A stretch of DNA of 64,000 nt from Synergistetes bacterium HGW-Synergistetes-1 (GTDB lineage Bacteria > Synergistota > Synergistia > Synergistales > Synergistaceae): contig PGXO01000004.1 of assembly GCA_002839185.1 (NCBI GenBank), forward strand, positions 124,001 through 188,000. Reading direction: 5' to 3'. Position 1 is the first letter of the stretch, and each line of letters opens with the position of its first letter. Of this stretch, positions 1-64,000 are shown in pieces. The position numbers were made by a program, and so were the translations under genes. The notes beneath the pieces are model-generated. The model ran no database searches. It was not told where the DNA came from and saw only the letters and a program-made list of their open reading frames with translations.

Positions 1-1
1 A

Positions 2-2512
2 GATTTTCTGAGGGAGGATCTTTGTCTGACATCTGTAAAGAACGGGTGTAAAGAGGGAGCCTGCGGAACATGCATGGTCCTGATCGACGGAAGGGCATGC
101 AAAGCCTGTGTGCAGGAGCTGAAAAATATCAGCGGAAAAAATATTCTCACTGTTGAAGGGCTTAGTCAAAGGGAAAAAGACGTCTATTCATATTCATTCT
201 CGGTCTCCGGAGCGGTGCAGTGCGGATTCTGCATCCCTGGAATGGTGATAAGCGCCAAGGCCCTTATCGACAAAGCCCCTGACCCGACTATCAAAGAGGT
301 AAAAGAGGCTATAAAAAATAATATATGCCGGTGCACCGGATACAAGAAGATAGAAGGGGCGATCCTGCTCGCAGCCAAAATGTTCAGGGAGAATATCCCG
401 GTGTCCGGAGAACACTACACGGGGGCAGTCGGAGAAAATATTCCGCGCACAGATGCAGTATCCAAAGTATTAGGAACTGCCCAATATGCTGCTGATATCA
501 AAATTGACGGGATGATATACGGTTCAGCTGTCAGGACAGAATATCCGAGAGCGGTCATCAGATCGATAGATATCTCTGAAGCCCTAAAACTTAACGGAGT
601 CGTTGGGATATTTACGGCAGAGGACGTTCCGGGCAAGAAAAAAATAGGGCATCTTGTGAAGGACTGGGATGTAATGATCCCGGTCGGAGGGTGCACCAGA
701 TATGTTGGCGACGCTCTTGCGCTTGTTGCTGCGGAGACGCCTGAGATCATGGAGGAAGCAAAAAAACTGATAAGGGTCGAATATGAGGTCTTGAAGCCGG
801 TAACGTCACCGGCCGAAGCACTTGCTGAGGGAACTCCCCTCATACATGAAAACGGAAACATCATGTCGCGCGTTGACCTTAAGAGGGGCAATGCGGACGA
901 CGTCATCAAAAATTCAAAGCACGTCGTTACAAACCATTACTCCCTGCCATTTACAGAACATGCATTTCTTGAACCTGAGACTGCCGTGGCATTGATGGAA
1001 GATGACGGGGTAGTGAGGATATATTCCGCTGACCAGGGAGTCTACCAGACCATGAGGGAGTGCGCTGAAGCCCTGGGACTGCCGCATGAAAAGGTGAGAG
1101 TGACTGCGGCGATGATAGGCGGTGGTTTTGGCGGCAAGGAAGACATGAGTGTCCAGCATCACGCGGCGCTGTTGACGTATCTTACCAAACGTCCGGTAAA
1201 GGTTTCCCTTACAAGGGCTGAGAGCATCAAGGTCCATCCCAAAAGACATGCGATGGAGATAGAGATGACCACAGCCTGCGATGAGAATGGTCGGCTCACG
1301 GCTATGAAAGCCGGTATAGTCTCAGACACGGGGGCATACGCATCCCTTGGAGGGCCGGTCCTTCAGAGGGCCTGTACCCATGCAGCAGGGCCATACAACT
1401 ATCAGAACATAGATATAACAGGAACGGCCGTATATACGAACAACCCGCCTGCAGGGGCATTCAGGGGCTTCGGCGTTACTCAGAGCTGTTTTGCTACTGA
1501 GTGCAACATAAACCGGCTTGCTGAAAAAGTAGGACTCTCTCCCTGGGAGTTCCGCTTTAAAAATGCGATCAGGCCCGGCGACGAGCTTCCAAATGGACAG
1601 ATCGCAGATGATACGACAGCGCTTGAAGAGACGTTGCTGGCTGTGAAAGATGAATACGACAAAAATCCCGGTGCAGGGATATCATGTGCGATGAAAAATG
1701 CAGGACTTGGGGTAGGTGTTCCTGACTTTGGAAGATGCATGCTCAGGATAAGGGAGGGCAAGGTCCACATAGCCACCAGCGCCTCATGCATCGGGCAGGG
1801 GCTGGGCACGGTAGTCACCCAGATGGTCTGTGACGTTACGGGATTGCATCCCGAACTTGTCGTCCACGACCCCGCAGATACCTTCTTTACCCCGGATTCA
1901 GGAAATACCACGGCATCACGGCAGACTGTCATTACAGGTGAGGCCACAAGAAAAGCTGCCGAACAGCTGAAAAAAGATCTGGAAACGACCGCTTTTGCTG
2001 AGCTGGAAGGACGCGAGTACTATGCGGAGTTTGAGAGCGTAACTGACAAAATGGGATCAGACAAACCGCATCCGGTAAGCCACATATCATACGGATATGC
2101 GACCCACCTGGTCATTCTGGATGAAGCCGGAAAGATAAAAAAGATAGTAGCGGCCCATGATGTAGGAAAAGCCATAAATCCCAAAAACGTGGAAGGGCAG
2201 ATTGAGGGCGGAGTGGTAATGAGCATGGGATACGCTCTTACGGAGAATTATCCGCTCAAGGACTGTGTGCCTCAGGCGAAATTTGGAACACTTGGGCTTT
2301 TCAGGGCGGATATGGTACCTGAGATAGTCAGCATAGTTATAGGAAAAGCAAAAGATGGCTTTGCAGGCGGAGCAAAGGGCATAGGGGAGATAGCTGCGAT
2401 ACCGGGAGCCCCTGCCATTCAGCTCGCATACTGCAACAGGGACGGGATCTTCAGGACATCCCTGCCGCTTAAGGATACACCTTACAGCAGGCAAGAAAAG
2501 AAAAATAGATAA
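2..2512 (+). CDS. Selenium-dependent-type xanthine dehydrogenase (2Fe-2S plus molybdopterin domains), 5' end missing
   Basis: The reading frame is open to the window edge. The codons before the first ATG (74) already encode a plant-ferredoxin-type 2Fe-2S motif (GCKEGACGTC), so the gene starts upstream of the window. A second 2Fe-2S domain follows (QCGFC ... CRCTGY). The large Mo-cofactor domain has GGGFGGKED, PPAGAFRGFG and, near the C-terminus, GIGEIAAIPGAPA, which holds the active-site Glu. There is no FAD domain. The order Fe-S, Fe-S, Mo in about 836+ residues, and the overall wording of the sequence, match the selenium-dependent xanthine dehydrogenase family (purine hydroxylation with a labile Se at Mo). 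Assignment to that subfamily rather than to an aldehyde oxidoreductase is from memory of the family. Expected role: cytoplasmic purine or heterocycle catabolism. Confidence 0.85.
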   Translation, partial: DFLREDLCLTSVKNGCKEGACGTCMVLIDGRACKACVQELKNISGKNILTVEGLSQREKDVYSYSFSVSGAVQCGFCIPGMVISAKALIDKAPDPTIKEVKEAIKNNICRCTGYKKIEGAILLAAKMFRENIPVSGEHYTGAVGENIPRTDAVSKVLGTAQYAADIKIDGMIYGSAVRTEYPRAVIRSIDISEALKLNGVVGIFTAEDVPGKKKIGHLVKDWDVMIPVGGCTRYVGDALALVAAETPEIMEEAKKLIRVEYEVLKPVTSPAEALAEGTPLIHENGNIMSRVDLKRGNADDVIKNSKHVVTNHYSLPFTEHAFLEPETAVALMEDDGVVRIYSADQGVYQTMRECAEALGLPHEKVRVTAAMIGGGFGGKEDMSVQHHAALLTYLTKRPVKVSLTRAESIKVHPKRHAMEIEMTTACDENGRLTAMKAGIVSDTGAYASLGGPVLQRACTHAAGPYNYQNIDITGTAVYTNNPPAGAFRGFGVTQSCFATECNINRLAEKVGLSPWEFRFKNAIRPGDELPNGQIADDTTALEETLLAVKDEYDKNPGAGISCAMKNAGLGVGVPDFGRCMLRIREGKVHIATSASCIGQGLGTVVTQMVCDVTGLHPELVVHDPADTFFTPDSGNTTASRQTVITGEATRKAAEQLKKDLETTAFAELEGREYYAEFESVTDKMGSDKPHPVSHISYGYATHLVILDEAGKIKKIVAAHDVGKAINPKNVEGQIEGGVVMSMGYALTENYPLKDCVPQAKFGTLGLFRADMVPEIVSIVIGKAKDGFAGGAKGIGEIAAIPGAPAIQLAYCNRDGIFRTSLPLKDTPYSRQEKKNR

Positions 2513-2530
2513 AGGAACAGACAGAAAACA

Positions 2531-2553
2531 GGGCGGCCTTTTTAGGACCGCCC
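2531..2553. terminator. Hairpin terminator between convergent genes
   Basis: GGGCGG and CCGCCC arms enclose a short loop. On the minus strand the hairpin is followed by TGTTTT, and on the plus strand there is a T-rich stretch about 10 bases later. It lies between the xanthine dehydrogenase gene and the leftward secreted-protein operon and could serve both. A near copy ends the second operon copy at 4597-4620. Confidence 0.7.
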
Positions 2554-2601
2554 TGATCATTTGTTTTTAAGAAGGCTCACCGAGCCTAAGTTTAGATCCT
2601 A

Positions 2602-3735
2602 TCAGCCACCGCCTCCACCATCGCCGCCGCCGGAAGAGGAATCCTTTTGGGCTTTTTTGATTTTATTGACCCCGTCTTTTCCCGGATTGTCGTCCTTTTG
2701 TGTTTCATCAAATATTTTTGGTATCCACATATCTTTAGTTGCCTCGGTAGTTTCGACGGCAACTTTAACCAATTCTTTCTTATTTGCTCCGGCCCCAACA
2801 TTGACAATATTGATCGTTGTAGATATTTTTTGGAGAGTTGAGGTGTCAGTCTCTTTTTCCGTCATAGAATCAACGAACCCTACCCCGGCGTTAACTATTT
2901 CAAGGCCTCCTCCGACGATACCTCCGATCAGCACTATGCCGCCTAAGATAGCACCGCCGGTAGTTGCGGCTCCCATTGTCACCGCCGCTCCTGTAATGAC
3001 CGTTGCCCCCGCAAGCACTGTCGTCGTTGCCAATGAAGTTGCAGAGGCTATGATCTCTCCGGCTTTGGCGGAGTTGGCTTCAGCGTTCGCATAATCCGCT
3101 TCAGAGGAAAGACCGACGTCCGCAGTTGCGCCCGCAATACTGTTCAGGCCGGCTTCAACACCGCTAAGGGATCCCGCATCCACGGCATAGGCAGGTGTAC
3201 CGATTATCTGCCCGAGCATTTTCGCGAAGACGGATCTTTCCTCTTCTTCCATTTCAAGCATTGCCATTCTTGCCATTCTTATATTGCTTGCATACCTTTT
3301 TGCGCTTGAGCCGAGGTCTTTCATAAGCAGGCCCAGTTCAAAGCGCATGGCCTTCAGTTCCTCTTCTGTCGGTGCTTTTGCTCCCCTATATTTTGCGTCA
3401 TACTGTGTTTTATAGAAATAACGCAGCCCCATTTCGGCGTCCACAAATGCCTTGCAATAAACAGCATGTTCTTTCTCGATCAGTTTCAGCTGCATCGCCT
3501 TAAGTGGTTTTCTTTCTAATATGATCACCCCACCCGACGACGGATCGGCAGCATTTGCAGGAGCGGCAGCTGTGGCCGGTGCCGGAGCTGAAGGTTTGAC
3601 TGTAGCCGAACCTTGAGCTGAAGTTGCCGGAGAGTCGTATTTAGAGGAAAGTGCGGCCTCTAGGGGAAGAGACAATGAAATCAACGCAAGAGAAAGAATA
3701 AACAAAAATAAAAAACTTTTGTGTTTGATCCTCAT
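2602..3735 (-). CDS. Secreted protein of unknown function, copy A (glycine-rich hydrophobic C-terminal half)
   Basis: 377 residues. There is a clear Sec signal peptide (MRIKHKSFLFLFILSLALI...LPLEA), then a Pro/Ala-rich linker (about 30-70), then a charged helical domain (about 75-175) with Arg/Lys-rich helices. A long Gly/Ala/Thr-rich hydrophobic segment (about 215-285) contains repeated GG and GxxxG steps, and the C-terminus ends in a Gly-rich tail (SSSGGGDGGGGG). It is downstream of, and probably cotranscribed with, 3757-4197 (21-base gap), and ends at the 2531-2553 terminator. It is a close paralogue of 4668-5870. I do not recognise the family. The Gly-rich hydrophobic part could insert into or associate with membranes, but that is only inference. 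Confidence 0.8.
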   Translation of the reverse strand: MRIKHKSFLFLFILSLALISLSLPLEAALSSKYDSPATSAQGSATVKPSAPAPATAAAPANAADPSSGGVIILERKPLKAMQLKLIEKEHAVYCKAFVDAEMGLRYFYKTQYDAKYRGAKAPTEEELKAMRFELGLLMKDLGSSAKRYASNIRMARMAMLEMEEEERSVFAKMLGQIIGTPAYAVDAGSLSGVEAGLNSIAGATADVGLSSEADYANAEANSAKAGEIIASATSLATTTVLAGATVITGAAVTMGAATTGGAILGGIVLIGGIVGGGLEIVNAGVGFVDSMTEKETDTSTLQKISTTINIVNVGAGANKKELVKVAVETTEATKDMWIPKIFDETQKDDNPGKDGVNKIKKAQKDSSSGGGDGGGGG

Positions 3736-3756
3736 ATAGATCCTGCCTCCTCTTCT

Positions 3757-4197
3757 CTAATTATTCTTTTCAGCAAGAGCTTTGTTGACTTCATTGATCA
3801 ACACAGCTGCTGTCGTCCCATCCTTCACAGGCAGCCACTTCTTGCTGCTTTCGCGGTAGATCTCCTTGCCGTTTGAATAGACTGAGGCAAGCTTGATAAT
3901 GTATTTCCCCTTTTTTGTGTCAAATACGAAGTAATCCAACCCATATTCCACAGGGGCCTTTTGATGTTTCTTGGGCAACTCCTTTCTGACCAGTGCCTTC
4001 CCTTCTGCAGAATAGACACATTTGATCCAGAAGGAGACGACCCCCTGGTTTTGGATAATATTCACCCGGTTTACATACATGTCATAGTTGCTGTCCCTGT
4101 AGGCTCTTACGAATTTGGTATTCGCCGCCATCGCCGGAGGGCTTATAAATACGGTCAACATTGACAAGACTACGAAAATAAAATATCTCCTCTTCAC
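3757..4197 (-). CDS. Small secreted surface-adhesin-E-like protein, copy A
   Basis: 146 residues with an N-terminal signal peptide (MKRRYFIFVVLSMLTVFISPPAMA). The mature part (W/Y-rich, with KFVRAYRDSNYDMYVNR and a FVFDTKKGKY stretch) has the beta-rich look of the small surface-adhesin protein E group. That similarity is by eye only. It is the first gene of a two-gene leftward unit whose second gene is 2602-3735. The whole unit is duplicated at 4668-6332, and the two 146-residue products are aligned end to end without gaps. Confidence 0.75.
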   Translation of the reverse strand: MKRRYFIFVVLSMLTVFISPPAMAANTKFVRAYRDSNYDMYVNRVNIIQNQGVVSFWIKCVYSAEGKALVRKELPKKHQKAPVEYGLDYFVFDTKKGKYIIKLASVYSNGKEIYRESSKKWLPVKDGTTAAVLINEVNKALAEKNN

Positions 4198-4667
4198 GTC
4201 CAGTCCTCCTTTATAAAATATTTTAATGCGTTAAATTATCCCATAGAGTTAGTGTTAAAGTACAGTTTATATTTAAATCAAAAGTTTAAATAACAGGTTA
4301 TAAAATATAATTATACTTAAAAATAACAATGGTTTTTGTTTTTTGTCAGTAAAATTATATTTATTTGTTGCTGTTTTGTCAAAAAATCAATGCTTTCTAT
4401 TCATGTTATTAGCAGTGTTATTTAACTCGGATCTCATGAAGCGTGAAGTAAATTAAGTATTCTTGCAAAGTCATTGGCTACTTGTTCAACTTTGCTGGAA
4501 GATACGAATACTGCTTGACTGTGTATCAACGAAGTTGATAGGTCCTAAAATATGCAAGAAAAAAAATTAAAATTGGTCAGGATCAGGCACTAAAAAGGGC
4601 GGCCCCTTTCAGGACCGCCCCATTATTTTGTTTTAAGAAGGCTCACCGAGCCTAAGTTTTGATCCTA
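4198..4667. other. Intergenic region with operon promoter area and terminator of the second copy
   Basis: This is a 470-base AT-rich gap. The part next to 4197 should hold the promoter of the leftward operon copy A. A small perfect hairpin, TATCAAC-gaa-GTTGATA, lies at 4524-4540. A strong hairpin at 4597-4620 (GGGCGG...CCGCCC), followed on the minus strand by TTTTT, terminates operon copy B. I see no gene here. Confidence 0.6.
4597..4620 (-). terminator. Rho-independent terminator of operon copy B
   Basis: Read leftward, a GC-rich stem (GGGCGGTCC / GGCCGCCC) is followed by a run of five T. It lies about 50 bases after the stop of 4668-5870. Its resemblance to the 2531-2553 hairpin shows that the tandem duplication included the terminator. 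Confidence 0.8.
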
Positions 4668-5870
4668 TCAGCCACCGCCTCCGCCGCCATCGCCGCCGGC
4701 TGAAGATGCGTTCTTTTTGGCATTTTTGACTTTATTAACGCCGTCTTTGCCTGGACAGTCACTTTTCTCTGTTTCATCAAATATTTTTGGGATCCAAATA
4801 TCTTTAGTTCCGTCAATGCCGTCAATAACAACTTTCAGCATTTGACCTTTTTGTGCCCCCGATGTTACGTTAATAACATTTATTGTGGTTTTTATTTTTT
4901 TGAGTGTTTTAGTATCGTGCGTTTGTGATGTGAGTGCGTCAATGAAGCCTATGACGCCATCGACAGTATCAAGTCCGCCTCCGACTATGCCCCCTACCAG
5001 GACCGCACCGCCAACGACAGCAGCACCTGTCGTTACTGCGCCCATCGTCAATGCCGCTCCTCCGACGATCGCTGCTCCTGAAAGCGCGACCGTTGTCGCC
5101 AAAGACACGGCAGAAGCAGCTATTTCACCGGCTTTGGCCATGTTAGCATCAGACATTGCAGCCTTTGCGTAATCCGCTTCAGTTGAAAGACCCACATCTG
5201 CCGTTGAGTTGGCGACGTTATTCATACCTGCTTCGATGCCGCCAAGTGATCCGGCGTCTATTGCATAGGCAGGAGTGCCTATTATCTGGCCGAGCATTTT
5301 TGCAAAGACTGACCTTTCTTTTTCATCCATATCGATCATGGCCATCCTCGCCATCCTGATGTTGCTGGCATACCTTTTTGCGCTTGCGCCAAGGTCTTTC
5401 ATCAGCAGGCTCAGTTCAAAACGCATGGCCTTCAACTCGTCACTTGTCGGTGCTTTTGCGCCTCTGTACTTTGCGTCATATTGTGTTTTATAAAAATAAC
5501 GCAGACCCATTTCGGCATCCATAAATGCTTTGCGATAAACAAGATGTTCTTTCTTGATAAGTTCCAGCTGCTTTGCTTTCAGGTCTTTTATATCGACCAC
5601 GGTAGCCTGACCCGAAGGCGAGGAAGCAACATTCGGTGGAAGGGCAGACGGTTCTGTTTTTACAGTGGCAGCAGGAACTGTTTTAGCTGCCGGAGCCGGT
5701 TTTGCCGGAGCGGTCGCTGCAGCTGCAGGTTTCACAGATGAAGCACCCTCAGTCGCAGCTGCGGGAGATTCATATTTGGAGGAAAGGGCGGCCTCGACAG
5801 GAAGTGACAATGACATCAATGCAAGAGAAAGAATAAATAAAAATAGAATACTTTTGTATTTGATCCTCAT
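4668..5870 (-). CDS. Secreted protein of unknown function, copy B
   Basis: 400 residues, a paralogue of 2602-3735 with the same layout: signal peptide MRIKYKSILFLFILSLALM, an Ala/Pro/Lys-rich linker that is about 20 residues longer, the same helical domain (KTQYDAKYRGAKAP conserved), a Gly/Ala-rich hydrophobic segment, and a Gly-rich C-terminus (GGDGGGGGG). It lies 21 bases after 5892-6332, the same spacing as in copy A. The linker is the most diverged part, and the helical domain and the region before the Gly tail are the most conserved. Function unknown. Confidence 0.8.
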   Translation of the reverse strand: MRIKYKSILFLFILSLALMSLSLPVEAALSSKYESPAAATEGASSVKPAAAATAPAKPAPAAKTVPAATVKTEPSALPPNVASSPSGQATVVDIKDLKAKQLELIKKEHLVYRKAFMDAEMGLRYFYKTQYDAKYRGAKAPTSDELKAMRFELSLLMKDLGASAKRYASNIRMARMAMIDMDEKERSVFAKMLGQIIGTPAYAIDAGSLGGIEAGMNNVANSTADVGLSTEADYAKAAMSDANMAKAGEIAASAVSLATTVALSGAAIVGGAALTMGAVTTGAAVVGGAVLVGGIVGGGLDTVDGVIGFIDALTSQTHDTKTLKKIKTTINVINVTSGAQKGQMLKVVIDGIDGTKDIWIPKIFDETEKSDCPGKDGVNKVKNAKKNASSAGGDGGGGGG

Positions 5871-5891
5871 ATAGGTCCCACCTCTCCTTCT

Positions 5892-6332
5892 CTAATTATT
5901 TTTTTCAGCAAGGAAGCTGTTTACCTGATTTATTAGAACTGCAGCGACCGAGCCGTCTTTTACAGGGAGCCATTTATTGCTGCCTTCGCGGTAGATCTCC
6001 TTTTCGTTTGCATATACAGAGGCAAGTTTTACATTGTACTTGCCCTTTTTTGTGTCGAACACAAAGTAATCCAGCCCATATTGTATTGGCGTCTTCTGGT
6101 GTTTTTTTGGAAGTTCATTTCTGACTAATAACTTTCCTTGGTCTGAATAGACACTTTTGATCCAGAAAGATACCACTCCCTTATTTTGGATAATGTTCAT
6201 CCTATTTACGTACATATCATAGTTATTGTCCCTGTATGCCCTGACGAACTTGGCGCTTGCAGCCATGGCAGGGGTGCATAAAAACACGATTAAAATGGAC
6301 AAAACTGCGAAAATAACATATTTTCTTTTCAT
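5892..6332 (-). CDS. Small secreted surface-adhesin-E-like protein, copy B
   Basis: 146 residues with a signal peptide (MKRKYVIFAVLSILIVFLCTPAMA). It is very similar over its whole length to 3757-4197 (shared KFVRAYRD, NYDMYVNR, FVFDTKKGKY, WLPVKDG). It is the first gene of operon copy B. The 60 bases upstream contain a Shine-Dalgarno-like GGAGG and AT-rich promoter sequence. The fixed pairing of the two genes in both copies suggests that the products work together at the cell surface (inference). Confidence 0.75.
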   Translation of the reverse strand: MKRKYVIFAVLSILIVFLCTPAMAASAKFVRAYRDNNYDMYVNRMNIIQNKGVVSFWIKSVYSDQGKLLVRNELPKKHQKTPIQYGLDYFVFDTKKGKYNVKLASVYANEKEIYREGSNKWLPVKDGSVAAVLINQVNSFLAEKNN

Positions 6333-6526
6333 ATCCTATCCTCCTTATGAGATGATTTAACTGTTTAAATTATCTCATAAGTGCCCAAACTTTGTATATA
6401 TTTTTTTGAGGATAATATTGATTATCTTTTTGTACTTCCTATTCTGTAATAATTAGTTTATAAAGTAACGGAGAAGAAAACAGACAATGGTGGAGCAGAG
6501 AGATCATATTTTATGGAGGTGTTGTA

Positions 6527-7405
6527 ATGTCTGCACATACGATGGAAGAAAAATATATTTCGACTGAGATGGGAAAGATCTGGACAGAAATATATGGCGC
6601 TGAAAAGAGCGGAGTTCCTCTTTTGGTCATCCATGGCGGACCGGGTTTTAAAAGTATGCCCCAGGTCGTTTCAGAGCTTGCATCAGAAAGGCCTGTTATA
6701 TTTTATGACCAGCATGGCTGCGGACTTTCCCAACGCAGTCTCAGCAGTGAAGAATATACTGTTTCCTATTATGTGAAGGAGCTGGACGAAGTAATTGTGA
6801 AACTGGGCTTGCATTGTGTAAACCTTATGGGGCACTCATGGGGAGCGATGCTGGCAGCCGAGTATTTTCTGAGGAAAAAGCCCAAAAATGTCCGAAGCAT
6901 TATTTTCTCAGGGCCGCTGCTGAGCGTGCCAATGTGGGAGGCAGACCAGAGAAAATATATAAAAAGACTCCCAGATAAGGATCAAAAGATCATAGAAGAT
7001 GCAGAGCTCAGGAATTTCTATGAAGAAAGCGGCTATCAGGAAGTAATGATGAAATATTATTGCAGGCATATTTGCAGACTGGATCCATGGCCGGAATACC
7101 TTGTCAATGCTCTTGGAAAGATGAACCAGGAAATATACCTTTCAATGTGGGGCCCCAGTGAGTTTACGACCACAGGCAGTCTTAAAGGGGCAGACCTGCT
7201 TCCTCGCCTTCATGAGATCACAGTTCCGGCTCTGCTCATTTGCGGAGAACACGACGAAGCCTCGCCGGAAACGATTCTCAAATACAGAGATGCTCTTGCT
7301 CAGGGGGAGGTGGCTGTTATTCCCGATGCTTCACACTGCCACCATATCGAAAAGCCTGAGATATTTCTCGCAGTTGTTCGTGATTTTTTGAAAAGATGCG
7401 GATGA
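6527..7405 (+). CDS. Alpha/beta hydrolase, proline iminopeptidase-like
   Basis: 292 residues. HGGPGFKSMP is the oxyanion-hole motif of the proline iminopeptidase/tricorn F1 group. GHSWGAMLA holds the nucleophile Ser in the typical GxSWG form. The acid is probably Asp in CGEHDEASPE and the base is His in DASHCHHIEKP. Length fits family S33 peptidases that release N-terminal proline or act on similar amides. ATG 6527 is preceded by ATGGAGGTG. It is a single gene with no obvious operon partner. The substrate cannot be told from the sequence. Confidence 0.85.
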   Translation: MSAHTMEEKYISTEMGKIWTEIYGAEKSGVPLLVIHGGPGFKSMPQVVSELASERPVIFYDQHGCGLSQRSLSSEEYTVSYYVKELDEVIVKLGLHCVNLMGHSWGAMLAAEYFLRKKPKNVRSIIFSGPLLSVPMWEADQRKYIKRLPDKDQKIIEDAELRNFYEESGYQEVMMKYYCRHICRLDPWPEYLVNALGKMNQEIYLSMWGPSEFTTTGSLKGADLLPRLHEITVPALLICGEHDEASPETILKYRDALAQGEVAVIPDASHCHHIEKPEIFLAVVRDFLKRCG

Positions 7406-7455
7406 TATTACTACGGAGCGTTAAATATTCTTTCTGCTGCTGAAAATGTTCAGCG

Positions 7456-8613
7456 TCAACACATCTTTATCCGATCTTTACCTTCGTCCTTCGAAAGATA
7501 CATTGCATCATCAGCAGCTTTGATCATTTCATCTGCAGTAATCTCTTCAGACCACTCGCATATCCCAATGCTCATGGTCGGGTGACAATTGTCTTCACTG
7601 AAGTTCCTGTCCTCAGCGATGCTGTGTTGGATATTTCTGCAGACCAGAAGGGCATCTTCTTTGCTTGTCCCAGGTAATATCATTGCAAATTCGTCTCCGC
7701 CGTACCTGAAAGAAAGATCGGAATGTCTTGTGTTCTGCTTGATAATATGAGCGATATTATTGAGGATCTTATCTCCATAAGGGTGACCGCATCTGTCGTT
7801 GATCTCCTTGAAATTATCGATGTCAAGAATTATGAGGGTGAATGTAATGCCGTATCTTTTTGCGTCACTGATCGCATAGTGTACGGCCTCTTTAAAGCCA
7901 CGCCTGTTGATCAATCCTGTCATAAAGTCAGTGTTCAAAGATGAATAATGAATTTTGAAAAGATTGTTGATAGCTATATAAGAGAGGGCGGTCAGGAGGA
8001 AAAGGATCAGGTATGTCACATATGATACATTGTTTACGATCTTTTTGATGTAGTCAGAAGAAAAGTCAACTCCTACAAGACCGATAAGTTCGCCGGAATC
8101 TTTTATCGGTGCAAAAGCTGTAAGGTAATCGCCCCAAGCCTCGTCTTTTATCATGCCAGTCGCAGTGATAATGCCTTCATTAAACGCACTGAGCTCTTCT
8201 TTAGACATCCCGTCCTTTGATCCTATAGGAGAAAAAAGGTCAGACTCAGGATCTTCCCCGTCAAGGATGTACTCGATCTCAGTATCTGAAATCTTCTTTT
8301 CTGTAAAGACAAAATCAGCGCCGGTATCCTTTTTGATCCGGCGTAAGAGTTTGTTCATTCTCAGGTAGTAATTTTTATCGAAGCTGCCCTTTGAATAATC
8401 AGTTACCATTGATAAGTTTCTGTAGTCGGAAACGTTGTCTTCAATGAACCTTGCAGCAGTAGCAGCGATTCCTTTTGCTTCCTCACTGGCTTCCTTTATC
8501 ACTATGTCTTTAATATTACCGATCAGGATCGAAGCGACTGAAAAGAGTATTATTGCCAGCAATACCGTGACTGCTGCGGATGATGCAATTACTTTTTTTC
8601 TGTCATACTCCAT
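7456..8613 (-). CDS. Membrane diguanylate cyclase (GGDEF) with extracellular sensor domain
   Basis: 385 residues. TM1 is at about 10-33. An extracytoplasmic domain of about 150 residues with PAS/Cache-like features follows (GADFVFTEKK, GLVGVDFSSDYI), then TM2 at about 195-215, then a C-terminal GGDEF domain. The catalytic motif RYGGDEF is intact, and the inhibitory I-site RxxD (RHSD) sits five residues before it. The protein should therefore make c-di-GMP and be product-inhibited. It is convergent with the hydrolase at 6527-7405 and is the last host gene before the prophage. Confidence 0.9.
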   Translation of the reverse strand: MEYDRKKVIASSAAVTVLLAIILFSVASILIGNIKDIVIKEASEEAKGIAATAARFIEDNVSDYRNLSMVTDYSKGSFDKNYYLRMNKLLRRIKKDTGADFVFTEKKISDTEIEYILDGEDPESDLFSPIGSKDGMSKEELSAFNEGIITATGMIKDEAWGDYLTAFAPIKDSGELIGLVGVDFSSDYIKKIVNNVSYVTYLILFLLTALSYIAINNLFKIHYSSLNTDFMTGLINRRGFKEAVHYAISDAKRYGITFTLIILDIDNFKEINDRCGHPYGDKILNNIAHIIKQNTRHSDLSFRYGGDEFAMILPGTSKEDALLVCRNIQHSIAEDRNFSEDNCHPTMSIGICEWSEEITADEMIKAADDAMYLSKDEGKDRIKMC

Positions 8614-8794
8614 TTCTTCACCATTTTTCTTGTTTTTAATTCGGCAATTTGTGTCAAAAGACTGTCACTTTTGCTCAATCTTATCACATAAAAATTAAAA
8701 CGGAGCTAAATTATTGAACAATCAATATCAACATGCAATGCATTGATAAAATAAAAAAAAGGTTCCCGATAAATACCGGAAACCCCTGGGATAT
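8614..8794. other. Host intergenic segment left of the prophage
   Basis: It carries the promoter side of the diguanylate cyclase gene (leftward). At 8761-8784 it has a hairpin that reads as a terminator on the minus strand and was probably the original terminator of tRNA-Val before the prophage inserted. No coding sequence is seen. Confidence 0.6.
8761..8784 (-). terminator. Displaced original terminator of tRNA-Val
   Basis: On the minus strand GGTTTCCGG and CGGGAACC pair around a TATTTAT loop and are followed by a run of eight T. It lies directly beyond attL in the direction in which tRNA-Val is transcribed. In the unoccupied chromosome it would be about 15 bases after the tRNA 3' end. Confidence 0.7.
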
Positions 8795-8812
8795 CTTGGT
8801 GGGCGATATTGG
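8795..8812. repeat. attL, 18-bp attachment core
   Basis: CTTGGTGGGCGATATTGG is identical to 53622-53639. The bases on each side differ, which sets the core limits. It corresponds to the tRNA-Val T-arm 3' side, acceptor stem and CCA, read on the plus strand. Confidence 0.93.
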
Positions 8813-9121
8813 CACTCATTTAAAATATAAAAACTATGTTATATCAGGTATTTATGGCATCTCAGTATAAATAATTTATACGGTAATTTATACGTTAAAT
8901 TGATGCTGGAATTAATTTCTAAAATCATCCTGTACTATTTCACCTCGCCCCGAAGGTTAAGATGTCAGCTGTTGAGATGCTGGATTAAAAACTATCACAG
9001 GTAATATTTTTTAAAAAATCATAGTCATATCTTAATTCGGAATGAAACTTATCACATACTCTGCTGTGAATATAATGTATGGACTTACAGATTGCAACTA
9101 TGTAAAAATTATAACAAACTA
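8813..9121. other. Noncoding prophage end between attL and the methyltransferase promoter
   Basis: This is about 310 AT-rich bases with no open frame having start and ribosome-site support. It contains the tandem 12-mer at 8872-8895 and short hairpins. It probably serves as the integrase arm region. Confidence 0.5.
8872..8895. repeat. Tandem 12-mer near attL, possible integrase arm sites
   Basis: TAATTTATACGG is directly followed by TAATTTATACGT. Related words (TATTTATAC, TAATTATAC) occur at 53488-53508, just upstream of the integrase start. Presence at both ends of the element fits arm-type binding sites for integrase or an excision factor. This is inference from sequence similarity. Confidence 0.45.
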
Positions 9122-9150
9122 TTGACAAAACAGAAAAAAAGAGACAAAAT
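9122..9150 (+). promoter_or_regulatory. Probable sigma-70 promoter of the restriction-modification operon
   Basis: A perfect -35 box TTGACA (9122-9127), a 17-base spacer and a weaker -10 CAAAAT (9145-9150). The transcript would start shortly before the GAGGAGG ribosome site (9168-9174) of the methyltransferase gene. Confidence 0.55.
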
Positions 9151-9182
9151 GTCCTTATAAATACCCAGAGGAGGTGGAGCGA

Positions 9183-10433
9183 TTGTCCGGATTACTTTTG
9201 CTTAGTCAGGCAAGAGAACGTTTTTCACAACGCTACATAGCCTCACATCTTGACGTTTCAACAAAGACAATTCAACGCTGGTCGATGGGGGACACACCAT
9301 GTCCGCAGAGAATTGAACCGGCACTCAGAGAGCTGCTTCGTTGTAACACCAACACATCAGATGCAGCAGAAAGCAGTTTTACCTTTGCGGATCTTTTTGC
9401 CGGAATCGGAGGCATAAGGATGGGGTTTGAAGCACACGGAGGCAGGTGTGTGTTTACCAGTGAGTGGAATGAATTTTCCAAGTCTACCTACCTAGCGAAT
9501 TTTACTGATAATCATATGTTTGTAGGTGATATTGTCCCGTTTGATGAACATCAGGTTCCTGACCATGATATTCTGCTTGCGGGGTTTCCGTGTCAGCCAT
9601 TCAGTATAGCCGGAGTAAGCAAGAAAAATTCACTTGGACAGCCACATGGATTTGAATGCACAACACAGGGGACGCTTTTTTTTGATGTTGCCCGTATAAT
9701 CGCCGCAAAACGCCCCAAAGCCTTTCTGATTGAAAATGTAAAGAATCTTTTATCTCATGACAATGGTAATACATTCAAGGTAATTCTCGACACTCTGAAA
9801 CATGAGCTTGGCTATGATGTCTATTATAAAATTATTGACGGGCAGCATTTTACGCCCCAACACAGAGAAAGAATCATCATTGTAGGGTTCAGAGAGAAAA
9901 AGCCTTTTTCATGGGACGATCTCAGAATTCCTGCAGGAAAGAAGCAGCTTAAATCGGTTTTGCACAGGAAAGATGGAACAGAGCCACACCTGAAATGGGA
10001 CGAAAACAGATATTTTGATCATACAAAAAACATTGTGCAGCCTAAATATACTTTATCATCGAAACTTTGGAAGTATCTTCAGGATTACGCAGAAAAACAC
10101 AAAGCCGCTGGCAACGGGTTCGGTTTCGGTCTTGCCTCCCCCGACGGTATCAGCAGAACACTGTCAGCCCGTTATTATAAGGACGGTTCTGAAATACTTA
10201 TTCCCCAGGAAGACAAAAAAAATCCAAGACGTCTCACTCCAAGGGAGTGTGCAAGGCTTATGGGTTTCCCTGACACTTTTGTTATACCTGTGAGTGATAC
10301 TCAGGCATACCGGCAGTTTGGCAACAGTGTTGTTGTACCTGTGATAAAAGAGGTGGCAAGAATCATGCTGCCGCATGTGATAAAAAATACTGATGCAGAT
10401 ATTGCTGCTTATTATTCAAGGACTGCGATATGA
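9183..10433 (+). CDS. DNA (cytosine-5-)-methyltransferase of an EcoRII-like system, with N-terminal HTH
   Basis: About 416 residues from TTG 9183, chosen because GAGGAGG ends eight bases before it; the in-frame GTG at 9174 overlaps that site. A short N-terminal helix-turn-helix ([17 protein letters not shown]) precedes the C5-methylase motifs: I ([13 protein letters not shown]), IV (GFPCQPFS, catalytic Cys), VI (ENVKNL), VIII ([11 protein letters not shown]), IX-X ([20 protein letters not shown]). The HTH may let the enzyme repress its own promoter, as known for some dcm/EcoRII-group methylases. Its stop overlaps the start of the nuclease gene (ATATGA). By partnership with an EcoRII-type nuclease the target is predicted to be CCWGG. 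Confidence 0.93.
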
Positions 10434-11692
10434 AAAAGGGATATCTTTCACAGTATTTTACAGGAGTGGCTACAAAAATACTAAGTGAAGTTGAAACTGA
10501 TATCCGCACCTCTCACCAGCATGAGTTCAATGGCGTTGAAGGTCTGAAGGTTATACTTGGAACACTGGATGGAGACACAAAAATCCGCTTAAAGGCCAAT
10601 TTTCTGTATTTTTCCGATCAGGATCCGGAACCAGTCTCAGACGACGGTGAAATGACATGGTATGATGCAAGAGCTAAGGCCAGACTTGAACGGGGTGTCA
10701 ACCGCTATGAACACCGTCTCTATTTTTCCAGTAACACTGTTCTTGACTGTGCTGCTGAAGGTGATCTGTTGCTGATCGCAAAAAAACAGGATGGCTCTCT
10801 GCTCGTGATTATTGCAGAAAAAGGCAGTACAATTTCAAAACAGCTGCTTTGGCTTTTCGGAATGCTTGACAGCAGTTATCCAAATTTTTCAATAAGGTCA
10901 GAACTTGAAACAGAACAGGACAGGATAGAGTTTGCATCGCGAACAATACTTGAAAATATCGGCATTGAAGTAGAGGTTGCGGATGAATCCTACCTTGACA
11001 GGATGCTTGAGCTTTTTGATGGCGGATTCCCCAATACAAAACTTTTCTCTGCATATGCCCGCTCAACACTGCCGGATTTAAATCCTGCAGATGACCCCGA
11101 TGCAGCAATAATCGCATGGATAGAAAGAGAAGAAATTCTTTTCAGAACCCTCGAAAAACATCTGATTGCAGACCGGCTCCAGAAAGGCTTTAATAATGAA
11201 ACAGGAGGAACAGTCGATGTTGACGGATTTATAAGTTTTTCTCTTTCCGTACAGAACAGGCGGAAAAGCAGGGCTGGCGCAGGGCTTGAAAATCATCTTG
11301 AAGAAATTTTTAATGGATGTGGCATCAGATATTCAAGATCAGTTTTTACGGAAGGAAGAAAAAGTCCGGACTTCCTTTTCCCTGGTAAGAGAGAATACGA
11401 TGACTCGTTATATAATCCACTGAATCTTACAATGCTTGGTGTCAAAACAACATGTAAGGACAGATGGCGTCAGGTACTCTCGGAAGCAGCGCGCATACGA
11501 AATAAACACCTCTTTACTCTGGAGGCTGCAATATCAGAACATCAGACGGATGAAATGAAGTCTGACAGGCTTCAGCTGGTTCTGCCGTCATCTCTTTATG
11601 AAACATATACTCCTTCCCAGCGCAGCTGGTTAATAAACCTCACTGAATTTATTAATACAGTAAAAACAAGGCAGGAAATGCAGTTAAATTAA
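10430..11692 (+). CDS. EcoRII-like type II restriction endonuclease
   Basis: 420 residues. The C-terminal catalytic domain is clearly EcoRII-like: [12 protein letters not shown], then KSPDFLFPG (PD-(D/E)XK Asp), then the strongly conserved [19 protein letters not shown] and [11 protein letters not shown]. The N-terminal half (about 1-190) has the size of the EcoRII effector-site domain. EcoRII enzymes cut CCWGG and need two sites. Translation is coupled to the methylase (4-base overlap). The nuclease gene also abuts vsr with no gap. I am confident in the family; the recognition sequence is an inference. Confidence 0.93.
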
Positions 11693-12112
11693 ATGGACGT
11701 CCACTCACCTGAACAGCGCAGCTTTAATATGTCCCGGATCCGGAGTACGGATACCAAACCTGAGATTATTGTCCGCAAGTGGTTATGGGCAAAAGGATAC
11801 CGTTACCGTTTATACAGAAAAGACCTTCCCGGCAGACCAGACATAGTAATATCGCGATATAAAACTGCAGTTTTCATTAACGGATGTTTCTGGCATCATC
11901 ATGAAGGCTGTCATTATGCTACAATCCCGGCGACCCGGACTGAATGGTGGACTGATAAATTTCTGAAGACAGCAGAAAGAGACAGGAATGCCGTTCAGAA
12001 ACTCGAAAACGCAGGATGGAATGTTGTTACAATCTGGGAGTGCGAAATCAGGAGTGGCCGGTTTGAAGAGATTCTAATGGACCGGTTACTCAAAACGGAA
12101 CCTAAGACTTAA
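11693..12112 (+). CDS. vsr: Very short patch repair endonuclease Vsr
   Basis: 139 residues. Motifs: MSRIRSTDTKPE near the start, LPGRPDIV with the catalytic Asp, and FINGCFWHHHEGCHYATIP with the metal-binding Cys/His. Vsr nicks 5' of the T in T:G mismatches made when 5-methylcytosine deaminates, so it protects the genome from mutation at the methylase target (CCWGG). It is the third gene of the operon and begins on the base after the nuclease stop codon. No separate ribosome site is obvious, so translation is probably coupled. Confidence 0.95.
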   Translation: MDVHSPEQRSFNMSRIRSTDTKPEIIVRKWLWAKGYRYRLYRKDLPGRPDIVISRYKTAVFINGCFWHHHEGCHYATIPATRTEWWTDKFLKTAERDRNAVQKLENAGWNVVTIWECEIRSGRFEEILMDRLLKTEPKT

Positions 12113-12167
12113 AACCAAGAACTGCGTTTGTGTTTTCTGGAAATGTTCAGAAGGGTGGATCAAAACA

Positions 12168-12758
12168 GTGGCGAACAATATAAATTACATACAGAAGCTG
12201 CTGGACAGAGTTGGCCTGCATCAGACAGAAGATAAGGGGTGCTATATTGCCCCGCCTTTATCACTTTTTCTCAGGATCAGAAATCCGGGTTCCACACATT
12301 ATTTTCATTCACGTGTTACTTCTGACCCAGTAATATTCTATGTACCGGAACATATTATGCCGGAACCGTCAGTCGATTACTCCCTGTTATCCCATATGAA
12401 AAAAGCAGGACTCGATTTTATGTCAGGCTGTTATGTTCTCTTTCCCGCAACGGGGATTAATGCCTTTTACGTTGGCAGCAGTGAAATAAAGGCAGCCAAA
12501 TCGGACAAAGCAGATCCCTGTTCCATTTACTCTGAAATACTGAAAATAAGGGACATAAACAATAAAAACAATCCGGTGAGAAAATTTGTTCAGAAGAATA
12601 AAATATTCAGATCATATGAAGCTGCTGAATGGATCCGGTCATGCAACATCATGGTGATCCCGCTGCTGAAATGCAGCAGCCAGGACAGAATTCCTGTCTG
12701 TCAGGCGTTTACAAAATATCTTCAGTATGTTTACTCAGACATGATGCCTCTAGAGTAG
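12168..12758 (+). CDS. Unknown protein following the EcoRII/Vsr operon
   Basis: 196 residues from GTG 12168, with AAGGGTGG about ten bases upstream. No family recognised with confidence. Residues about 87-105 read GCYVLFPATGINAFYVGSS, which has the spacing of a GIY-YIG nuclease core (G-x-Y ... Y-V-G-x-S), but the Arg and Glu expected further on are not evident. It is probably the last gene of the restriction-modification operon. It is convergent with the DUF3883-like gene, and the two coding ends overlap by about 50 bases (12709-12758), which is unusual. Confidence 0.7.
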   Translation: MANNINYIQKLLDRVGLHQTEDKGCYIAPPLSLFLRIRNPGSTHYFHSRVTSDPVIFYVPEHIMPEPSVDYSLLSHMKKAGLDFMSGCYVLFPATGINAFYVGSSEIKAAKSDKADPCSIYSEILKIRDINNKNNPVRKFVQKNKIFRSYEAAEWIRSCNIMVIPLLKCSSQDRIPVCQAFTKYLQYVYSDMMPLE

Positions 12759-13869
12759 AGGCCATTTTTTTCATAAATTTAACCTCATATTTACGAGCAA
12801 TCTTATCCATATTTCTCAATTCTTTGTAATTATAAACATGGAATTTTGCCTGCTTTTTTATAAAATATATTCTGTATAAACAATAGTCGTCTTTATTTTT
12901 ATCGGCAAAATTAAGTTCGCCATCCGACATATAAAAGCCGTCCTGTTTATTTGTATCAGTAGTTTTTACCTCAATATATTTAATCTTATAGTTGTCAGAA
13001 CCTTCAATGAGACTAACAGATTTGATATCATACCCAGCCATGTCATTTTTTCCTGATACTAGTTCCACCATGCCAATCAAATCTTTTCTGTTGCTTTCTT
13101 TAAGTTTTCGACGTTCATAATCAAGGACGGCTTTTTCACCTTTGTTTCCCAGTTCCTTATTTTTTGAATCATTACTATTATATTCACCTTTGCGAGTCTT
13201 CCCCTCTGAAGGTTTACCTTTGTTTTCTCGCGGAAAATGCAGTTCTTTTTCTTCATCACTGTCACTGAGTATTATTTCATCGGGTATGTTGCCAGATTTT
13301 TTGTCTTTAGTATCATGTGTCTTTATGCTATTCAGATAATATTTATAAAATTCACTGTCAACACCAAAAATAATTTGAATAAGCTTATCATTGGTATCGG
13401 ATATATAAGCCCCACGGTGGCATTCGAGCTCTCCGGTTTTTTTTATATCATAGAACAGATTGAGTTTTTCCCTCTTACGAAGACTGGCATTTTGTTTGTA
13501 ATAATCTACAAGTTCTTTTTTTTTCGAATCAAATATATCATAAAGCCTAATTGGTTCCAGTAATTGTGTATATTGTGACAGGTCAACCTTAAAAATTTCT
13601 TTTACATTTGGTTGTTCTTTTTCATAACCAGGAGGAAGACAGTTAGTAATATAACCGTCTTCTGAAGCAATGGAATAGCCAATGAATTTAGGATCTTTAT
13701 TTTTATGTTCTAAGTGAAATATTATATCTCCTTTCCTTATTTCTTTGATTTTTGACCAAAATACAGGTTTGTGCCCTCCTTTGTCTTTTTCATCAGCCCA
13801 GGCAGATTTCTTAAACGCCCACACGCCTGTTCGATTAAGCTTTTTTCTCATTTCAATATATACTTTCAT
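12709..13869 (-). CDS. DUF3883-type PD-(D/E)XK nuclease-like protein with PUA/EVE-like N-terminus
   Basis: 386 residues. The N-terminal 1-75 (VWAFKKSAW ... KIKEIRKGDIIFHLEH ... KFIGYSIA) has the pattern of EVE/PUA-like base-reading domains: W near the start, GD before a hydrophobic strand, then GyS. The C-terminal 240-370 has the DUF3883 signature: ELGNKGEKAVLDYE, AGYDIKSVS and KYIEVKTT, consistent with PD-(D/E)XK active-site Asp, Glu and Lys. Together these suggest a modified-DNA-directed restriction enzyme; that role is inferred. It is the second gene of a leftward pair. Its ribosome site GGAGG overlaps the end of the upstream gene. Low GC (about 35%) separates it from the phage structural genes. 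Confidence 0.75.
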   Translation of the reverse strand: MKVYIEMRKKLNRTGVWAFKKSAWADEKDKGGHKPVFWSKIKEIRKGDIIFHLEHKNKDPKFIGYSIASEDGYITNCLPPGYEKEQPNVKEIFKVDLSQYTQLLEPIRLYDIFDSKKKELVDYYKQNASLRKREKLNLFYDIKKTGELECHRGAYISDTNDKLIQIIFGVDSEFYKYYLNSIKTHDTKDKKSGNIPDEIILSDSDEEKELHFPRENKGKPSEGKTRKGEYNSNDSKNKELGNKGEKAVLDYERRKLKESNRKDLIGMVELVSGKNDMAGYDIKSVSLIEGSDNYKIKYIEVKTTDTNKQDGFYMSDGELNFADKNKDDYCLYRIYFIKKQAKFHVYNYKELRNMDKIARKYEVKFMKKMASTLEASCLSKHTEDIL

Positions 13870-13872
13870 TTT

Positions 13873-14892
13873 TTATTCCTCCGTTTTAACTTTGTGGTTG
13901 GTTATATTAATTATCATGGTAGGGACGATCCCGCTGCACTTACTTTCATTTCTATCTGTTTCGCTTTTATTATCTGCTCTAAGTCCATCTAAGCTACCTA
14001 GTAACACCTCTAAAACTTTTAAATCTGCTTTTTTGTTTTCTGGATCTTGTTCCTCTTCAGTATGTTTTTTCAATTGGTTAACATACAATATTAGCGATTC
14101 AATAAGAAGCTTATTTTCCGTTACGGGTGAACCAATGAATCCATCAAGCATATATTCCGCGTATTTGTTTATGTCGTGTGTATATATTATTTCTTTGTGA
14201 TTTTGTGCTGATGAAATATTGCGGATAGGGCAGCATAATATATGCAATGGATCAGAACAGAAATCGTTTTCTAATAAGTAACAAGGAGCAAGATAGTGTA
14301 GCGGAATGAATGTTTTTTCCCATTTACATTTGCTATCAGGAATACACGTAGGTGAAATAAGTTCTGGAATAGCATATAACATATCTATTTCGCCATAGAT
14401 GTCTTTATAAAAGACTCCGAAGTTTGAAATAGATTTGTAAGATGTCTTGGAAAAAACATTTTTAGGCAGGTGTATTGCTTCTCCAGAATTTGATATCTCT
14501 ATATCATTGGGTCTTTCATGCAATAATTCCCACTGAAAGTAGTCCCCTTTAAAACTTTTTAGCGGCACGGCATTTTTCTTCCCCGTCCACTTTGCCTGCA
14601 TGAAGGAAATTCGTATACAGTTTTTGATTTTATTATTACATATTACTATCGTCATTAAATCTGCAATTTCTTTTGTTATTTTGGCCCGTGCTAACGCTGG
14701 AGATTTATAAGTTGCGTTAATTTTTTGGTGGGTTTCTTTAATTATAAACGCGCTTTCAACATTTAATGAATCTATATCTTTAAAACAATCACTCATTGTT
14801 CGAAATATCTCGACCTCACCAAGGGTTTTATTGTTTTTATTAATTTTTTGTTTAAGTTTATTATTTAAACAGTCCTTCATATTAAACGACAA
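13873..14892 (-). CDS. Unknown defence-island protein, partner of the DUF3883-like nuclease
   Basis: 339 residues. The TTG start at 14892 is chosen because GAGGGG lies six bases upstream; ATG 14880 is in frame as an alternative. I recognise no family. A stretch around 105-125 (ADLMTIVICNNKIKN...ISFMQAKW) resembles the D...(Q/E)xK arrangement of some restriction-enzyme folds, which is only a hint. The centre has several Cys/Trp residues (DSKCKWEKTF, LHILCCPIRN). Only three bases separate it from the next gene, so the two form one operon and probably one system. AT-rich. Confidence 0.65.
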   Translation of the reverse strand: MSFNMKDCLNNKLKQKINKNNKTLGEVEIFRTMSDCFKDIDSLNVESAFIIKETHQKINATYKSPALARAKITKEIADLMTIVICNNKIKNCIRISFMQAKWTGKKNAVPLKSFKGDYFQWELLHERPNDIEISNSGEAIHLPKNVFSKTSYKSISNFGVFYKDIYGEIDMLYAIPELISPTCIPDSKCKWEKTFIPLHYLAPCYLLENDFCSDPLHILCCPIRNISSAQNHKEIIYTHDINKYAEYMLDGFIGSPVTENKLLIESLILYVNQLKKHTEEEQDPENKKADLKVLEVLLGSLDGLRADNKSETDRNESKCSGIVPTMIINITNHKVKTEE

Positions 14893-15471
14893 ATTAATCC
14901 CCTCTTTGTTTTTAATATAATATTACCATTCATTATAATAAAAGTTAAAGTTTTATTAGAAGTATGTTGTAAATATAATTGTGTATTAATCAAATAACTA
15001 ATTGGTAATATGTCGATAAGGGTTAAGGAAATCAAAGCCATGATATAAATTACCCTTTTCCAACGAAAAGTAGTTCCCCATGCTGCAAGGTCTTCTTTCA
15101 TAAGTTCGCTTGACATAGACTAAAAATTTTTAGCTGCTTTTGCGTAACACTTACAGGTGGATCTGTATCAATGTAACTGAAGTGAAAAAATCATAGGTAA
15201 AAGTTTAGATGTATATAATTGTATATGCAAGCTAAAATGTTAAAAGGAAATCATCATAACAAAAATAAAATGTAAAAATTAATGATATGTTATTTTTTTA
15301 AGTGATCTTCTTGCTTTTTGCTATGTTTTAAAAATAATTTTCTGGAGTTGGTTTGCAGCATTTTGTAAGCAATATTCAAATAAATTTCTCATGTATCAAG
15401 AGGTCTCTTGCTGTGTATTTGAATTATAGTCAAGTAAACTTACAGCGAGTTTGTATGGCAAAATTATTCTA
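14893..15471. other. AT-rich gap between the nuclease pair and the retron
   Basis: About 580 very AT-rich bases. The leftward end holds a TATATT-type -10 for the 13873-14892 gene. A 79-codon leftward frame (14877-15116) exists but overlaps the upstream region of the real gene and has no ribosome site, so I do not call it. The rest shows no coding signal. The right end leads into the retron promoter. Confidence 0.5.
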
Positions 15472-15500
15472 TTGCAAACAAAACTAAAATACGCTACACT
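15472..15500 (+). promoter_or_regulatory. Probable promoter of the retron RNA
   Basis: TTGCAA (15472-15477), a 17-base spacer, then TACACT (15495-15500). Transcription would begin seven to eight bases later, that is at the first base of the a1 repeat (15508), as expected for an msr-msd transcript. Confidence 0.6.
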
Positions 15501-15507
15501 CCTTTAG

Positions 15508-15673
15508 AGCATATAGAAGAATTGTTTTTCCGTTAGCGAAACGCGACGAAATATATGCAAGTGTACGATATATGCGACATTTGTTAAGTATTGACTATTT
15601 TTACTTTTCTTTACTTTTCTTTACTTTTTCTCTGAGTATATATTCAGCAGAAAGTTGAATTCTTCTATATGCT
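15508..15673 (+). ncRNA. Retron msr-msd noncoding RNA
   Basis: A perfect 16-bp inverted repeat encloses the region: a1 AGCATATAGAAGAATT (15508-15523) and a2 AATTCTTCTATATGCT (15658-15673), just before the reverse transcriptase gene. Twelve bases after a1 the msr has TTAGCGA, the context of the branching guanosine in known retrons (here G 15536), followed by a hairpin with ATATAT arms (about 15551-15574). The msd part has a tandem TTACTTTTCT repeat (15601-15631) and an imperfect hairpin around TGAGTATATATTCA (about 15622-15655). The reverse-transcribed DNA would be purine-rich. The exact priming and stop points cannot be read from the sequence. Confidence 0.88.
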
Positions 15674-15696
15674 TTTTTATGTGAGGCGAAGAACTT

Positions 15697-17403
15697 TTGG
15701 ACGGAAATTTACCCGAAAAAAAATTATTTTATGAATTAAAAACACAAAAAGATGTCGCAGCTTTAATTGGCTGCAAGGAACGGAGTCTGCGGTATTTTCT
15801 ATATGCTGGTAATTGCATAGTAAAATATCGCACTTTTACTTTAAAAAAAACAGATGGAAGTCAACGCATTATTTCCGCACCCATTCCTCCTCTAAAGAAA
15901 ATTCAAAGAAAACTTGCAAATATATTAAATGTTGTCTACAAACCCAAAGCCTGTGTATATGGTTTTGTTCCTAAAAAAAATTTTATAGAAAATGCGAAAC
16001 AGCATGTTGGCTGTAAATATATACTTAATATTGATTTGAAAAATTTTTTTAATCAAATCCATTTTGGCAGAGTTAGAGGAGTTTTAATGGCTAAGCCATA
16101 CCAATTATCCCAAGAGGCTGCAGGTGCAATAGCACAGCTTGCATGTTTTAATGGGACCCTTCCGCAGGGTGCCCCATCCTCGCCAATTCTTACTAATATG
16201 GTTTTCAGATCATTTGACAACGAACTCATTAAATTTGCGGCAAATAATGGTATTAAATATACTAGATATGCTGATGATATGACATTTTCTTCATATCGTA
16301 ATAAAATACCCGAAGAACTTGCCACTGTTAGTGGTAATAATGTCCGGCTAGGTACATTTTTAGAAAAGTTATTAGAAAAAAATAATTTTGAGATTAATCC
16401 TAATAAAATACATCTTTTTCTAAAAAATCAACATCAAGAGGTAACAGGTCTTACTGTTAATGCAATTGTAAATATAAACCGTAGGTATTTAGGATTACTC
16501 CGCGTTATTTTGTATAATTGTGATAAAAAAAATATTGATAATCCTATTTATGAATCAGCAAAGAGATATATTAAATTAGGTTATTGTAAAAATAATAATA
16601 TTATTGAACTAGCCAAAAATGATAAGAACAAAGATAAAATAGAGAAATGGTTCAAACAAGTTTTGATAGGCAAAGTACGCTTTATAAAACAAGTTAAAGG
16701 AGCAGATTCTTTTAGTTATTATTATTTTGCCACTCGATATAACAAGGTATTTAAAGATACAGTATTCGATCTCTCCTTATTTAATTATGTAAATATGCGA
16801 ATACAGCAAAATGTGTTTATTGTAGAAGCAGGTACTAACCAAGGAAGCGGATTTTACCTCAAAGGTTATGGATTTATAACATGTTATCACGTAGTTGAAA
16901 AAAATAAAGAAGAAAAAAAAGAAAATGAAAAAGAAATATATGATTCTGTATGTATTTATCGCTGTGTTGATAGATCAAAACAACCATTCAAACGATTAAG
17001 GAAGGAAGAAATAATTTTAAAAGATAAATTTCTTGACTATGCTCTCTATAGATTAGATGAGAATGAAGTTGAATCAGCTTATAAAATTGGGAATAGTGAA
17101 AAAGTAGAACTGGGAGAGCAAGTAACTATCATAGGATTCCCTAATTATCTTGAGCAAGATACTTTTAGTCTAATAAAAACACATATAACATCTAAGAGTA
17201 ACTTTATGAATGCCCCTGCGTTTTTAGTTGATAGTAAAATTTTTCATGGTACGAGTGGGGGGGCTGTGCTAAATAAAGACTCGGAGATTATTGGACTTGT
17301 TGTCGCAGGGTCACAAGATACAGCCTATGAATTAAAAAACGCATTTGTTCCGATACATGAAATTATGGCGTCATTAAGTTCAAAAAATATTCATGAGTTA
17401 TAA
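15697..17403 (+). CDS. Retron reverse transcriptase fused to a trypsin-like serine protease
   Basis: 568 residues from TTG 15697 (GAGG 11 bases upstream). RT part, 1 to about 340: retron motif NAKQH (99-103), DLKNFF, PQGAPSSPILTN, YADD catalytic motif (191-194) and VTG of region Y (249-251). The C-terminal about 370-568 is a trypsin-like fold with complete triad: His398 in TCYHVV, Asp447 in LDYALYRL, Ser520 in HGTSGGAVL. In retrons the RT makes msDNA from the adjacent RNA, and RT-msDNA holds an effector in check; here the effector is probably the fused protease. GC is very low compared with the phage genes, indicating recent transfer. A 200-base gap to the repressor gene follows, with no convincing gene. 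Confidence 0.92.
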   Translation: MDGNLPEKKLFYELKTQKDVAALIGCKERSLRYFLYAGNCIVKYRTFTLKKTDGSQRIISAPIPPLKKIQRKLANILNVVYKPKACVYGFVPKKNFIENAKQHVGCKYILNIDLKNFFNQIHFGRVRGVLMAKPYQLSQEAAGAIAQLACFNGTLPQGAPSSPILTNMVFRSFDNELIKFAANNGIKYTRYADDMTFSSYRNKIPEELATVSGNNVRLGTFLEKLLEKNNFEINPNKIHLFLKNQHQEVTGLTVNAIVNINRRYLGLLRVILYNCDKKNIDNPIYESAKRYIKLGYCKNNNIIELAKNDKNKDKIEKWFKQVLIGKVRFIKQVKGADSFSYYYFATRYNKVFKDTVFDLSLFNYVNMRIQQNVFIVEAGTNQGSGFYLKGYGFITCYHVVEKNKEEKKENEKEIYDSVCIYRCVDRSKQPFKRLRKEEIILKDKFLDYALYRLDENEVESAYKIGNSEKVELGEQVTIIGFPNYLEQDTFSLIKTHITSKSNFMNAPAFLVDSKIFHGTSGGAVLNKDSEIIGLVVAGSQDTAYELKNAFVPIHEIMASLSSKNIHEL

Positions 17404-17605
17404 CTAAAAAGCATACATTTTTATTGGAGCGCCTGTTGGTTTCTAAAAAGGACCTCATGTTTAAATTTATCAATTACAAATATTTAATTACAATTAGTGC
17501 TTTCAAACTGGTAGGGCTAGCCCCTCCTCTAGCAAGGTTAAAACGACATACATTAATATCATTAGGAGCCATATCTAATTTAACTACTTTCCGCAATTGC
17601 AGGGG

Positions 17606-18328
17606 TTAGAACGCTCTTTTAGGAAATCCCTTCTTCACTGTAGCGACTACTTTACCGATGATCCGAAACCAGGAAGGATCTGCAGCATAGGCAGCTTCAA
17701 TATGTGTGGGACTGTAATTCGGGTTTGCCGGACGCAGTTCAACGCTTCCGTCAGGGCAGAAGATAACCCACTTTATCATCCATGATCCGTCACAGGATAT
17801 AAGCGCTGCGTCCCCGTTCATAACTTCTTCCGCCGGATTTATTACTGCATTCGCTCCCTCTTCAAGCCCGGCACCTGTCATTGAATCTCCTTCAATGGGA
17901 ATGGCAAAGGGTTTTCTTGTTTCGTCCAGACATTTGAAAGTGCTGGCTTCCACAAAGATATTTTCGGTGGATTCAGGAGTCACCCCGTAAAGTCCGTTTC
18001 CTGCGCCGCAGGAAGCGGCAGTTGCCATTGTCAGAAGCGGAATCTCCAGAAATTTGGTTCCTAATCGGACGTTTGATTTCTCTTCTATTATAGGTTTTGC
18101 CTTTTGCTCTAGTTCTTCACTAATTTCTATTTCGCCCATAAGGTATGACAGCGGTTTATTAATTTTTTCAGAAAATGAGCGCAACATAGTCATGGAGGGC
18201 GTCTTTTTCCCTCTCTCCAATTCGCTGTAATATGCTTGGGTAATTCCAAGAATCCTCGCCATCTCTCCCTGAGCATTATTACCACGTATTTCTTTTAAAA
18301 CTTCACAAAACTCTCTAATTTTCATCAT
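17606..18328 (-). CDS. CI-type phage repressor (XRE HTH plus S24 autoprotease)
   Basis: About 240 residues from ATG 18328. The longer frame to 18403 runs through the promoter and operators and is rejected. N-terminal XRE helix-turn-helix (QGEMARILGITQAYYSELERGKKTPS). C-terminal LexA/S24 peptidase with Ser in IEGDSMTG and Lys in WMIKWV; a likely cleavage site lies in the ASCGAGNG stretch. RecA-stimulated self-cleavage is expected to induce the prophage. No ribosome site precedes the start, and the predicted -10 box (18335-18340) ends six bases before the ATG, so the mRNA is probably leaderless, as for lambda cI. It is divergent from the cro-like gene. Confidence 0.92.
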   Translation of the reverse strand: MMKIREFCEVLKEIRGNNAQGEMARILGITQAYYSELERGKKTPSMTMLRSFSEKINKPLSYLMGEIEISEELEQKAKPIIEEKSNVRLGTKFLEIPLLTMATAASCGAGNGLYGVTPESTENIFVEASTFKCLDETRKPFAIPIEGDSMTGAGLEEGANAVINPAEEVMNGDAALISCDGSWMIKWVIFCPDGSVELRPANPNYSPTHIEAAYAADPSWFRIIGKVVATVKKGFPKRAF

Positions 18329-18334
18329 ATTCAA

Positions 18335-18363
18335 AATATAGCTATCAGTTATCAAATTAGCAA
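18335..18363 (-). promoter_or_regulatory. Repressor promoter (PRM-like)
   Basis: On the minus strand TTGCTA (18363-18358), a 17-base spacer and TATATT (18340-18335) form a good sigma-70 promoter. The spacer overlaps the 18339-18351 operator, and the -35 overlaps the 18358-18370 operator. The predicted start point is at or next to the repressor ATG. Confidence 0.6.
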
Positions 18364-18419
18364 ACAGCCAACAGAAATATATATAGCAATTGGCTATTGA
18401 CATATTTAGCGGATAGCTA
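18339..18419. promoter_or_regulatory. Four repressor operators, consensus TAGC-N5-GCTA
   Basis: Dyad 13-mers at 18339-18351 (TAGCtatcaGTTA), 18358-18370 (TAGCaaacaGCCA), 18384-18396 (TAGCaattgGCTA) and 18407-18419 (TAGCggataGCTA). The last two are perfect dyads. They fill the space between the two divergent regulator genes and overlap both promoters, which is the layout of a lambdoid oL/oR-type control region. Confidence 0.75.
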
Positions 18420-18425
18420 TATATT
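18397..18425 (+). promoter_or_regulatory. Early lytic promoter (PR-like)
   Basis: TTGACA (18397-18402), a 17-base spacer and TATATT (18420-18425). The 18407-18419 operator lies exactly in the spacer, so repressor binding should block RNA polymerase. Confidence 0.75.
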
Positions 18426-18448
18426 CATTTCGAAATGGAGGTGATGAA

Positions 18449-18703
18449 ATGGCATTTAACGGAAAACATATTGAGCAATGGCGCGAAAAAAATAAGCTAT
18501 CGCAAAAGGAATGCGCAGAGCTCTTAGGTATAACTCAAGCATATCTATCAGAGATAGAAGCAAATAAAAAAGTTCCTAGTGTATTACTGCTGGAAGCTAT
18601 GTCAGAAAAAACAGGAAAATCTGTTGAGCATTTTTTTATATCAAACCCTACACCACCCCCTGCGGGGTCGGAAGCTCTGCAGGGGGAGATGAAAACAGAT
18701 TAG
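18449..18703 (+). CDS. Cro-like XRE regulator, probably shortened by a frameshift
   Basis: 84 residues with an XRE helix-turn-helix (SQKECAELLGITQAYLSEIEANKKVPS) very like that of the CI protein in this switch, and a good ribosome site (GGAGGTGAT). It should bind the same TAGC-N5-GCTA operators. After residue 65 the frame runs through a C-run (18656-18660) into a short tail ending at 18703. The next frame stays open to 18924 and looks coding. The related gene at 21429-21824 is an undivided HTH plus C-terminal domain of 131 residues, so this gene probably lost or gained a base in the C-run, or uses frameshifting. Confidence 0.8.
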   Translation: MAFNGKHIEQWREKNKLSQKECAELLGITQAYLSEIEANKKVPSVLLLEAMSEKTGKSVEHFFISNPTPPPAGSEALQGEMKTD

Positions 18704-18924
18704 GTTCTGATCCAAAAGATTTTCTGCTCCGGGCTGTAGAGGTAATGGAGTCGGTCCGGGAAGCAAATGAACTGGTGGATGAGCCGCAGGAAATAGCACT
18801 GATCATAAAAGACTGCGCCGACGGTACCCCGGACGAAGATATCACCCAGCAGTGGATCGACAGGGTAAAGGAAAGCGTCAGAACATGCCGGGAACTGTTA
18901 GAGGCGGTTGGGGTTAAGGAATAA
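18655..18924 (+). pseudogene. Out-of-frame C-terminal domain of the cro-like gene
   Basis: The frame is open from before the C-run to TAA 18922-18924 and reads ...DPKDFLLRAVEVMESVREANELVDEPQEIALII...VKE. It is acidic and helical, with normal codon use, and has no good start of its own (ATG 18745 lacks a spaced ribosome site). The last codons and the following 20 bases resemble the end of 21429-21824, and a 25-bp box follows in both places. I read it as the detached C-terminus of the cro-like regulator. Confidence 0.6.
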
Positions 18925-18941
18925 GCATCAAAAAGTCCCAC

Positions 18942-18968
18942 GCACCATGACAATCGAATACCGGGCTT
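18942..18968 (+). repeat. 25-27 bp box, copy 1
   Basis: Core ATGACAATCGAATACCGGGC preceded by GCACC. It lies 17 bases after the end of the cro-like C-terminal frame and 8 bases from the stop codon of the leftward Abi-alpha-like gene. One of five copies. Confidence 0.9.
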
Positions 18969-18976
18969 GTTGCAAA

Positions 18977-19669
18977 TTAAGCAATACAAGCTTTTATAAA
19001 CTGCACTCCTAGAGGTGTTAGCTTAACAATATCAGTGCCTCCAGTTTGAACAGATTGCTTACCGTTCACAAAAACATTATTAGAAGGGAAAAATATGGTT
19101 ATACACTGCAGCCGCAACAAATTGTAAATTGATAAATCATAATCTGTTCCTAGCAAACACCTATTATCAAGATGATCGTTATTAAGATAATCGTTCTTCC
19201 GTAGTATTTCTTTTGTTATGGAAGCAGAATCTAGCCATTTTCCGTCCTCTAATATTTTTTTATGAAAATATTCAAGAATTTTTGCATCTTTGGGGTTTAA
19301 TCCTTTTATTATCTGAAAAAATGCAACTGATAAATCGGTAGGGTCAAAATTAGGATCGACGGCATTTGCCAGAAGTTTTGCCCAGAGTTCCTGCAATTCA
19401 GACTGATCTTCAACAGAAGCGCCCTCAAGGTAAAGAATCCCAAATTTAGTAGTGATATCTCTTAGCTGTTCTTTGCTGGTAATCCCGCGTTTCTTAAGAA
19501 ATTCAACTGCTTTTTGACCTACCGAGACTGCGTTCTCCATTTGCCACAGTTTTATCCATTCTCCGCCAATCATTACGGCACTTTGACCTACAGCACCGGC
19601 TACAGGGAGAAGGGATCCTCTTAGAAGATCTGTAAGAAGCTCCGGAGTGATAAGACTCATTAACGCCAC
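18977..19669 (-). CDS. Abi-alpha-like (DUF4393) abortive-infection family protein
   Basis: 230 residues. The N-terminal third has a hydrophobic helix (LLPVAGAVGQSAVMIGG). The central EDQSELQELWAKLLANAVDP matches the signature of the Abi-alpha/DUF4393 family, whose members occur in phages and defence loci. The C-terminal half looks like a winged-helix fold (ILEYFHKKIL...LTPLGVQFIKAC). It is the last gene of a leftward three-gene operon after the pentapeptide-repeat channel (41-base gap). Its stop is next to box copy 1. Function in exclusion of other phages is an inference. Confidence 0.75.
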   Translation of the reverse strand: MALMSLITPELLTDLLRGSLLPVAGAVGQSAVMIGGEWIKLWQMENAVSVGQKAVEFLKKRGITSKEQLRDITTKFGILYLEGASVEDQSELQELWAKLLANAVDPNFDPTDLSVAFFQIIKGLNPKDAKILEYFHKKILEDGKWLDSASITKEILRKNDYLNNDHLDNRCLLGTDYDLSIYNLLRLQCITIFFPSNNVFVNGKQSVQTGGTDIVKLTPLGVQFIKACIA

Positions 19670-19710
19670 CCTTTCTGAATTAGAATTTAAGTAGCTACTA
19701 CGTTTTGCGC

Positions 19711-21099
19711 TTATTCTTTTTTAATTTTCTGTTCAGGTGCCAGGGATTGGAAAAGTATGCCAAGACGTGTTACAAGAACTGCAAGTATGAAATAACCAAT
19801 CATCAAATTAAAGGTTACAAAGAACAGCGCGAAAAATGTTGCCCATGGTGCACTTTCTTGAATGGCAACGTTTATCCCTCCGAAACCTAAGGTCACCATT
19901 GTGGAAACAGCAAAACAGAAGGCAGACATGAAATTAAGCCACCAGTTACCGGTTATTTTGAGGTTAGACAGAACTGCCGGATCAGGATTTAAGTACGCTA
20001 TTGCTAAGTAGACGAGTGTAAAAGACAAACTTACAACGAGGAATGTTTTAGATATCCTGACGGTGTTACTTCCATAATCCGACAACCACCAGAAAAGACG
20101 TATCGGAAGTGTTTTAATCCTGCCCCAAAGTGACTTCTCTTGTTCTTTATAATAGTTATTCCATGCAATACGGCGGATGTTCGTTTTTAATGCAGCAAGA
20201 AGGGATGGCTCTACCTTTGCGGAATCTAGGCCAACCATGGTAAAGTTCGTTTTTTCATCTATAGTACAACATCTAATCATTGTTTCGCCATTTACAGTTG
20301 TGCCTGTGAAATTAGCTCCCTTAAGGTTAGTCTTTGTGTCTTTTATGTCTTTTAAGACCATCTCACCACACATAAATGTGCCTTTCAAAACAGCATCCTT
20401 TAAATTTGCGTTTTCAATGTTAACCATCCATAAAGTTGCATCTGTGAAATCAGTAAATTGAAGATTTGCATTCTGAAGATTGGTTTGCCACAAGTTTGCT
20501 TCTTTAAGATTTGCACCATCTAGGTTGGCGTTTTTTAAATTTGCGCCATTAAAACTTGTATCTTTAAGGTTTGCTTCACTTAGGTTTGCATTTTCTAAAA
20601 TAGCATCTCCAAACTTAGCGCCTTCAAGGTTTGCATATGCCAAAGTTGCATTTTTTAAGCTTGCACTTGACAGGCAAGCAGCTATTTCATCTTCTAAATC
20701 ACCATGTTTGAGCGAGGTGTTATTGGGATTTGTCTGCATATCAAGAGATGCTTTTCCAAGATTTGCCATGCGTAAATTGATATCATCAAGAATAGCATGT
20801 CCCAAATCAACCCCTTGTAAAAAGGCTTCTGTTAAATCAGCATTATTAAGATGCGCGTAAGGCATAAATGCCCCTTCTAAATGTGCTCGAATCATAACAG
20901 CATTATCTAAATTTATGTTTGTTAATGTAAATCCAGCTAGTGGGGCGTCACAAAGGTTAATTATTCTTTTGGGGTGTAATTTACGCCATTCGTTCCACTC
21001 TGAAATGTCTTCAGTTTCAGAACAGCGTTTGAGCATAGCAAACTGATCTGGGGCATATCTTATCTTTTCCGGAATAGCGTAACACTGTGTTTTTTCCAT
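19711..21099 (-). CDS. Pentapeptide-repeat protein with C-terminal two-TM ion channel
   Basis: 462 residues. Residues about 55-270 are pentapeptide repeats (A[N/D]LxxA: LKNANLDGANLKEANLWQ), forming a right-handed beta helix. Residues about 335-450 have two TM helices with an ion-channel pore between them: WWLNFMSAFCFAVST MVTLGFGG, where TLGFGG replaces the K+ filter TVGYG. A cytosolic sensor joined to a membrane pore fits a regulated channel. It begins 4 bases after the XRE repressor gene, with which it must be cotranscribed, and precedes the Abi-alpha-like gene. Position in the immunity region suggests superinfection exclusion or membrane-depolarising defence (inference). Confidence 0.85.
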   Translation of the reverse strand: MEKTQCYAIPEKIRYAPDQFAMLKRCSETEDISEWNEWRKLHPKRIINLCDAPLAGFTLTNINLDNAVMIRAHLEGAFMPYAHLNNADLTEAFLQGVDLGHAILDDINLRMANLGKASLDMQTNPNNTSLKHGDLEDEIAACLSSASLKNATLAYANLEGAKFGDAILENANLSEANLKDTSFNGANLKNANLDGANLKEANLWQTNLQNANLQFTDFTDATLWMVNIENANLKDAVLKGTFMCGEMVLKDIKDTKTNLKGANFTGTTVNGETMIRCCTIDEKTNFTMVGLDSAKVEPSLLAALKTNIRRIAWNNYYKEQEKSLWGRIKTLPIRLFWWLSDYGSNTVRISKTFLVVSLSFTLVYLAIAYLNPDPAVLSNLKITGNWWLNFMSAFCFAVSTMVTLGFGGINVAIQESAPWATFFALFFVTFNLMIGYFILAVLVTRLGILFQSLAPEQKIKKE

Positions 21100-21103
21100 T
21101 TTT

Positions 21104-21334
21104 TTATCCCCGTTTGGGATCGTCAGAACGTCCTACAAGATAATCCAGCGATACATCAAAGAAGTCGGCAAGGGCAACTGCTTTTTCAAGAGTAGTTGTT
21201 CTGGTTTCTCTTTCTATGTCGCAAATGAAAGCCTTAGAAGTTGCACCGACTGCAATGGCAAGTTCGCTTTGAGATATTCCTTTTTGGTTTCTTAGAAAGC
21301 GAACCCGGGACGAAAAAAGTTTTTTATCAAACAA
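21104..21334 (-). CDS. Second phage-type repressor (XRE HTH)
   Basis: About 76 residues from TTG 21334, with AAGGGGGG seven bases upstream; the longer frame to 21454 crosses the operators. One XRE domain (SQSELAIAVGATSKAFICDIERETRTTTLEKAVALADFFDVSLDYLVGR), with no peptidase domain. It heads the operon repressor, channel, Abi-alpha and is divergent from the 21429-21824 regulator, with operators between. It is therefore a complete second switch, independent of the CI switch 3 kb away, since its operator sequence is different. Confidence 0.85.
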   Translation of the reverse strand: MFDKKLFSSRVRFLRNQKGISQSELAIAVGATSKAFICDIERETRTTTLEKAVALADFFDVSLDYLVGRSDDPKRG

Positions 21335-21347
21335 AATATAACCCCCC

Positions 21348-21403
21348 TTGACAGTACGCATAAAGCGAACTAAGATATTAAACATAGTACGCAATATGCG
21401 TAC
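21348..21403. promoter_or_regulatory. Second switch: operators GTACGC-N5-GCGTAC and rightward promoter
   Basis: Two dyads: 21354-21370 (GTACGCataaaGCGAAC) and 21387-21403 (GTACGCaatatGCGTAC, perfect). The rightward promoter TTGACA (21348-21353), 17 bases, TAAGAT (21371-21376) has the first operator exactly as its spacer. Binding by the 21104-21334 product would shut the promoter of 21429-21824. Confidence 0.75.
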
Positions 21404-21428
21404 CAAGGTAAAAGGAGAGGAGCGATTA

Positions 21429-21824
21429 ATGAAGCAAACTTTAAACATTCGCAAGTTACGTCAATCAAAGGGCTGGACGCTTCAATATGTCGGTGATGCA
21501 GTAGGACTCAATAAAACAGCAGTCTACGACATAGAGACAGGACGCAGAAAACCTTCATATGACGTTCTTGTAAAACTTGAAACCCTATTCAAAAAAAAGC
21601 ATGACTGCCTGTTAGCGCAGGCAGAAGAAACAACACAAGGGAATTATAACAGTTCGGGACAAAACGGAGTAGCCGAAGCAAAGGAGCTTAACGAAGCGGC
21701 GCAGGATTTCATGATCGATGTTGAAACAATCCTTGATATCGGAGAAGACGGACGCCTTGACTGCCCCGAAAGGAGGGCCAAAGCGGAACGTATCAGAAAA
21801 GCACTCGAGGCGGTGCTGGAATAA
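21429..21824 (+). CDS. XRE regulator with acidic C-terminal domain (cro position of the second switch)
   Basis: 131 residues from ATG 21429 (GGAGAGGAG upstream). N-terminal XRE helix-turn-helix (SKGWTLQYVGDAVGLNKTAVYDIETGRRKPS). The C-terminal about 60 residues are acidic and helical (ELNEAAQDFMIDVETILDIGEDGRL...RKALEAVLE), like the detached frame at 18655-18924. It stops 16 bases before box copy 2, mirroring the gene/box order at 18449-18968. Probably a lytic-direction regulator acting against the second repressor. Confidence 0.8.
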   Translation: MKQTLNIRKLRQSKGWTLQYVGDAVGLNKTAVYDIETGRRKPSYDVLVKLETLFKKKHDCLLAQAEETTQGNYNSSGQNGVAEAKELNEAAQDFMIDVETILDIGEDGRLDCPERRAKAERIRKALEAVLE

Positions 21825-21840
21825 GAATCAAAGCACCGCC

Positions 21841-21866
21841 GCACCATGACAACCGAATACCGGGCT
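21841..21866 (+). repeat. 25-27 bp box, copy 2
   Basis: GCACC plus ATGACAACCGAATACCGGGC, one base different from copy 1. It lies 25 bases before the GTG start of the 21892 frame and 16 bases after the end of 21429-21824. Confidence 0.9.
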
Positions 21867-21891
21867 AAATTATTTTAAGGAGTTGATTATT

Positions 21892-22158
21892 GTGTCATTC
21901 CTTCATCTGATTGAAAAAATAAAAGAAACAGAGTCAGTGGACGAAGCAAATCGCATGCTTTCTGATGGTTGGTCAGTTATTCAGATTTATTCTCCTGAGC
22001 CATCCCGCCGAATTCTCGTATTAGGTCTGCCTCGTAAGCTATTTCCTCAGGGGTTCTGTGATCGACCTCATGGAACTCTGGAACACCGGCAGGTCGGCCA
22101 AGGTAATAGTCGACGCTCTGATGGTCCCAGAGATGCGGTGATGGATCAAAACATATAA
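21892..22158 (+). pseudogene. Truncated small gene, N-terminal part related to 21977-22297
   Basis: GTG 21892 follows AAGGAG by nine bases. The first about 35 codons look real (FLHLIEKIKETESVDEANRMLSDGWSVIQIYS) and share the VN..L..GW.IL.I pattern with the opposite-strand gene 21977-22297. After that the frame only reads the complement of that gene. I interpret it as a gene fragment cut off when the opposing unit was inserted or inverted. Confidence 0.5.
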
Positions 22159-22297
22159 CGCATATTTTTAATATTTTCCATCCCTGGTCCAAGTGGTCGT
22201 TTACCTCTTGCTCCTGTAAGCCAGAAAACCCATGAATCATCTTAACTTCCACGATGCTATGAAGAAGTTTATCGTCGCATTCCGCAATATCAGCCAT
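21977..22297 (-). CDS. Small phage protein with a GW motif (DUF1737-like)
   Basis: 106 residues. The start ATG 22297 has GCAGAGGTG upstream and lies 16 bases after box copy 3, read in the same direction. Central EVNDHLDQGWKILKI resembles the short VN..L..GW domain found in small phage and plasmid proteins. The C-terminus (HRTPEEIAYEADLIREF) is a charged helix. Function unknown. The related truncated frame on the other strand begins after box copy 2. Confidence 0.65.
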   Translation of the reverse strand: MADIAECDDKLLHSIVEVKMIHGFSGLQEQEVNDHLDQGWKILKICVICFDPSPHLWDHQSVDYYLGRPAGVPEFHEVDHRTPEEIAYEADLIREFGGMAQENKSE

Positions 22298-22313
22298 TTG
22301 TCACCTCTGCAAT

Positions 22314-22339
22314 AGCCCGGTATTCGACTGTCATGGTGC
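22314..22339 (-). repeat. 25-27 bp box, copy 3 (inverted)
   Basis: Read on the minus strand: GCACC plus ATGACAGTCGAATACCGGGC. It precedes the leftward gene 21977-22297 by 16 bases. Confidence 0.9.
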
Positions 22340-22376
22340 AAAACAATCATAACACCAAGAGGATGGGGGTGAAGAA

Positions 22377-22538
22377 ATGCCTGACGGAACAATGACATCT
22401 GATGAAAGAGAGCAGCTTAAAGACAACATGTTGAAGTTTGTTAATCGCCAGCTTGATCCGAAGTGTCCGGCAGACAAAGACCCGGAAGTAATGAGGATAC
22501 TCCCGAGTCTCATTGAAACGCTTACCAGAGGAATATGA
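22377..22538 (+). CDS. Small phage protein, 53 residues
   Basis: ATG 22377 is preceded by GGGGGTGAAG at good spacing. The product begins MPDGTMTSDEREQLKDNML and has one Cys and a charged helical make-up (DPEVMRILPSLIETLTRGI). It fills the interval between box copies 3 and 4. Unknown function; supported by ribosome site and codon use only. Confidence 0.6.
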   Translation: MPDGTMTSDEREQLKDNMLKFVNRQLDPKCPADKDPEVMRILPSLIETLTRGI

Positions 22539-22564
22539 ATTAGTCATAACACCTGATTAACACC

Positions 22565-22591
22565 GCACCATGACAATCGAATACCGGGCTT
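22565..22591 (+). repeat. 25-27 bp box, copy 4
   Basis: Identical to copy 1 over its 27 bases (GCACC plus ATGACAATCGAATACCGGGC plus TT). It precedes the start of the 22616 membrane-protein gene by 24 bases. Confidence 0.9.
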
Positions 22592-22615
22592 GAAAAAACA
22601 AGAGGAGGTATGTGT

Positions 22616-22822
22616 ATGTTGACTCTTGGTGCCGAATCAATGACTGCAGAATATTTCGCCTGGGCAAGAGGTTATTTCTGGCTTGCTATGGGATTGGGAG
22701 TCTGCTATTTGATTACCAAAAAAGATGTTGTATTTTTAATGTTTGAAGGAATAATGATCCTTTCATTTGTCTTCCGTTATATCGGCAGACTTTGCCTCTA
22801 TGTCTTTACTGGCGACGTTTGA
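22616..22822 (+). CDS. Small two-TM membrane protein
   Basis: 68 residues from ATG 22616, seven bases after AGGAGG; the ATG at 22610 is too close to that site. Two hydrophobic helices (YFWLAMGLGVCYLITK and VVFLMFEGIMILSFVFRYIG). It lies in the cassette between boxes 4 and 5 and is convergent with the repeat-protein gene, with a 60-base overlap of coding ends. Small membrane proteins here may act in superinfection exclusion (inference from position). Confidence 0.65.
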   Translation: MLTLGAESMTAEYFAWARGYFWLAMGLGVCYLITKKDVVFLMFEGIMILSFVFRYIGRLCLYVFTGDV

Positions 22823-23729
22823 TATGGGGGGTGTAAGTACATCGTTTCCTATTATTATTGGGGCTTCGTAATAGTAACGATAACGATCTCCCATAAAATA
22901 GGTGATAGCAGGAGCTTGTTCATTAAATAATGGAAGGGCTTGAGGTTCACACCACGGGAAAATAGCAGATGGCCCCTTATAAACAAACCCTATAATGTGT
23001 CCCCAAATTATCAGTTTTCCCGCAAAAGTTGTTACATCATTAAAAATTTTTACTAGAGGTATGCTTTTAATTTTATCAAAATGTTTTTGAACAGCAGATA
23101 GTATAGTTCTGTCTAGCGAAGCTTCGGTCCTTTTGTCTGTGAGATAGTCTAATGCGATATTTCCGTCATCGTCGCCCATTTTAAGAATGGCTTGAGTTTG
23201 GATTTTTCGTTCTTTAAAGGCGAGTGAAGATGATATTTCGTTTCCAATTTTTTCAAAAACCAGTTCGTTATTGAGAATAGCTTCATTGACTTCAGTTACC
23301 CCATCGAGGGAATAATTTTTGATTTCAGGAAATTCTATCGTGCTATTTTTATAAATAAGACGGTCATAGACGGACATTGATTTACTAAGTGCTTCTATTG
23401 CAGATTTATATCCAGACATATCAGAAAGGCTATATATTGATTCACGAAGCGCATCTGCTACAGATTTATAGCCTGACATGTCGGGATAGACGGACATGGA
23501 TTTACTAAGTGCTTCTACTGCAGATTTATATCCAGACATATCAGAAAGGCTATATATTGATTCACGAAGCGCATCTGCTACAATAACCTGACATGTCAGG
23601 ATAGACGGATATGGATTTACTAAGTGTTTCTACTGCAGATTTATATCCAGACATATCAGAAAGGTTATACATTGATTTACGAAGTGATTCTGATTTATTC
23701 AAAATTATCTTTAAATCATCATTATCCAC
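22763..23729 (-). pseudogene. Repeat protein gene with a 5-base deletion in the repeat region
   Basis: GTG 23729 has TAGGAGTG upstream. The N-terminal part is built of about 20-residue repeats of two alternating types: DMSGYKSAVEALSKSMSVYP and DMSGYKSVADALRESIYSLS. The C-terminal about 150 residues (FDKIKSIPLVKIFNDVTTFAGKLIIWGHIIGF...) are non-repetitive, with a hydrophobic segment. Compared with the next repeat (near 23463), five bases are missing after 23582, which shifts the frame and stops translation. The downstream frame is open from an ATG at 23539. Restoring the five bases gives one continuous protein of about 323 residues. It lies downstream of inverted box copy 5. Function unknown. 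Confidence 0.75.
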
Positions 23730-23786
23730 TCAAATCACTCCTAAATACAGTATAGAATATTATGTTATTAACTCAGTAAATATATC

Positions 23787-23811
23787 GCCCGGTATCCGAC
23801 TGTCATGGTGC
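23787..23811 (-). repeat. 25-27 bp box, copy 5 (inverted)
   Basis: Read on the minus strand: GCACC plus ATGACAGTCGGATACCGGGC. On the plus strand GCCCGG ... CCGGGC at 23787-23816 can pair and is followed by ATTTTTATAT, so this copy may double as a weak terminator. It precedes the leftward repeat-protein gene by 57 bases. Confidence 0.85.
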
Positions 23812-23864
23812 CGGGCATTTTTATATTCTGAAACGATTATATCAGCAAGGAAGGAGGAATAAAC

Positions 23865-24137
23865 ATGCAGCCATTTACGGGACAGTTTGTGATGATGCCT
23901 AAAGAAGAGTATCAGGCGATTGTTGATATGACCAACAAAGTAGACAAGATCCTGAAAGAGATCACTTCAAAAACTTTTTCGCATCCCTTTACAGAAGACA
24001 ACCCCTGGCTTACCGCGCCCCAGTTCTGCAATAAGTATTCCATAGGGAGATCGACCCTTGTGCGTAAGGTAAAGGAAGGGAAGGTTGAAATCCTGGATCA
24101 GGAAGAACACATCAAAAAATACAGGCGGGTGATTTAA
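23865..24137 (+). CDS. Small DNA-binding protein, excisionase/MerR-like
   Basis: 90 residues with AAGGAGGAAT upstream. The C-terminal half (WLTAPQFCNKYSIGRSTLVRKVKEGKVEILDQEEHIKKYRRV) has the helix-turn-helix pattern of excisionase/AlpA-like proteins: T-x-x-x-F/C-x-x-x-x-I-x-R-S-T-L. It could be the excision factor or an early regulator. It is first of a run of tightly packed small early genes. Confidence 0.65.
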   Translation: MQPFTGQFVMMPKEEYQAIVDMTNKVDKILKEITSKTFSHPFTEDNPWLTAPQFCNKYSIGRSTLVRKVKEGKVEILDQEEHIKKYRRVI

Positions 24138-24263
24138 GTGCAGCACTTTGTCTACGTCATCTTTGTAATAGCCGCGCTGATCCTGATGATCTGTATGTCC
24201 AACTGGGGAGTGCGGAGGGACAGAAAACAGTACAAGGAATACCGGAACGGGAGGATCGAGTAA
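24138..24263 (+). CDS. Small single-TM protein, 41 residues
   Basis: GTG 24138 begins directly after the previous stop codon. The product starts MQHFVYVIFVIAALILMICMSNW, a TM helix, followed by a basic tail (RRDRKQYKEYRNGR). Its stop overlaps the next start (TAATG). Unknown function; supported by coupling to its neighbours. Confidence 0.55.
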   Translation: MQHFVYVIFVIAALILMICMSNWGVRRDRKQYKEYRNGRIE

Positions 24264-24439
24264 TGGAAGAGCTGGCATGCAGTGGCTTTATGCAAAGTTT
24301 TTACGGCGATATGGACTCATGGCTTCTTGTTTCGCTTTTGCTTCTTGCTGCGGGGATCTACAGAGAACTGGTAGTTCTGCCGGCACGGAGAGCGGAGTAT
24401 GAACGAGATACAGTTCGCAGTCATCGCCTTCATAGTTGA
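24263..24439 (+). CDS. Small single-TM protein, 58 residues
   Basis: ATG 24263 overlaps the preceding stop. There is a hydrophobic segment in the middle (WLLVSLLLLAAGIY), followed by a basic, charged tail (LPARRAEYERDTVRSHRLHS). No family recognised. Translation is probably coupled. Confidence 0.5.
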   Translation: MEELACSGFMQSFYGDMDSWLLVSLLLLAAGIYRELVVLPARRAEYERDTVRSHRLHS

Positions 24440-24470
24440 ATTTTTGTGGATATGGTTTGTAGAGATATGA
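24399..24470 (+). CDS. Possible 23-residue membrane peptide
   Basis: ATG 24399 follows GAGCGGAGT and overlaps the end of the previous gene in another frame. The product MNEIQFAVIAFIVEFLWIWF... is almost entirely one TM helix. The support is weak, because the length is very short. Confidence 0.3.
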   Translation: MNEIQFAVIAFIVEFLWIWFVEI

Positions 24471-24483
24471 GACAGAAAGGATA

Positions 24484-24774
24484 GTGGCAATGAGCATCGA
24501 ACTTCAAACATTCCGGCGCACCAGGATCAAAATTCAGGCAGTGAAATACGAAGGTCCGAAGATGGATTACGAACTGAGCCTGAAATTCAAGAATGATTTT
24601 TGCTTTGCATATGACTACATGCAGGACCGTTACCTTACCACGGAGCGCAGAGGTCTAAAGAATCCCCATACAGGGGACTGGCTTATTTTTGACGATCAGG
24701 CGAGGAATCTTATAGATGTAATGCCGGATGATATTTTTCAAAAAACTTATGAAACGGCGAAAGGAGGGATCTAA
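24484..24774 (+). CDS. Phage protein with a PGDW/GDWLI-type motif
   Basis: 96 residues from GTG 24484, with ATG 24490 as an alternative; AAAGG is upstream. NPHTGDWLIFDDQARNLIDVMPDDIFQKTYE has the GDWLI...D.F...Y layout common in small phage early proteins (often annotated PGDYG). The first part, VKYEGPKMDYEL, fits as well. Function not known. Confidence 0.65.
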   Translation: MAMSIELQTFRRTRIKIQAVKYEGPKMDYELSLKFKNDFCFAYDYMQDRYLTTERRGLKNPHTGDWLIFDDQARNLIDVMPDDIFQKTYETAKGGI

Positions 24775-24778
24775 AAGA

Positions 24779-24982
24779 ATGACGGAAAGAAATTATTTGT
24801 ACCGAGGCAGACAGATATTTGTAGGACCTTTTGGCAAAACGGGCTTCCGGACGTTTTTCAGGGGCGCATGCAACGACAAGCATCCGATCAATATATCAGA
24901 GCTGCCGATCCGGGGAACCAAGGAGGAAGCAAGGAAAGATCTTGAAATCTTCGCTTCAAAACGAATGCTGAAGGCGGTGTAG
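24779..24982 (+). CDS. Small phage protein, 67 residues
   Basis: ATG 24779 is preceded by GGAGGGATC. The product (MTERNYLYRGRQIFVGPFGKTGFRTF...) is basic, with aromatic residues, and ends in a charged helix (GTKEEARKDLEIFASKRML). The longer frame beginning at 24728 would overlap the previous gene and is not preferred. Unknown function. Confidence 0.55.
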   Translation: MTERNYLYRGRQIFVGPFGKTGFRTFFRGACNDKHPINISELPIRGTKEEARKDLEIFASKRMLKAV

Positions 24983-24985
24983 GGA

Positions 24986-25156
24986 ATGGAAAACTCTTTT
25001 GTTGCAAAAGCCTGCAATGCGGACCTATGTGCTGCAGACGAGATCGCGCAGAGATGGAGAGAAGTAATTTCATTAGGGGCAGCGGTCAGAGACTATGAGA
25101 CGAGGAATAAAAAGAACCCTCTCACTGCGAATGAGAGGGCAGACCAAAACAGATAG
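24986..25156 (+). CDS. Small phage protein, 56 residues, with a terminal hairpin
   Basis: ATG 24986 is four bases after the previous stop, with TAGGGA near it. The product starts MENSFVAKACNADLCAADE. The last part of the gene contains a perfect inverted repeat CCCTCTCA...TGAGAGGG (about 25117-25139) with a seven-base loop but no following T-run, so it may be an RNA structure rather than a terminator. No family recognised. Confidence 0.5.
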   Translation: MENSFVAKACNADLCAADEIAQRWREVISLGAAVRDYETRNKKNPLTANERADQNR

Positions 25157-25283
25157 TGAAACTTGGATGCTCACTATTATATCAGAAAGATGAAGCCGGG
25201 CAAGGTTCACGGCCTTGTCCGGCTTTTCCCGCATCCGCAGGCAAAAAACAACTTACAAAAGTATATCAGATCAGGGTGACATT

Positions 25284-25454
25284 ATGAAAAACGAGGTTAA
25301 GTGCAAGGACTGCGTTTATTTTGATTTACAGGATGGATTTTACAGCTCCAATCTTCGCGGGTGCGCGGCTGACGGCCGTCTGCACTGGAAGGGCGATGAT
25401 GCGGATTGCTGCATGAATTTTGCATTCAGGGAGGCTGATCGCTGTGCAAGTTAA
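25284..25454 (+). CDS. Cys-rich small protein, probable zinc-binding
   Basis: 56 residues from ATG 25284 (AGGGTG upstream). CKDCVYFD at the start and CAADGRLHWKGDDADCCMNF later give five Cys, a pattern seen in small phage zinc-ribbon proteins. Its end overlaps the next gene by 11 bases, indicating coupled translation. Function unknown. Confidence 0.6.
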   Translation: MKNEVKCKDCVYFDLQDGFYSSNLRGCAADGRLHWKGDDADCCMNFAFREADRCAS

Positions 25455-25623
25455 AGTACCTGCCTGTGACTGTTTTAACTGCGGAAATATCATCGGTGAT
25501 TACTGGATAACCGAAAGCGCGCATATTGTTGAATGCCGGAACGGGCTGAATACAGAACGGCGGCAATTTAAACCGCATGATAAATGCTGGTGTCCGAGAT
25601 GGACAGAACATAAGGAGCAGTAG
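25444..25623 (+). CDS. Cys-rich small protein, second copy type
   Basis: 59 residues from GTG 25444 (GGGAGG about ten bases before). ACDCFNCG at the start and ECR ... DKCWCPRW at the end give two Cys pairs in a zinc-finger arrangement. It ends directly before the replication initiator gene. It may be involved in early regulation (inference). Confidence 0.6.
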   Translation: MQVKVPACDCFNCGNIIGDYWITESAHIVECRNGLNTERRQFKPHDKCWCPRWTEHKEQ

Positions 25624-26469
25624 ATGGAAGAAACCGCCAATGTTCAAATAAATGATCAGCGCGACTTCTGGTTTGTGATCGTGGATCTCTGTGTATGGCA
25701 AGATGAACGGCTTTCAACACTTGAAAAGGCCGTCTATACGGCTTTGTGTACTTTTGCCTCAGTTGAAGGGCGCACATGCTGGCCGTCTACATCTGCAATT
25801 GCCAAACGTACCAGCTGCTCCGACCGTTCTGTAAACAGAGCTCTTGAAACACTTGAAGAACACGGATACCTGAAGATCACAAGACGCTTTAAAGACAACG
25901 CCAGAATCCCTTCCGCCTACAGCATTATCGGACATAAGGCAACAGGGGGTTGCGACACTGTGTCGCAAGGGGTTACGACAGAGAGTCGCAAAGAACTAGA
26001 ACCAACTGAACCAGATTTAAAAGATACTCTTTCAGAGGGAGCGGAAGCCGCTCCCGATGAACAGGAGACTCTTCCGCTCGAGGAAGAATTTATTAAAAAA
26101 ATCCCTGCAGCCATGAAAGAGACAGTGGAATTCCTGCTGCTTAAAACAGGGCGTAAAGGTCTCTTGCCGGAAGAGCTGGGGCCCGTAATGGCACTTGAAA
26201 AAATACACATGCCGTCAAGGATACAGCGGGAGATAACAAAAGCGGCAGAGCGATTTAACAGGCAGGGAAAGCCTTTATCTTCCTTGTCGTTTGAATATAT
26301 CTTTGACAGCCTCAAATACCAGAAATCATCCAAGTCAGCACGTGCGCAGCCAAAAGTCACAATGCCGACAGCAGCAGAAAACAAAACATGGGAGGAACAA
26401 AATCTGGCCGCATTGATGGCAGAATTCGGAATCGAGGGAGGCGTAGAAAATGGGAATGGACCAGGCTGA
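25624..26469 (+). CDS. HTH replication initiator/organiser protein
   Basis: 281 residues. Residues about 30-105 form a winged-helix domain (LSTLEKAVYTALCTFASVEGRTCWPSTSAIAKRTSCSDRSVNRALETLEEHGYLKI), the type seen in phage replisome organisers. A linker follows, then a C-terminal helical part that may contact the helicase loader. The gene overlaps the DnaC-like loader gene (26450) by 20 bases, which supports a replication role. The phage origin may be inside this gene, but I see no clear iterons. Confidence 0.75.
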   Translation: MEETANVQINDQRDFWFVIVDLCVWQDERLSTLEKAVYTALCTFASVEGRTCWPSTSAIAKRTSCSDRSVNRALETLEEHGYLKITRRFKDNARIPSAYSIIGHKATGGCDTVSQGVTTESRKELEPTEPDLKDTLSEGAEAAPDEQETLPLEEEFIKKIPAAMKETVEFLLLKTGRKGLLPEELGPVMALEKIHMPSRIQREITKAAERFNRQGKPLSSLSFEYIFDSLKYQKSSKSARAQPKVTMPTAAENKTWEEQNLAALMAEFGIEGGVENGNGPG

Positions 26470-27316
26470 TTACAAACTTTTTGAATGGCTGCGCGGATAT
26501 TACCCGGATGCCGATCCGCAGGATCTGCCAAAATCTTTATCAGGGCTGCGCTTTGCCATGAAAAATGAAAATTGTCATCAAAAATGTCCCGGAATAGATA
26601 AATGCCCGACTCACGGATACGTCATGAAGCCCTTCAGGGTCGGTTTTGGCTCAAGTTTAGTCTTTACCACTGCCGGTGAACCTTGTCAGAGAGGCACAGA
26701 TGAGCGCAGGCAGGTACAGGTGCAAAAGACAGTTGCAGGGTGCGGAGTTCCGGAAAAGTATGCCGAATGCACATTTGATAATTTCAATATTTTTGAGTGT
26801 GACAAAAAAATACATATGGCGCTGTCCTTAACGCAAAAATGCACTCAGTACGGCTTGTCTTTGTTGCTTGGAGGTCCTCCCGGGACAGGAAAAACGCACC
26901 TTGCCATCTCTCAGATCAAACAATATCTCAGCAATGGCAAAACAGCGCTTTTTATGCCTGTAATAACCCTGCTGGATGAGATCAAGAGAGGTTTTGAGAA
27001 CAACACATCAATAGCGACAGAGGATGCTGTAAAAAATGCCGATTTTGTTGTTCTGGATGACTTAGGCACTCAGTACGACACAGGCTGGGTCAGTGAGAGG
27101 CTTTTCAGCCTTATTGATTACCGTTATTCGCATAAATTGCCAATTACGATAACAACCAACGCCTGCAATCTGGAGCTGCTGGAGAAGATGGCCGGGAGCG
27201 GCAGCGGATTCAGAATAATCAGCCGGATAAAAGATACAGATTTCGGACATGTAATGTTTCTAACAGGCTGTAAGGATTACCGGGGCATGCGTGTCCAGAC
27301 AAAATTAGCGGTATAG
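26450..27316 (+). CDS. DnaC/DnaI-like helicase loader ATPase
   Basis: 288 residues. The N-terminal region has a Cys cluster (CHQKCPGIDKCPTHGY) like the zinc-binding part of DnaI. Residues about 135-270 form an AAA+ domain with Walker A GGPPGTGKTH, Walker B FVVLDDLG, and sensor-1 ITTNACN. Expected to load the host replicative helicase at the phage origin with the upstream initiator. Confidence 0.88.
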   Translation: MGMDQADYKLFEWLRGYYPDADPQDLPKSLSGLRFAMKNENCHQKCPGIDKCPTHGYVMKPFRVGFGSSLVFTTAGEPCQRGTDERRQVQVQKTVAGCGVPEKYAECTFDNFNIFECDKKIHMALSLTQKCTQYGLSLLLGGPPGTGKTHLAISQIKQYLSNGKTALFMPVITLLDEIKRGFENNTSIATEDAVKNADFVVLDDLGTQYDTGWVSERLFSLIDYRYSHKLPITITTNACNLELLEKMAGSGSGFRIISRIKDTDFGHVMFLTGCKDYRGMRVQTKLAV

Positions 27317-27327
27317 GAGGTCAGATC

Positions 27328-27768
27328 ATGGGACAGGCAAAAGTGGAGTTGTACGGGCACATAGCTGATATACAGGAAGGCTTAACACCAAAAGGTAAGA
27401 AATATTTCAAAATCAAGATGGCATGCGGCAGAAGCGAAAAAAAGCAGGATGGGACATATGACAATAAGAATCAGGCGTGGTGGGAGATAACCGCATGGAA
27501 CGATTACGCCTCAAAACTGAGCTTTGAGGGAATAAGGAAGGGCGACAAGATAAAAGCATTTGTCCAGGACCCTATTCCTCAAATGTACCAGACAAAAGAT
27601 GGCCGTCTCGGCTGTACCCTGACCGCGACGCTTTTTAATTACAATCTGACAAAGGTTGTATGGCTGCCGAAAGACGCAAAAACGGCGGATGGTTATGTTC
27701 CGGCAGAGGATTACGGAGAGCTTCCGCCCGATGCAGACGACTTCGATCCGCAGATGATGGGGCAATAA
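27328..27768 (+). CDS. Single-stranded DNA-binding protein-like OB-fold protein
   Basis: 146 residues. Features: GHIADIQEGLTPKGKKYFKIKMACGRS, WWEITAWNDYASKL and GDKIKAFVQ, with an acidic, flexible tail ending DDFDPQMMGQ. This is the SSB layout of OB fold plus acidic tip, although the tip is not the classical DDDIPF. Together with the initiator and loader it makes a replication module. Confidence 0.7.
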   Translation: MGQAKVELYGHIADIQEGLTPKGKKYFKIKMACGRSEKKQDGTYDNKNQAWWEITAWNDYASKLSFEGIRKGDKIKAFVQDPIPQMYQTKDGRLGCTLTATLFNYNLTKVVWLPKDAKTADGYVPAEDYGELPPDADDFDPQMMGQ

Positions 27769-27818
27769 AGTAAAAGAAATAAAAGGTTTCAGGATAAAAA
27801 ACAGGGAGAAGAAAAAAT

Positions 27819-28355
27819 ATGCCAAGAAGCAAAGGAGAGCGCTATATACCAAAAGGAATGAAACAGATCATGGGGCTGCTTTATTTGTTTCTCGGCCATT
27901 ATCCGCTTGGCCTGTACCCTTTCACAAACCGTACCCCTTTTCCTGAATCAGCCGAAATTGCGGAAATGGTAAGCATTGTGCACAGCGGAGGAGATCTCGG
28001 GTGTCATATAGACGGCGGGAGTAAAACTCCGGCAGCACAGAAGATGATAGAAAGCGCAGACCAGATCAGGGACATAATAAGCAAAAACGGCGGACTGAAT
28101 GTCTATTACAATATTTTTGAATGGTACGAAAAGGAATGTCCGGAAAGGATAAATATATTGAGGGATCTGTCGATGCTCAAATCTCCCGGCTTCATGACAA
28201 AAATGCAGATCGCTTCAGCCCATAACATGAGCATAAGGACAATGGACAGGGAACGCGATCTTGCAATACTCCATATATCCCGCGAAATATACCGCAGAGG
28301 GCAGCTGCTCAGCTCTGAATATACGCCGGTAAAGTGGTATATAAACCGCCGATAA
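27819..28355 (+). CDS. Probable phage transcription regulator with C-terminal HTH
   Basis: 178 residues with GGGAGAAG upstream. The C-terminal region (MTKMQIASAHNMSIRTMDRERDLAILHISREIYRRG) resembles the sigma-region-4-like HTH of ArpU/RinA-type late activators. The position, last in the early operon and just before a terminator, also fits. The rest is unassigned. Assignment by pattern only. Confidence 0.5.
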   Translation: MPRSKGERYIPKGMKQIMGLLYLFLGHYPLGLYPFTNRTPFPESAEIAEMVSIVHSGGDLGCHIDGGSKTPAAQKMIESADQIRDIISKNGGLNVYYNIFEWYEKECPERINILRDLSMLKSPGFMTKMQIASAHNMSIRTMDRERDLAILHISREIYRRGQLLSSEYTPVKWYINRR

Positions 28356-28425
28356 TTAGGACTGTAAAAGGAAAGTCAAGTATGGTAAGATATTATTGTG
28401 CAAATAGAATGTAAAAAAACATTGA

Positions 28426-28447
28426 GCCGCCTTAAGGCGGCTTTTTT
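28426..28447 (+). terminator. Rho-independent terminator of the early operon
   Basis: GCCGCCTTAAGGCGGC followed by six T. It ends the replication operon. Confidence 0.9.
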
Positions 28448-28517
28448 ATTAGCTGTAATGTTTTTTTGTATTACTGAGGCGGGAAGAGCGACCACTCTTC
28501 ACCGCCTCTTTTTATAT

Positions 28518-28538
28518 CTATGTGACACGGACACATAG
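28518..28538. promoter_or_regulatory. Inverted repeat CTATGTG-N7-CACATAG
   Basis: A perfect seven-base dyad upstream of the methyltransferase gene, overlapping the left arm of a second hairpin (28535-28567). Could be an operator. Confidence 0.45.
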
Positions 28539-28567
28539 ACAACTTATATTATATAAGAGGTGTCTAT
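28535..28567 (+). promoter_or_regulatory. Nested hairpin covering the methyltransferase ribosome site
   Basis: ATAGACA (28535-28541) pairs with TGTCTAT (28561-28567), and inside it CTTATA pairs with TATAAG. The AGAGG ribosome site (28556-28560) is enclosed and the ATG follows at 28568. An RNA fold or a bound protein could therefore limit translation. Confidence 0.55.
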
Positions 28568-29395
28568 ATGTCAACATATTTTGAATCGAAACTTGGCCGC
28601 TTGTATCACGGTGACTGCATGGAGCATTTTGGAAAGATCCTCAACGGATCGGTTGACATGGTCCTCTGCGATCTGCCCTACGGCATCACGGACTGTAAGT
28701 GGGATGTAAAGATCCCGCTTGCGCCTCTCTGGCGCGAATGGGGACGGGTAGTTAAGGAAAACGGGGCTGTTGTGCTTACTGCACAGCAGCCCTTTGCTAC
28801 GGAGCTTATTGTTTCGTCCGGAAGGATGTTTAAATTCCGGTACGAGCTTATATGGGAGAAAGCAAAAGCCCTGGGCTTTCTTAACGCACGGAAGATGCCG
28901 CTTCGGGCACATGAAAATATCCTGGTCTTTTACCGCCATCTGCCGACATACATACCGCAGATGACACGAGGAACTCCCTACAAATCCAAGGACCACGGGA
29001 AACAGACTTCTATATACGGCAAATTCAGGGAGCAGAAATCCGAGAACAATACCGGGACACGTTATCCGAGAAGCGTGCTCCGTTTTCCGCAGGAAGGACA
29101 GACAAACCATCCTACCGAGAAACCTCAGGCCCTGTTTGAATGGCTTATCCGCACATACACGCGTCCTGGTGATGCTGTCCTGGACAACTGCATGGGATCA
29201 GGGACAACTGCAGCTGCATGCGAAGCGACAGGGCGGCGCTGGATCGGAATGGAACTCTCCGGGGAGTTCTGCCGTATGACTAAAGAAAGGATAGAAAAAG
29301 CAATCCAGGAAGGTGATCAAAATAGAAAAGACGATTCCGATAAGAACTCAGCCGGAGATACATTCATTCCTCCGCTGCCTGAAAAACTGGAATAA
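28568..29395 (+). CDS. Phage DNA methyltransferase (amino-methylase, N6-adenine or N4-cytosine type)
   Basis: 275 residues. Motif IV is DLPYG (residues 36-40), in the beta-class order, and the AdoMet motif is near the C-terminus: VLDNCMGSGTTAAACEATGRRWIGMEL. NHPTEKPQALFEWLIR is typical of phage N6-adenine or N4-cytosine methylases. No nuclease partner is adjacent, so it is probably an orphan anti-restriction or regulatory methylase. The gene end overlaps the recombinase gene by 83 bases. Confidence 0.9.
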   Translation: MSTYFESKLGRLYHGDCMEHFGKILNGSVDMVLCDLPYGITDCKWDVKIPLAPLWREWGRVVKENGAVVLTAQQPFATELIVSSGRMFKFRYELIWEKAKALGFLNARKMPLRAHENILVFYRHLPTYIPQMTRGTPYKSKDHGKQTSIYGKFREQKSENNTGTRYPRSVLRFPQEGQTNHPTEKPQALFEWLIRTYTRPGDAVLDNCMGSGTTAAACEATGRRWIGMELSGEFCRMTKERIEKAIQEGDQNRKDDSDKNSAGDTFIPPLPEKLE

Positions 29396-29939
29396 AACCT
29401 ATTATGTTGCTGCGCTTATAGGAATTAACTGGGGGCTGAGATGCTCTGACATACTGGCGCTGCAGGTTGGTGATGTGCTGGCAGGTTCAGGGTCACGCAT
29501 CCAGATAATTGACAGGCTTATGGTAGTTGAGATCAAGACAGGTAAGGAACGCCATATATTCATGACCGACAAAATGAGACAGGAACTCCACTCTCACATT
29601 AAAAACATGAAAAACTGGACGAGTGAAACGCCTCTTGTCCTGTCTCAGAAAAAGGGATCGGGAGGAAAGCTTAAATCACTGAGCCGTCAGCACCTTTGGC
29701 ACGTAATAACTGTGGCTGCAAATGAAGCCGGAATAAAAGGATCGATCGGCACACATTCTCTTAGGAAGACATACGCATACCAGGCATGGAGAAATGGAGT
29801 TGGTGTTGATGTCCTTCAGCGTGAATTTGGTCATGTATCCGTACAGACTACACACAGATATGCATGCATTCCTGATGAACAGCTGGAAAACATCTACCGT
29901 AAGGTGGACTTTGGTATGTCGGGTAAATATGTGAAATAG
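29313..29939 (+). CDS. Second tyrosine recombinase-like protein
   Basis: 208 residues from GTG 29313, although the ribosome site AGGAAG touches the start, so the exact start is uncertain. Catalytic residues are present: Arg in GLRCSDIL, HxxR as HSLR, His in GHVSVQTT, Tyr in HRYA. It lacks the arm-binding N-terminal domain and most of the core-binding domain. It is far from the att sites and sits between the adenine methylase and terminase genes, where similar proteins occur in other phages. Likely role is not integration; perhaps late regulation or genome processing. Confidence 0.8.
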   Translation: MIKIEKTIPIRTQPEIHSFLRCLKNWNKTYYVAALIGINWGLRCSDILALQVGDVLAGSGSRIQIIDRLMVVEIKTGKERHIFMTDKMRQELHSHIKNMKNWTSETPLVLSQKKGSGGKLKSLSRQHLWHVITVAANEAGIKGSIGTHSLRKTYAYQAWRNGVGVDVLQREFGHVSVQTTHRYACIPDEQLENIYRKVDFGMSGKYVK

Positions 29940-30271
29940 CCTGTTTATGCATAGTTATGTCAGATTATATAAAAAAGCATAAAGTTTTGTGGATAACCCC
30001 ATTTTTCCCAAATCAATTTTCCACGATGTCTTGATACAGAGCAACTTTTAAAGGATCAATAAAATCTGACACAATACTAGATATGTCAGATTATTTAGTG
30101 ATTTGGACTGATGGACAAAATATCCGTTATACCAAGGCTTTGAGGGGAGTTAGCGGGTCCTTCCTGAGGGGTATGGGGCCCGCGGTGCGGACGAGTGTCG
30201 GGAATTATATGTTCGAAACTTACAATTTGCTTAGTTTCGTTTGAGGCGGGTGAAATGATAGGAGCATAAAA
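29940..30271. other. Noncoding region before the terminase; candidate cos site
   Basis: 332 bases without a gene. The word TGTCAGATT occurs at 29958-29966 and 30084-30092 (both within TATGTCAGATTAT) and inverted at 30063-30071. A GC-rich block around 30175-30205 (GGGGCCCGCGGTGCGG) stands out from AT-rich surroundings. The position directly upstream of the terminase small-subunit gene is where lambda-type phages carry cosQ/N/B. The repeats could be terminase sites. The assignment is by analogy only. Confidence 0.4.
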
Positions 30272-30877
30272 ATGGGCGAAAAATTACTGAACTCGGACAA
30301 CAATAAAGTTTCTGTTACTGACAGTATGCTTTTATATTCAACAGAAGAGATCTCAGTGCTTCTGGGCATGACCCCTCAATGGGTCCGTAAATTGTCAAAA
30401 GAGGGCGTGATCCCTCAATCGTCCAGGGGAAAGTTTGACCTGTTCCCCACGATAAAAAGATACATCGCATATCTCAAGGAATCCCAAAAGGAACAGACAG
30501 GCCCCAGTGATCAAAAGAAGATGAAGGCCAGAAAACTTAAGGCTGAAACTGAAGAGCGGGAAGCACGCGCTAAATTGGCCGAGATCCAGCTGGACGAAAA
30601 AGCAGGAAAGCTTATAAGCAGGGAGGATGTTATTAGGGAATGGTCCGGACGCTGCGTAGAGGTCAAGGCCGCATTGCTTGGTTTGCCGCAGGAAATAGGG
30701 TTCCTCTTCCCTGATTCTGAATACAGATACATGATAGAAGAAAGGGTGGAGCAATTTGTCTATGAGACTCTCGAACGGTACAGCAGAAACGGAATATCCA
30801 CTCCTGCACCAAGGGATCTTATGGAACCGCCAAGAGCTGCGCTCTTTGAGACCTCCGAGGAAGATAACGGTCAGTGA
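30272..30877 (+). CDS. Terminase small subunit (Nu1-like)
   Basis: 201 residues. The N-terminal winged HTH (YSTEEISVLLGMTPQWVRKLSKEGVIPQSSRGKFDLFPTIKRYIAYLK) is the DNA-recognition domain of Nu1-type small terminases, followed by a charged coiled-coil (KLKAETEEREARAKLAEIQLDEKAGKL) for assembly. It overlaps the large-subunit gene by 122 bases. Recognises the packaging site. Confidence 0.85.
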   Translation: MGEKLLNSDNNKVSVTDSMLLYSTEEISVLLGMTPQWVRKLSKEGVIPQSSRGKFDLFPTIKRYIAYLKESQKEQTGPSDQKKMKARKLKAETEEREARAKLAEIQLDEKAGKLISREDVIREWSGRCVEVKAALLGLPQEIGFLFPDSEYRYMIEERVEQFVYETLERYSRNGISTPAPRDLMEPPRAALFETSEEDNGQ

Positions 30878-32603
30878 CTGGGCTGATCAAAACAGGATAC
30901 TCGACAAAAAAAGCAGCTCGATGCCAGGCCCATGGAAGACATCACGCACTCCATATCTCAGAGAGATAATGAACAACTTCAAGTGCCGGTATGTCAGACG
31001 GATAAGCCTTTGTTTCGGGACCCAGCTGGGCAAATCAGAAACCCTTATGAACATGATAGGGTACTGTGTTGACGAAGATCCGGGAAGCATGCTGATGGTT
31101 TATCCAACAGATGAACTGGCCAGATCAATAAGCAAGAACAGGATAGAACCGATGATCAGGAGCTGTCCTGCCCTTGAGTCCAAGTGGAATCCAACCACAT
31201 CAGAAACGCTTGAAGTCCAATTTTCGGGTATGTATCTGGCACTGGTAGGGGCGAACAGTCCGTCCAAGCTTGCAAGCCGACCTGTCAAATATCTTTTGTT
31301 TGATGAAGTCGACAAGTTTCCTGTAAGGTCGGGAAAGGATTCTTCCCCAATAGAACTTGCAAGTGAACGAACAAAAACCTTTTCGCACAGGAAAGAGGTT
31401 CTGGCCTCCACACCCACATATTCAGAGGGAGTTATCTGGCAGGAATTTTTAAACAGCCAGGTAAGCAAACGGTATTTTGTGCCCTGCCCCCACTGTGGAA
31501 CGATGCAGCAGCTCGAACTTAAGAACATTAAATGGCCGGAAGAACTGAACAGCGATTCCCAGAAACATGATAGAGACGCCCGAGTCCTTCTTGAAAGCTG
31601 GTATGAGTGTCCTGTATGCCATGAACAAATACACGACATCGAGAAGCTTCAGATGTTGATCCGCGGGGAGTGGCGTCCGGTCAGGATGGAAAGGGATTCT
31701 TCAAATAAAAATATATGGGTCGAAGAAAAAGAACCAAGATCTAAACCGGAAAGCATAGCCTACAACCTCAACTCAATATATTCGCCATGGGTGACATTCG
31801 GGCAGGTGGCGCAGAAATTTCTTCGCTCGAAGGATGATCCCATATCTTTTATGAACTTTATGAACGGCTGGCTTGCTCTTCCGTGGGAACCTTCCGCGGC
31901 CACTATGAACAGTAACGCAGTAATGAAGCTTCAACGTCCTTATGAAAGAATGACAGTTCCCAAAGAGGCAGAGATACTTACATGTGGGATAGATGTCCAG
32001 CTTGATCATTTCTGGTATGAGGTCAGGGCATGGGGGCCGAAGATAACCTCATGGCTGGTCGATTATGGCCGTCTTGAAACATGGGGTGAGGTTGAAAGGA
32101 TCCTGGATAAACCCTGGAGGACAGAACAGGGAGAAGAGATACTGCTGCAGCTTGCATTTTTGGATTCAGGATTCAGGACCGATGAAGTTTATGAATTTTG
32201 CGCGACTCATCCGGGAGTGGCATTTCCAACGAAAGGATCCAGTCAGGCCGTTACAAGATCTCCATTGCAGGAAAGCCAGGTTGAAAAAGCTGAATGGGGC
32301 GGACTTAAGCTTTTTATAGTCGATACAAATTATTACAAGAACTTTATCTCGGGGCGTATACATCCAAGCGATGAGATGCTTCCCAGATGGTTTGTTTATG
32401 AGGGGATACACCGTGAGTATGCCGAGCAGATCTGCTCTGAGCATAGAGTCAAGGAGATAGACGGAAAAGGAAGGGTAAAAGAGGTTTGGAAACCGGTTAC
32501 GGAACACACTCCCAACCACCTTCTTGACTGTTCAGTACTGGCAACTGCCGCTGCAGAACGGATGGGAGTCAGATATTTGATGCCTCCAAATGAAAATCAA
32601 TGA
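30756..32603 (+). CDS. Terminase large subunit (GpA family)
   Basis: 615 residues from TTG 30756. LRPPRKITVSDWADQNRIL and MPGPWKTSRTPYLREIM are the GpA N-terminal signature. The ATPase region has FGTQLGKSETLMN (Walker A-like) and KYLLFDEVDKFP (Walker B). A Cys cluster lies at CPHCGTM and CPVCHEQI. The nuclease part has LTCGIDVQLDHFWYEV and DCSVLATAAAERMG at the end. GpA terminases cut and package concatemers, usually at cos sites. Confidence 0.95.
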   Translation: MSMRLSNGTAETEYPLLHQGILWNRQELRSLRPPRKITVSDWADQNRILDKKSSSMPGPWKTSRTPYLREIMNNFKCRYVRRISLCFGTQLGKSETLMNMIGYCVDEDPGSMLMVYPTDELARSISKNRIEPMIRSCPALESKWNPTTSETLEVQFSGMYLALVGANSPSKLASRPVKYLLFDEVDKFPVRSGKDSSPIELASERTKTFSHRKEVLASTPTYSEGVIWQEFLNSQVSKRYFVPCPHCGTMQQLELKNIKWPEELNSDSQKHDRDARVLLESWYECPVCHEQIHDIEKLQMLIRGEWRPVRMERDSSNKNIWVEEKEPRSKPESIAYNLNSIYSPWVTFGQVAQKFLRSKDDPISFMNFMNGWLALPWEPSAATMNSNAVMKLQRPYERMTVPKEAEILTCGIDVQLDHFWYEVRAWGPKITSWLVDYGRLETWGEVERILDKPWRTEQGEEILLQLAFLDSGFRTDEVYEFCATHPGVAFPTKGSSQAVTRSPLQESQVEKAEWGGLKLFIVDTNYYKNFISGRIHPSDEMLPRWFVYEGIHREYAEQICSEHRVKEIDGKGRVKEVWKPVTEHTPNHLLDCSVLATAAAERMGVRYLMPPNENQ

Positions 32604-32625
32604 TTGTTTGAAGGGAGGAATAAGC

Positions 32626-32835
32626 ATGACAGAAGAAGAAATCAGGGCTGAACTGGCAGAAGTGAACGCAGCGATCCGCGCGATCAGAAACGGAGCTCAG
32701 GAATATTCAATGATGAATCGTTCTGTTAGGAAGGCAGATTATTCTATCTTGCTCAAGGAAAGAAAAGACCTTGAACATCAACTGGCTTCTGTCACAGGAA
32801 CAAGTCTTTCTTTCGGGGGATGGGTTGGCAGATGA
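32626..32835 (+). CDS. gpW-like head-tail joining protein
   Basis: 69 residues from ATG 32626 (GGGAGGAATAAGC upstream). A charged helical protein (EEEIRAELAEVNAAIRAIRNGAQEYSMMNRSVRKADYSILLKERKDLEHQLA) of gpW length and position, between terminase and portal. The end overlaps the portal gene start. Confidence 0.7.
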   Translation: MTEEEIRAELAEVNAAIRAIRNGAQEYSMMNRSVRKADYSILLKERKDLEHQLASVTGTSLSFGGWVGR

Positions 32836-34292
32836 ATTACCTGGATAAAATAATCAACTACGTAAGCCCGAAATCTGCGTATGAACGCATGGTCTATAGA
32901 AAAGAGCTTGAGAGAAATTACACAGCTGCGAGAACAGACAGATACGGACAGTGGCATCCAAGAAACCAGCCGGCAGAACTGACTGATGCACCTTATAGGA
33001 ACCTGATAAAGGCAAGGGCGAGGGACCTTGAACGCAACAACGGAATAGTCCAGGGGGCGGTAGGAATAATCCTGCGAAACGTCGTAGGCCTTGGGATTAA
33101 GCCGCAGGCAGTGTGTGTGAGCAATAACGGGACAGAGTTATGGAAAATCAATGACAGGATAGAAGAACTGTGGGCTGAATGGATCAGCAAGGAAAACTGC
33201 GATGCATCGCGCAGTCTTAATTTTTATCAGATGCAGGGGATGTTCCTAAGGCGAAAGATCGTGGACGGGGACAGCCTTGTGATCATGGGATACAGTCCCA
33301 ATATTAATTCAGATTTTCCTCTGCTTCTACAACTGATTGAAAGCGATCTGCTGGCAGAAGATCTGATACAGCATGAAGGACGGTATGTTTATGGCGGGGT
33401 CGAGGTTGATGATTACATGGCGGCCGTAGCTTATCATTTGCGGTTTGACCCCAGAAATATCGGCCAGATCACTAGGACAGAGGCGTCCCGCGTAATTCAT
33501 GGATTTTTGAAGCTAAGGGCTCCACAGACAAGAGGAATTTCAGCGCTTGCGGGGATTATGGAAAATGTACGCGATTGCGGAGAGTTTATTGAATCGGAGC
33601 TTAAAGCCGCCAGGATGGCAAGTGCGCTGACAGGCGTTGTTTCCTCAGAACATCCCGGAAACACGATAGGGCGTCAGATGACAACCCCTACGGGTCAGAA
33701 GATAACCGAGATTGAAATAGGAACGATGTTAAGTCTGGCTCCCGGGGAGAAGGCAGAATTTGTTACCCCAGGCAGGCCAAATGGTGCTGCTGCTCCTTTT
33801 GTTTCTGCCATACTGAGATTTATCGGCATGGGACTGGGTCTGTCATACGAGGCATTGTCCAGGGATCTCAGCCAGGTAAATTATTCATCCGCCCGCGAAG
33901 GAAGGCTGCAGGATATCAAGACTTATGAAATGATGCAGCAGGATCTGATCGATAACTTCTGCCAGCCCATATACAGGCAATGGCTGGACTCAATGGTGCT
34001 GAACGGCAAGATCAATATCCCAGGATACTGGACCAACAAAAAGAAATATCAGAAATGCAAATGGATCAAACCGGGCTGGAAGTGGGTTGACCCTCTTAAA
34101 GAAGCTAAGGGTATAGAAACTCAGCTGGCATTAAACATGGTTACGCTGCAGGATGCCTGCGGTCAAATGGGATATGACTGGCAGGAGGTTGTTGAGCAAA
34201 GAGCCAGAGAAGAGGCCTATATACAAGAAGTCAGGGCGCTGAACAAAATCCAGACAGATGGAGGTGAGAACAATTCCGCACAACAGAGCTGA
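32820..34292 (+). CDS. Phage portal protein (lambda gpB family)
   Basis: 490 residues; ATG 32832 is an alternative start. RTDRYGQWHPRNQPAELTDAPYRNLIKARARDLERNNGIVQGAVGIILRNVVG is typical of the lambda portal family, and the core has RKIVDGDSLVIMGY, RVIHGFLKLRAPQTRGISALAGIM and DLSQVNYSSAREGRL. The dodecameric portal is the DNA gate of the capsid. It overlaps the next gene by 35 bases. Confidence 0.93.
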   Translation: MGWQMNYLDKIINYVSPKSAYERMVYRKELERNYTAARTDRYGQWHPRNQPAELTDAPYRNLIKARARDLERNNGIVQGAVGIILRNVVGLGIKPQAVCVSNNGTELWKINDRIEELWAEWISKENCDASRSLNFYQMQGMFLRRKIVDGDSLVIMGYSPNINSDFPLLLQLIESDLLAEDLIQHEGRYVYGGVEVDDYMAAVAYHLRFDPRNIGQITRTEASRVIHGFLKLRAPQTRGISALAGIMENVRDCGEFIESELKAARMASALTGVVSSEHPGNTIGRQMTTPTGQKITEIEIGTMLSLAPGEKAEFVTPGRPNGAAAPFVSAILRFIGMGLGLSYEALSRDLSQVNYSSAREGRLQDIKTYEMMQQDLIDNFCQPIYRQWLDSMVLNGKINIPGYWTNKKKYQKCKWIKPGWKWVDPLKEAKGIETQLALNMVTLQDACGQMGYDWQEVVEQRAREEAYIQEVRALNKIQTDGGENNSAQQS

Positions 34293-36348
34293 AAGAGAAC
34301 GATTAAGGGCTGAACAGGACCAGAGGTACGGCCCCGGATACATCCACACAAGGGAAGCACGGGTAACAATAGCTCCGCGGGACAACAGGTCCGTGGAGCT
34401 TTCGTTTTCATCGGAGGAGCCTGTACGCCGTTATGACTGGTGGGAGGACCAGTACTACAACGAAATTCTTTCGCATACAGACTCCGTGGATCTGACAAGG
34501 ATTCTGGAGATAGGGGTTTTGCTTTGGAACCACGATCCGGATCATCCGATAGGCAGAATTGAAAATGCCTGGATAGATGAAACGGACAAGAAGGGCAAGG
34601 CAATTGCAGTATTCGACTCGGATGAGGAAGCCGAGAAGCTGTATCAGAAGGTTTTATCCGGGACGCTTAGAGGGATATCTGTCGGGTACCGTGTGTCCAG
34701 CTGGGAAAAAATTAAAGAAGGAGTGACGGTAGGTGACGTAGACGGGCCTGCGATGGTGGCACGTGAATGGATGCCATATGAAATCTCATTGGTTAGCGTT
34801 CCTGCTGATATGACAGTAGGAATCGGACGCAACATAAATATTGACAAGAGGAGTGATGAAGGTATGAGTTTTCTTGAGAGGATGCAGGAACTTGCGGTCA
34901 GGATCCGCAAAGAAAAAGGGACTCTGACACAGTACATGAAAGAAGCGAAGGAGATCCTTCGTGAGGCAGCAGGCGCTGACGACTATGACCAGGTCGTTGA
35001 TGCGATGGAAAGAAGTCTGGAGGAATTTGCGGTTCAGGCTCCTGCAGTTGCAGCCACGTCCACCGCAACTCAGCAGTCAGACGACGCGGCCAGAACAGCG
35101 GCAGCCACTGAACGCAGAAGGATCAGCGAAATAACATCGCTGTGCAGGGATTTCAATGTTGACCCTCAGGGCTATATAGACAATGGGGCCGAACTTGACG
35201 CCGTACGAGCACAGGTCCTTGAAAGGGTCCGCGCAGCCAATGCTCCGGCCAACACCAGCAGAGCCCAGGTCACAGAGGACGAAAGGGATAAATTCCGCAG
35301 CGCAGTAGTTGACGGTCTGAGGATGAGATCCGGAATCCGCATGGAAACATCTGCTCCGGGTGCGGAGAATTTCAGAGGTATCTCCCTTATGGATCTTGCC
35401 AGGGAATCTCTTATAAGAAGCGGAGAGCGTGTAGGATACGCAGAATCCAGAATGGAGGTCGCACGCAGGGCTTTTGCCACAGACGACTTCCCCTATATCC
35501 TGGGCGGACTTGCTAGGGCAACTCTGGCGGATTCCTACAGGACAGCTCCTTCAACATGGGAGGCATGGTGCGGAGTCGGTAGCCTGAGCGACTTTAAAGA
35601 GCAGACAACTATAAGGCTCAGCGAGACGGCAGATCTTGATCTGGTACCCGAAGGCGGAGAGTACAAGTTCGGACATTTTGCCGAGAGCAAGGATTCGATC
35701 AGGATCTATACGCACGGCAAAAAGTTTGCTCTGACGCGTCAGGCGATCATCAACGACGACCTTAGGGCGTTTACCAGGCTGCCTCAGAAATTCGGCTCGG
35801 CTGCAAAGAGAACTATCAACAAAGCCGTATATGCCATCCTGGTAAATAACACGGTAACGATGGCCGAGGACGGTAAGGTGCTGTTCCATACCGACCACGG
35901 GAATATAGGGACTGACGGAACTATAAGCACCACTACACTTTCAGAGGCTAGGTCGATGATGCGCAAGCAGCAGGATCCGCAGAAGCTGGACACCCTGAAT
36001 ATATATCCGAGTTTCATCCTGATCCCGCCTGAACAGGAAACCCTGGCAGAACAAGTACTTCTCAGCTCTGCAGATATCGCCGGTGTAAACCCGGGAGTCA
36101 TTAACCCCTTCAGGGAGAAATTTGGCATCATATGCGATGCTCAGCTCACTGATGCCACTGACTGGTTCCTCGCGGCATCTCCGAGTCTGGTCGATACAAT
36201 AGAAGTCGCGTTCCTCGACGGTGTAAATGCTCCTGTTATCGAACAGCAGCCGGGCTGGGACGTTGACGGGATGGAATGGAAGGTTCGCATTGATTTCGGC
36301 GTTAAGTGCTGGGATTACCGCGGACTCTTCAAAAACGCCGGTAAATAA
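34258..36348 (+). CDS. Prohead protease fused to Mu gpT-like major capsid protein
   Basis: 696 residues. The N-terminal about 1-200 is an HK97-type prohead protease: His in LLWNHDPDHPIGRI, Ser in GTLRGISVGYR, and EISLVSVPADMTVG. A charged, helical scaffold-like region follows (about 205-330). The C-terminal about 380-696 resembles the Mu gpT major head subunit (HGKKFALTRQAIINDDLRAFTRLPQKFG, LNIYPSFILIPPEQE, and a terminal PGWDVDGMEWKVRIDFGVKCWDYRG). The enzyme presumably releases the capsid protein by self-cleavage. Separate protease and capsid genes are more usual; this fusion is known but uncommon. Confidence 0.9.
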   Translation: MEVRTIPHNRAERERLRAEQDQRYGPGYIHTREARVTIAPRDNRSVELSFSSEEPVRRYDWWEDQYYNEILSHTDSVDLTRILEIGVLLWNHDPDHPIGRIENAWIDETDKKGKAIAVFDSDEEAEKLYQKVLSGTLRGISVGYRVSSWEKIKEGVTVGDVDGPAMVAREWMPYEISLVSVPADMTVGIGRNINIDKRSDEGMSFLERMQELAVRIRKEKGTLTQYMKEAKEILREAAGADDYDQVVDAMERSLEEFAVQAPAVAATSTATQQSDDAARTAAATERRRISEITSLCRDFNVDPQGYIDNGAELDAVRAQVLERVRAANAPANTSRAQVTEDERDKFRSAVVDGLRMRSGIRMETSAPGAENFRGISLMDLARESLIRSGERVGYAESRMEVARRAFATDDFPYILGGLARATLADSYRTAPSTWEAWCGVGSLSDFKEQTTIRLSETADLDLVPEGGEYKFGHFAESKDSIRIYTHGKKFALTRQAIINDDLRAFTRLPQKFGSAAKRTINKAVYAILVNNTVTMAEDGKVLFHTDHGNIGTDGTISTTTLSEARSMMRKQQDPQKLDTLNIYPSFILIPPEQETLAEQVLLSSADIAGVNPGVINPFREKFGIICDAQLTDATDWFLAASPSLVDTIEVAFLDGVNAPVIEQQPGWDVDGMEWKVRIDFGVKCWDYRGLFKNAGK

Positions 36349-36360
36349 GGAGGAAATATT

Positions 36361-36846
36361 ATGAGCAGACAGGCAATGCCGGTACAGGCCGGAAGAGTTA
36401 TTAATTATCTAAATCCATCAGATGCAGCTGCTGATATTAAGGTCGGAGATGTTGTCGGACTGGTCAGCATGTGCGGGATCTCGGAGACGAACATTTCCAA
36501 GGGGGCAACGGGAGCCGTTGTTCTTGAGGGAGTGTGGGAAGTCAAAGCGGTAACCAACGCCGCATTTGCTGTGGGTGATGTGGTTTACTGGAATGCTGAG
36601 AACGGCTATGTCACGAAGACCCCAACAAACAACGTATTCTTTGGGATCGTTATTGAAGCCAAAGGCACAACGGCGGCCAAGGCTAAGGTCATGCTGGGCA
36701 GAGTCGCACTTATCACGGTAAATGTGACCGAAGCAGTGGACGCAACCCAGATCCTGGAGCACACCCATGACGATACTACCGGTGCGGTGACCCTTGATGT
36801 GGCCGCTACGGAGTGGGAAGTTCTTCCCGTACCAACTGCTGGATAA
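36361..36846 (+). CDS. DUF2190-type capsid decoration protein
   Basis: 161 residues with GGAGGAAATATT upstream. The sequence is beta-rich, with AADIKVGDVVGLVS, GVWEVKAVTNAAFAVGDVVYWNAENGYVT and NNVFFGIVIEAKGTTAAKAKVMLG, the pattern of DUF2190 proteins that follow capsid genes and decorate or stabilise heads. The C-terminal 30 residues (HDDTTGAVTLDVAATEWEVLPVPTAG) are an extension. Confidence 0.85.
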   Translation: MSRQAMPVQAGRVINYLNPSDAAADIKVGDVVGLVSMCGISETNISKGATGAVVLEGVWEVKAVTNAAFAVGDVVYWNAENGYVTKTPTNNVFFGIVIEAKGTTAAKAKVMLGRVALITVNVTEAVDATQILEHTHDDTTGAVTLDVAATEWEVLPVPTAG

Positions 36847-36867
36847 TAACTAAAGGAGGACAGTGTT

Positions 36868-37494
36868 ATGAGCCTTAAGGATTTGATCAGCAGCGACATT
36901 AATACTGTCTTCCTTAACAATTCAGAATTAGCGGGAATAATTAATTTCGGGGGACGATTGATTTCCGCGGTTAAGGAGGAAGTTATTTCCCAGGAAGCGA
37001 TGACCGGCAAGGGTACGTATGAACGTACCCTTGTTGTTTTAGTACGTGAAGAAGATATACCTAATCTGCCAATAACAGGCAGCACTTTAATGGTTGATGA
37101 CCAGCGCTGGACAATCAGGTCTATCATCCCCGACTTCGGTATGCTTACAATTTCAATGAAGCAGCCAGGGTTGAATGATCATGCCCTGACAGAATCTATC
37201 AAGGTTTATCGCAAAACCTCAGCACGAACTTCCGGAGGCGGCAGGGAAGAAAGTGAAGTGTTTATTTCTGACCTTTGGGCCATTGTAAGGGCGATCGCCA
37301 GTAACGATAGGTTTGTTGGAATGAAGGATTCAGAACTTAGGACACATGAAATCCGCCTTGCTTTGACGGATGATGGACCTCTGCAGTATGGCGATGTTGC
37401 TTTGTGGCGAGACATAAAACTTGCAGTAAGGGGACTTATTCCGGACCATGAAACCGGGCTCCTTATTGCAGAATGCGTGTATCAAAATGCCTAA
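36868..37494 (+). CDS. Head-tail connector protein
   Basis: 208 residues with AGGAGG upstream. The N-terminal 1-110 (LISSDINTVFLNNSELAGIINFGG ... RWTIRSIIPDFGMLTISM) is like the gpFII-type head-tail joining domain. The C-terminal part (VFISDLWAIVRAIASNDRFVGM...LRTHEIRLAL) resembles SPP1-type head-closure adaptors. The two together suggest a fused stopper/connector. Assignment by pattern and position. Confidence 0.65.
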   Translation: MSLKDLISSDINTVFLNNSELAGIINFGGRLISAVKEEVISQEAMTGKGTYERTLVVLVREEDIPNLPITGSTLMVDDQRWTIRSIIPDFGMLTISMKQPGLNDHALTESIKVYRKTSARTSGGGREESEVFISDLWAIVRAIASNDRFVGMKDSELRTHEIRLALTDDGPLQYGDVALWRDIKLAVRGLIPDHETGLLIAECVYQNA

Positions 37495-37894
37495 AATTAT
37501 CGTCTGTAAGGGAGAAAAGGAAGCGCTTGAGGAACTGAGAAGGGCTGCGGAAGGCGGAAAGTTCAGGGAAGCTGCACAAAAAGCAGTAGATGATTGTCTT
37601 GACATAGTGGCCGAAGAGGCAAGGCGCATAGTCCCTGTAGATACTGGCAGGCTAAAACGGTCCATAAAAACCAAGAGAAGAAAAAATGTTACATGGGGCG
37701 AGGTTTTCTGCGATTATCCGAAACCTCAGAATCCTAAAAAAACTAGACATGGGCAGAAAGAGTATTACGCCTTTGCAGTTGAATACGGTTCGAGGACACG
37801 TATACCAGATCCTTTTCTTCGTCCGGCGGTTGAAAAAACAGAGGACGTTGTAGAAGAGAGGATGGGGAAAGTGCTGAAAGAGGTGATGCCTTGA
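37487..37894 (+). CDS. HK97 gp10-like tail completion protein
   Basis: 135 residues from ATG 37487, which overlaps the end of the previous gene; an upstream ATG at 37448 is less likely. EEARRIVPVDTGRLKRSIKTKRRK and YYAFAVEYGSRTRIPDPFLRPAVEK are the hallmark of the HK97 gp10 family. The start and end overlap neighbours, as usual in the head-tail junction operon. Confidence 0.9.
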   Translation: MPKIIVCKGEKEALEELRRAAEGGKFREAAQKAVDDCLDIVAEEARRIVPVDTGRLKRSIKTKRRKNVTWGEVFCDYPKPQNPKKTRHGQKEYYAFAVEYGSRTRIPDPFLRPAVEKTEDVVEERMGKVLKEVMP

Positions 37895-38256
37895 GCTCTT
37901 TGGACATTATCATTGAAATTGACAATGCCCTGAAAGGTATTCCGGGCATTGCGGAAGTTTACGACTTGAAGGCGCATAAAGATGCTGTCTGTCCCTATAT
38001 AGTCGTTGACCAGATAAGACGGCATGAGGGGCGTCTTATGGATGACTCAGAAAGAAAAAGTTTCATTGACATTCATCTATGGACAGATCCAAGTTTCGTT
38101 GGAAAAAAGAAATGCTGCGAGTTTGAGGCATTGATAGAGGCAAAAATGAAGACGCTTTCAAGGGATTACTTCCTGGACGAAAGCGTCTTCATTATTGATG
38201 AAGAATCTTCTATGCCCCACCTCGTTATGACATTTCGTACCTACGACAATATTTAG
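37891..38256 (+). CDS. Tail terminator-like protein (DUF3168-like)
   Basis: 121 residues from TTG 37891, overlapping the previous stop by four bases. YDLKAHKDAVCPYIVVDQ and SFIDIHLWTDPSFVGKKKCCEFEALIEAKM are typical of tail terminator proteins that cap the tail tube. The order gp10-like, terminator, major tail protein supports this. Confidence 0.75.
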   Translation: MSSLDIIIEIDNALKGIPGIAEVYDLKAHKDAVCPYIVVDQIRRHEGRLMDDSERKSFIDIHLWTDPSFVGKKKCCEFEALIEAKMKTLSRDYFLDESVFIIDEESSMPHLVMTFRTYDNI

Positions 38257-38273
38257 AAAGGTGGTTGTAAGGA

Positions 38274-39023
38274 ATGGCAAAAATAGCAGCAAGAGGCAGC
38301 CGGGTATATATTGAAATTGCAGGTGTGCCAACGCTCCTGCCGGCGCTTAAAGACTGGGCTCTCAATACAACGCGCGGAACGATCGATGTTTCCTCGATGG
38401 AATCTGACTGGAAGGAGTTTTTGGTTGGACAGGCTGTTGCCGATGGAAGCTGCAACGTCTTTTACGATCCTGACGATCCTGTTGCAGAGGTGCTTGAAGA
38501 TGGCATCTGGGAAGGAACGCCCATCAAGTTTTACTACTACCCTCAGGGAGTCGGCAGCGGAAAGAAGGTATATTCCTTTACAGCAATGGTCACGGGATGG
38601 AATTTCTCAGGTGCAACTGAGGATGCCGTAGGATCTGCTGTTACATTCCAGGGAACCGGCCCTGTATCAAGAACTGTCCAGGGGAAGTTTGCATCTCTTA
38701 CCACTTCGATGGCAGGAGATAACAACGATATAACACTTGTTGCGAAAGCTGCAGGGGCCGCCGGCAACGACATCAAAATCAAGCTGGTGGATTCTGCCGC
38801 AGCAAGTACCTCGATGTCGATCAGCGTCACCAATAAGGTTATCTCAGTTAATCTGGGGACAGACGCGACATCAGACATTGTAACTACAGCAGCAGGGCTT
38901 GTTATTGCCCTTAATGCGAACCCGGATGCCTCAGCCCTTGTTACTGCATCGCTTAAGGCCGGAGAAACAGGGGACGGCGTCGTTACAGCGCTGGCAGAAA
39001 CAGCCTTGACCGGAGGTGAATAA
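38274..39023 (+). CDS. Major tail tube protein with C-terminal Ig-like extension
   Basis: 249 residues. The N-terminal about 145 residues form the tube domain (GSRVYIEIAGVPTLLPALKDWALNTTRGTIDVSSMESDWKEF, with KVYSFTAMVTGWNFSGATEDAV). The C-terminal about 100 residues are a separate Ala/Thr/Val-rich beta domain (DITLVAKAAGAAGNDIKIKLV...) of the kind displayed on tail tubes. RBS AAAGGTGG. Forms the tail tube around the tape measure. Confidence 0.85.
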   Translation: MAKIAARGSRVYIEIAGVPTLLPALKDWALNTTRGTIDVSSMESDWKEFLVGQAVADGSCNVFYDPDDPVAEVLEDGIWEGTPIKFYYYPQGVGSGKKVYSFTAMVTGWNFSGATEDAVGSAVTFQGTGPVSRTVQGKFASLTTSMAGDNNDITLVAKAAGAAGNDIKIKLVDSAAASTSMSISVTNKVISVNLGTDATSDIVTTAAGLVIALNANPDASALVTASLKAGETGDGVVTALAETALTGGE

Positions 39024-39025
39024 GT

Positions 39026-39379
39026 TTGCTTATACGTCTTGCAGGAGAAGAGTATGAAGTAAGGTACCCCTTCTGGGCCTGTAAAAGGCTGGAAGAGTCC
39101 ATGCCCGGACGAACGATATCATCTTTTATCAGAGACAACGGCCTGAGGGCTGCGACAGGAGATATTTCGTACAGCGACATTGTTTCGCTTCTTTGGGCCG
39201 GAATACTCCATAACCAGAAAAAGCAGATCCCCGGCAAGGATAAGATAGCAATGCTGCTTGATGAACCTGACACTACCCCGATTTATGAATTCCTTCCTGA
39301 AATGTTTGACGAACTCTGCCGATCTGTACAAAGCAAAGTAAGAGTTCCGGAAGAGGAAAACGAAGAAGAAAAAAACTGA
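39026..39379 (+). CDS. Tail assembly chaperone, short product (gpG-like)
   Basis: 117 residues (LIRLAGEEYEVRYPFWACKRLEESMPGRTIS...). The C-terminus is Glu/Lys-rich, and the zero-frame stop TGA (39377-39379) directly follows a slippery heptamer. The position, between the tail tube and the tape measure genes, is that of lambda gpG. Confidence 0.85.
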   Translation: MLIRLAGEEYEVRYPFWACKRLEESMPGRTISSFIRDNGLRAATGDISYSDIVSLLWAGILHNQKKQIPGKDKIAMLLDEPDTTPIYEFLPEMFDELCRSVQSKVRVPEEENEEEKN

Positions 39380-39705
39380 CACCGGAGGACACAGAGCTGG
39401 GGTTTCAGCAGTATCTGCTGTTTGCTCTGGGTCCTCTGGAACTAAGTCATGAGGATCTTTGGCGCGTCACTATCGGTGAGCTTAATGACCTAATCATCGC
39501 ACGCAGATATAAAGATTATCTTGAAATGCAAAAACAAGCCCAGTTTGCACAGTGGCTGATGAGCTGCTGGGTTAAGAAAGCCCCGTCTGTACAGGACATG
39601 GTCGGAGTTTGGGATGAGAAACTCATGAGGCCATTGGGGAACCGGGAAGCTTATGAGATAGCAAAGGAAAGAATCAGAAGCAAAAAAAGAAACAGGATCA
39701 AATAG
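39026..39705 (+). CDS. Tail assembly chaperone, frameshift product (gpGT-like)
   Basis: A -1 shift at A AAA AAC joins the first 117 codons to 109 codons (from 39376) in the overlapping frame (LTPEDTELGFQQYLLFALGPLELSHEDLWRVTIGEL...RSKKRNRIK). The second frame has no suitable start codon and is fully open. The total is about 226 residues. As in lambda, the long form should bind the tape measure during tail assembly. Confidence 0.85.
39370..39376 (+). promoter_or_regulatory. Programmed -1 frameshift site A AAA AAC
   Basis: A canonical X XXY YYZ slippery heptamer in frame, immediately before the zero-frame TGA. Ribosomes slipping here make the gpGT fusion. Confidence 0.88.
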
Positions 39706-39758
39706 GCGCTGCCTCTGTCAGGGGGCAGCGTTCGGCTTTATTTAAAGGAGGTGCGGAC

Positions 39759-42362
39759 ATGGCGGCAAAGCGCAAGCTGCAGTATGTTTTCGGTGCGGAT
39801 ATTTCTGAAGCTGAGAAAAATTTCAAAAAGATGGGGAATGTCATCGAGCGTACCGGAAAGAGAATGCAGAATTTATCCGGTACTATTACCAAGCTGTCTG
39901 CCCCCCTTATTGCGATCAGCGGGATAGCTACAAAGATCGCTCTGGATTATGACAATGCCGTTGACGTCATAGCGGCAGGGACAGGTGCCACCGGACAGAA
40001 TCTAAAAAAACTTGAGCAGTCATTCAGATCTGTTGCTAAATCTGTTCCTCAGAGCATGGCCGAAACATCCAAGGTCATTGCCGATTTTAATACAAGGACA
40101 GGGGCTACAGGAAAAACTCTTGAGGCTCTGTCTGTTCAGGCTCTTGATGCTAGCAGGCTGCTCGGTGAAGATGTGAGTTCTGTCGTTGCAGAATCGACCA
40201 AGGCAATGAACGACTGGGGCGTTTCTCTGGATAACAGCTCTGGTTTCCTCGATAAGATCTTCCTTGCTTCACAGCAAACAGGCGTAGCAATGGGAACTCT
40301 TTCTTCTCAAATGTATAAATATGGCTCAGCGCTAAGGCAGATGGGTTTTGATGTAGACAGCACAATTGCCACACTTGCCGCATTTGAAAGGGCCGGCGTC
40401 AATACAGAACTTGTAATGGGATCTCTCAGGATTGCCCTGGGAAAACTTGCGAAAGCAGGTGCAACCGATCTTCCAGGAGCATTAAAGGCAAGTATTGAAG
40501 CGATAAAAAACGCAAAGACGGGCGGAGAAGCAGCCGCTATTGCTATTGAAACTTTCGGCAGCAGGGCGGGCGCAGATATGGCAGCCGCGATCCGTGAGGG
40601 ACGCTTCGAAGTAGACGAACTTGTAAAAGCCCTCATGTCAGCAGAGGGACAAATTGCACGTACAGCACAGGAAACTGATGGCTTTGAAGAAAAAATGGGG
40701 CGTTTGAAGAATCAGGTCTCGCTAACGCTGGAGCCTCTTGGAACTGCCATTTTGAAAGTTGCAGAAAAACACATGCCTAAACTGAGCAAAGCCCTGGATA
40801 ACATGAACCTTGAGGTTGACCAGACCAAAGTGGAAATAGGGCTCTTGACCGCTGGCTTTGTTGCTGGAACCTTCGCCATCGGGTCATACATTGCGATCGT
40901 GGGAAGTGCAGTCAAGGCATTAGCAGGACTTAATGCTGTCCTTGCCGCGTCTCCTGTCGGAGCAGCTCTGCTTGTCGGCGGAGCTGCGATCGGGACCGGA
41001 TACATGTTCGGCAAAAATTTAAATAAATATGTCAACAGAAATAAGCCAACCTATACTCCATACGCCCCGGGGAAGGAAAACACCGGAATGGGAGATCTGC
41101 AGGAAAGGATAAAAAAAACTGCAGCTGGTGAAGACTTAAAAGCCTTTAATCTTAATTCCTTTCTTTCGTCATTGCCGAAGACAAAAAAAGTTGAGCCCAT
41201 GAGCGGATCCGGATCAAGCACGAAAAAAGGGAAATCTTCCACAGCCGATGCCGCTAAGAAGGCAAGAGAAGCTGAGGAAGCTCTTGCTAAAGCGGCCAGG
41301 AAAGCCGGTGAAGAGGTCGCTTTTGCAATAGAGCGAATGGAAGCCCAGAAACAGCTTTCTCTTGAAATAACAGATGCCGTAGCCCAGGGAGAAGCAAAAT
41401 TCTATGAAGATATGGGATGGGAAAATTCCATGGGTCTGTTGGGCGATGAAGAATATTTGTCGCTTCTTAAAGACAGATTTATTGAGCTAAGGGGCGAGCT
41501 TGAAAAGATTGGCAGTGACATGTCCAATATTGCCAACTGGAGCGAGCCAATGAAAGAGGCATTCGCTGAAATTCAAAACAAAGGCGGAGATATCGCCGCA
41601 AAATCCATTGATTCATTCAAAGCTCAAATGGAATCAGGAACAATTACCGGAGCTGAGTATGAATCGATGCTTATCAATATAATGGACAAATTTGCCGAAT
41701 ACCCTGCGATTGTAAAAATGGCCAGAGACGAACTGGAAGCGTTCAGGCTTGGCCAGGCTTCGGCACTTGCAACCACCGCCAGCCAGGTTAAAGCTGCCTG
41801 GGATGACATGCGTCAGTCAATAGCACTTGTACCTAATGCGATTGGAGATGCTTTTGTGTCGGCGATCCGCGGATCTGAATCTCTCAGCGACGCACTCAAT
41901 AAAGTGCTTGCGGACATTGGTGCTGTCATTGCGAAGGCATTTATTATGAAAATGTTGTTTGGGTCGTCTGGCACAGGCGGAATTTTAGGCCCTATTATCG
42001 GTGGCCTGGGTATCTTTAGAGACGGTGGAGTCTTTGATCAGACCGGGGTAACTGCGTTTGCTTCCGGAGGGATCGTCAACGGCCCTACCCTTTTCCCTCA
42101 TGCCGGCGGAATCGGATTAATGGGTGAGGCCGGTCCGGAAGGAGTCTTCAAACTTAAACGCAACGGCAAGGGAGAACTTGGGGTAATTGCAAGCGATGAA
42201 TCCTCTTCTCCTGTAATTATAAATGTCCTGGATAAAGGTGACCTGGAACAGGTTACATATGAAGCAATGACCAAGTATCCCGGATCTCAGATCGTAACAA
42301 ATCATGTATTGAGACAGCGGATCGAGCGCGGCAGTTTGGCATTTGGAGGTGCAGCACGATGA
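39759..42362 (+). CDS. Tail tape measure protein (TP901 type)
   Basis: 867 residues with AAAGGAGGTG upstream. The N-terminal KKMGNVIERTGKRMQNLSGTITKLSAPL and the domain about 60-320 (DYDNAVDVIAAGTGATGQNLKKLEQ...ASQQTGVAMGTLSSQMYKYGSALRQMGFDVDSTIATLAAFE) are the TP901 tape-measure core. Hydrophobic stretches near 365-420 and long helical segments at 490-620 follow. A Gly-rich C-terminus (FASGGIVNGPTLFPHAGGIGLMGEAGPEGVFKL) is usual for this family. Sets tail length. Confidence 0.93.
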   Translation: MAAKRKLQYVFGADISEAEKNFKKMGNVIERTGKRMQNLSGTITKLSAPLIAISGIATKIALDYDNAVDVIAAGTGATGQNLKKLEQSFRSVAKSVPQSMAETSKVIADFNTRTGATGKTLEALSVQALDASRLLGEDVSSVVAESTKAMNDWGVSLDNSSGFLDKIFLASQQTGVAMGTLSSQMYKYGSALRQMGFDVDSTIATLAAFERAGVNTELVMGSLRIALGKLAKAGATDLPGALKASIEAIKNAKTGGEAAAIAIETFGSRAGADMAAAIREGRFEVDELVKALMSAEGQIARTAQETDGFEEKMGRLKNQVSLTLEPLGTAILKVAEKHMPKLSKALDNMNLEVDQTKVEIGLLTAGFVAGTFAIGSYIAIVGSAVKALAGLNAVLAASPVGAALLVGGAAIGTGYMFGKNLNKYVNRNKPTYTPYAPGKENTGMGDLQERIKKTAAGEDLKAFNLNSFLSSLPKTKKVEPMSGSGSSTKKGKSSTADAAKKAREAEEALAKAARKAGEEVAFAIERMEAQKQLSLEITDAVAQGEAKFYEDMGWENSMGLLGDEEYLSLLKDRFIELRGELEKIGSDMSNIANWSEPMKEAFAEIQNKGGDIAAKSIDSFKAQMESGTITGAEYESMLINIMDKFAEYPAIVKMARDELEAFRLGQASALATTASQVKAAWDDMRQSIALVPNAIGDAFVSAIRGSESLSDALNKVLADIGAVIAKAFIMKMLFGSSGTGGILGPIIGGLGIFRDGGVFDQTGVTAFASGGIVNGPTLFPHAGGIGLMGEAGPEGVFKLKRNGKGELGVIASDESSSPVIINVLDKGDLEQVTYEAMTKYPGSQIVTNHVLRQRIERGSLAFGGAAR

Positions 42363-42763
42363 CAGTACCGGCAATAACTAAATACAACGCTGCCGAATTG
42401 GCAACGATAAGCATACCCTCATACTCGGTTCTTGAAGTCAGCCAGGAGGATATAGCGGTGGAATTTACATCTCCATCGCGATTGTCCCAATGGCTGTATG
42501 TTGATGCATTCCTGGGGAACTCATGGTCATTAACCATACATGCTATGACCGGCGCAGAAGTAGCAACGCTGAAAACGTTTTGGGAGGACCACAAAGGACG
42601 GGTCATTCCCTTTAAATGGGTCAATCCTACTGACGGAACAACTTATTATGTCCGTTTCAGCTCTTCATCGCTGCTCTTCCAGCGCGTTTCAAAAACACAC
42701 TGGAGCTGCTCGATTCTTATCAGCGAGGCGCATCCATTGGAGATAGAGGTTTCGGGGGTGTAA
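42359..42763 (+). CDS. gpM-like minor tail protein
   Basis: 134 residues from ATG 42359, overlapping the tape-measure stop (ATGA). FLGNSWSLTIHAMTGAEVATLKTFWEDHKGRVIPFKWVNPTDGTTYYVRFSSSSLLF matches the lambda gpM/DUF2460-like tail-tip proteins in order H, M, L, K, J. Part of the tail tip. Confidence 0.75.
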   Translation: MTVPAITKYNAAELATISIPSYSVLEVSQEDIAVEFTSPSRLSQWLYVDAFLGNSWSLTIHAMTGAEVATLKTFWEDHKGRVIPFKWVNPTDGTTYYVRFSSSSLLFQRVSKTHWSCSILISEAHPLEIEVSGV

Positions 42764-42765
42764 TA

Positions 42766-45700
42766 ATGAACAAGAGTGATTTTATTTCCGATGCGGTTGC
42801 GCTCGATCTCGGTAAGAGCGGGGTCAAGGTTGCTGAAACTTTGGAAATTGAAGTTGGCAACGAATGGTGGAGGCTAATCAACGCTAAAGAACAAGCCGAC
42901 CTATATGCTTTCACAAAAAGAAGGGAAAAAACCTCCCCCTATGAGCCCGGCACTTTTGATATGCAAAGCATAAGGGTTTCTACAGAAATTGGGATGCAGG
43001 GATATAGCAGAATCGGTGACAGGTCTGCGTGTTTTTTGCCTAAAATGGCAGTAACAACCGAAGGACAACATATTATATTCCAAGTAATTGAAGTAAACGC
43101 AGACAATTATCCAACATTGAGGTTAATAAACCTGACTACAGGCACATCAAAAATAATAAAAGGACCGACAACGGTCGGTGCGCCTGTTTATCAGGCTTAT
43201 GGGGCGTGGTGGGATGCTACGAATCAAGCCGTGGGCTGGTTAGTGTCAGAATTCAATACAGCCTCTTCCGCTAATAGGTTTCTTGTATATGCCGACAAAG
43301 AAGGAAATATTGTATATTCTAGATCAATGGGTAACTTGCCTAAAACTCTTATATACGACATTCAGGTTTTTCCCGAAGACTCAAGTGGAACAATATATTC
43401 TTTATTTTGGAATCCAGTATCATCCACGCCATGGATAAGAAAAACTTTGCCCCAAATCAACGAATATAATACCAATGCGATTTCAGTTACAAACGTTTCT
43501 CAGACAGGGGCAACAGTATTAAGTGCTATAACAAGTGCTGACCCATCTCATAGGTTGTCAATGTTTTATTCAAGAGTTTATGGCTCTGTGGGGATAGCAT
43601 GGTTTAATTCCGGGACTGGAACGGTGCAGTTTGTTTTAGAAAAAGATGGATGGGCAGACGTTTATTCTTTGCCGGAAATGGACACGTCAGAATACGTGTT
43701 TGACGGAATTAGCAACATCGTTGTCCCAAATGATGGCGAGTTTCTTGTCACTGATTGGCTTACGTACAAAGTCGGGAATATTCCTAGTCCCGCTGGGTAT
43801 TCTTTTCCAACAAATGTGCAGATTTTCGGAGTAACTCCGATTGCAGGAAGGAAGGCAATAATTTGGGGATCATCTTCAACAACGCTGTTTAGATGGACTT
43901 TAGATTATGACACAAGAAGCATTGAATATAACGGGGTAATTACAACGGAGGGGTTTACAACAGCTACGAATTGGCTTTTCGGACACCGAAGCCCAACGGT
44001 TTTACACGAAACAGAAACAAAGTTGCTGTTGGCATTTAGAAGTGATGACCCCTATATAATGTTATATGACAAGACCACCAACACAATAATATGGCTTTGG
44101 TCGAGTTGGAGTAGTTCTGCTGTTTTCCCTGTTACGTATAAAGCTGTTAATACGATACGAAGTGGAATAATTTTTATGTTAGGCGACAGCATTATGTTTT
44201 TTAATCACAGTAGTTCATCTGCACAATGGATTGGAGCCTATTATATTTTTGAGGTCTCTACGGTTTCAATTGAATCTATTATGGGTTGCGCTACTGCGGC
44301 AGAATTATCTTCGTTAATCAGACAAGATATTACTTATTTCAACAGATTGAACGCAAATTTACAACAACTGGGACCGTCTGCATTTAATGATAGAAGGTAT
44401 CCAATTATTTCTGCTCAAAATATAGAAGCTGTCAAAATGGTTGCGGAAGATGATAATTACTATTATTTGCACCTTACATCCGGGAATAGATCGCTTTTTC
44501 CTAGAGACACTGTGATAAGAAATGCACTAATAACAGACGTGCTTAACGACAATACTGAAACAGGGTTGCTTGGTCTTGCATCTTCAATTGACTGCACTAT
44601 TTACGTATCTAAGTCAACGATGCTGCCTGTTGCGTTTTATGCTGGATCGTCTGTTATCTCTACAAGAAGCGGAATAAGCACACTGGGAATAAACCCCGCA
44701 CAGAAACATAAATATATCAACGTTGCTACTGATGCTGAAGGAGGGGATATGACTATAAAGAGATTCAACGGCAGTGGAATCACCTTTAAGAATTATCAAA
44801 CCTCAAACTCAATTAAAGATACAAACAGCGGTGGAATCTCATCATTGTATTATGCAATCCCACAGGGTGCAATTAAAGCGTGTCCTTTGAATAAAAAAAA
44901 CGAAGCCTTGTTTTATGCCATTAAGGGCAACAGTATTGTCCAATATGGTGCATCGACCAACATCGCAGGTGATCACGGATGTTACACTTCAACGCTTCCA
45001 AGTTTGCCCTTCTCCCCTAATTGTTTGATGATTGATGAGTGGGAGGATTTTGCAATAGCATTAGGGCAAATAACAGACGGTTATCTTCCGTATTGTATAT
45101 TTAATCCAAGAACTGGATTCCATAACAAGGCAGTTGCAATAAAAATGGCAGATGCTTCGACAGCAGAATGTATTTTACCTACAGCTGATTCTGGTGGAAT
45201 AACTGCTATGCGAATGTATGGGTCTTTAGGATATGCGATAACGGCAACGGGTAAAGTTGACTATATTAATACTTTTGTTTCTGTTGATTATGGCACAGGG
45301 ACGGAACCGCCAGCGGTATTTTCAGAAACTATTTTCGATTATGAAGAACGAGTTTATACCCCTTATCCCTTCGCACGTGAGGGCATAAAAGTCGAACTTT
45401 CAAACATCAGCAAGATGACTAAAATCACGTTGCCAGAAACGCAGACCGATTTGATCCGCACAATGCTTGCAAGCGGAACGGACTTTCGTGGATCAAGGTG
45501 CATTTTGCGGAGGATATTTCCTGACCATTCGGATGAGGAAGGTTCTGACATTGTTCTGCTTGATGGTTATATACAGGATTGGAGTTATTCGCCAGACAAG
45601 AAAGGGATACTTTTCACCGTAAGCAAAACCTTGATTGATGTTGGGGCATCGTTCCCGAAACGGCTGATGAACATGGGCTGTTCCCACGTTTTCAAGGGAG

Positions 45701-45834
45701 TCCGTTGCGGGTACTTAGGCGAAGATGGTATCTGCACAAAGACAAAAACTGATTGCACATCAAAGGGTGCTGTTGCCAGATTCGGAGGTTTTCCTTGGGT
45801 TGCGGCGAGACAGCGAAGGGTAATGTGGCGATGA
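42766..45834 (+). CDS. Enlarged gpL-like tail-tip protein with large inserted domain
   Basis: 1022 residues against about 230 in lambda gpL. The C-terminal about 170 residues are gpL-like: YTPYPFAREGIKVELSN, then GSRCILRRIFPDHSDEEGSDIVLLDGYIQDWSYSPDKKG, then four Cys (MGCSHVFKGVRCGY, GICTKTKTDC) before RFGGFPW; in lambda gpL a matching Cys set binds an Fe-S cluster. The N-terminal about 80 residues look like the start of the same protein. The about 750 residues between are beta-rich, with repeats of Trp/Gly-rich strands, and the DNA is clearly more AT-rich than the flanking tail genes. I infer an inserted receptor-binding-like domain. Confidence 0.75.
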   Translation: MNKSDFISDAVALDLGKSGVKVAETLEIEVGNEWWRLINAKEQADLYAFTKRREKTSPYEPGTFDMQSIRVSTEIGMQGYSRIGDRSACFLPKMAVTTEGQHIIFQVIEVNADNYPTLRLINLTTGTSKIIKGPTTVGAPVYQAYGAWWDATNQAVGWLVSEFNTASSANRFLVYADKEGNIVYSRSMGNLPKTLIYDIQVFPEDSSGTIYSLFWNPVSSTPWIRKTLPQINEYNTNAISVTNVSQTGATVLSAITSADPSHRLSMFYSRVYGSVGIAWFNSGTGTVQFVLEKDGWADVYSLPEMDTSEYVFDGISNIVVPNDGEFLVTDWLTYKVGNIPSPAGYSFPTNVQIFGVTPIAGRKAIIWGSSSTTLFRWTLDYDTRSIEYNGVITTEGFTTATNWLFGHRSPTVLHETETKLLLAFRSDDPYIMLYDKTTNTIIWLWSSWSSSAVFPVTYKAVNTIRSGIIFMLGDSIMFFNHSSSSAQWIGAYYIFEVSTVSIESIMGCATAAELSSLIRQDITYFNRLNANLQQLGPSAFNDRRYPIISAQNIEAVKMVAEDDNYYYLHLTSGNRSLFPRDTVIRNALITDVLNDNTETGLLGLASSIDCTIYVSKSTMLPVAFYAGSSVISTRSGISTLGINPAQKHKYINVATDAEGGDMTIKRFNGSGITFKNYQTSNSIKDTNSGGISSLYYAIPQGAIKACPLNKKNEALFYAIKGNSIVQYGASTNIAGDHGCYTSTLPSLPFSPNCLMIDEWEDFAIALGQITDGYLPYCIFNPRTGFHNKAVAIKMADASTAECILPTADSGGITAMRMYGSLGYAITATGKVDYINTFVSVDYGTGTEPPAVFSETIFDYEERVYTPYPFAREGIKVELSNISKMTKITLPETQTDLIRTMLASGTDFRGSRCILRRIFPDHSDEEGSDIVLLDGYIQDWSYSPDKKGILFTVSKTLIDVGASFPKRLMNMGCSHVFKGVRCGYLGEDGICTKTKTDCTSKGAVARFGGFPWVAARQRRVMWR

Positions 45835-46211
45835 AATTCATTTGCCCATATTCGGAAGATGAGATTGTTGCTCGTGCAAGGTCTTGGGTCGGAAAACCAG
45901 TTGCAAGAGCAGAATGGAGGCAGGGTGTGACGTGTATTCACCTTGCCTCTTTTTCTTATGGTTGGGATGATTTGATTCCCAAAAACTGGCTTGATTGGAG
46001 TATGAACGACCTTGCGGAGCTTTTGGGGTGGAAGGTTGTCGAACGTAAACCGAAGCGCGGGGATTTTGGGATATTTGAGATTCACGGCAAAGAGCATTTA
46101 GGAATATTCACAGGCGACGACACTTTTGTTCATGCGGGTAATGTTACGTTTGTTGAAGCAAAATCTGACAGGTTTATGCGGTACTACAAGGGGGTGTTGA
46201 CTTGGCAATAG
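45831..46211 (+). CDS. NlpC/P60-like tail peptidase (gpK-like)
   Basis: 126 residues from ATG 45831, overlapping the gpL-like stop. Cys in QGVTCIHLASF and His in DDTFVHAGNV are the NlpC/P60 catalytic pair. The position after gpL and before gpJ is that of lambda gpK. It probably helps the tail cross the cell wall. The frame beginning at 45753 is longer but lies inside the previous gene. Confidence 0.88.
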   Translation: MKFICPYSEDEIVARARSWVGKPVARAEWRQGVTCIHLASFSYGWDDLIPKNWLDWSMNDLAELLGWKVVERKPKRGDFGIFEIHGKEHLGIFTGDDTFVHAGNVTFVEAKSDRFMRYYKGVLTWQ

Positions 46212-48331
46212 CGGGAATGTTCTCAGGCTTGCTTGGATGGCTGTTTGTCGGAGCGGCGATCTATTCTTGGCTGACATATAAAGACTACAGTTCATCCAGT
46301 TCGCCGCAATCCTCATTTTCAGATCCGGGCGTTGGCGGAGGACCTTGGGCACACCCGACCAGTTCGCAGACCCCGATCCCGCTAGTGTTCGGAACGGCAC
46401 GTTCAACGATGCCGATAATCCACTATCGGCTTGAAGGCGATCAGTATCAGGACATGTGGCTTGTTTGCGCCGTGGGCGAAGATTGGAGTTCTCTTGACCC
46501 CGATTATGCGACCTCTGTCGGAGCGGTCTGGCTGAATGATACGCTATTGTCTCGGTTCTCACGATATACGACGAATCCCGACCTATATGACCGTGATCAT
46601 GATTGGTGCAGATTTTATGAAATAGGAAGAGGATGCAATATTTACTGGAAATCGGACGGCAAGCATGTTTTTCAGAAAGAGGCGAAACTTGACATCCCCG
46701 CTGAAAGTTACAATCTGCAAGCTACACATGATGCGGGTAGTTCTCCGATCAAATGTACCGTGCGCCTTATCCACCAGTTTAAAGAAGGCGGGACTACACA
46801 GGCGTTTAAGGTTACGGTTTTCTACAGCACGGAAGTTTCTGGAAACCCCGAAATAGTTCTGTTCAACGGTTCTGTTTTTAAGACAGCGACTCAGACTGTA
46901 GAAGCGGGGAAAGATTCTGAAACGATAAACGTTGCAGGAACACAGGAAAGCGTTTATGAGGTCAATTTGCCTTACAAGGGAACATTCAAAGTCAAAGTTG
47001 AACTTATTTCAGCCTCGAATGAAGGGCAGTTATATCTCGATTCGGTCGAACTGGAAGACACGGCGGTACAGAGTGAGACCGTCGAGAGTTACGGAACTTC
47101 GCTTCTCGTTGTGCATATCCGCGACATTGATGGAACATTCGTCAAACCCACCGTCACGGGAATGGTCACGGGAGGACCATCAAATCCTTCCGAGGCGTTG
47201 CTGTGGGTGCTGAAAAACAAGGAAGTGAGCCTCGGCATCGGCGCAGATTATATTGACGAGATCAGCTTTATGGAGGCGGGAGCAAAGTGTGATGAGTACA
47301 ACTACACTTTCAACCGTGCCTATTGTGCCGTCTCCAACTTTGAGTCTGTCATCTCCGACATGTGCAAGTCTGGAAGGTTGCTCCTTGGGGAATACGGCGG
47401 CAAATTGGCCTGTGTGTTTGATGAGGAAATCACCGCTCTGAACACACGCACAGTAGACATGATGACAATGTCTGATAACGCTAATTATGGCGATACTTCA
47501 ATGAGTAATATCCCGAACCGTTTTGTTATCAAATACGTTGATAGTGCCGTTGAATCCACTGCACAGGACATTGTGCTTGAAGATATTATCCTTCAGCAAA
47601 AAGCAGGGGTCGTAAATGAAAAGACCATCGACCTCTACGGAATCACATCACAGGCGAAGGCTTGGGAACTCGGATGGTATCACGCATTGTGGTCACAAGC
47701 CAGCAAATGGCTTGAATTCGACATGAAACCGTTACTTTGGGATCTATCTCCCGGATCAGTAATAAAAACTGTCAGTACGGAAGATCCCTATCTAAACAAC
47801 CGGGAATGGATGCTTGTCGGCTTCGATGAAACAGACCCTGGCTGTTACAGGGCAAAGGCAATTGAGTATAAGCGGGCGGCGTTTCACCCAGAGGGATATG
47901 TGGAAGAACTGCCGAATGTTTACATCGAGGATTATGTTCCGACAGGAACGATAGGCGGTTCTAACGTGCCGTCTGGAACTATAGCTATCTCTATCGCATC
48001 AATTCAGCCGTTGCCGAGCATGGAATCACGCGTAACGCTTCAACTGGCAGGTGTTCCGACAAGTGCTGATTTTGTAAAAGTTTACCGCAGTTTTGACGGA
48101 AATTCTTACTCGCTTTTGACTGAACTGACTGCTACAGGCGGGACTCAATATTGCATCTACAATGAAAGCCAATCATGGACATTTGTCTGGTACAAGGCAA
48201 CTATCCGCTCATCAAAGGGCGAGACTTCGCTTATAGGCGCACCTTCAGCACAGGCATATATCACAGGAGCAGAAAACACATTCCCCGGCTACGGCTTGGG
48301 CGCATACGGCAGACAGCCGTATGGCTATTAA
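46202..48331 (+). CDS. gpJ-like tail tip/host specificity protein
   Basis: 709 residues from TTG 46202. The N-terminus has hydrophobic helices (AGMFSGLLGWLFVGAAIYSWLTY), then PIPLVFGTARSTMPIIHYR, the tip-attachment pattern, and later domains include a carbohydrate-type jelly-roll-like segment (170-290) and FNRAYCAVSNFESVISDMCKSGRLLLGEYGG. The C-terminus has an FnIII-like domain (about 600-690) and a Gly/Tyr-rich tail (GYGLGAYGRQPYGY). Expected to set host range. Confidence 0.85.
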   Translation: MAIAGMFSGLLGWLFVGAAIYSWLTYKDYSSSSSPQSSFSDPGVGGGPWAHPTSSQTPIPLVFGTARSTMPIIHYRLEGDQYQDMWLVCAVGEDWSSLDPDYATSVGAVWLNDTLLSRFSRYTTNPDLYDRDHDWCRFYEIGRGCNIYWKSDGKHVFQKEAKLDIPAESYNLQATHDAGSSPIKCTVRLIHQFKEGGTTQAFKVTVFYSTEVSGNPEIVLFNGSVFKTATQTVEAGKDSETINVAGTQESVYEVNLPYKGTFKVKVELISASNEGQLYLDSVELEDTAVQSETVESYGTSLLVVHIRDIDGTFVKPTVTGMVTGGPSNPSEALLWVLKNKEVSLGIGADYIDEISFMEAGAKCDEYNYTFNRAYCAVSNFESVISDMCKSGRLLLGEYGGKLACVFDEEITALNTRTVDMMTMSDNANYGDTSMSNIPNRFVIKYVDSAVESTAQDIVLEDIILQQKAGVVNEKTIDLYGITSQAKAWELGWYHALWSQASKWLEFDMKPLLWDLSPGSVIKTVSTEDPYLNNREWMLVGFDETDPGCYRAKAIEYKRAAFHPEGYVEELPNVYIEDYVPTGTIGGSNVPSGTIAISIASIQPLPSMESRVTLQLAGVPTSADFVKVYRSFDGNSYSLLTELTATGGTQYCIYNESQSWTFVWYKATIRSSKGETSLIGAPSAQAYITGAENTFPGYGLGAYGRQPYGY

Positions 48332-48342
48332 GGAGGGATGAT

Positions 48343-48876
48343 ATGAGTATTTATATATGCGGTGCTTGCAATACAGGTAAAGCTGAAATTGCAAGAAAGA
48401 TTACAGAGATAAATACATCCCTGCAGCTTCTTATTGATCCGGCCGATTCTGTATTTATCCCGGTGTTCGGAGTCGGTTTGGACAGAATATTTAGAGGCAG
48501 AAAATGGGAGGGTAAAACGGATGAAACCTACCAGGGCTTGTGTGAATATCTCAGTCTGTTGGAACAAGAAGATATCATCACCAATGAAGGTCCCCTTTTG
48601 CTTTTGTCCCACATGATGTTCTTCGGAGTGCTCAGCGTATTCAATGATGAACAGCGTAAAGGAATTTTGACTAGGTGCCTTGCCTTGCTTCGCAGGGGAA
48701 AGCACTTTATTGTCAGAAGATGGATTGAAAACGGGAATTTCAATGAAATAAGTGTAAGCCTCCAAAGAGAGTTCAGAAACGGAAGAGAAAACATCTTCAC
48801 AATACCCCCTGCCACAGACTACGATTCAACGGTTGAGCAGGCGGTCAAATATATCAAAGAAAAAATGGAGGTGTAA
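48343..48876 (+). CDS. Unknown phage protein near the tail genes, Walker-A-like start
   Basis: 177 residues from ATG 48343 (AAGGAGGGATGAT upstream); the longer frame to 48175 lies inside gpJ. The first residues MSIYICGACNTGKAEIARKI resemble a P-loop (GxxxxGK), but the Ser/Thr after Lys is Ala. Further features are DPADSVFIPVFGVGLDRIF and a helical C-terminus. No family recognised. It may be a nucleotide-kinase-like accessory protein or a tail-fibre helper. Confidence 0.6.
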   Translation: MSIYICGACNTGKAEIARKITEINTSLQLLIDPADSVFIPVFGVGLDRIFRGRKWEGKTDETYQGLCEYLSLLEQEDIITNEGPLLLLSHMMFFGVLSVFNDEQRKGILTRCLALLRRGKHFIVRRWIENGNFNEISVSLQREFRNGRENIFTIPPATDYDSTVEQAVKYIKEKMEV

Positions 48877-48878
48877 TA

Positions 48879-49466
48879 ATGGCACTTTCCACAACGACAA
48901 ACTACAGCCTCAGGAAACACGACGCAGGAGATCTTAATTGGGACGTCGATATGAATTGGAACATGACTGAAATCGACAAAAAGCTGAAACTCCTGTTTGC
49001 CAACTTTTTAACCTGTTCAACAGCAGCGGGAACAGCGGCGAAGGTTGCGTCTTTTACGAATTTCGCGCTTGAAGCCGGGTGTCTTATCGCCGTCAAATTT
49101 ACCAACGGAAACAGCGCGAGCGGAGCAACTTTAAACGTGAACAGCACGGGAGCAAAGGCGATTTACTATAACGGTTCCGCGATCTCCACAAATGTCATTG
49201 CGACGAACGGAGTCTATCTTTTCATCTATGACGGAACGAACTGGGTGATGCTAAATCCGATCACGTTATCAGATGCAATTGCAGACGGAGAGACAGGGCT
49301 TGCCCCAACACAAAATGCAGTATATGACGCTCTGATACTTAAAGCCGACAAGATCTATGTCGATGGTCTTTTGACCAAGCAGGACACAAATGATGGGAAG
49401 ACATACAAGGCTGTTCCGTCTTTCACTGACGGTGTTCTGTCCTGGACTGCGGAGGAAGTTGTCTAA
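48879..49466 (+). CDS. Tail fibre/appendage protein
   Basis: 195 residues. STTTNYSLRKHDAGDLNWDVDMNWNMTEIDKKL is the start of many short fibre proteins, followed by a beta-rich shaft (GCLIAVKFTNGNSASGATLNVNSTGAKAIYYNGSAIS) and a helical linker (PTQNAVYDALILKADKIYVDGLL) of the kind that trimerises. It ends before the terminator at 49516-49543. Confidence 0.8.
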   Translation: MALSTTTNYSLRKHDAGDLNWDVDMNWNMTEIDKKLKLLFANFLTCSTAAGTAAKVASFTNFALEAGCLIAVKFTNGNSASGATLNVNSTGAKAIYYNGSAISTNVIATNGVYLFIYDGTNWVMLNPITLSDAIADGETGLAPTQNAVYDALILKADKIYVDGLLTKQDTNDGKTYKAVPSFTDGVLSWTAEEVV

Positions 49467-49515
49467 CAAGCATAAGTGACACTGAAGGTAATTTGCCTCT
49501 ACTCATATTCTAAAA

Positions 49516-49543
49516 AGCAGCCGTTTATGGGGCTGCTTTTTTT
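49516..49543 (+). terminator. Terminator of the tail operon
   Basis: AGCAGCC and GGCTGCT pair around an eight-base loop, followed by seven T. Confidence 0.88.
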
Positions 49544-49591
49544 ATTCCCTGAAATAAACAAATGAATTTTTATGAAAGAAGTTGATGCAAA

Positions 49592-50185
49592 ATGAAGATC
49601 CTTATCGATCCCGGACATGGAATTCCTCACACCGGGGCCAAAGGACGCATGTTAGGAATAGAAGAGCGAATTACCACCCTCCGTGTGGGCCATGTATTAA
49701 AGAGCTGGCTGGAAGCTCATGGACATACGGCATACCTTACCAGGACAACCGACCAGTGCATTATCAAATCTGATCGGTCATCAGACTTAAGAGCAAGGGG
49801 AGTTATGGCAGGCCGTTTGCAGGTTCACTTGATGCTGTCGATCCATTGCAATTCAGTCGCTGATTCGAGGGCAAACGGCTGTGAGTGTTTTACTCTGCCT
49901 GGGCAAGACACTTCTGACCTGTTGGCAGACGAACTTCTGAGGAGCTATCGAACTTCATTTCCCCAGATAAGACTTCGGGCTGATCTTCGTGACGGAGACT
50001 TGGACAAAGAGGCGGATCTTCTAGTCTTAAAAGCAGCTCCCCCAAGGTTGCCCAAAGTATTGTTTGAACTGGCCTTCTTAAGTAACCAACAGGAAGAAGC
50101 GTGGCTTGGTGATCCGGCTAATTATCCGGGTATCGCCGCAGCGCTCGGCAGAGGCATTGAGAATTGGAGCAAAAATTTGCGGTGA
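49592..50185 (+). CDS. Endolysin, N-acetylmuramoyl-L-alanine amidase (Amidase_3)
   Basis: 197 residues. Zinc ligands and catalysis: His in DPGHG, Glu in GIEERIT, His in SIHCNS; the end has VLFELAFLSNQQEEAWL, typical for the family. There is no signal peptide and no cell-wall binding domain. It is the first lysis gene after the terminator and precedes the holin gene by eight bases. It cuts peptidoglycan stem peptides. Confidence 0.93.
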   Translation: MKILIDPGHGIPHTGAKGRMLGIEERITTLRVGHVLKSWLEAHGHTAYLTRTTDQCIIKSDRSSDLRARGVMAGRLQVHLMLSIHCNSVADSRANGCECFTLPGQDTSDLLADELLRSYRTSFPQIRLRADLRDGDLDKEADLLVLKAAPPRLPKVLFELAFLSNQQEEAWLGDPANYPGIAAALGRGIENWSKNLR

Positions 50186-50193
50186 GGGGGTAA

Positions 50194-50637
50194 ATGATGA
50201 GCCAGAGTGAATGGAATAACGCATGGGAGTCACTCCAAAAGATATTAATTATCTATGTGCCATACATGATAGCTTCGGTCATTATCTCCCTATGTGGCTA
50301 CATAGAAAGACACTGGAAGAAAGAACCGTTCTCGCTGGCCAAGCTGATCACCGGACTGGTCAGCGATTTGATTTACGGTATGACCCTTGTTCTGGGGGCC
50401 CTCTGGCTCAGCCGCAATAATCATATCTGCGCAATGTTCGTCCTGTTTGTGGGCCTCTCCAGGGGGCGTAAATGGGCAGATGACTTGATAGACAAGATCC
50501 TGTGGCAACGGTATGGACAAGGCAGCTTTTACGGCAGCGATCCATTTGGCCAACAAAATAACATAAATAATCTCCAGGGAGATAATCCTGATGGAAATAC
50601 GAATAATGGAAATCAAGAGCTGGATCCGCGGGAATAA
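50194..50637 (+). CDS. Holin-like membrane protein
   Basis: 147 residues. Three hydrophobic segments (IIYVPYMIASVIISLCGY; YGMTLVLGALWLS; ICAMFVLFVGLS) and a charged C-terminus rich in Asn/Asp/Gly. The position between amidase and spanin-like genes supports holin function. GAGGGGGTAAATG upstream. Confidence 0.75.
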   Translation: MMSQSEWNNAWESLQKILIIYVPYMIASVIISLCGYIERHWKKEPFSLAKLITGLVSDLIYGMTLVLGALWLSRNNHICAMFVLFVGLSRGRKWADDLIDKILWQRYGQGSFYGSDPFGQQNNINNLQGDNPDGNTNNGNQELDPRE

Positions 50638-50971
50638 ATGGGCACTGCTGATCCTGATCGCAGCTTTAGCCGTCGGTGCTGCATTCTTCTATGTCACTCA
50701 CAGGACAGTGAAGCCCGAACACATGGTCCAGTTTCCAGCAGCAGCTATATCAGCAGATATATCCGCAGCACGCATAGATGAGCTTATCCAGGACATCAAT
50801 CGTGAAAGATCCCAGGAAGAGGAGGTTGTTCGCAATGCGAAACGCAAAGCTGTTAAAGCTATTACTGATCTTGATAATGATGCTGTTGCCGCTGCATGGA
50901 ATGCCCGCATCGGCGAATACAGGGAATCCAGGCAAAATCAAAACGGCAACGCCGGGAACGATCTTAACTGA
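50591..50971 (+). CDS. Rz-like i-spanin
   Basis: 126 residues. One N-terminal TM (WALLILIAALAVGAAFFYV), then a periplasmic helical region (AARIDELIQDINRERSQEEEVVRNAKRKAVKAI), the i-spanin layout. It overlaps the holin gene at the start and contains the start of the next gene. Spanins fuse the inner and outer membrane in lysis of diderm hosts. Confidence 0.7.
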   Translation: MEIRIMEIKSWIRGNKWALLILIAALAVGAAFFYVTHRTVKPEHMVQFPAAAISADISAARIDELIQDINRERSQEEEVVRNAKRKAVKAITDLDNDAVAAAWNARIGEYRESRQNQNGNAGNDLN

Positions 50972-51311
50972 GGGTGCCTATTTGGTGCCCCTTAAAGACG
51001 GCAGAGACACCCTGGAGCTTATAGACACCCAATCCGCTGAGATAACGGTCTTACAGGGCATCGTAGCGTCAAAAGATATTCAGATAGACAGGCTCATCAC
51101 TGCCGTTAAAGAACTCAATGAGAATCGCCTGCAGGAACGATCTGAATGGCAGGAGCAGGTAGTAACTCTTGCTGATAATAATACTGTTTTAGGTATAAAG
51201 ATTGCAAAAGAAAAGAGGAAACGATGGGGAATAGGCATCTTCGGAGGGCTTGTTCACACCGGCGATGTTGTTATAGGTATTGGGATTACATACGATATTA
51301 TTAGATTTTAA
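50835..51311 (+). CDS. Secreted partner embedded in the Rz-like gene
   Basis: 158 residues from ATG 50835, chosen for GAGGAGG ten bases upstream. Signal peptide (MRNAKLLKLLLILIMMLLPLHGMPASA). The mature part has coiled-coil helices (VASKDIQIDRLITAVKELNENRLQERSEWQEQV), and the C-terminal segment (GIGIFGGLVHTGDVVIGIGITYDI) could be membrane-associated. There is no lipobox, so it is not a typical Rz1 lipoprotein. The overlap in a different frame and the position resemble the second spanin gene. Confidence 0.6.
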   Translation: MRNAKLLKLLLILIMMLLPLHGMPASANTGNPGKIKTATPGTILTEGAYLVPLKDGRDTLELIDTQSAEITVLQGIVASKDIQIDRLITAVKELNENRLQERSEWQEQVVTLADNNTVLGIKIAKEKRKRWGIGIFGGLVHTGDVVIGIGITYDIIRF

Positions 51312-51314
51312 AAA

Positions 51315-51355
51315 ATGATGCCCCGATATTTTGTGATCGGGGCATCATTTTTTTA
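51315..51355. terminator. Bidirectional terminator after the lysis cassette
   Basis: A perfect 13-base stem, ATGATGCCCCGAT and ATCGGGGCATCAT, is followed by seven T on the plus strand and preceded by A-rich sequence on the other side. Confidence 0.9.
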
Positions 51356-51366
51356 AATTTAGCATA

Positions 51367-52050
51367 TTAATCATCTTGCCAAAAACACATATCAATCAAT
51401 TTCATTGGTGGATACTCGATTACGGATGAATTGTTTCGATTTTTTTTTGTGTTTAATAGTAGTTTGTTATATCTATATAGCGTAAATAGTTCTTTGATAG
51501 ATTCTTTATTAAATGATTTTGTTAAACCAAGTTTTTCGAGTTTCTTCTTTATTCGTGTGTCATATCCAAGAATACATCCAAAAGTCCCCATCATTATTTT
51601 AGTTAATAATGTCTCTGTTGGATTATTAGGTCTATAGCAAGCTTTTATTTCTTGACTTGCATTAAAAATAAGATTAATAATATGATTATCAGTTTTTTCA
51701 TTATTATAATCAATTAACCATAATTCATCGTATTCAGGCTTGAGTATAGTTTCCACAGCAAATTTGTGAATTTTATAATCCTTGAAATATAAAAAACTAC
51801 TCCCTCTAAGCATTCCCCAGCTTGCAAGGTAGAAAGCTAAATTTAAACAGAGAAGATCAATATCATCATCTGATAAGTCACTAATTTTGTGACCATTTTT
51901 TAGCATGTTCCAGTGTGTTTTTTGAAAAATATTATAACAGTGTTCCCATGAAATGTTGCTATTATGTATATCGTCATTTATGGTTTTATAAAATTTATCA
52001 ATATTATTAATCAGAGTGCTAATGTTGTAATTTGGCTTACTGGTTACCAT
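51367..52050 (-). CDS. Unknown AT-rich cargo protein between lysis cassette and integrase
   Basis: 227 residues. Highly AT-rich, unlike the phage genes. The central part reads DLLCLNLAFYLASWGMLRGSSFLYFKDYKIH, a motif I have seen in unnamed mobile-island proteins, but I cannot name a function. Position next to integrase, in reverse orientation and between terminators, is typical for lysogeny-expressed morons. Weak ribosome site GGTGA. The 220 bases between it and the integrase gene are AT-rich and hold no gene. Confidence 0.65.
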   Translation of the reverse strand: MVTSKPNYNISTLINNIDKFYKTINDDIHNSNISWEHCYNIFQKTHWNMLKNGHKISDLSDDDIDLLCLNLAFYLASWGMLRGSSFLYFKDYKIHKFAVETILKPEYDELWLIDYNNEKTDNHIINLIFNASQEIKACYRPNNPTETLLTKIMMGTFGCILGYDTRIKKKLEKLGLTKSFNKESIKELFTLYRYNKLLLNTKKNRNNSSVIEYPPMKLIDMCFWQDD

Positions 52051-52273
52051 AAAGATTCACCGCCCATTAAGCAATATTAAAATAAATATTATAATTATAG
52101 GGTATTAAAATCACATTAGCAATAATAGAGGTTTAGTTTTAAGTTTAAAATACAATTTGTTTTAATTTACATAGGAGCTAATAATTTTAATACAATTAGT
52201 GTTAAAGATATTGCCGTATCTAGAATAACTGGGTTCTTGGTGTGGTCCTTAAAAGATTTGAACAACTGTTTAC

Positions 52274-53446
52274 TTATATATTAATATTAGGTTTTAACGG
52301 GATATCTTTCTTATCCCGTACTGCGATTAGAAAGTCTCCCCACCACTCCATCATGGCAGTTCTTTGAGGCATGTACTGAGCGCGGTTATATGTTCTTCTT
52401 ATAGTGTTTCTGTCAACGTGTGACAGCTGGTGCTCGATGACATCCGCCGGCCATTCATATTCATTCAAGATGGTACTGGCCATCGATCTGAACCCATGAG
52501 CTGTCATATCTTCTTTCTCATACCCCATTGATCTTAAGGCCATGCGGACGGCCCCATCGCTTAAATGTCGGCCGCCTCCGCGCGGAGAAGGGAAGAGCCA
52601 GGTCTTGTTTCCCGATATTGCCTGGAGTTCTTTCAATACCCTTATCGCCTCAGTTGATAGTGTAACAACATGTTCGTTTTTCTCTTTCATCTTTTCGGCT
52701 GGTATGCGCCATTCTTTTTTGTTGAGATCAAATTCTTTCCACTCGGCCTGCCGAATTTCGCCGGGACGGACAAACGTCAGAGCCGACATTATCATCAAAT
52801 ACCGTACTAATCTTTGAGGATAGGCATAGACGCTGCGCATCAGAGCTCCAATATCTTCATTGTCAACGACTGTTGCATAGTGTTCCTGGCGGTGCGGCTG
52901 CAGTGCTTTTGATATGGCAGATGCGGGATTGACCAGAGTTCTGTCAGTTGTAATGGCATAATCAAAGATCTGTTTCATAAATTGGCGTAATCTGTGGGAA
53001 GTGTCTATAAGTCCTTCTTTTTCAATTTGTCTGCAAAAAAGCAGGATTGAGTTAGGAGTAATTTCATTCAGGTTTCTATTGCCAAACTCGGGGAGCAGAT
53101 ATTTATTCAGCCTCAATTCTACGGTCCTAACATAGTTTTTGCTTTTATCAGGAAGGATGACGGAGTTAAACCATTCAACTGCAAGCTCCTTAAAAGAATA
53201 CTCTCCGGAAGGGCCCCTTTTATCCTCTTTTCTTATTTCATAGTTCTTATCCCTTGCAGCTTTTAAGCTGACTCCAGGGTAGGTTCCGAGACTTTTGCGT
53301 TTCTCTTTTCCGTCGATCCAAAGACGCGCGATCCAATATTTGCTTCCGTTAGGCCTGATGTCGAGGATCAATCCCCGTCCATCTGAAAGGCTGTATGGTT
53401 TTTCTTTGGGTTTTGCGTTCTTTATGATGATCTCAGTCAGAGCCAT
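52274..53446 (-). CDS. int: P4-family tyrosine integrase
   Basis: 390 residues. The N-terminal DUF4102-type domain (SDGRGLILDIRPNGSKYWIARLWIDGKEKRKSLGTYPGVSLKAAR) is followed by the core-binding domain and the catalytic domain: Arg in FVRPGEIR, HxxR as HGFR, HQLSH and Tyr in YNRAQY. It lies next to attR, transcribed away from the tRNA. Directs integration at tRNA-Val 3' end. Confidence 0.95.
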   Translation of the reverse strand: MALTEIIIKNAKPKEKPYSLSDGRGLILDIRPNGSKYWIARLWIDGKEKRKSLGTYPGVSLKAARDKNYEIRKEDKRGPSGEYSFKELAVEWFNSVILPDKSKNYVRTVELRLNKYLLPEFGNRNLNEITPNSILLFCRQIEKEGLIDTSHRLRQFMKQIFDYAITTDRTLVNPASAISKALQPHRQEHYATVVDNEDIGALMRSVYAYPQRLVRYLMIMSALTFVRPGEIRQAEWKEFDLNKKEWRIPAEKMKEKNEHVVTLSTEAIRVLKELQAISGNKTWLFPSPRGGGRHLSDGAVRMALRSMGYEKEDMTAHGFRSMASTILNEYEWPADVIEHQLSHVDRNTIRRTYNRAQYMPQRTAMMEWWGDFLIAVRDKKDIPLKPNINI

Positions 53447-53566
53447 AATATCCCCTCCACCGTATAAAATACTGTGACCGTATTACGTATTTATACAAAT
53501 AATTATACAGTATTGAATGGATAACAGCGGTTATTTATAGTTATCTGTGGTTACTTGAAAAAGCAA
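53447..53566. promoter_or_regulatory. Integrase promoter region with arm-like words
   Basis: An AT-rich region upstream of integrase, with TATTTATAC and TAATTATAC (53488-53508) resembling the tandem 12-mer near attL. Also a direct repeat TTATCTGTGGTTA/TTATTTATAGTTA near 53530-53553. Likely holds the int promoter and arm sites; no gene. Confidence 0.45.
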
Positions 53567-53591
53567 GAAACCCTGCTGTGGGCAGGGTTTC
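53567..53591 (-). terminator. Prophage-supplied terminator for tRNA-Val
   Basis: GAAACCCTGC pairs with GCAGGGTTTC, and on the minus strand is followed by TTGCTTTTTC. It stands about 30 bases after the tRNA 3' end, replacing the host terminator displaced to 8761-8784. Confidence 0.75.
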
Positions 53592-53621
53592 TTGGGTATA
53601 TGGAAACGTGTGGATTATTGG

Positions 53622-53639
53622 CTTGGTGGGCGATATTGG
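53622..53639. repeat. attR, 18-bp attachment core
   Basis: Identical to 8795-8812. It overlaps the 3' 16 bases of tRNA-Val, including CCA, so integration restores an intact tRNA gene. Confidence 0.93.
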
Positions 53640-53698
53640 GTTCGAACCAACGACTTCCACCGTGTGAAGGTGACACTCTACCGCTGAGTTAATCGCCC
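53624..53698 (-). tRNA. tRNA-Val (anticodon CAC)
   Basis: A full cloverleaf can be folded: acceptor GGGCGAT/ATCGCCC, D stem ACTC/GAGT, anticodon stem TCACC/GGTGG with loop TTCACAC, five-base variable loop, T arm GTTGG-TTCGAAC-CCAAT, then ACCA encoded. Anticodon CAC reads the Val codon GUG. It is the integration site of the prophage. Confidence 0.95.
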
Positions 53699-53717
53699 GC
53701 TTTGTGCATCGGATGGA

Positions 53718-53746
53718 ATTATACTTGCTTAGTGGCAATATTTCAA
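53718..53746 (-). promoter_or_regulatory. Promoter of tRNA-Val
   Basis: On the minus strand TTGAAA (53746-53741), a 17-base spacer and a perfect TATAAT (53723-53718), about 20 bases before the tRNA 5' end. Confidence 0.8.
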
Positions 53747-53933
53747 GTTTCGTGCCAGAATTCGTGCCAGATATTGTCAGCAAAATTGCCGATGATGGTA
53801 CGTTTGTTCCTGATATCGGCAAAGCAGGAGGAGCCATGATGGGATATCAGACTGGATGCCGCTCCCACAAGTCAGTGCATTTGGTGTAAAATAGTTCCCG
53901 TTGGCAAAATACAAACGAAGGGTCGAATGCCGG

Positions 53934-54779
53934 ATGATCCTGTGCACAAAAATGAACGGCAACGGAAACGATTTCCTCGTCATAAACAATATGGAGCTTA
54001 AGTACAGCGGGGAAACGCTTTCCATGTATGCAAAGGCTCTTTGCAGAAGGAGAGAGTCACTGGGCGCAGACGGTATCCTTGCAGCGGAACCATCGGAAGC
54101 CCATGATTTCAAAATGAGACTGTTCAACCGCGACGGCACAGAGGGCGAGATGTGCGGCAACGGGGCAAGGTGCATTGCCAGATATGCATTTCTTAAAGGC
54201 ATAGTAAAAAAACCTGAGATGACCTTTGAAACCATTGGCGGCAGAGTGGATGCCAGTGTAAGGGATGCAAGAACGACCCTCAAACTTTCTCCTGTAAATA
54301 TTTCAAGCCTTGTTCACGATGTTCCCGCCTCTGTCGAAGGATATGATTTCAACTATACTTTTTTGACAGTCGGCGTTCCTCATGCAGTAATATTTGAAAA
54401 GACGCGCCTTGACTCTGAAGATCAATACAGGAAGATCGGCAGGGCGATACGTTTACGGACAGACCTTTTCCCGGAAGGGGCAAATATTAATTTTGTCTCA
54501 CCAAAGTCAACTTATGAAGCAGGTCTTGACGTCATTACATATGAGAGAGGGGTTGAAGACCTTACCCTTTCATGCGGTACAGGTTCCACGGCAAGTGCAA
54601 TAGCTGCCTTTACTGCCGGACTGACCGGCCCTGTGGTGGATGTTTATAATCCGGGAGGGCTGAACAGAGTATCCCTTGAGTTCGGACCCTCGGGCAAGAT
54701 CCTGCCTGAGCTTGAGGGCGGAGCGTCATATATAGCGGAGATCGAGGCGTTGGAGGAAGCGTTAGAGCAGTATAATTAA
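53934..54779 (+). CDS. dapF: Diaminopimelate epimerase
   Basis: 281 residues from ATG 53934; the TTG at 53901 would add 11 atypical residues. TKMNGNGNDF at the start, first catalytic Cys in GEMCGNGARCIA, second in TLSCGTGSTASA. Converts L,L- to meso-diaminopimelate for lysine and peptidoglycan synthesis. Precedes lepB by one base. DapF first in a run leading to topA fits Synergistota-like gene order (inference). Confidence 0.93.
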   Translation: MILCTKMNGNGNDFLVINNMELKYSGETLSMYAKALCRRRESLGADGILAAEPSEAHDFKMRLFNRDGTEGEMCGNGARCIARYAFLKGIVKKPEMTFETIGGRVDASVRDARTTLKLSPVNISSLVHDVPASVEGYDFNYTFLTVGVPHAVIFEKTRLDSEDQYRKIGRAIRLRTDLFPEGANINFVSPKSTYEAGLDVITYERGVEDLTLSCGTGSTASAIAAFTAGLTGPVVDVYNPGGLNRVSLEFGPSGKILPELEGGASYIAEIEALEEALEQYN

Positions 54780-54780
54780 A

Positions 54781-55374
54781 ATGTTGACCGGGAAAAGAGC
54801 CATCAGTCTAGTTGCGCTGCTTGTCCTTTTTCTAATTTATATTGGAGGAATCAATGTTATGCCTAAACCATGGTGGCGTGAAACGATAGAGACAGTTTTC
54901 TGGGCGCTTGTGCTTGCCCTTATCCTAAGGACCTTTGTTATTCAGGCTTTCTGGATCCCAAGCGGATCGATGATACCCACTCTTGAAGTGGGAGATCGTG
55001 TGCTCGTGCTCAAATTCTGGTACGCGATGCCCAAAGTTGAGCCAAAGAGGGGACAGATAGCCGTCTTCAAGTACCCGGTGGACCCTAGAAGGGATTTCGT
55101 AAAGCGGATCATCGGTCTTCCCGGTGACAAGGTAGAGATAAGGAACGGCACAGTGTATGTCAACGACAAAGAAGTATTTGAGCCATACGTGAAAAACAAA
55201 GACACTTTTGACATGCTGCCGGAAACAGTTCCTGAGAAAAGCTATTTTTGCCTGGGAGACAACAGGCCGAACTCGCAGGATGGCAGGTTCTGGGGGTTTG
55301 TCCCGAGAAATTTCTTCCGGGGACCCGCTGTTTTCAGATACTGGCCGCTCAACCGGATAGGGCTGATCGAATAA
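54781..55374 (+). CDS. lepB: Signal peptidase I
   Basis: 197 residues. N-terminal TM segments (7-26 and about 37-55), Ser63 in PSGSMIPTL and Lys108 in RRDFVKRIIGLPGD form the Ser/Lys dyad. Later conserved DNRPNSQDGRFWGFVP. It removes signal peptides from exported proteins at the outer face of the membrane. Its TAA is directly followed by the ATG of the GTPase gene. Confidence 0.95.
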   Translation: MLTGKRAISLVALLVLFLIYIGGINVMPKPWWRETIETVFWALVLALILRTFVIQAFWIPSGSMIPTLEVGDRVLVLKFWYAMPKVEPKRGQIAVFKYPVDPRRDFVKRIIGLPGDKVEIRNGTVYVNDKEVFEPYVKNKDTFDMLPETVPEKSYFCLGDNRPNSQDGRFWGFVPRNFFRGPAVFRYWPLNRIGLIE

Positions 55375-56211
55375 ATGGGCAGGACTGTATGGTTCCCCGG
55401 GCATATGGCAAAGGGCAAGCGCCAGCTTGAGGCGCTTGCAGCCAATATTGACCTTATTTTAGAGGTTCGGGACGCGAGAGCGCCGAACCTCTCTTCGTCG
55501 CCCTTCCTTCACATCTTTGCCCCTAAAATAAAAATATGGACCATCCTCTCAAAAGCGGATCTTGCTGATCCCAATATCACTAAAATATGGACAGATCATC
55601 TGAAATCAAAAAATCTTCCAACATGGCCGCTGGATCTCCGCAAAGGAGGGCTCAGCCAGATACGGAAAGAGCTGACGGAAAAGAAACCGGCCTTCCGGGA
55701 TCTCAGGATGGCGGTGGTCGGCATCCCAAACGTTGGAAAATCTATGCTCATCAATCAGCTGGTAGGAAGAAAAGCTGCCCCTGTTGGCGGGATACCCGGA
55801 ATAACCAAGGGAGTCTCCTGGTTCAAGGGAGAAGGGTTCCTTCTGGTCGACTCACCCGGGATACTTGATCCTCACAGCGACGCAAGGGCACACCGGATCA
55901 TTTCATGGATAGGCGCTACAAGAGGTCAGGTAATAGGCAATTGGGAAGATCATGCAAAAGAATGCATATCATTCCTGATCACAAAAAATCTTTGGCAGGG
56001 CGTTGAATCAGCCTGGGGAATCAAGCCTGAGGGGACTCCGGCGGATATTCTTGAATCTGTAGGCAAAAGGCTCGGCAAACTGCTGCCGGGAGGTCTTGTG
56101 GACATTGAAAGCGCAGGCAGGGTTTTTATAGACGCTTTTGCCACAGGAAGACTTGGCAGGATGAGCCTTGAAAGACCGGGAGATCCGCCGCTGTGGGAGA
56201 GCCTCAAGTAA
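55375..56211 (+). CDS. rbgA: Ribosome biogenesis GTPase RbgA/YlqF
   Basis: 278 residues. Circularly permuted GTPase: G4 (TILSKADL) precedes G1 (GIPNVGKSMLINQL), G2 (GGIPGITKG) and G3 (DSPGIL). C-terminal helical domain (EDHAKECISFL...) typical of YlqF. Needed for late 50S subunit assembly. Start is immediately after lepB stop; end overlaps rnhB start (TAATG). Confidence 0.93.
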   Translation: MGRTVWFPGHMAKGKRQLEALAANIDLILEVRDARAPNLSSSPFLHIFAPKIKIWTILSKADLADPNITKIWTDHLKSKNLPTWPLDLRKGGLSQIRKELTEKKPAFRDLRMAVVGIPNVGKSMLINQLVGRKAAPVGGIPGITKGVSWFKGEGFLLVDSPGILDPHSDARAHRIISWIGATRGQVIGNWEDHAKECISFLITKNLWQGVESAWGIKPEGTPADILESVGKRLGKLLPGGLVDIESAGRVFIDAFATGRLGRMSLERPGDPPLWESLK

Positions 56212-56807
56212 TGTTTGGAAAAGCTGGGATAGTTGCCGCAGGAACAGATGAAGCAGGCAGAGGTCCGCTTGCCGGGCCTGTTGTTGCAGCTGCGGTCATC
56301 CTTACTAAAGAACAGAGACAATATCTTCTTTCAAAAGGTCTGAAAGATTCAAAAAAACTTTCACCGTCAAGGCGAGAAGATCTTTTCTGCAGGATGTGTG
56401 AGTGCGGGATAAAGTGGAGGGCGCAGGCCGCGTCACCGCATAGGATAGACAGGATAAACATACTCCAGGCCTCTCTATGGTGCATGAAGAGATCTGTAGA
56501 GCGCCTGGATTCCGAACCGGACATAGTATTGGTCGACGGCTGTACGTATATTCCCGGACTTGGAATATATCAGAGATGTGTGGTCAAAGGAGACGACAGG
56601 GTGCCTGCCATAGCTGCCGCATCTGTCGTAGCAAAGGTTTTGAGGGACAGGATAATGCGCACCATGGACAAACTCTACCCGGAGTACGGTTTCAGCGCCC
56701 ACAAGGGATACCCATCAGCCGAACACAGAAGGATACTGATGGAAATTGGCCCTTCACCGATCCACAGAGTCTCTTTCAAAGGAGTCTCGAGGGAAACAGC
56801 GGTATGA
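56211..56807 (+). CDS. rnhB: Ribonuclease HII
   Basis: 198 residues from ATG 56211. GTDEAGRGPLAGPVVAAAV holds the first Asp-Glu pair. LVDGC and AHKGYPSAEHRRIL follow with the other conserved residues. Removes RNA from RNA-DNA hybrids and misincorporated ribonucleotides. Overlaps rbgA and yraN. Confidence 0.95.
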   Translation: MFGKAGIVAAGTDEAGRGPLAGPVVAAAVILTKEQRQYLLSKGLKDSKKLSPSRREDLFCRMCECGIKWRAQAASPHRIDRINILQASLWCMKRSVERLDSEPDIVLVDGCTYIPGLGIYQRCVVKGDDRVPAIAAASVVAKVLRDRIMRTMDKLYPEYGFSAHKGYPSAEHRRILMEIGPSPIHRVSFKGVSRETAV

Positions 56808-57268
56808 GCCTTGAAAGGGCTCTAAAACGCTCATTACAAGAAAGAAATAAAGTCTCCACTCAAAAATCTTCCGGGAAAGATCAGTCTGACCCTTCCAAAA
56901 AGCTCCCGCTTCACCTGCAGACAGGAAAATATGGTGAAGAAAAGGCGGCAGAGTACCTCACCCACATCGGATACAGGATCATAGCGAAAAATGTAAGCTG
57001 CAGGCATGGTGAGATAGACATCATTGCCGATGACGGCAATGAGATCGTCTTTGTTGAGGTCAGGACCAGGAGCTTTGGCTGGCTCATGCCGCCTGAATGT
57101 ACAGTAGGACCTGAAAAAATAAAAAAACTTAAAAAAGCCGCCAGGATATGGACAGAAAACAGAAATTACACTGGTTTTTGGCGTATAGATCTAGTTGCTA
57201 TCACGCTTAAAGAGGGCAGTGGACCCTCTATAGAACATATCAAAGATATCACGGAGGGAATACTATGA
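56804..57268 (+). CDS. YraN/UPF0102 family endonuclease-like protein
   Basis: 154 residues from ATG 56804, overlapping the rnhB stop. The first 35 residues are a charged extension, then TGKYGEEKAAEYLTHIGYRIIAKNVSCRHGEIDIIADDGNEIVFVEVRTRS, the PD-(D/E)XK-like signature of the family. Usually beside rnhB and comM, as here. Role uncertain (DNA processing). Confidence 0.93.
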   Translation: MSLERALKRSLQERNKVSTQKSSGKDQSDPSKKLPLHLQTGKYGEEKAAEYLTHIGYRIIAKNVSCRHGEIDIIADDGNEIVFVEVRTRSFGWLMPPECTVGPEKIKKLKKAARIWTENRNYTGFWRIDLVAITLKEGSGPSIEHIKDITEGIL

Positions 57269-58779
57269 ACTCTGTCTCAGGTATAACGCTTCGGGGAGTC
57301 AAGGCGGTTCCGGTAGAGGTGGAAGTGGAGATAACCGGTGGACTTTTCAACATATCAGTGGTAGGTCTTCCTGACGCTGCCGTCAGAGAGGCCAGAGAAA
57401 GAGTCAGGGCCGCTCTCCGGAGCGTAGGGATAACGCTCCGGGGGAGAGTGGCGATCAACCTTGCTCCTGCTGACGTGCCAAAGGAGGGAGCACTGCTTGA
57501 TCTTGCTATCGCAGTCGCAATAGCTTGTGTGCAGGGCGGAGTGAAGGTCAAAAAGCCATCCCTCTTCATAGGCGAACTTGCGCTCGACGGAAGGCTCAGA
57601 AAAGTCAGGGGAGCTGTACCCGCGGCTTTTCTTGCCCGGGAAAAGGGATGGGATATCTACCTGCCGGAAGAAAACGCTGAAGAGGTCAGTCTGGTCGAAG
57701 GGGTATCTGCATGGAGGGTGAAATCGCTTGGAGATCTCTTTGCGCATTTGAGAGGGGAGATCGAACTCGCCTGTGTCGGTTACTGCGAGGCTGATTTTAC
57801 TCCCCCCCAGGCAGATCCGGACTTTTCCGACATCAAAGGGCAGTCTGCTGCCAAGCGGGCGCTTGAGATCGCGGCGGCGGGCCATCATAACCTTCTGTTG
57901 GTCGGATCTCCGGGTTCGGGTAAAACGCTTCTGGCAAGGGCACTTAAAGGGATACTTCCTCCCCTTTCCGATCCGGAGCTTATGGAGGTGCTTCTTCTCA
58001 GAAGTACTGTCGGGAATTCGATCTCATCTGTCAGGGAGAGACCCTTTAGATCTGTGCACCATACTGCAAGCGCTGTTGCTCTCTGCGGCGGAGGGACCAC
58101 ACTAAGACCGGGCGAGATAAGCCTGGCCTCGAGAGGAGTGCTCTTCCTGGACGAGTTTCCTGAGTTCACCAGGGATGTCCTTGAGGCGCTCAGACAGCCG
58201 CTGGAGGATGGCCAGATAACTGTAAGCCGCGCCTCGGGCAGTGTTGTCTATCCGGCAAAGGTGCTCATGGTCGCTGCCTGCAATCCATGTCCCTGCGGTT
58301 TCGCGGGAGATCCAGTTGAACACTGTACATGTTCACCTTCAGCCCTTGACAGATACAGAAGGCGTCTTTCAGGCCCCATTCTGGACAGGATAGATCTTCA
58401 CATTTCTATACCCAGGCTTTTGCCGGAAGAGCTCGTTTCACTGGAGGGAAAATGCGGCGAGAGCAGTGCAGAAGTTGCTGAAAGGGTGAGAGCGGCACGG
58501 GAGATCCAGATAAAACGGTGGTCCAAGTATGGGATCGGATCAAATTCAGAGATACCTGAAAAACTGCTTCGAAGAAACATAGCGCTGACCCCGGAAGTAA
58601 AAAGCTTTCTGCTCCAGGCACTGAACCGCGTAAGGCTCTCGGGAAGGGGGCTTTCCAGAGTCCTCAAGGTATCGAGGACAATAGCCGACCTCTCCGCTTC
58701 AGAAGAAATAAAACTTGAACATGTTGCAGAGGCTCTGAGTTACAGGGAAGGGGAAGCTCTCTCTTGGATGAAAATTTAA
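57265..58779 (+). CDS. comM: ComM/YifB Mg-chelatase-like AAA+ ATPase
   Basis: 504 residues. N-terminal lon-type domain, Walker A GSPGSGKT at about 215, Walker B LFLDEF, zinc-type Cys in CNPCPCG, and C-terminal RGLSRVLKVSRTIADL. ComM is a helicase promoting branch migration in natural transformation. Lies between yraN and dprA with overlapping ends, making a DNA uptake/processing group. Confidence 0.93.
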   Translation: MNSVSGITLRGVKAVPVEVEVEITGGLFNISVVGLPDAAVREARERVRAALRSVGITLRGRVAINLAPADVPKEGALLDLAIAVAIACVQGGVKVKKPSLFIGELALDGRLRKVRGAVPAAFLAREKGWDIYLPEENAEEVSLVEGVSAWRVKSLGDLFAHLRGEIELACVGYCEADFTPPQADPDFSDIKGQSAAKRALEIAAAGHHNLLLVGSPGSGKTLLARALKGILPPLSDPELMEVLLLRSTVGNSISSVRERPFRSVHHTASAVALCGGGTTLRPGEISLASRGVLFLDEFPEFTRDVLEALRQPLEDGQITVSRASGSVVYPAKVLMVAACNPCPCGFAGDPVEHCTCSPSALDRYRRRLSGPILDRIDLHISIPRLLPEELVSLEGKCGESSAEVAERVRAAREIQIKRWSKYGIGSNSEIPEKLLRRNIALTPEVKSFLLQALNRVRLSGRGLSRVLKVSRTIADLSASEEIKLEHVAEALSYREGEALSWMKI

Positions 58780-59867
58780 AGACGCTTCTTCTCCTTAACA
58801 GCCTTGAAGGCCAGGGAAGAAAATTATGGTTTGCCCTAAAAAGAGGACTGATATCCCACGACGAGCTTTGGAAATGCAACGCAAAACTTTTTACAGAGCT
58901 TGGCATCACAGAGAGGACAATTGTCGCGATCAAGACAAAAATTGACATGAGATGGGCCGAAATTGAAATGGAGAAATGTTTGAAGCTGGACATACGGGCT
59001 GTCGGAATAGAAGACGAAGATTACCCTGCGAAGCTAAATGATCTTAACGATCCGCCACTGATACTTTACTGGCACGGAAGCGAAAAACGGATACCTCATA
59101 AGTGTATCGGAGCCGTAGGAACAAGAAGGGCAAGTACATACGGAAGAAGAACAGCTTTAAGGATAGGTGAATACTGCGCACATGCAGGGATCCCCCTCAT
59201 AAGCGGAGGAGCTTCTGGCATAGACGGGAACGCACACATGGGAGCCTGTACGTCAGGAGGAAAAACATTTGCAGTATTCGGTACAGGAGCGGATGTATAT
59301 TTCCCCCAGTCAAATGCAAACCTATTCAGAGAAATAAGAGACTGCGGGGCACTTATATCAGAATTCCCGATCGGCAGCCAGGGGGAACAATGGCACTTTC
59401 CAAGGAGGAACAGAATAGTAGCAGCCCTTTCTTCAAAGCTGATAGTCGTCGAAGCGCCTCTCAAAAGCGGAGCTATGATAACTGCCGGATTTGCAGCAGA
59501 GCTTGGAAGGGAAGTATGGGCAGTTCCTGGAAGGATAGACGAAGAATCGGCATTCGGAAGCAATAAGCTTATTTTTGACGGAGCTTATCCCCTCATAGAT
59601 CTGAAGGATTTCTTCGAGACAAATACAAGGGCATCTGCAGTATTTTCCAATAATGATCTTAAGGCGGATCCGGTGTCTGACATTGACCTTTCACATGAAG
59701 AAGAGGAAATATTGAAGGTTTTAAGGTTTGGCGGAGGGCAGACAGTTGACAACATCGCTCTTGAGGTTAAAATGAGCGCCGCCGGCATTTTAAAAATAAT
59801 TGCAATTTTGTCTGCAAAAGGAATAATATATTCTTCGGGCTCAGGCCGGTATAGCGCAAATGTTTGA
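58764..59867 (+). CDS. dprA: DNA processing protein DprA
   Basis: 367 residues from TTG 58764 (overlaps comM). Rossmann-like domain with GTRRASTYG, GGASGIDGNAHMGA, TFAVFGTGADVYFP and FPRRNRIVAALS, and a C-terminal winged helix (DNIALEVKMSAAGILKIIAILSAKG). Loads RecA on incoming single-stranded DNA. With comM it suggests competence capability in the host. Confidence 0.94.
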   Translation: MDENLKTLLLLNSLEGQGRKLWFALKRGLISHDELWKCNAKLFTELGITERTIVAIKTKIDMRWAEIEMEKCLKLDIRAVGIEDEDYPAKLNDLNDPPLILYWHGSEKRIPHKCIGAVGTRRASTYGRRTALRIGEYCAHAGIPLISGGASGIDGNAHMGACTSGGKTFAVFGTGADVYFPQSNANLFREIRDCGALISEFPIGSQGEQWHFPRRNRIVAALSSKLIVVEAPLKSGAMITAGFAAELGREVWAVPGRIDEESAFGSNKLIFDGAYPLIDLKDFFETNTRASAVFSNNDLKADPVSDIDLSHEEEEILKVLRFGGGQTVDNIALEVKMSAAGILKIIAILSAKGIIYSSGSGRYSANV

Positions 59868-59881
59868 GAGAGGTGTAATAA

Positions 59882-62152
59882 ATGGCGACTGTTCATGGGA
59901 CTAAAGAAAAAAAGATGATCGATGAAGCTGCTGAAGTAAAAGCCAAAACCACAAAACCAGCTGCCAAAAAGAAGACCAATAAAACTGTGGAAGAAAAGAC
60001 TAAAACCAGCACTAAACCTGTCAAAAAGAAAGCATCAACTAAAACTGCAAAAAAAACAGCATCCAAAAAGTCTTCTTCAAAAGAGAACGGCAAACAGAAT
60101 TTCAAGCAGTATGAGGGGAAGATCCTTGTAGTTGTCGAATCCCCGGCAAAAGCCAAAACTCTGGAAAAGATACTGGGCAATGGATACAAGGTCCTTGCAA
60201 GCGTAGGACATGTAAGAGACCTTCCGAAGGGCCGTATCGCCATAGACATCGATAATGACTTTGAACCTGACTACATCCAGGTCAGGGGCAAAGCGGAACT
60301 GATACGCGGACTCAAAGGAGCGTCGCAGGTCAGCAGCAGAACTCTTCTGGCATCAGACCCTGACCGAGAGGGAGAGGCGATAGCATGGCATCTTGCTTCT
60401 CTCCTTGACATAGACCCGAAGTCGGAATGCAGGATAAGGATGCAGGAGATAACGGAGCATGGGGTCACCGACGCTGTAAAAGATCCTGACTCAATAGACA
60501 TAGATAAAGTTGATGCTCAGCAGGCTCGCCGTGTTCTTGACAGGCTTGTGGGCTATCAGCTGAGCCCCCTTCTGTGGAACAAGGTAAAACGAGGCCTCTC
60601 TGCGGGAAGGGTCCAGTCAGTAGCGCTAAGGATAATCTGTGAGCGCGAAGACGAGATCGACAAATTTATTCCCGAAGAGTACTGGCTGATAGATGTTGAA
60701 AGCAGCAGTACGGACGGAAAGAGAAAATACAGGCTCAGAGCTGATAAATATCAAGGCAAGCCGCTCTCCGTCCATAATGAAAAAGAGGCTGCGGGTGTCG
60801 AAAACGAGATAAACAAATCAGAGCTTAAGGTAGAGGAATTCAGAACAAAAGAGAGTCCCAAGTCTGCCCTGCCGCCATTCAAGACCAGCACCCTCCAACA
60901 GGAAGCATCCAGAAGATGCGGTTTTGCACCGGGCCGGACGATGCGGATAGCTCAGTCCCTTTACGAGGGCATTGACATCCCGGGAAAAGGACCGGTCGGG
61001 CTCATAACATACATGCGTACCGACAGTCTGAGAATATCTCCTGAGGCAGTTGCATCATCTAAACAATTCATTCTCGATAACTACGGTAAAAAATATTTAC
61101 CCAAAAGCACAAATATCTATGCTTCAAAGGCGAGATCTCAGGATGCCCATGAAGCTATCAGGGCAACAGACCCGTTTATCACTCCGGAATCTGTAAAAGG
61201 CTGCCTGACGCCTGAGCAATACAGGCTTTATGAACTTATATGGAGCCGTTTCATAGCAAGTCAGATGGCGCCTGCAATAATTGCAAGGACAACCCTGACA
61301 TGTGTCAGCGGAGATTACTTGCTCAAACAGTCCGGTGCGGTAGTCGTATTTGACGGATGGGGAAAGGTGTTCCCGCTGGGAGTCAAAGATGCAGACATGA
61401 AGCCGGCTGTTGAAGGGGAGACTCTTCTTATTGACAAGATAATAAAGGACCAGCGCTTCACCCAGCCGCCATCGAGGTATACAGAGGCCGGTCTTGTCAA
61501 AGCGCTTGAAGAAAAAGGTATCGGAAGGCCTTCGACCTACGCCGCGATAATCAACACGCTCACGGTGAGAAATTATGTCGACCGAGGCGAAGAAGACAAA
61601 AAACTCATCCCCACAAAACTGGGGAGGCTTGTAAACACCTTTCTTGTAAAGTACTTCTCAAGCCTTATAAACGTAGACTTTACTGCGATGATGGAAGATG
61701 AGCTTGATCAGATCGAGGCGGGGGAACTCCGGTGGAGGAAAGTAGTCGGAGAATTCTGGAACGGCTTTAAGCCTGTTCTTGACGACGTATCAGCCCATGC
61801 TGAGAGTATGAAGCCGGAACCTGAGATGGTAGGTGAACCGTGCCCGGAATGCGGCAAAGATCTTGTTGTCAAAAGCGGAAGATTCGGAGAATTCATTGCC
61901 TGTTCCGGATATCCCGAATGTAAATATACAAGGAACATCGTCAGGACGACCGGGATCAAATGTCCCAAATGCGGAGAGGGCGAACTTGTCAGAAGACGCG
62001 CTGCAAAAGGAAAGGTCAAGGGAAGGATGTTCTACGGCTGTACGAGATATCCTGAATGTGACTTCATTTCGTGGAAAAAACCCGGAACGGCAGACCAGGA
62101 AGCTGCAGTTACAGATCCCGCAGAAATTGAAAATGCAGATACAGAGATGTAA
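59882..62152 (+). CDS. topA: DNA topoisomerase I with Lys-rich N-terminal extension
   Basis: 756 residues. The first about 75 residues are an unusual Lys/Thr/Ala-rich tail (KTTKPAAKKKTNKTVEEKTKTS...), histone-H1-like and absent from most TopA. Then TOPRIM (KILVVVESPAKAKTLEKILG, DPDREGEAIAWHL), active-site Tyr in GLITYMRTDSLRIS, and two C-terminal zinc ribbons (CPECGKDL...CSGYPEC, CPKCGEGEL...CTRYPEC). Relaxes negative supercoils. GAGAGAGGTG upstream. The tail may bind DNA nonspecifically (inference). Confidence 0.95.
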   Translation: MATVHGTKEKKMIDEAAEVKAKTTKPAAKKKTNKTVEEKTKTSTKPVKKKASTKTAKKTASKKSSSKENGKQNFKQYEGKILVVVESPAKAKTLEKILGNGYKVLASVGHVRDLPKGRIAIDIDNDFEPDYIQVRGKAELIRGLKGASQVSSRTLLASDPDREGEAIAWHLASLLDIDPKSECRIRMQEITEHGVTDAVKDPDSIDIDKVDAQQARRVLDRLVGYQLSPLLWNKVKRGLSAGRVQSVALRIICEREDEIDKFIPEEYWLIDVESSSTDGKRKYRLRADKYQGKPLSVHNEKEAAGVENEINKSELKVEEFRTKESPKSALPPFKTSTLQQEASRRCGFAPGRTMRIAQSLYEGIDIPGKGPVGLITYMRTDSLRISPEAVASSKQFILDNYGKKYLPKSTNIYASKARSQDAHEAIRATDPFITPESVKGCLTPEQYRLYELIWSRFIASQMAPAIIARTTLTCVSGDYLLKQSGAVVVFDGWGKVFPLGVKDADMKPAVEGETLLIDKIIKDQRFTQPPSRYTEAGLVKALEEKGIGRPSTYAAIINTLTVRNYVDRGEEDKKLIPTKLGRLVNTFLVKYFSSLINVDFTAMMEDELDQIEAGELRWRKVVGEFWNGFKPVLDDVSAHAESMKPEPEMVGEPCPECGKDLVVKSGRFGEFIACSGYPECKYTRNIVRTTGIKCPKCGEGELVRRRAAKGKVKGRMFYGCTRYPECDFISWKKPGTADQEAAVTDPAEIENADTEM

Positions 62153-63479
62153 AAAGATAACAATAACAGGAGGAGGACTCTCCGGTTCAGAGGCAGCATG
62201 GCAGCTTGCGCAGCGAGGATTTCATGTCAGGCTTTATGAAATGAGGCCTGAAAAAAAGACTCCAGCACATGAAACGGCTTTTCTTGGTGAGCTGGTATGC
62301 AGCAACTCTTTTGGAGGGGAAAAACCGACCACCCCTGCAGGTATACTTAAATCAGAACTAAGCCTCTTAGGCAGTCTCATAATGGATTGTGCCCAGAAAA
62401 GCAGAGTTCCTGCAGGGAACGCGCTTGCTGTTGACAGAGATGTCTTTTCACGCCTTATCGATTCAGCGATCTCGTCTCATCCAAACATAGAGGTCATAAG
62501 AGAAGAGATGACCGAACTTCCGGAAGGCCCTTCCATTATTGCGACAGGACCGCTGACAAGCGATGCATTCGCGGAAAGCCTTAAAAAACTGGTTGGCGAA
62601 GACCTCCTCTATTTTTACGATGCTGTCGCCCCGATAGTGACGCTTGAAAGCGTAGATCCCGAACATTCATTCAGAGGAAACAGATATGGCGAGAGCGGAG
62701 ACTATATAAACTGCCCAATGGACGAGGATGTATACCATGCTTTCTGGGAGGCATTGGTGGCCGCCGAGACTGCTCCAAAACACAGTTTCGAAAACGAAGA
62801 GATGAGACACTTCGAAGGCTGTCTGCCTGTGGAAGTGATCGCAAAGAGGGGAGAAAAGACCCTTCTTTTCGGTCCGCTCAGGCCTGTAGGTTTCACTGAT
62901 GAAAAAAACGGGAGGATATACACTGCTGTTGTGCAGCTGAGGCAGGACAACGAAGATGGAACTCTTTACAACATGGTCGGCTTCCAGACCAACCTGAAGT
63001 GGGGCGAACAGGAGAGAATCTTTCGAATGATACCCGCGCTCAGGAATGCTGAATTTATCCGTAAAGGAGTAATGCACAGGAACCTGTTTGTATGTGCGCC
63101 TACTGTTCTTGACGGATACCTCAGGCCGGTCGGCAAAATGGATACATTCCTGGCCGGGCAGATGACCGGTGTCGAGGGATATCTTGAAAGCACAGCAATG
63201 GGGCTGGCCTCTGCACTATTCATGACTGCACAGCTCAGAGAGGTTTCAATGCCGGATTTCCCGTTTGAGACTGCAATAGGATCACTTCTGAATTACCTTA
63301 GGACTGCCGTTCCAAAAACTTTCCAGCCAATGAATGTAAATCTTGGAATATTCCCAAAACTTGAGGGAAAGAAGATCAAAAGACGCACTGAACGCTGCGA
63401 GGCTTATCATGAAAGGGCGATAGGCGCGATGCGCGACTTTATCAAATCGCACGCAGAGTTATTTAACAGCGATAAGTAG
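62133..63479 (+). CDS. trmFO: tRNA (uracil-54-C5)-methyltransferase, folate/FAD-dependent
   Basis: 448 residues from ATG 62133, overlapping the end of topA; a longer in-frame start inside topA is unlikely. FAD motif ITGGGLSGSEAAWQLAQRG, then MRPEKKTPAH, CSNSFGGEKPTTPAGILKSEL and GQMTGVEGYLESTAMG. Makes m5U54 in tRNA with methylenetetrahydrofolate. Typical for bacteria lacking TrmA. Confidence 0.95.
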   Translation: MQIQRCKKITITGGGLSGSEAAWQLAQRGFHVRLYEMRPEKKTPAHETAFLGELVCSNSFGGEKPTTPAGILKSELSLLGSLIMDCAQKSRVPAGNALAVDRDVFSRLIDSAISSHPNIEVIREEMTELPEGPSIIATGPLTSDAFAESLKKLVGEDLLYFYDAVAPIVTLESVDPEHSFRGNRYGESGDYINCPMDEDVYHAFWEALVAAETAPKHSFENEEMRHFEGCLPVEVIAKRGEKTLLFGPLRPVGFTDEKNGRIYTAVVQLRQDNEDGTLYNMVGFQTNLKWGEQERIFRMIPALRNAEFIRKGVMHRNLFVCAPTVLDGYLRPVGKMDTFLAGQMTGVEGYLESTAMGLASALFMTAQLREVSMPDFPFETAIGSLLNYLRTAVPKTFQPMNVNLGIFPKLEGKKIKRRTERCEAYHERAIGAMRDFIKSHAELFNSDK

Positions 63480-63500
63480 CCAGGATGGAGATTACGCCTT

Positions 63501-63756
63501 GGGAGTCGATAGCAAATCAATTGGAAATCAATTGGGAATCGATTGTTAGAGACTGTGGCAAAAATCGTGCTGCGGGAATCAATTGATGATCAATTGCAAA
63601 TCGATGGGGGAGTCAATTGTGAATCAGTTGTTTGGATCTGAGAACCTGGCCTCTCACTGAGATCCGGGATTCAGGCACTTTGAACCTTCCCTATAACTAA
63701 ATAACTAATTTTTTGAACCAACCAATTGACTTGCCACCGATTTGCTATTGATTCCC
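63501..63756. repeat. 11-bp-period octamer array (RTCAATTG) with inverted end
   Basis: Nine direct copies of a degenerate octamer near ATCAATTG start at 63505, 63516, 63527, 63538, 63578, 63589, 63600, 63612 and 63623, almost all 11 bases apart. Three inverted copies, also 11 bases apart, lie at 63723-63752. The first part (63501-63534) and the last (63718-63756) form a long imperfect inverted repeat. No gene in this 400-base gap. Confidence 0.7.
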
Positions 63757-63792
63757 TGTAGGAGACAGAGAACCCTGTCTCCTACAGCTTTT
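63756..63792 (+). terminator. Strong terminator after trmFO
   Basis: A perfect 13-base stem, CTGTAGGAGACAG and CTGTCTCCTACAG, with a six-base loop, followed by CTTTTT. Confidence 0.9.
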
Positions 63793-63845
63793 TAGACTGA
63801 ATAGTAAACAAATGCTTGTATCTTGTGAATTTTCTTAAAATTCGC

Positions 63846-63873
63846 TTGAAATTTCAACTCTACATGCTAGAAT
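63846..63873 (+). promoter_or_regulatory. Probable promoter of the xer gene
   Basis: TTGAAA (63846-63851), a 16-base spacer and TAGAAT (63868-63873). The ATG is seven bases after the -10 box and no ribosome site is visible, suggesting a leaderless mRNA. Confidence 0.55.
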
Positions 63874-63880
63874 ACCATTC

Positions 63881-64000
63881 ATGGCAGAAAACATATCAGA
63901 AAATGTCGATCAGTTTTTAGCATTTATGGAATCCAGAGGCCGCTCAAAAAACACTGTTATTAACTACAGGGTCGATTTAGAGCAGTTCAGGGAGTATTTG
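63881..64000 (+). CDS. XerC/XerD-type tyrosine recombinase, 3' end outside window
   Basis: Forty codons are visible: MAENISENVDQFLAFMESRG and RSKNTVINYRVDLEQFREYL, the SAM-like core-binding domain of Xer recombinases. The rest lies beyond the window. Xer proteins resolve chromosome dimers. Position after trmFO and topA is common for xerC/codV. Which paralogue it is cannot be told. Confidence 0.75.
   Translation, partial: MAENISENVDQFLAFMESRGRSKNTVINYRVDLEQFREYL

What the first reader, a model, noticed from the sequence alone, without database searches (positions are those of the whole stretch)
15472..17403. Protease-fused retron with visible msr-msd RNA inside a prophage
Seen: a 16-bp perfect inverted repeat (15508-15523 / 15658-15673), a TTAGCGA branching-G context, a promoter starting exactly at a1, and an RT with NAxxH, YADD and VTG motifs fused to a trypsin-like domain with intact His398, Asp447, Ser520. 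Known: retrons are RT + msDNA + effector defence units. Some catalogued retron RTs carry protease fusions, as far as I recall, so the class may be known, but substrates and triggers of such proteases are largely undescribed. Inference: msDNA damage by an invading phage unleashes proteolysis.
Basis: partly seen in the sequence, partly recalled or inferred. Interest (0 to 1): 0.88.

Follow-up and report, generated by a model that had tools for sequence, protein, structure and literature searches.

The report
Protease-fused (type XI) retron in prophage
A phage dormant in a bacterial chromosome carries a catalogued but little-studied kind of anti-phage unit, a retron whose DNA-making enzyme is fused to a protein-cutting enzyme; it is a divergent new member of a known kind.

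Summary
The finding is real. ORF 15697-17403 encodes a retron RT (NAKQH, YADD, VTG) fused to an HtrA-like trypsin domain with His398/Asp447/Ser520. It hits PADLOC's RT-Protease_XI over residues 11-560 (E 7.7e-158): retron type XI. The 16-bp repeat a1/a2 is the only perfect inverted repeat of 13 bp or more at such spacing in the window. 18 of 19 loci of this type (window included) carry such a repeat beside the RT start, with mostly different sequences. Among solved structures the RT is nearest to Retron-Eco2 (Ec67).

Two details fail. TTAGCGA begins 9 nt past a1, inside a predicted hairpin, and is not there in 16 other elements; G15524, directly after a1, is a better but unproven candidate. 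The promoter match is no better than chance.

The element is inside a prophage whose ends I located: an 18-bp att core at 8795 and 53622 (tRNA-Val), with empty sites in two relatives.

Likely mechanism, inferred from Eco2 and untested: RT-msDNA holds the protease inactive until phage activity damages the msDNA. The class is catalogued; I found no described substrate or trigger. An odd local feature is a 3-copy 10-nt repeat in the msd.

The parts
15472..15500 (+). weak sigma-70-like promoter match, TTGCAA-17-TACACT, ending 7 nt before a1
   Evidence: 8 of 12 matches; 84 of 300 shuffles equal or better, so unproven. The homologues L031 and L043 have TTGACA-17-TATTTT (10 of 12) at the same place
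15508..15523 (+). a1, 5' arm of the msr-msd RNA
   Evidence: 16-bp perfect inverted repeat with 15658-15673
15524..15524 (+). G directly after a1: candidate priming (branching) guanosine, in the place of rG15 in Retron-Eco2
   Evidence: position relative to a1, compared with Eco2 anatomy in PMC12405507 (passages) and PMC6868368 (passages); inference, not shown. Only 4 of 17 elements have G at this exact place
15531..15548 (+). first predicted msr stem-loop (3-nt AAA loop); contains TTAGCGA 15533-15539
   Evidence: minimum-free-energy fold; first hairpins at a similar place in homologues
15557..15584 (+). second predicted hairpin
15600..15628 (+). 2.9 tandem copies of TTTACTTTTC in the presumed msd template; the cDNA would be purine-rich and weakly structured
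   Evidence: no comparable repeat in 16 other type XI elements examined
15626..15654 (+). predicted hairpin at the 3' side of the msd, next to a2
15658..15673 (+). a2, 3' arm of the msr-msd RNA
15697..17403 (+). RT-protease fusion protein, 568 aa, TTG start, type XI retron
   Evidence: PADLOC RT-Protease_XI E 7.7e-158, protein residues 11-560
15844..16458 (+). reverse transcriptase domain (residues 50-254, RVT_1)
   Evidence: Pfam E 4.7e-25; model residues 2-360 align to Retron-Eco2 at Z 33.2
16843..17298 (+). trypsin-like / HtrA-like protease domain (residues 383-534)
   Evidence: Pfam Trypsin_2 E 7.2e-18; fold like Deg/HtrA proteases, Z about 21-23
16888..16890 (+). codon of catalytic His398
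   Evidence: column invariant in 18 of 18
17035..17037 (+). codon of catalytic Asp447
   Evidence: column invariant in 18 of 18
17254..17256 (+). codon of catalytic Ser520 (GTSGG)
   Evidence: column invariant in 18 of 18
8795..8812 (.). att core at the left end of the prophage (18 bp)
   Evidence: direct repeat with 53622-53639; empty sites in G001:C14 and G004:C128
53622..53639 (.). att core at the right end, at the 3' end of tRNA-Val (53624-53698, minus strand)
52274..53446 (-). prophage integrase beside the right att site
   Evidence: PHROG 1 integrase E 6e-69

Best explanation
This is a type XI retron, a single-gene anti-phage unit carried as cargo in the left arm of a prophage. A structured RNA (15508-15673), closed by the a1/a2 stem, is bound by the RT half of the 568-aa protein. 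The RT primes on a 2'-OH close to the inner end of a1 (best candidate G15524) and copies the msd into msDNA. By analogy with Retron-Eco2, the RT-msDNA assembly holds the fused HtrA-like serine protease inactive. When an infecting phage damages or remodels the msDNA, the protease is released and cleaves proteins, stopping growth before the phage matures. Shown by sequence: retron-type RT, intact protease triad, RNA anatomy, prophage location. Inferred: msDNA synthesis, inhibition by msDNA, the trigger, proteolysis as the lethal step. Substrates are unknown.
For: PADLOC RT-Protease_XI E 7.7e-158 over residues 11-560; Pfam RVT_1 and Trypsin_2. Nearest solved protein is Retron Ec67 (Eco2), E 1.2e-52 over residues 16-272; AlphaFold model mean pLDDT 82.5 aligns to Eco2 at Z 33.2 over 332 residues and to HtrA/Deg proteases at Z about 21-23. 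RT D193, D194 and triad H398/D447/S520 invariant in 18 of 18 proteins, the other 17 at 26-33% identity to the window. a1/a2 layout in 18 of 19 loci against 963 of 4750 shuffles. In four related elements (window not among them) RNAalifold finds changes on both sides that keep the pair at two pairs of the first msr hairpin. No gene family occurs near more than 3 of 19 loci, as expected of a single-gene system. Eco2 precedent for msDNA-controlled fused effectors: PMC12405507, passages.
Against: No msDNA, phage-defence or proteolysis data exist for this element. The promoter at a1 is no better than chance. The msd cDNA shows no long hairpin, unlike Eco2's. G directly after a1 is found in only 4 of 17 elements, and 4 of 17 have no G in the first 12 nt. 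Protease-fused RTs do not form one clade (p-AU 0.026), so functional inference from other type XI members is weaker than the shared name suggests.
Confidence: 0.6

Rival explanations
1. Same retron, but its main selected role is to keep or protect the prophage: a toxin (protease) - antitoxin (RT-msDNA) addiction unit or superinfection exclusion by the lysogen, rather than defence of the bacterium as such.
For: It sits between the left att site and the cI-like repressor of a prophage with mapped ends, beside a restriction-modification set, an Abi_alpha gene and other defence-like genes. 13 of the 18 other loci come from the viral collection, though that collection was the one searched most.
Against: Five of the 18 other loci were found in plasmid records, so the unit is not tied to prophages. 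The two roles are not exclusive.
Confidence: 0.3
2. The protease does not kill: it processes the RT or one specific regulatory or phage protein, and another activity stops the phage.
For: HtrA-type proteases are often regulators (established knowledge, recalled). In other defence systems a trypsin-like protease activates a partner nuclease rather than killing directly (PMC12799240, passages).
Against: No shared neighbour that could be such a zymogen was found among 19 loci, within the flanks held (up to 5 kb, shorter for several).
Confidence: 0.2
3. Not a working retron: an RT-protease of another (DRT-like) kind that makes no branched msDNA, the upstream repeat having another role.
For: The priming nucleotide is uncertain: four homologues (L023, L031, L043, L063) show no G in the first 12 nt after a1.
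Against: Retron motifs NAxxH and VTG, best-matching solved structures are retron RTs, a1/a2 layout in 18 of 19 loci, paired changes in the msr hairpin of four relatives.
Confidence: 0.05
4. Chance inverted repeat upstream of an unrelated RT fusion.
For: The region is AT-rich (30% G+C), which favours chance repeats; 1 of 100 shuffles of the window's region gives a repeat of equal or better score.
Against: 0 of 250 shuffles give that score with that layout; it is the longest such repeat in 64 kb; homologues have the same layout with other sequences.
Confidence: 0.02

Closest known systems
Retron type XI (PADLOC RT-Protease_XI, PDLC02960 / PDLC02959)
   Same: RT with C-terminal trypsin-like protease in one gene, msr-msd RNA directly upstream, no accessory gene found
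   Different: 26-33% identity to the 17 other full-length members aligned; AT-rich, with a tandem repeat in the msd; the RT does not group firmly with any other protease-fused RT
Retron-Eco2 / Ec67 (type I-C, RT-Toprim)
   Same: closest solved RT; effector fused to the C-terminus behind the thumb; a1, G, short single strand and stem-loop in the msr in the same order
   Different: Eco2's effector is a Toprim RNase, here a serine protease; Eco2's msd is one long DNA hairpin (PMC12405507, passage), here none is predicted
Retron type XII (RT-TIR)
   Same: related RT backbone, fused C-terminal effector
   Different: TIR instead of protease
HtrA/Deg serine proteases
   Same: protease fold and triad
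   Different: no PDZ domain found by Pfam; fused to an RT
Nuclease-protease pairs of Hachiman, AVAST, Lamassu and DRT (PMC12799240, passages)
   Same: trypsin-like protease used in antiviral defence
   Different: there the protease is fused N-terminally and an MBL-type nuclease gene sits immediately upstream; here it is C-terminal and the two upstream genes scanned are not such a nuclease

Membership tests
Retron (in general) | retron-clade reverse transcriptase with NAxxH, YADD and VTG motifs | tested here: met
   the best-matching solved chains are retron RTs
Retron (in general) | msr-msd RNA with complementary a1/a2 ends next to the RT gene | tested here: met
   layout in 18 of 19 loci
Retron (in general) | priming guanosine in or directly after the inner end of a1 | tested here: inconclusive
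   G15524 is in the right place but its context (TTGT) is none of those listed in PMC6868368 (passages); TTAGCGA has a listed context but begins 9 nt further in and is predicted paired; 4 of 17 elements have no G in the first 12 nt
Retron (in general) | production of branched msDNA | not testable with these tools
   needs an experiment
Retron type XI | RT fused to a C-terminal trypsin-like protease | tested here: met
Retron type XI | intact Ser-His-Asp triad | tested here: met
   18 of 18 aligned proteins
Retron type XI | single-gene system without conserved partner | tested here: met
   no gene family near more than 3 of 19 loci (ORFs of 70 aa or more, blastp E 1e-6, flanks of uneven length); PADLOC describes the model as 'single gene'
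Retron type XI | RT in one clade with other protease-fused RTs | tested here: inconclusive
   one clade of all 19 protease-fused RTs rejected at p-AU 0.026; the window's own place is unresolved
Retron type I-C (Eco2/Ec67) | C-terminal Toprim domain | tested here: not met
   residues 360-568 have the HtrA fold
Retron type XII | C-terminal TIR domain | tested here: not met
   no TIR in Pfam scan; HtrA fold in its place
MBL nuclease - trypsin-like protease pairs | MBL-fold nuclease gene immediately upstream and N-terminal protease fusion | tested here: not met
   protease is C-terminal; the upstream genes 13873-14892 and 12709-13869 match no family and NOV_C; the small ORF 14877-15116 was not scanned
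Phage defence system | protects against phage | not testable with these tools
   no assay

The most novel reading that the evidence does not exclude
A DNA-gated protease: reverse-transcribed single-stranded DNA is the direct inhibitor of an HtrA-like serine protease, and this member senses phage not through a long DNA hairpin but through a purine-rich, weakly structured msDNA built from three 10-nt repeats, for instance when a phage single-strand-binding protein or nuclease takes it away.
Probability: 0.2. Interest if true: 0.7.

Novelty: new member of a known kind. Interest (0 to 1): 0.4.

Why it matters
Type XI retrons are listed by a defence-finding program (PADLOC), but in the papers reachable here I found none that names type XI, and none with a worked-out protease substrate or trigger (searches, seen as listings, with passages of some papers; the library lacks most subscription journals). 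This locus gives a complete, intact unit with mapped RNA ends, catalytic residues and mobile-element boundaries. With the aligned homologues it offers a set of RNAs for finding the real priming nucleotide and for testing whether ssDNA can hold a protease off.

Tried and rejected
Rejected: TTAGCGA as branching context. Of 17 elements only the window has TTAGC within 20 nt of a1; L032 has TTAGCGA 60 nt and L048/L087 have TTAGC 44 nt after a1. Against my rejection: by base composition the first 20 sites would hold TTAGCGA about 0.001 times, TTAGC 0.02, TAGC 0.05, so the match is uncommon; but its place, inside a hairpin with 9 nt before it, is wrong for a retron priming G as described in PMC6868368 (passages). 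Rejected: promoter at a1 as evidence (84 of 300 shuffles). Not supported: one clade of protease-fused RTs (p-AU 0.026; the group is defined by the fusion, but the 41 rows were picked after the first tree, and well-supported branches alone force only one change of the label).

MAFFT alignments of the window RNA with ten other RNAs and of ten without it were too diverged to use; pair counts come from four relatives only. One search listed three papers, but their passages speak of types XII and XIII, not XI.

Limits of the counts: the 19 regions include near-copies (L048/L087, L034/L025, L024/L037), so they are not independent; the layout limits were set; for the 18 with the layout, 0-3 of 250 shuffles match score and layout; for L023 the scoring missed a repeat visible by homology and it is counted as a miss. 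Searches used 17 elements (L025 and L035 left out). Duplicates L099, L110, L111 were dropped (L099 stands for L023). L025 is cut by an IS element and left out of the 18-protein alignment.

Full report
What was checked. The window holds one ORF at 15697-17403 (TTG start, 568 aa). Pfam finds RVT_1 at residues 50-254 (E 4.7e-25) and Trypsin_2 at 383-534 (E 7.2e-18). PADLOC's RT-Protease_XI models match residues 11-560 at E 7.7e-158, with type XII (RT-TIR) and type I-C (RT-Toprim) next, mainly through the RT half. In an alignment of 18 RT-protease proteins the two YADD aspartates and all three triad residues are invariant in 18 of 18; the other 17 have 26-33% identity to the window.

The RNA. The 16-bp repeat 15508-15523 / 15658-15673 is exact. 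Within 60-220 nt spacing it is the only perfect inverted repeat of 13 bp or more in 64 kb. The 166-nt RNA folds at -45.2 kcal/mol, z -4.99, 0 of 200 shuffles as good. I scored the best inverted repeat in up to 380 nt around the start codon of 19 RT-protease loci, window included. In 18 of 19 it lies with 88-134 nt between arms and its 3' arm ends within -46 to +86 nt of the start codon taken. Dinucleotide shuffles show a best repeat in slightly wider limits in 963 of 4750; for the window 0 of 250 shuffles reach the score with that layout, for the 17 others with the layout 0-3 of 250, for the miss (L023) 27 of 250. The limits were set after seeing the first run, and some loci are near-copies. 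Apart from the near-copies the arm sequences differ between loci, so complementarity is kept while sequence is not. In four more closely related elements, the window not among them, RNAalifold keeps the first msr hairpin through changes on both sides at two pairs. Six homologous RNAs fold with the same plan of closing stem, then hairpins; five of the six had 0 of 200 shuffles as good and one had 1 of 200.

The branching G. PMC6868368 (passages) states that the priming guanosine lies in or directly after the inner end of the a1 stem, usually in TAGC, in Eco2 in CAGA. PMC12405507 (passages) describes Eco2 as a1, rG15, a 4-nt single strand and one stem-loop with a 3-nt loop. In the window the same order is a1, G15524, TTTTTC, and a hairpin 15531-15548 with a 3-nt AAA loop. 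I therefore take G15524 as the better candidate. This is inference, and the comparison does not settle it: G stands directly after a1 in 4 of 17 elements (window, L021, L032, L033), within the first four nt in 11 of 17, and in no place of the first 12 nt in 4 of 17 (L023, L031, L043, L063).

The promoter. TTGCAA-17-TACACT ends 7 nt before a1, but 84 of 300 shuffles of the same 50 nt do as well. Two of the 16 other loci tested in that call, L031 and L043, have TTGACA-17-TATTTT (10 of 12) 5-6 nt before a1, with 9 and 5 of 300 shuffles as good. This supports transcription starting near a1 in these two, not in the window itself.

The protein. The best-matching solved chains are Retron Ec67 (Eco2), E 1.2e-52 over residues 16-272, then other retron RTs; the protease half matches HtrA proteins. 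An AlphaFold model from 15 sequences has mean pLDDT 82.5 and pTM 0.63, with stretches under 50 at 1-5, 403-419, 421-433 and 539-545. Residues 2-360 align to Eco2 at Z 33.2, rmsd 2.6 over 332 residues, and residues 360-568 to Deg/HtrA proteases at Z about 21-23. So the protein is an Eco2-like RT with the Toprim replaced by an HtrA-like protease without PDZ domains. In RT trees RTs with protease, TIR and Toprim share one backbone; by PADLOC the four tested members of the large clade of other fusions (L038, L042, L049, L072) are RT-Toprim_I-C, L115 also, L036 and L050 RT-TIR_XII, while L030 and L048 are RT-Protease_XI. A single clade of the 19 protease-fused RTs is rejected (p-AU 0.026), and the window's own position is unresolved. 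This suggests that effectors were exchanged more than once; long branches and a post-hoc choice of rows make it uncertain.

Where it lies. tRNA-Val (53624-53698, minus strand) overlaps at its 3' end an 18-bp core, 53622-53639, repeated at 8795-8812, with an integrase at 52274-53446. In 2 of the 7 other genomes of the genus the left and right flanks are contiguous and overlap by exactly 18 bases: G001:C14, left match 148-860, right match 32-165 (near the contig's end); G004:C128, left match 720-779, right match 762-1440. These are empty sites; the other five do not show both flanks together. So the prophage runs from 8795 to 53639; the ten genes scanned include terminase, portal, head, tail, integrase and repressor genes. 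The retron sits between the left att site and the cI-like repressor, in a stretch of 30% G+C (14893-17403) against 45.5% for 21000-53446, among an EcoRII-like restriction-modification set with Vsr, a NOV_C protein, an Abi_alpha protein and a pentapeptide-repeat protein. At E <= 1e-50 the type XI model finds nothing in the other 184 of 185 genomes held of the phylum, so it was probably acquired horizontally.

A local oddity. The presumed msd template contains 2.9 exact copies of TTTACTTTTC (15600-15628). The cDNA would be 65% purine and weakly structured: the 88-nt complement folds at -4.6 kcal/mol, z -0.86, 39 of 200 shuffles as good. Of 17 type XI elements compared, only the window has a long internal direct repeat (19 matched positions at a period of 10, 0 of 200 shuffles; the others at most 8). 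Weak cDNA folding by itself is not unique to the window (L021, L022, L086), nor is the purine content (L022).

Mechanism. For Eco2, PMC12405507 (passages) proposes a self-inhibited assembly in which msdDNA blocks the effector until phage DenB, likely, degrades it. The same logic with a protease is the simplest reading here. It predicts that the free protease is toxic. No gene family was found near more than 3 of 19 loci, which argues against a zymogen partner such as the MBL nuclease of the pairs in PMC12799240 (passages). Steps shown: domain make-up, RNA anatomy, location. Steps inferred: msDNA synthesis, inhibition, trigger, proteolysis as the block.

Novelty. PADLOC already holds the type, and PMC12405507 (passage) mentions protease fusions among retron RTs. 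Searches found no paper in the library that names type XI: the three papers listed by one search speak of types XII and XIII in the passages shown. The paper that defines the retron types, Mestre et al. 2020, is not held; that it named type XI is recalled. This is a new, divergent member of a known kind.

Noticed in passing
A further effector swap.
   Followed up: partly
L026, 3-698 and 746-1435: A faecal phage-collection contig has the RT and the trypsin-like protease in two separate ORFs 47 nt apart: a split version or a frameshift.
   Followed up: no
window 9174-21099: The prophage's left arm is a defence cargo zone: DNA cytosine methylase, EcoRII-C restriction enzyme, Vsr, NOV_C protein (PADLOC PDC-S36), retron, Abi_alpha (PDC-S47), and a pentapeptide-repeat protein with a weak ion-channel-like C-terminal match.
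   Followed up: partly
window 8795-8812 and 53622-53639: 18-bp att core; empty sites present in two relatives.
   Followed up: yes
window 15600-15628: Three head-to-tail copies of TTTACTTTTC in the msd template, unique among 17 type XI elements.
   Followed up: partly
L023 3732-3862, L031 4811-4951, L043 4699-4842, L063 4705-4836: These type XI RNAs have no G in the 12 nt after a1; the priming nucleotide may not be a guanosine there.
   Followed up: no
L021, L023, L030, L031, L043 upstream of RT: Shared RNA elements: TTTAAC/TTTAAT then TTTC after a1, and in four of the five (not L030) AAGAGAAAA before a2, conserved better than the rest.
   Followed up: partly
L024 5636-9461: The Haematobacter plasmid member is followed by an ATP-dependent endonuclease and a UvrD-type helicase, an arrangement that recalls Gabija (recalled; annotation).
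   Followed up: no
control genome Methanosarcina acetivorans: The type XI model rings at E <= 1e-50 in this archaeon, probably through a retron-like RT.
   Followed up: no

Follow-up and report, generated by a model that had tools for sequence, protein, structure and literature searches.

The window, a 64,000-nucleotide stretch of DNA, carries a prophage with a CI-like repressor gene (17606..18403, minus strand; phrog_4 transcriptional repressor, E 4e-27) as the left neighbour of its early operon. A consensus scan predicts a PR-like promoter at 18397..18425 (plus strand, TTGACA-17-TATATT, 11/12), and this is followed by a Cro-like XRE regulator (18449..18703, plus strand; HTH_3, E 2.6e-13) and a small conserved gene, orf59 (18745..18924, plus strand). 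Box 1 (18942-18966, plus strand), the first of five near-identical copies of a 25-bp boxA-type element, GCACCATGACARYCGRATACCGGGC, lies 17 nt past the orf59 stop codon. This position, after CI, Cro and a small gene, is that of nutR in lambda.

The slot that opens at box 1 has a varied cargo, with gene calls based on open reading frames. The first two genes, both on the minus strand, encode an Abi_alpha abortive-infection protein (18977..19669; PF14337, E 2e-22; PADLOC PDC-S47, E 5e-12) and a pentapeptide-repeat protein (19711..21099; PF00805, E 3e-43) with a channel-like C-terminus, for which the IRK/Ion_trans_2 matches are below the cut-off. A second XRE-like regulator frame follows on the plus strand (21348..21824), called from the open frame and its sequence. 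A promoter predicted by consensus scan (TTGACA-17-TAAGAT, 21348-21376) overlaps the first start of this frame at 21348, and the ATG at 21430 is a likelier start. Box 2 (21841-21865, plus strand) is 16 nt past the stop codon of this regulator and 26 nt ahead of a same-strand start. Box 3 (22315-22339, minus strand) stands directly downstream of a predicted extended -10, TGTTATGAT, and leads a cargo gene (21977..22297, minus strand) whose start, with an RBS-like motif, comes 17 nt after the box. A 53-aa gene (22377..22538, plus strand) precedes box 4 (22565-22589, plus strand), which is 20 nt ahead of the gene for a 70-aa membrane protein (22610..22822, plus strand). The last cargo gene encodes a repeat protein (22763..23539, minus strand) that was possibly once continuous with 23562-23729. 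The cargo of the window also includes regulators and small membrane proteins. The cargo proteins that were scanned include no recognisable transposase or recombinase. Of the integrase-like genes found, the one closest to the boxes is at 29313-29939, in agreement with the initial annotation, which saw no recombinase adjacent to the boxes.

Box 5 (23787-23811, minus strand) closes the slot. An extended -10, TGATATAAT (23836..23844, minus strand), is 33 nt upstream of it, and the first gene of the downstream early operon (23865..24137, plus strand; phrog_575, a weak match) forms the right border of the slot. This operon, to the right of box 5, contains replication genes (DnaD-like and DnaC-like). 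On its plus strand, box 5 forms a 10-bp stem that precedes the U tract ATTTTTATA, an arrangement that resembles a terminator. According to this predicted fold, the right border may terminate transcription in one direction and serve as an antitermination leader in the opposite one.

The claim that the box is present in five copies holds up well. The 20-mer core used in the initial annotation occurs at five places in the window with 0-2 mismatches and in none of 100 shuffled windows, so that no copy is expected by chance. In the 2.17-Mb assembly the full 25-mer is restricted to these five copies, and a reversed control pattern has no match. Four of the positions first reported are exact, while 22314 on the minus strand is off by one and should read 22315. 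Four of the five boxes do precede a gene start in the same orientation, with an RBS-like motif, at 17-57 nt. Box 1 is the exception, because the next genes are antisense to it. The outermost boxes, 1 and 5, are both directed inward, towards the cargo, a feature that was missed at first. No match was found at the boxes in an Rfam scan of the window, and the region had no match in a similarity search against phage records.

Sequence identity of the box

A search of genomes of the same genus with three mismatches allowed also gave GCACCATGACAGTTGAATACAGGGA, and Rfam places the start of a 16S rRNA about 200 bases downstream of it. The layout at these rRNA sites is a promoter, a GC-rich hairpin, the box and then the 16S gene. 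The initial annotation had also overlooked that the motif occurs in leaders and spacers of rRNA operons in the host family. Since the assembly that contains the window has no 16S gene, the rRNA operons compared are from other genomes of the same genus or family, eight genomes in all. The sense strand of 20 of 22 16S leaders and of all 15 16S-23S spacers from Synergistaceae contains the core GCACCATGACAA with two mismatches or fewer, and none of 229 control stretches (antisense, far upstream or inside the 16S gene) does. The box-bearing genomes of the family include one named as a Synergistaceae MAG, which identifies the host family as Synergistaceae.

When the window is scored with a weight matrix derived solely from 15 distinct rRNA-leader sites, the five boxes take the top five places, with 26.5-28.6 bits, compared to 13.1 for the next site and a maximum of 18.8 in shuffled sequence. 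The rRNA sites were chosen by the 12-base core, and positions 13-25 were for that reason scored separately; these positions alone place the boxes in the top 0.04-0.12% of window positions under the rRNA-leader matrix. The nearest rRNA leader seen agrees at 21-22 of 25 positions. The phage boxes vary at three positions (12, 13 and 16), where the rRNA leaders vary too, and they are more alike among themselves than they are like the leaders, which leaves room for a second role.

In E. coli, boxA occupies these same two places, following promoter P2 in the leader and preceding 23S (PMC10250234), and it is the binding site for NusB-S10 (PMC6614801). The published consensus GYTCTTTAANA was derived for gammaproteobacteria (PMC5725501), and by inspection the box fits it at 7 of 11 positions; the host belongs to the Synergistaceae, and it is the boxA of this family that the box matches instead. 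By sequence comparison, then, the box is the rRNA boxA element of the host family. The position and strand of the boxes fit a leader or intergenic RNA in sense orientation, as judged from sequence alone. Genes for NusB (PF01029, E 1.5e-27) and Rho (TIGR00767, E 5e-194) are present in the host.

Related prophages and alternative readings of the boxes

Copies of the box are also found in the IMG/VR contigs L006, L009 and L007/L008 and in several genomes from this bacterial family. A search with orf59, which does not depend on the box, identified genomes G000, G002 and G017 and the viral contig L009, and L006 also has orf59 according to its ORF list and alignment. No more than five homologous prophages were found, of which two come from one metagenome; four or five are informative for each border. 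All five carry boxes at this slot; neither relatives with the same genes and no boxes nor boxes scattered without relation to gene borders were encountered. The gene orf59 also precedes the box in G002, L006 and L009, and it is partly conserved in G017, where both orf59 and the 53-aa gene precede the box.

The similarity between these prophages ends at the box on both sides of the slot. For box 1 and the left-border boxes of G002, L006 and L009, the 90 bases before the box are 65-84% identical and the 60 bases after it are near chance. At the right border, box 5 and its four counterparts have 74-94% identity in the outer flank, with the inner flank again near chance. The box therefore borders different genes at the same place in related prophages, as the initial annotation had suggested looking for. 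The slot of L009 has a PDC-S42 candidate defence protein (E 2.5e-32) and that of L006 a 213-aa protein without a family match, so that at least two of the five slots contain candidate defence genes. A transcript that enters from one side often meets cargo genes in antisense orientation. Outside the cargo, an extended -10 lies 32-33 nt upstream of the right border box in all five prophages, and in G017 the terminator-like fold is a 12-bp stem leading into a longer U stretch. Four relatives have an antirepressor-like gene between the slot and the first gene of the early operon (phrog_63 in G002).

G002 lacks exactly the segment from box 1 to box 4, and the switch falls inside the 25-bp box. The left flank of box 1 in the window is there joined directly to the right flank of box 4 (96% identity over 60 bases), with the 70-aa membrane protein behind the single left box, and the C-terminal part of the repeat protein is common to a cargo protein of G002. 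In G017 the homologue of the 53-aa gene comes straight after orf59 with no box between, so that the window carries an extra unit from box 1 to box 3 at this point. No target duplication is evident at the G017 site.

The sharp ends of similarity, the G002 arrangement with boxes 1 to 4 collapsed into one, and the extra unit relative to G017 could all be explained if the boxes were primarily DNA seams, that is, short homology blocks for the swapping of cassettes, with the likeness to rRNA boxA reflecting only the origin of the sequence. We regard this as unlikely, since by itself it leaves several observations unexplained: the boxes lie strand-specifically behind stop codons or promoters, the match extends beyond boxA into the downstream part of the rRNA leader, and the phage-like contigs G043, G046 and G047 have single boxes with unrelated flanks. 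A pure homology block also need not keep the orientation of transcription.

The initial annotation offered two interpretations, a cassette boundary and a start-associated sequence as in actinobacteriophages. The first is supported by the conserved outer flanks, the loss of similarity at the box and the segment lacking in G002, and the second names the wrong family of elements. The start-associated sequence (SAS) of mycobacteriophages is a 13-bp element, GGGATAGGAGCCC, at translation starts (PMC3203893). Like the box, it is a repeated asymmetric element ahead of a subset of non-structural phage genes; unlike the box, it occurs in 11-19 copies, has a different sequence, without resemblance to the box by inspection, and has not been reported as a ribosomal boxA. 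A role in the initiation of translation or transcription, as proposed for SAS, would agree with the Synergistaceae sites as a whole, of which 14 of 20 are followed within 90 nt by a same-strand start that has an RBS-like motif (random, 13%), a count that also speaks for the antitermination model described below, and ATGACA in the box resembles a -35 hexamer in the scan. The flipped orientation is also above random (8/20), because border boxes stand between divergent starts. Box 1 and both boxes of L009, however, have no adjacent same-strand start, the rRNA copies are downstream of the promoter, and in the phages with tRNA arrays described below the first tRNA already begins where a -10 would lie if spaced normally from TTGACA. 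A start or promoter function is on these grounds quite improbable, and both the SAS and the -35 readings were rejected.

It is extremely improbable that the boxes are terminal inverted repeats of cassettes mobilised in trans by a transposase or recombinase, in spite of the inward arrangement of boxes 1/5, 2/3 and 4/5 around cargo, the inward-facing pairs in relatives and the apparent insertion of the box 1-box 3 unit relative to G017, since the same sequence is found in rRNA leaders and spacers, many copies are unpaired, the G017 site and the cargo scan give no sign of duplication or of an enzyme, and a conserved promoter and gene ends lie just outside the boxes.

Proposed antitermination and known systems

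The boxes are probably host-type ribosomal boxA antitermination signals that let RNA polymerase cross accessory cassettes, and that also serve as short recombination seams. We infer that Nus factors bind the box RNA and that polymerase reads through the slot. The boxes would act in RNA, with the strand carrying GCACCATGACA... being transcribed, and the box RNA would be bound by NusB-S10 of the host together with NusA and NusG. The modified polymerase would then ignore Rho and possibly weak terminators downstream. Box 1 would carry the early rightward transcript through the slot, whose genes frequently run antisense to it, and on past the terminator-like complement of box 5 into the early operon. 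The leftward transcript would be served in the same manner by box 5, which closely follows the conserved leftward promoter, and the internal boxes would stand at the head of additional accessory units. As no same-strand gene comes immediately after box 1 or either box of L009, antitermination at these boxes must, on this model, act over hundreds of antisense bases. Polymerase in antisense cargo would meet long untranslated RNA, the situation that boxA serves in rRNA operons and CRISPR arrays (PMC7862264, citing Stringer et al.).

The units have identical 25-bp starts, and for this reason the boxes may double as short common seams. These seams were presumably made by homologous recombination at the boxes, which would swap, add or delete cassettes without breaking their expression. 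We tentatively extend the antitermination model to a plug-and-play slot, which is conceivable but somewhat doubtful. Between two inward boxA elements, each behind a phage promoter, any cassette could be expressed in either direction independently of Rho, and the 25 bp of the box would also provide the homology for trading defence cassettes. The antitermination signal and the recombination joint would then be one element under joint selection.

The closest parallel is the rRNA boxA itself, a NusB-S10 site in rRNA leaders and 16S-23S spacers. It has the same core, is strand-specific and follows a promoter or upstream gene, and the downstream GAATACnGGGC part is also common to leaders and boxes. 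The boxes differ in being present in five near-identical copies, ahead of phage accessory and defence genes and at cassette borders. The nutR and nutL sites of lambda (boxA and boxB, with N) are similar in that box 1 has the nutR position after CI and Cro, box 5 leads a leftward transcript, and a terminator-like hairpin lies downstream of box 1. Unlike nut sites, the boxes are of the rrn type and have no conserved boxB-like hairpin: no common sequence or hairpin was found when the regions downstream of the boxes were compared, and the box 1 region folds no better than shuffled sequence (z -0.54). No N-like protein was recognised either, as a scan of the early ORFs for antiterminator families gave no match; N proteins are short and divergent.

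Reuse of boxA outside rRNA operons, in CRISPR arrays and at suhB, is described in two reports, where it protects long untranslated RNA or regulates a gene (PMC5725501, PMC7862264). The boxes similarly reuse a ribosomal boxA, but in a prophage, in repeated form and linked to the exchange of cassettes. P2-like prophages and P4-like satellites have different anti-phage genes in a fixed slot between conserved phage genes (PMC9122126). The slot described here is comparable to these defence hotspots, except that the same 25-bp transcription signal is found at each border. The part of the literature covered on boxA with prophage, moron or accessory genes contained no such case, and novelty is our judgement. 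If true, the antitermination model would add the accessory and defence cassettes of temperate phages to the settings of ribosomal antitermination, which so far are rRNA, suhB and CRISPR arrays. It would give a concrete answer to the old question of how cassettes are swapped into phage operons without polarity, and the host's own rRNA boxA could be a searchable tag for variable defence slots in prophages of poorly studied phyla.

Viral contigs were also scanned with a related sequence, GCACCTTGACAAYYGAATA, modelled on divergent Synergistaceae sites, which gave 72 sites. At the tRNA sites a promoter reading is unlikely, given the overlap of a -10 with the first tRNA; elsewhere among the viral sites a true -35 box is possible. 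TTGACAA-type viral sites were left out of the main evidence because some of them could be true -35 boxes. The tRNA-array sites are a parallel to the boxes and no proof, and from this side evidence ribosomal antitermination might extend to phage tRNA arrays as well. A same-strand tRNA starts 14-25 bases after GCACCTTGACAAYYGAATA at 29 of the 72 sites (14 distinct contexts) and at none in the flipped orientation. This tRNA is mostly the first of an array, and the arrays contain up to 24 tRNAs.

Sister sequence of the box at tRNA arrays

GCACCTTGACAAYYGAATA, the sister sequence of the box, is followed 14-25 nt later by a same-strand tRNA at 29 of the 72 viral-contig sites, and this tRNA is usually the first member of a large tRNA array. 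The contigs with this arrangement are L044, L055, L068, L079, L080, L084, L106 and others among L044-L113. Judged from its sequence context, GCACCTTGACAAYYGAATA appears to act like a boxA at the head of tRNA arrays in phages. In the contig L036 (G011:C113, 80-104), a long stem without mismatches, ACATAAACGCCCGG...CCGGGCGTTTATGT, presents the box core in its loop; the fold has a z of -7.35.

Repeat-protein cargo

Sequence comparison shows that the cargo proteins of the window (22763-23729, minus strand) and of L031 (7453-8493, minus strand) have a common C-terminal part and unrelated N-terminal halves. The window copy carries internal repeats (MSGYKSAVEALSKSMSVYPD) and is broken into two frames near 23540-23600.

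Other prophage and neighboring genes

An integrase-like gene (29313-29939, plus strand) has an unusual location, with replication genes on one side and the terminase on the other. The product of 12709-13869 (minus strand) has profile matches to PDC-S36 and type II restriction-enzyme-like families. Adjoining the CI repressor is a gene (15697-17403, plus strand) whose product combines a reverse transcriptase and a trypsin-like protease in one fusion protein, a predicted type XI retron based on its PADLOC match (RT-Protease_XI, E 8e-158).
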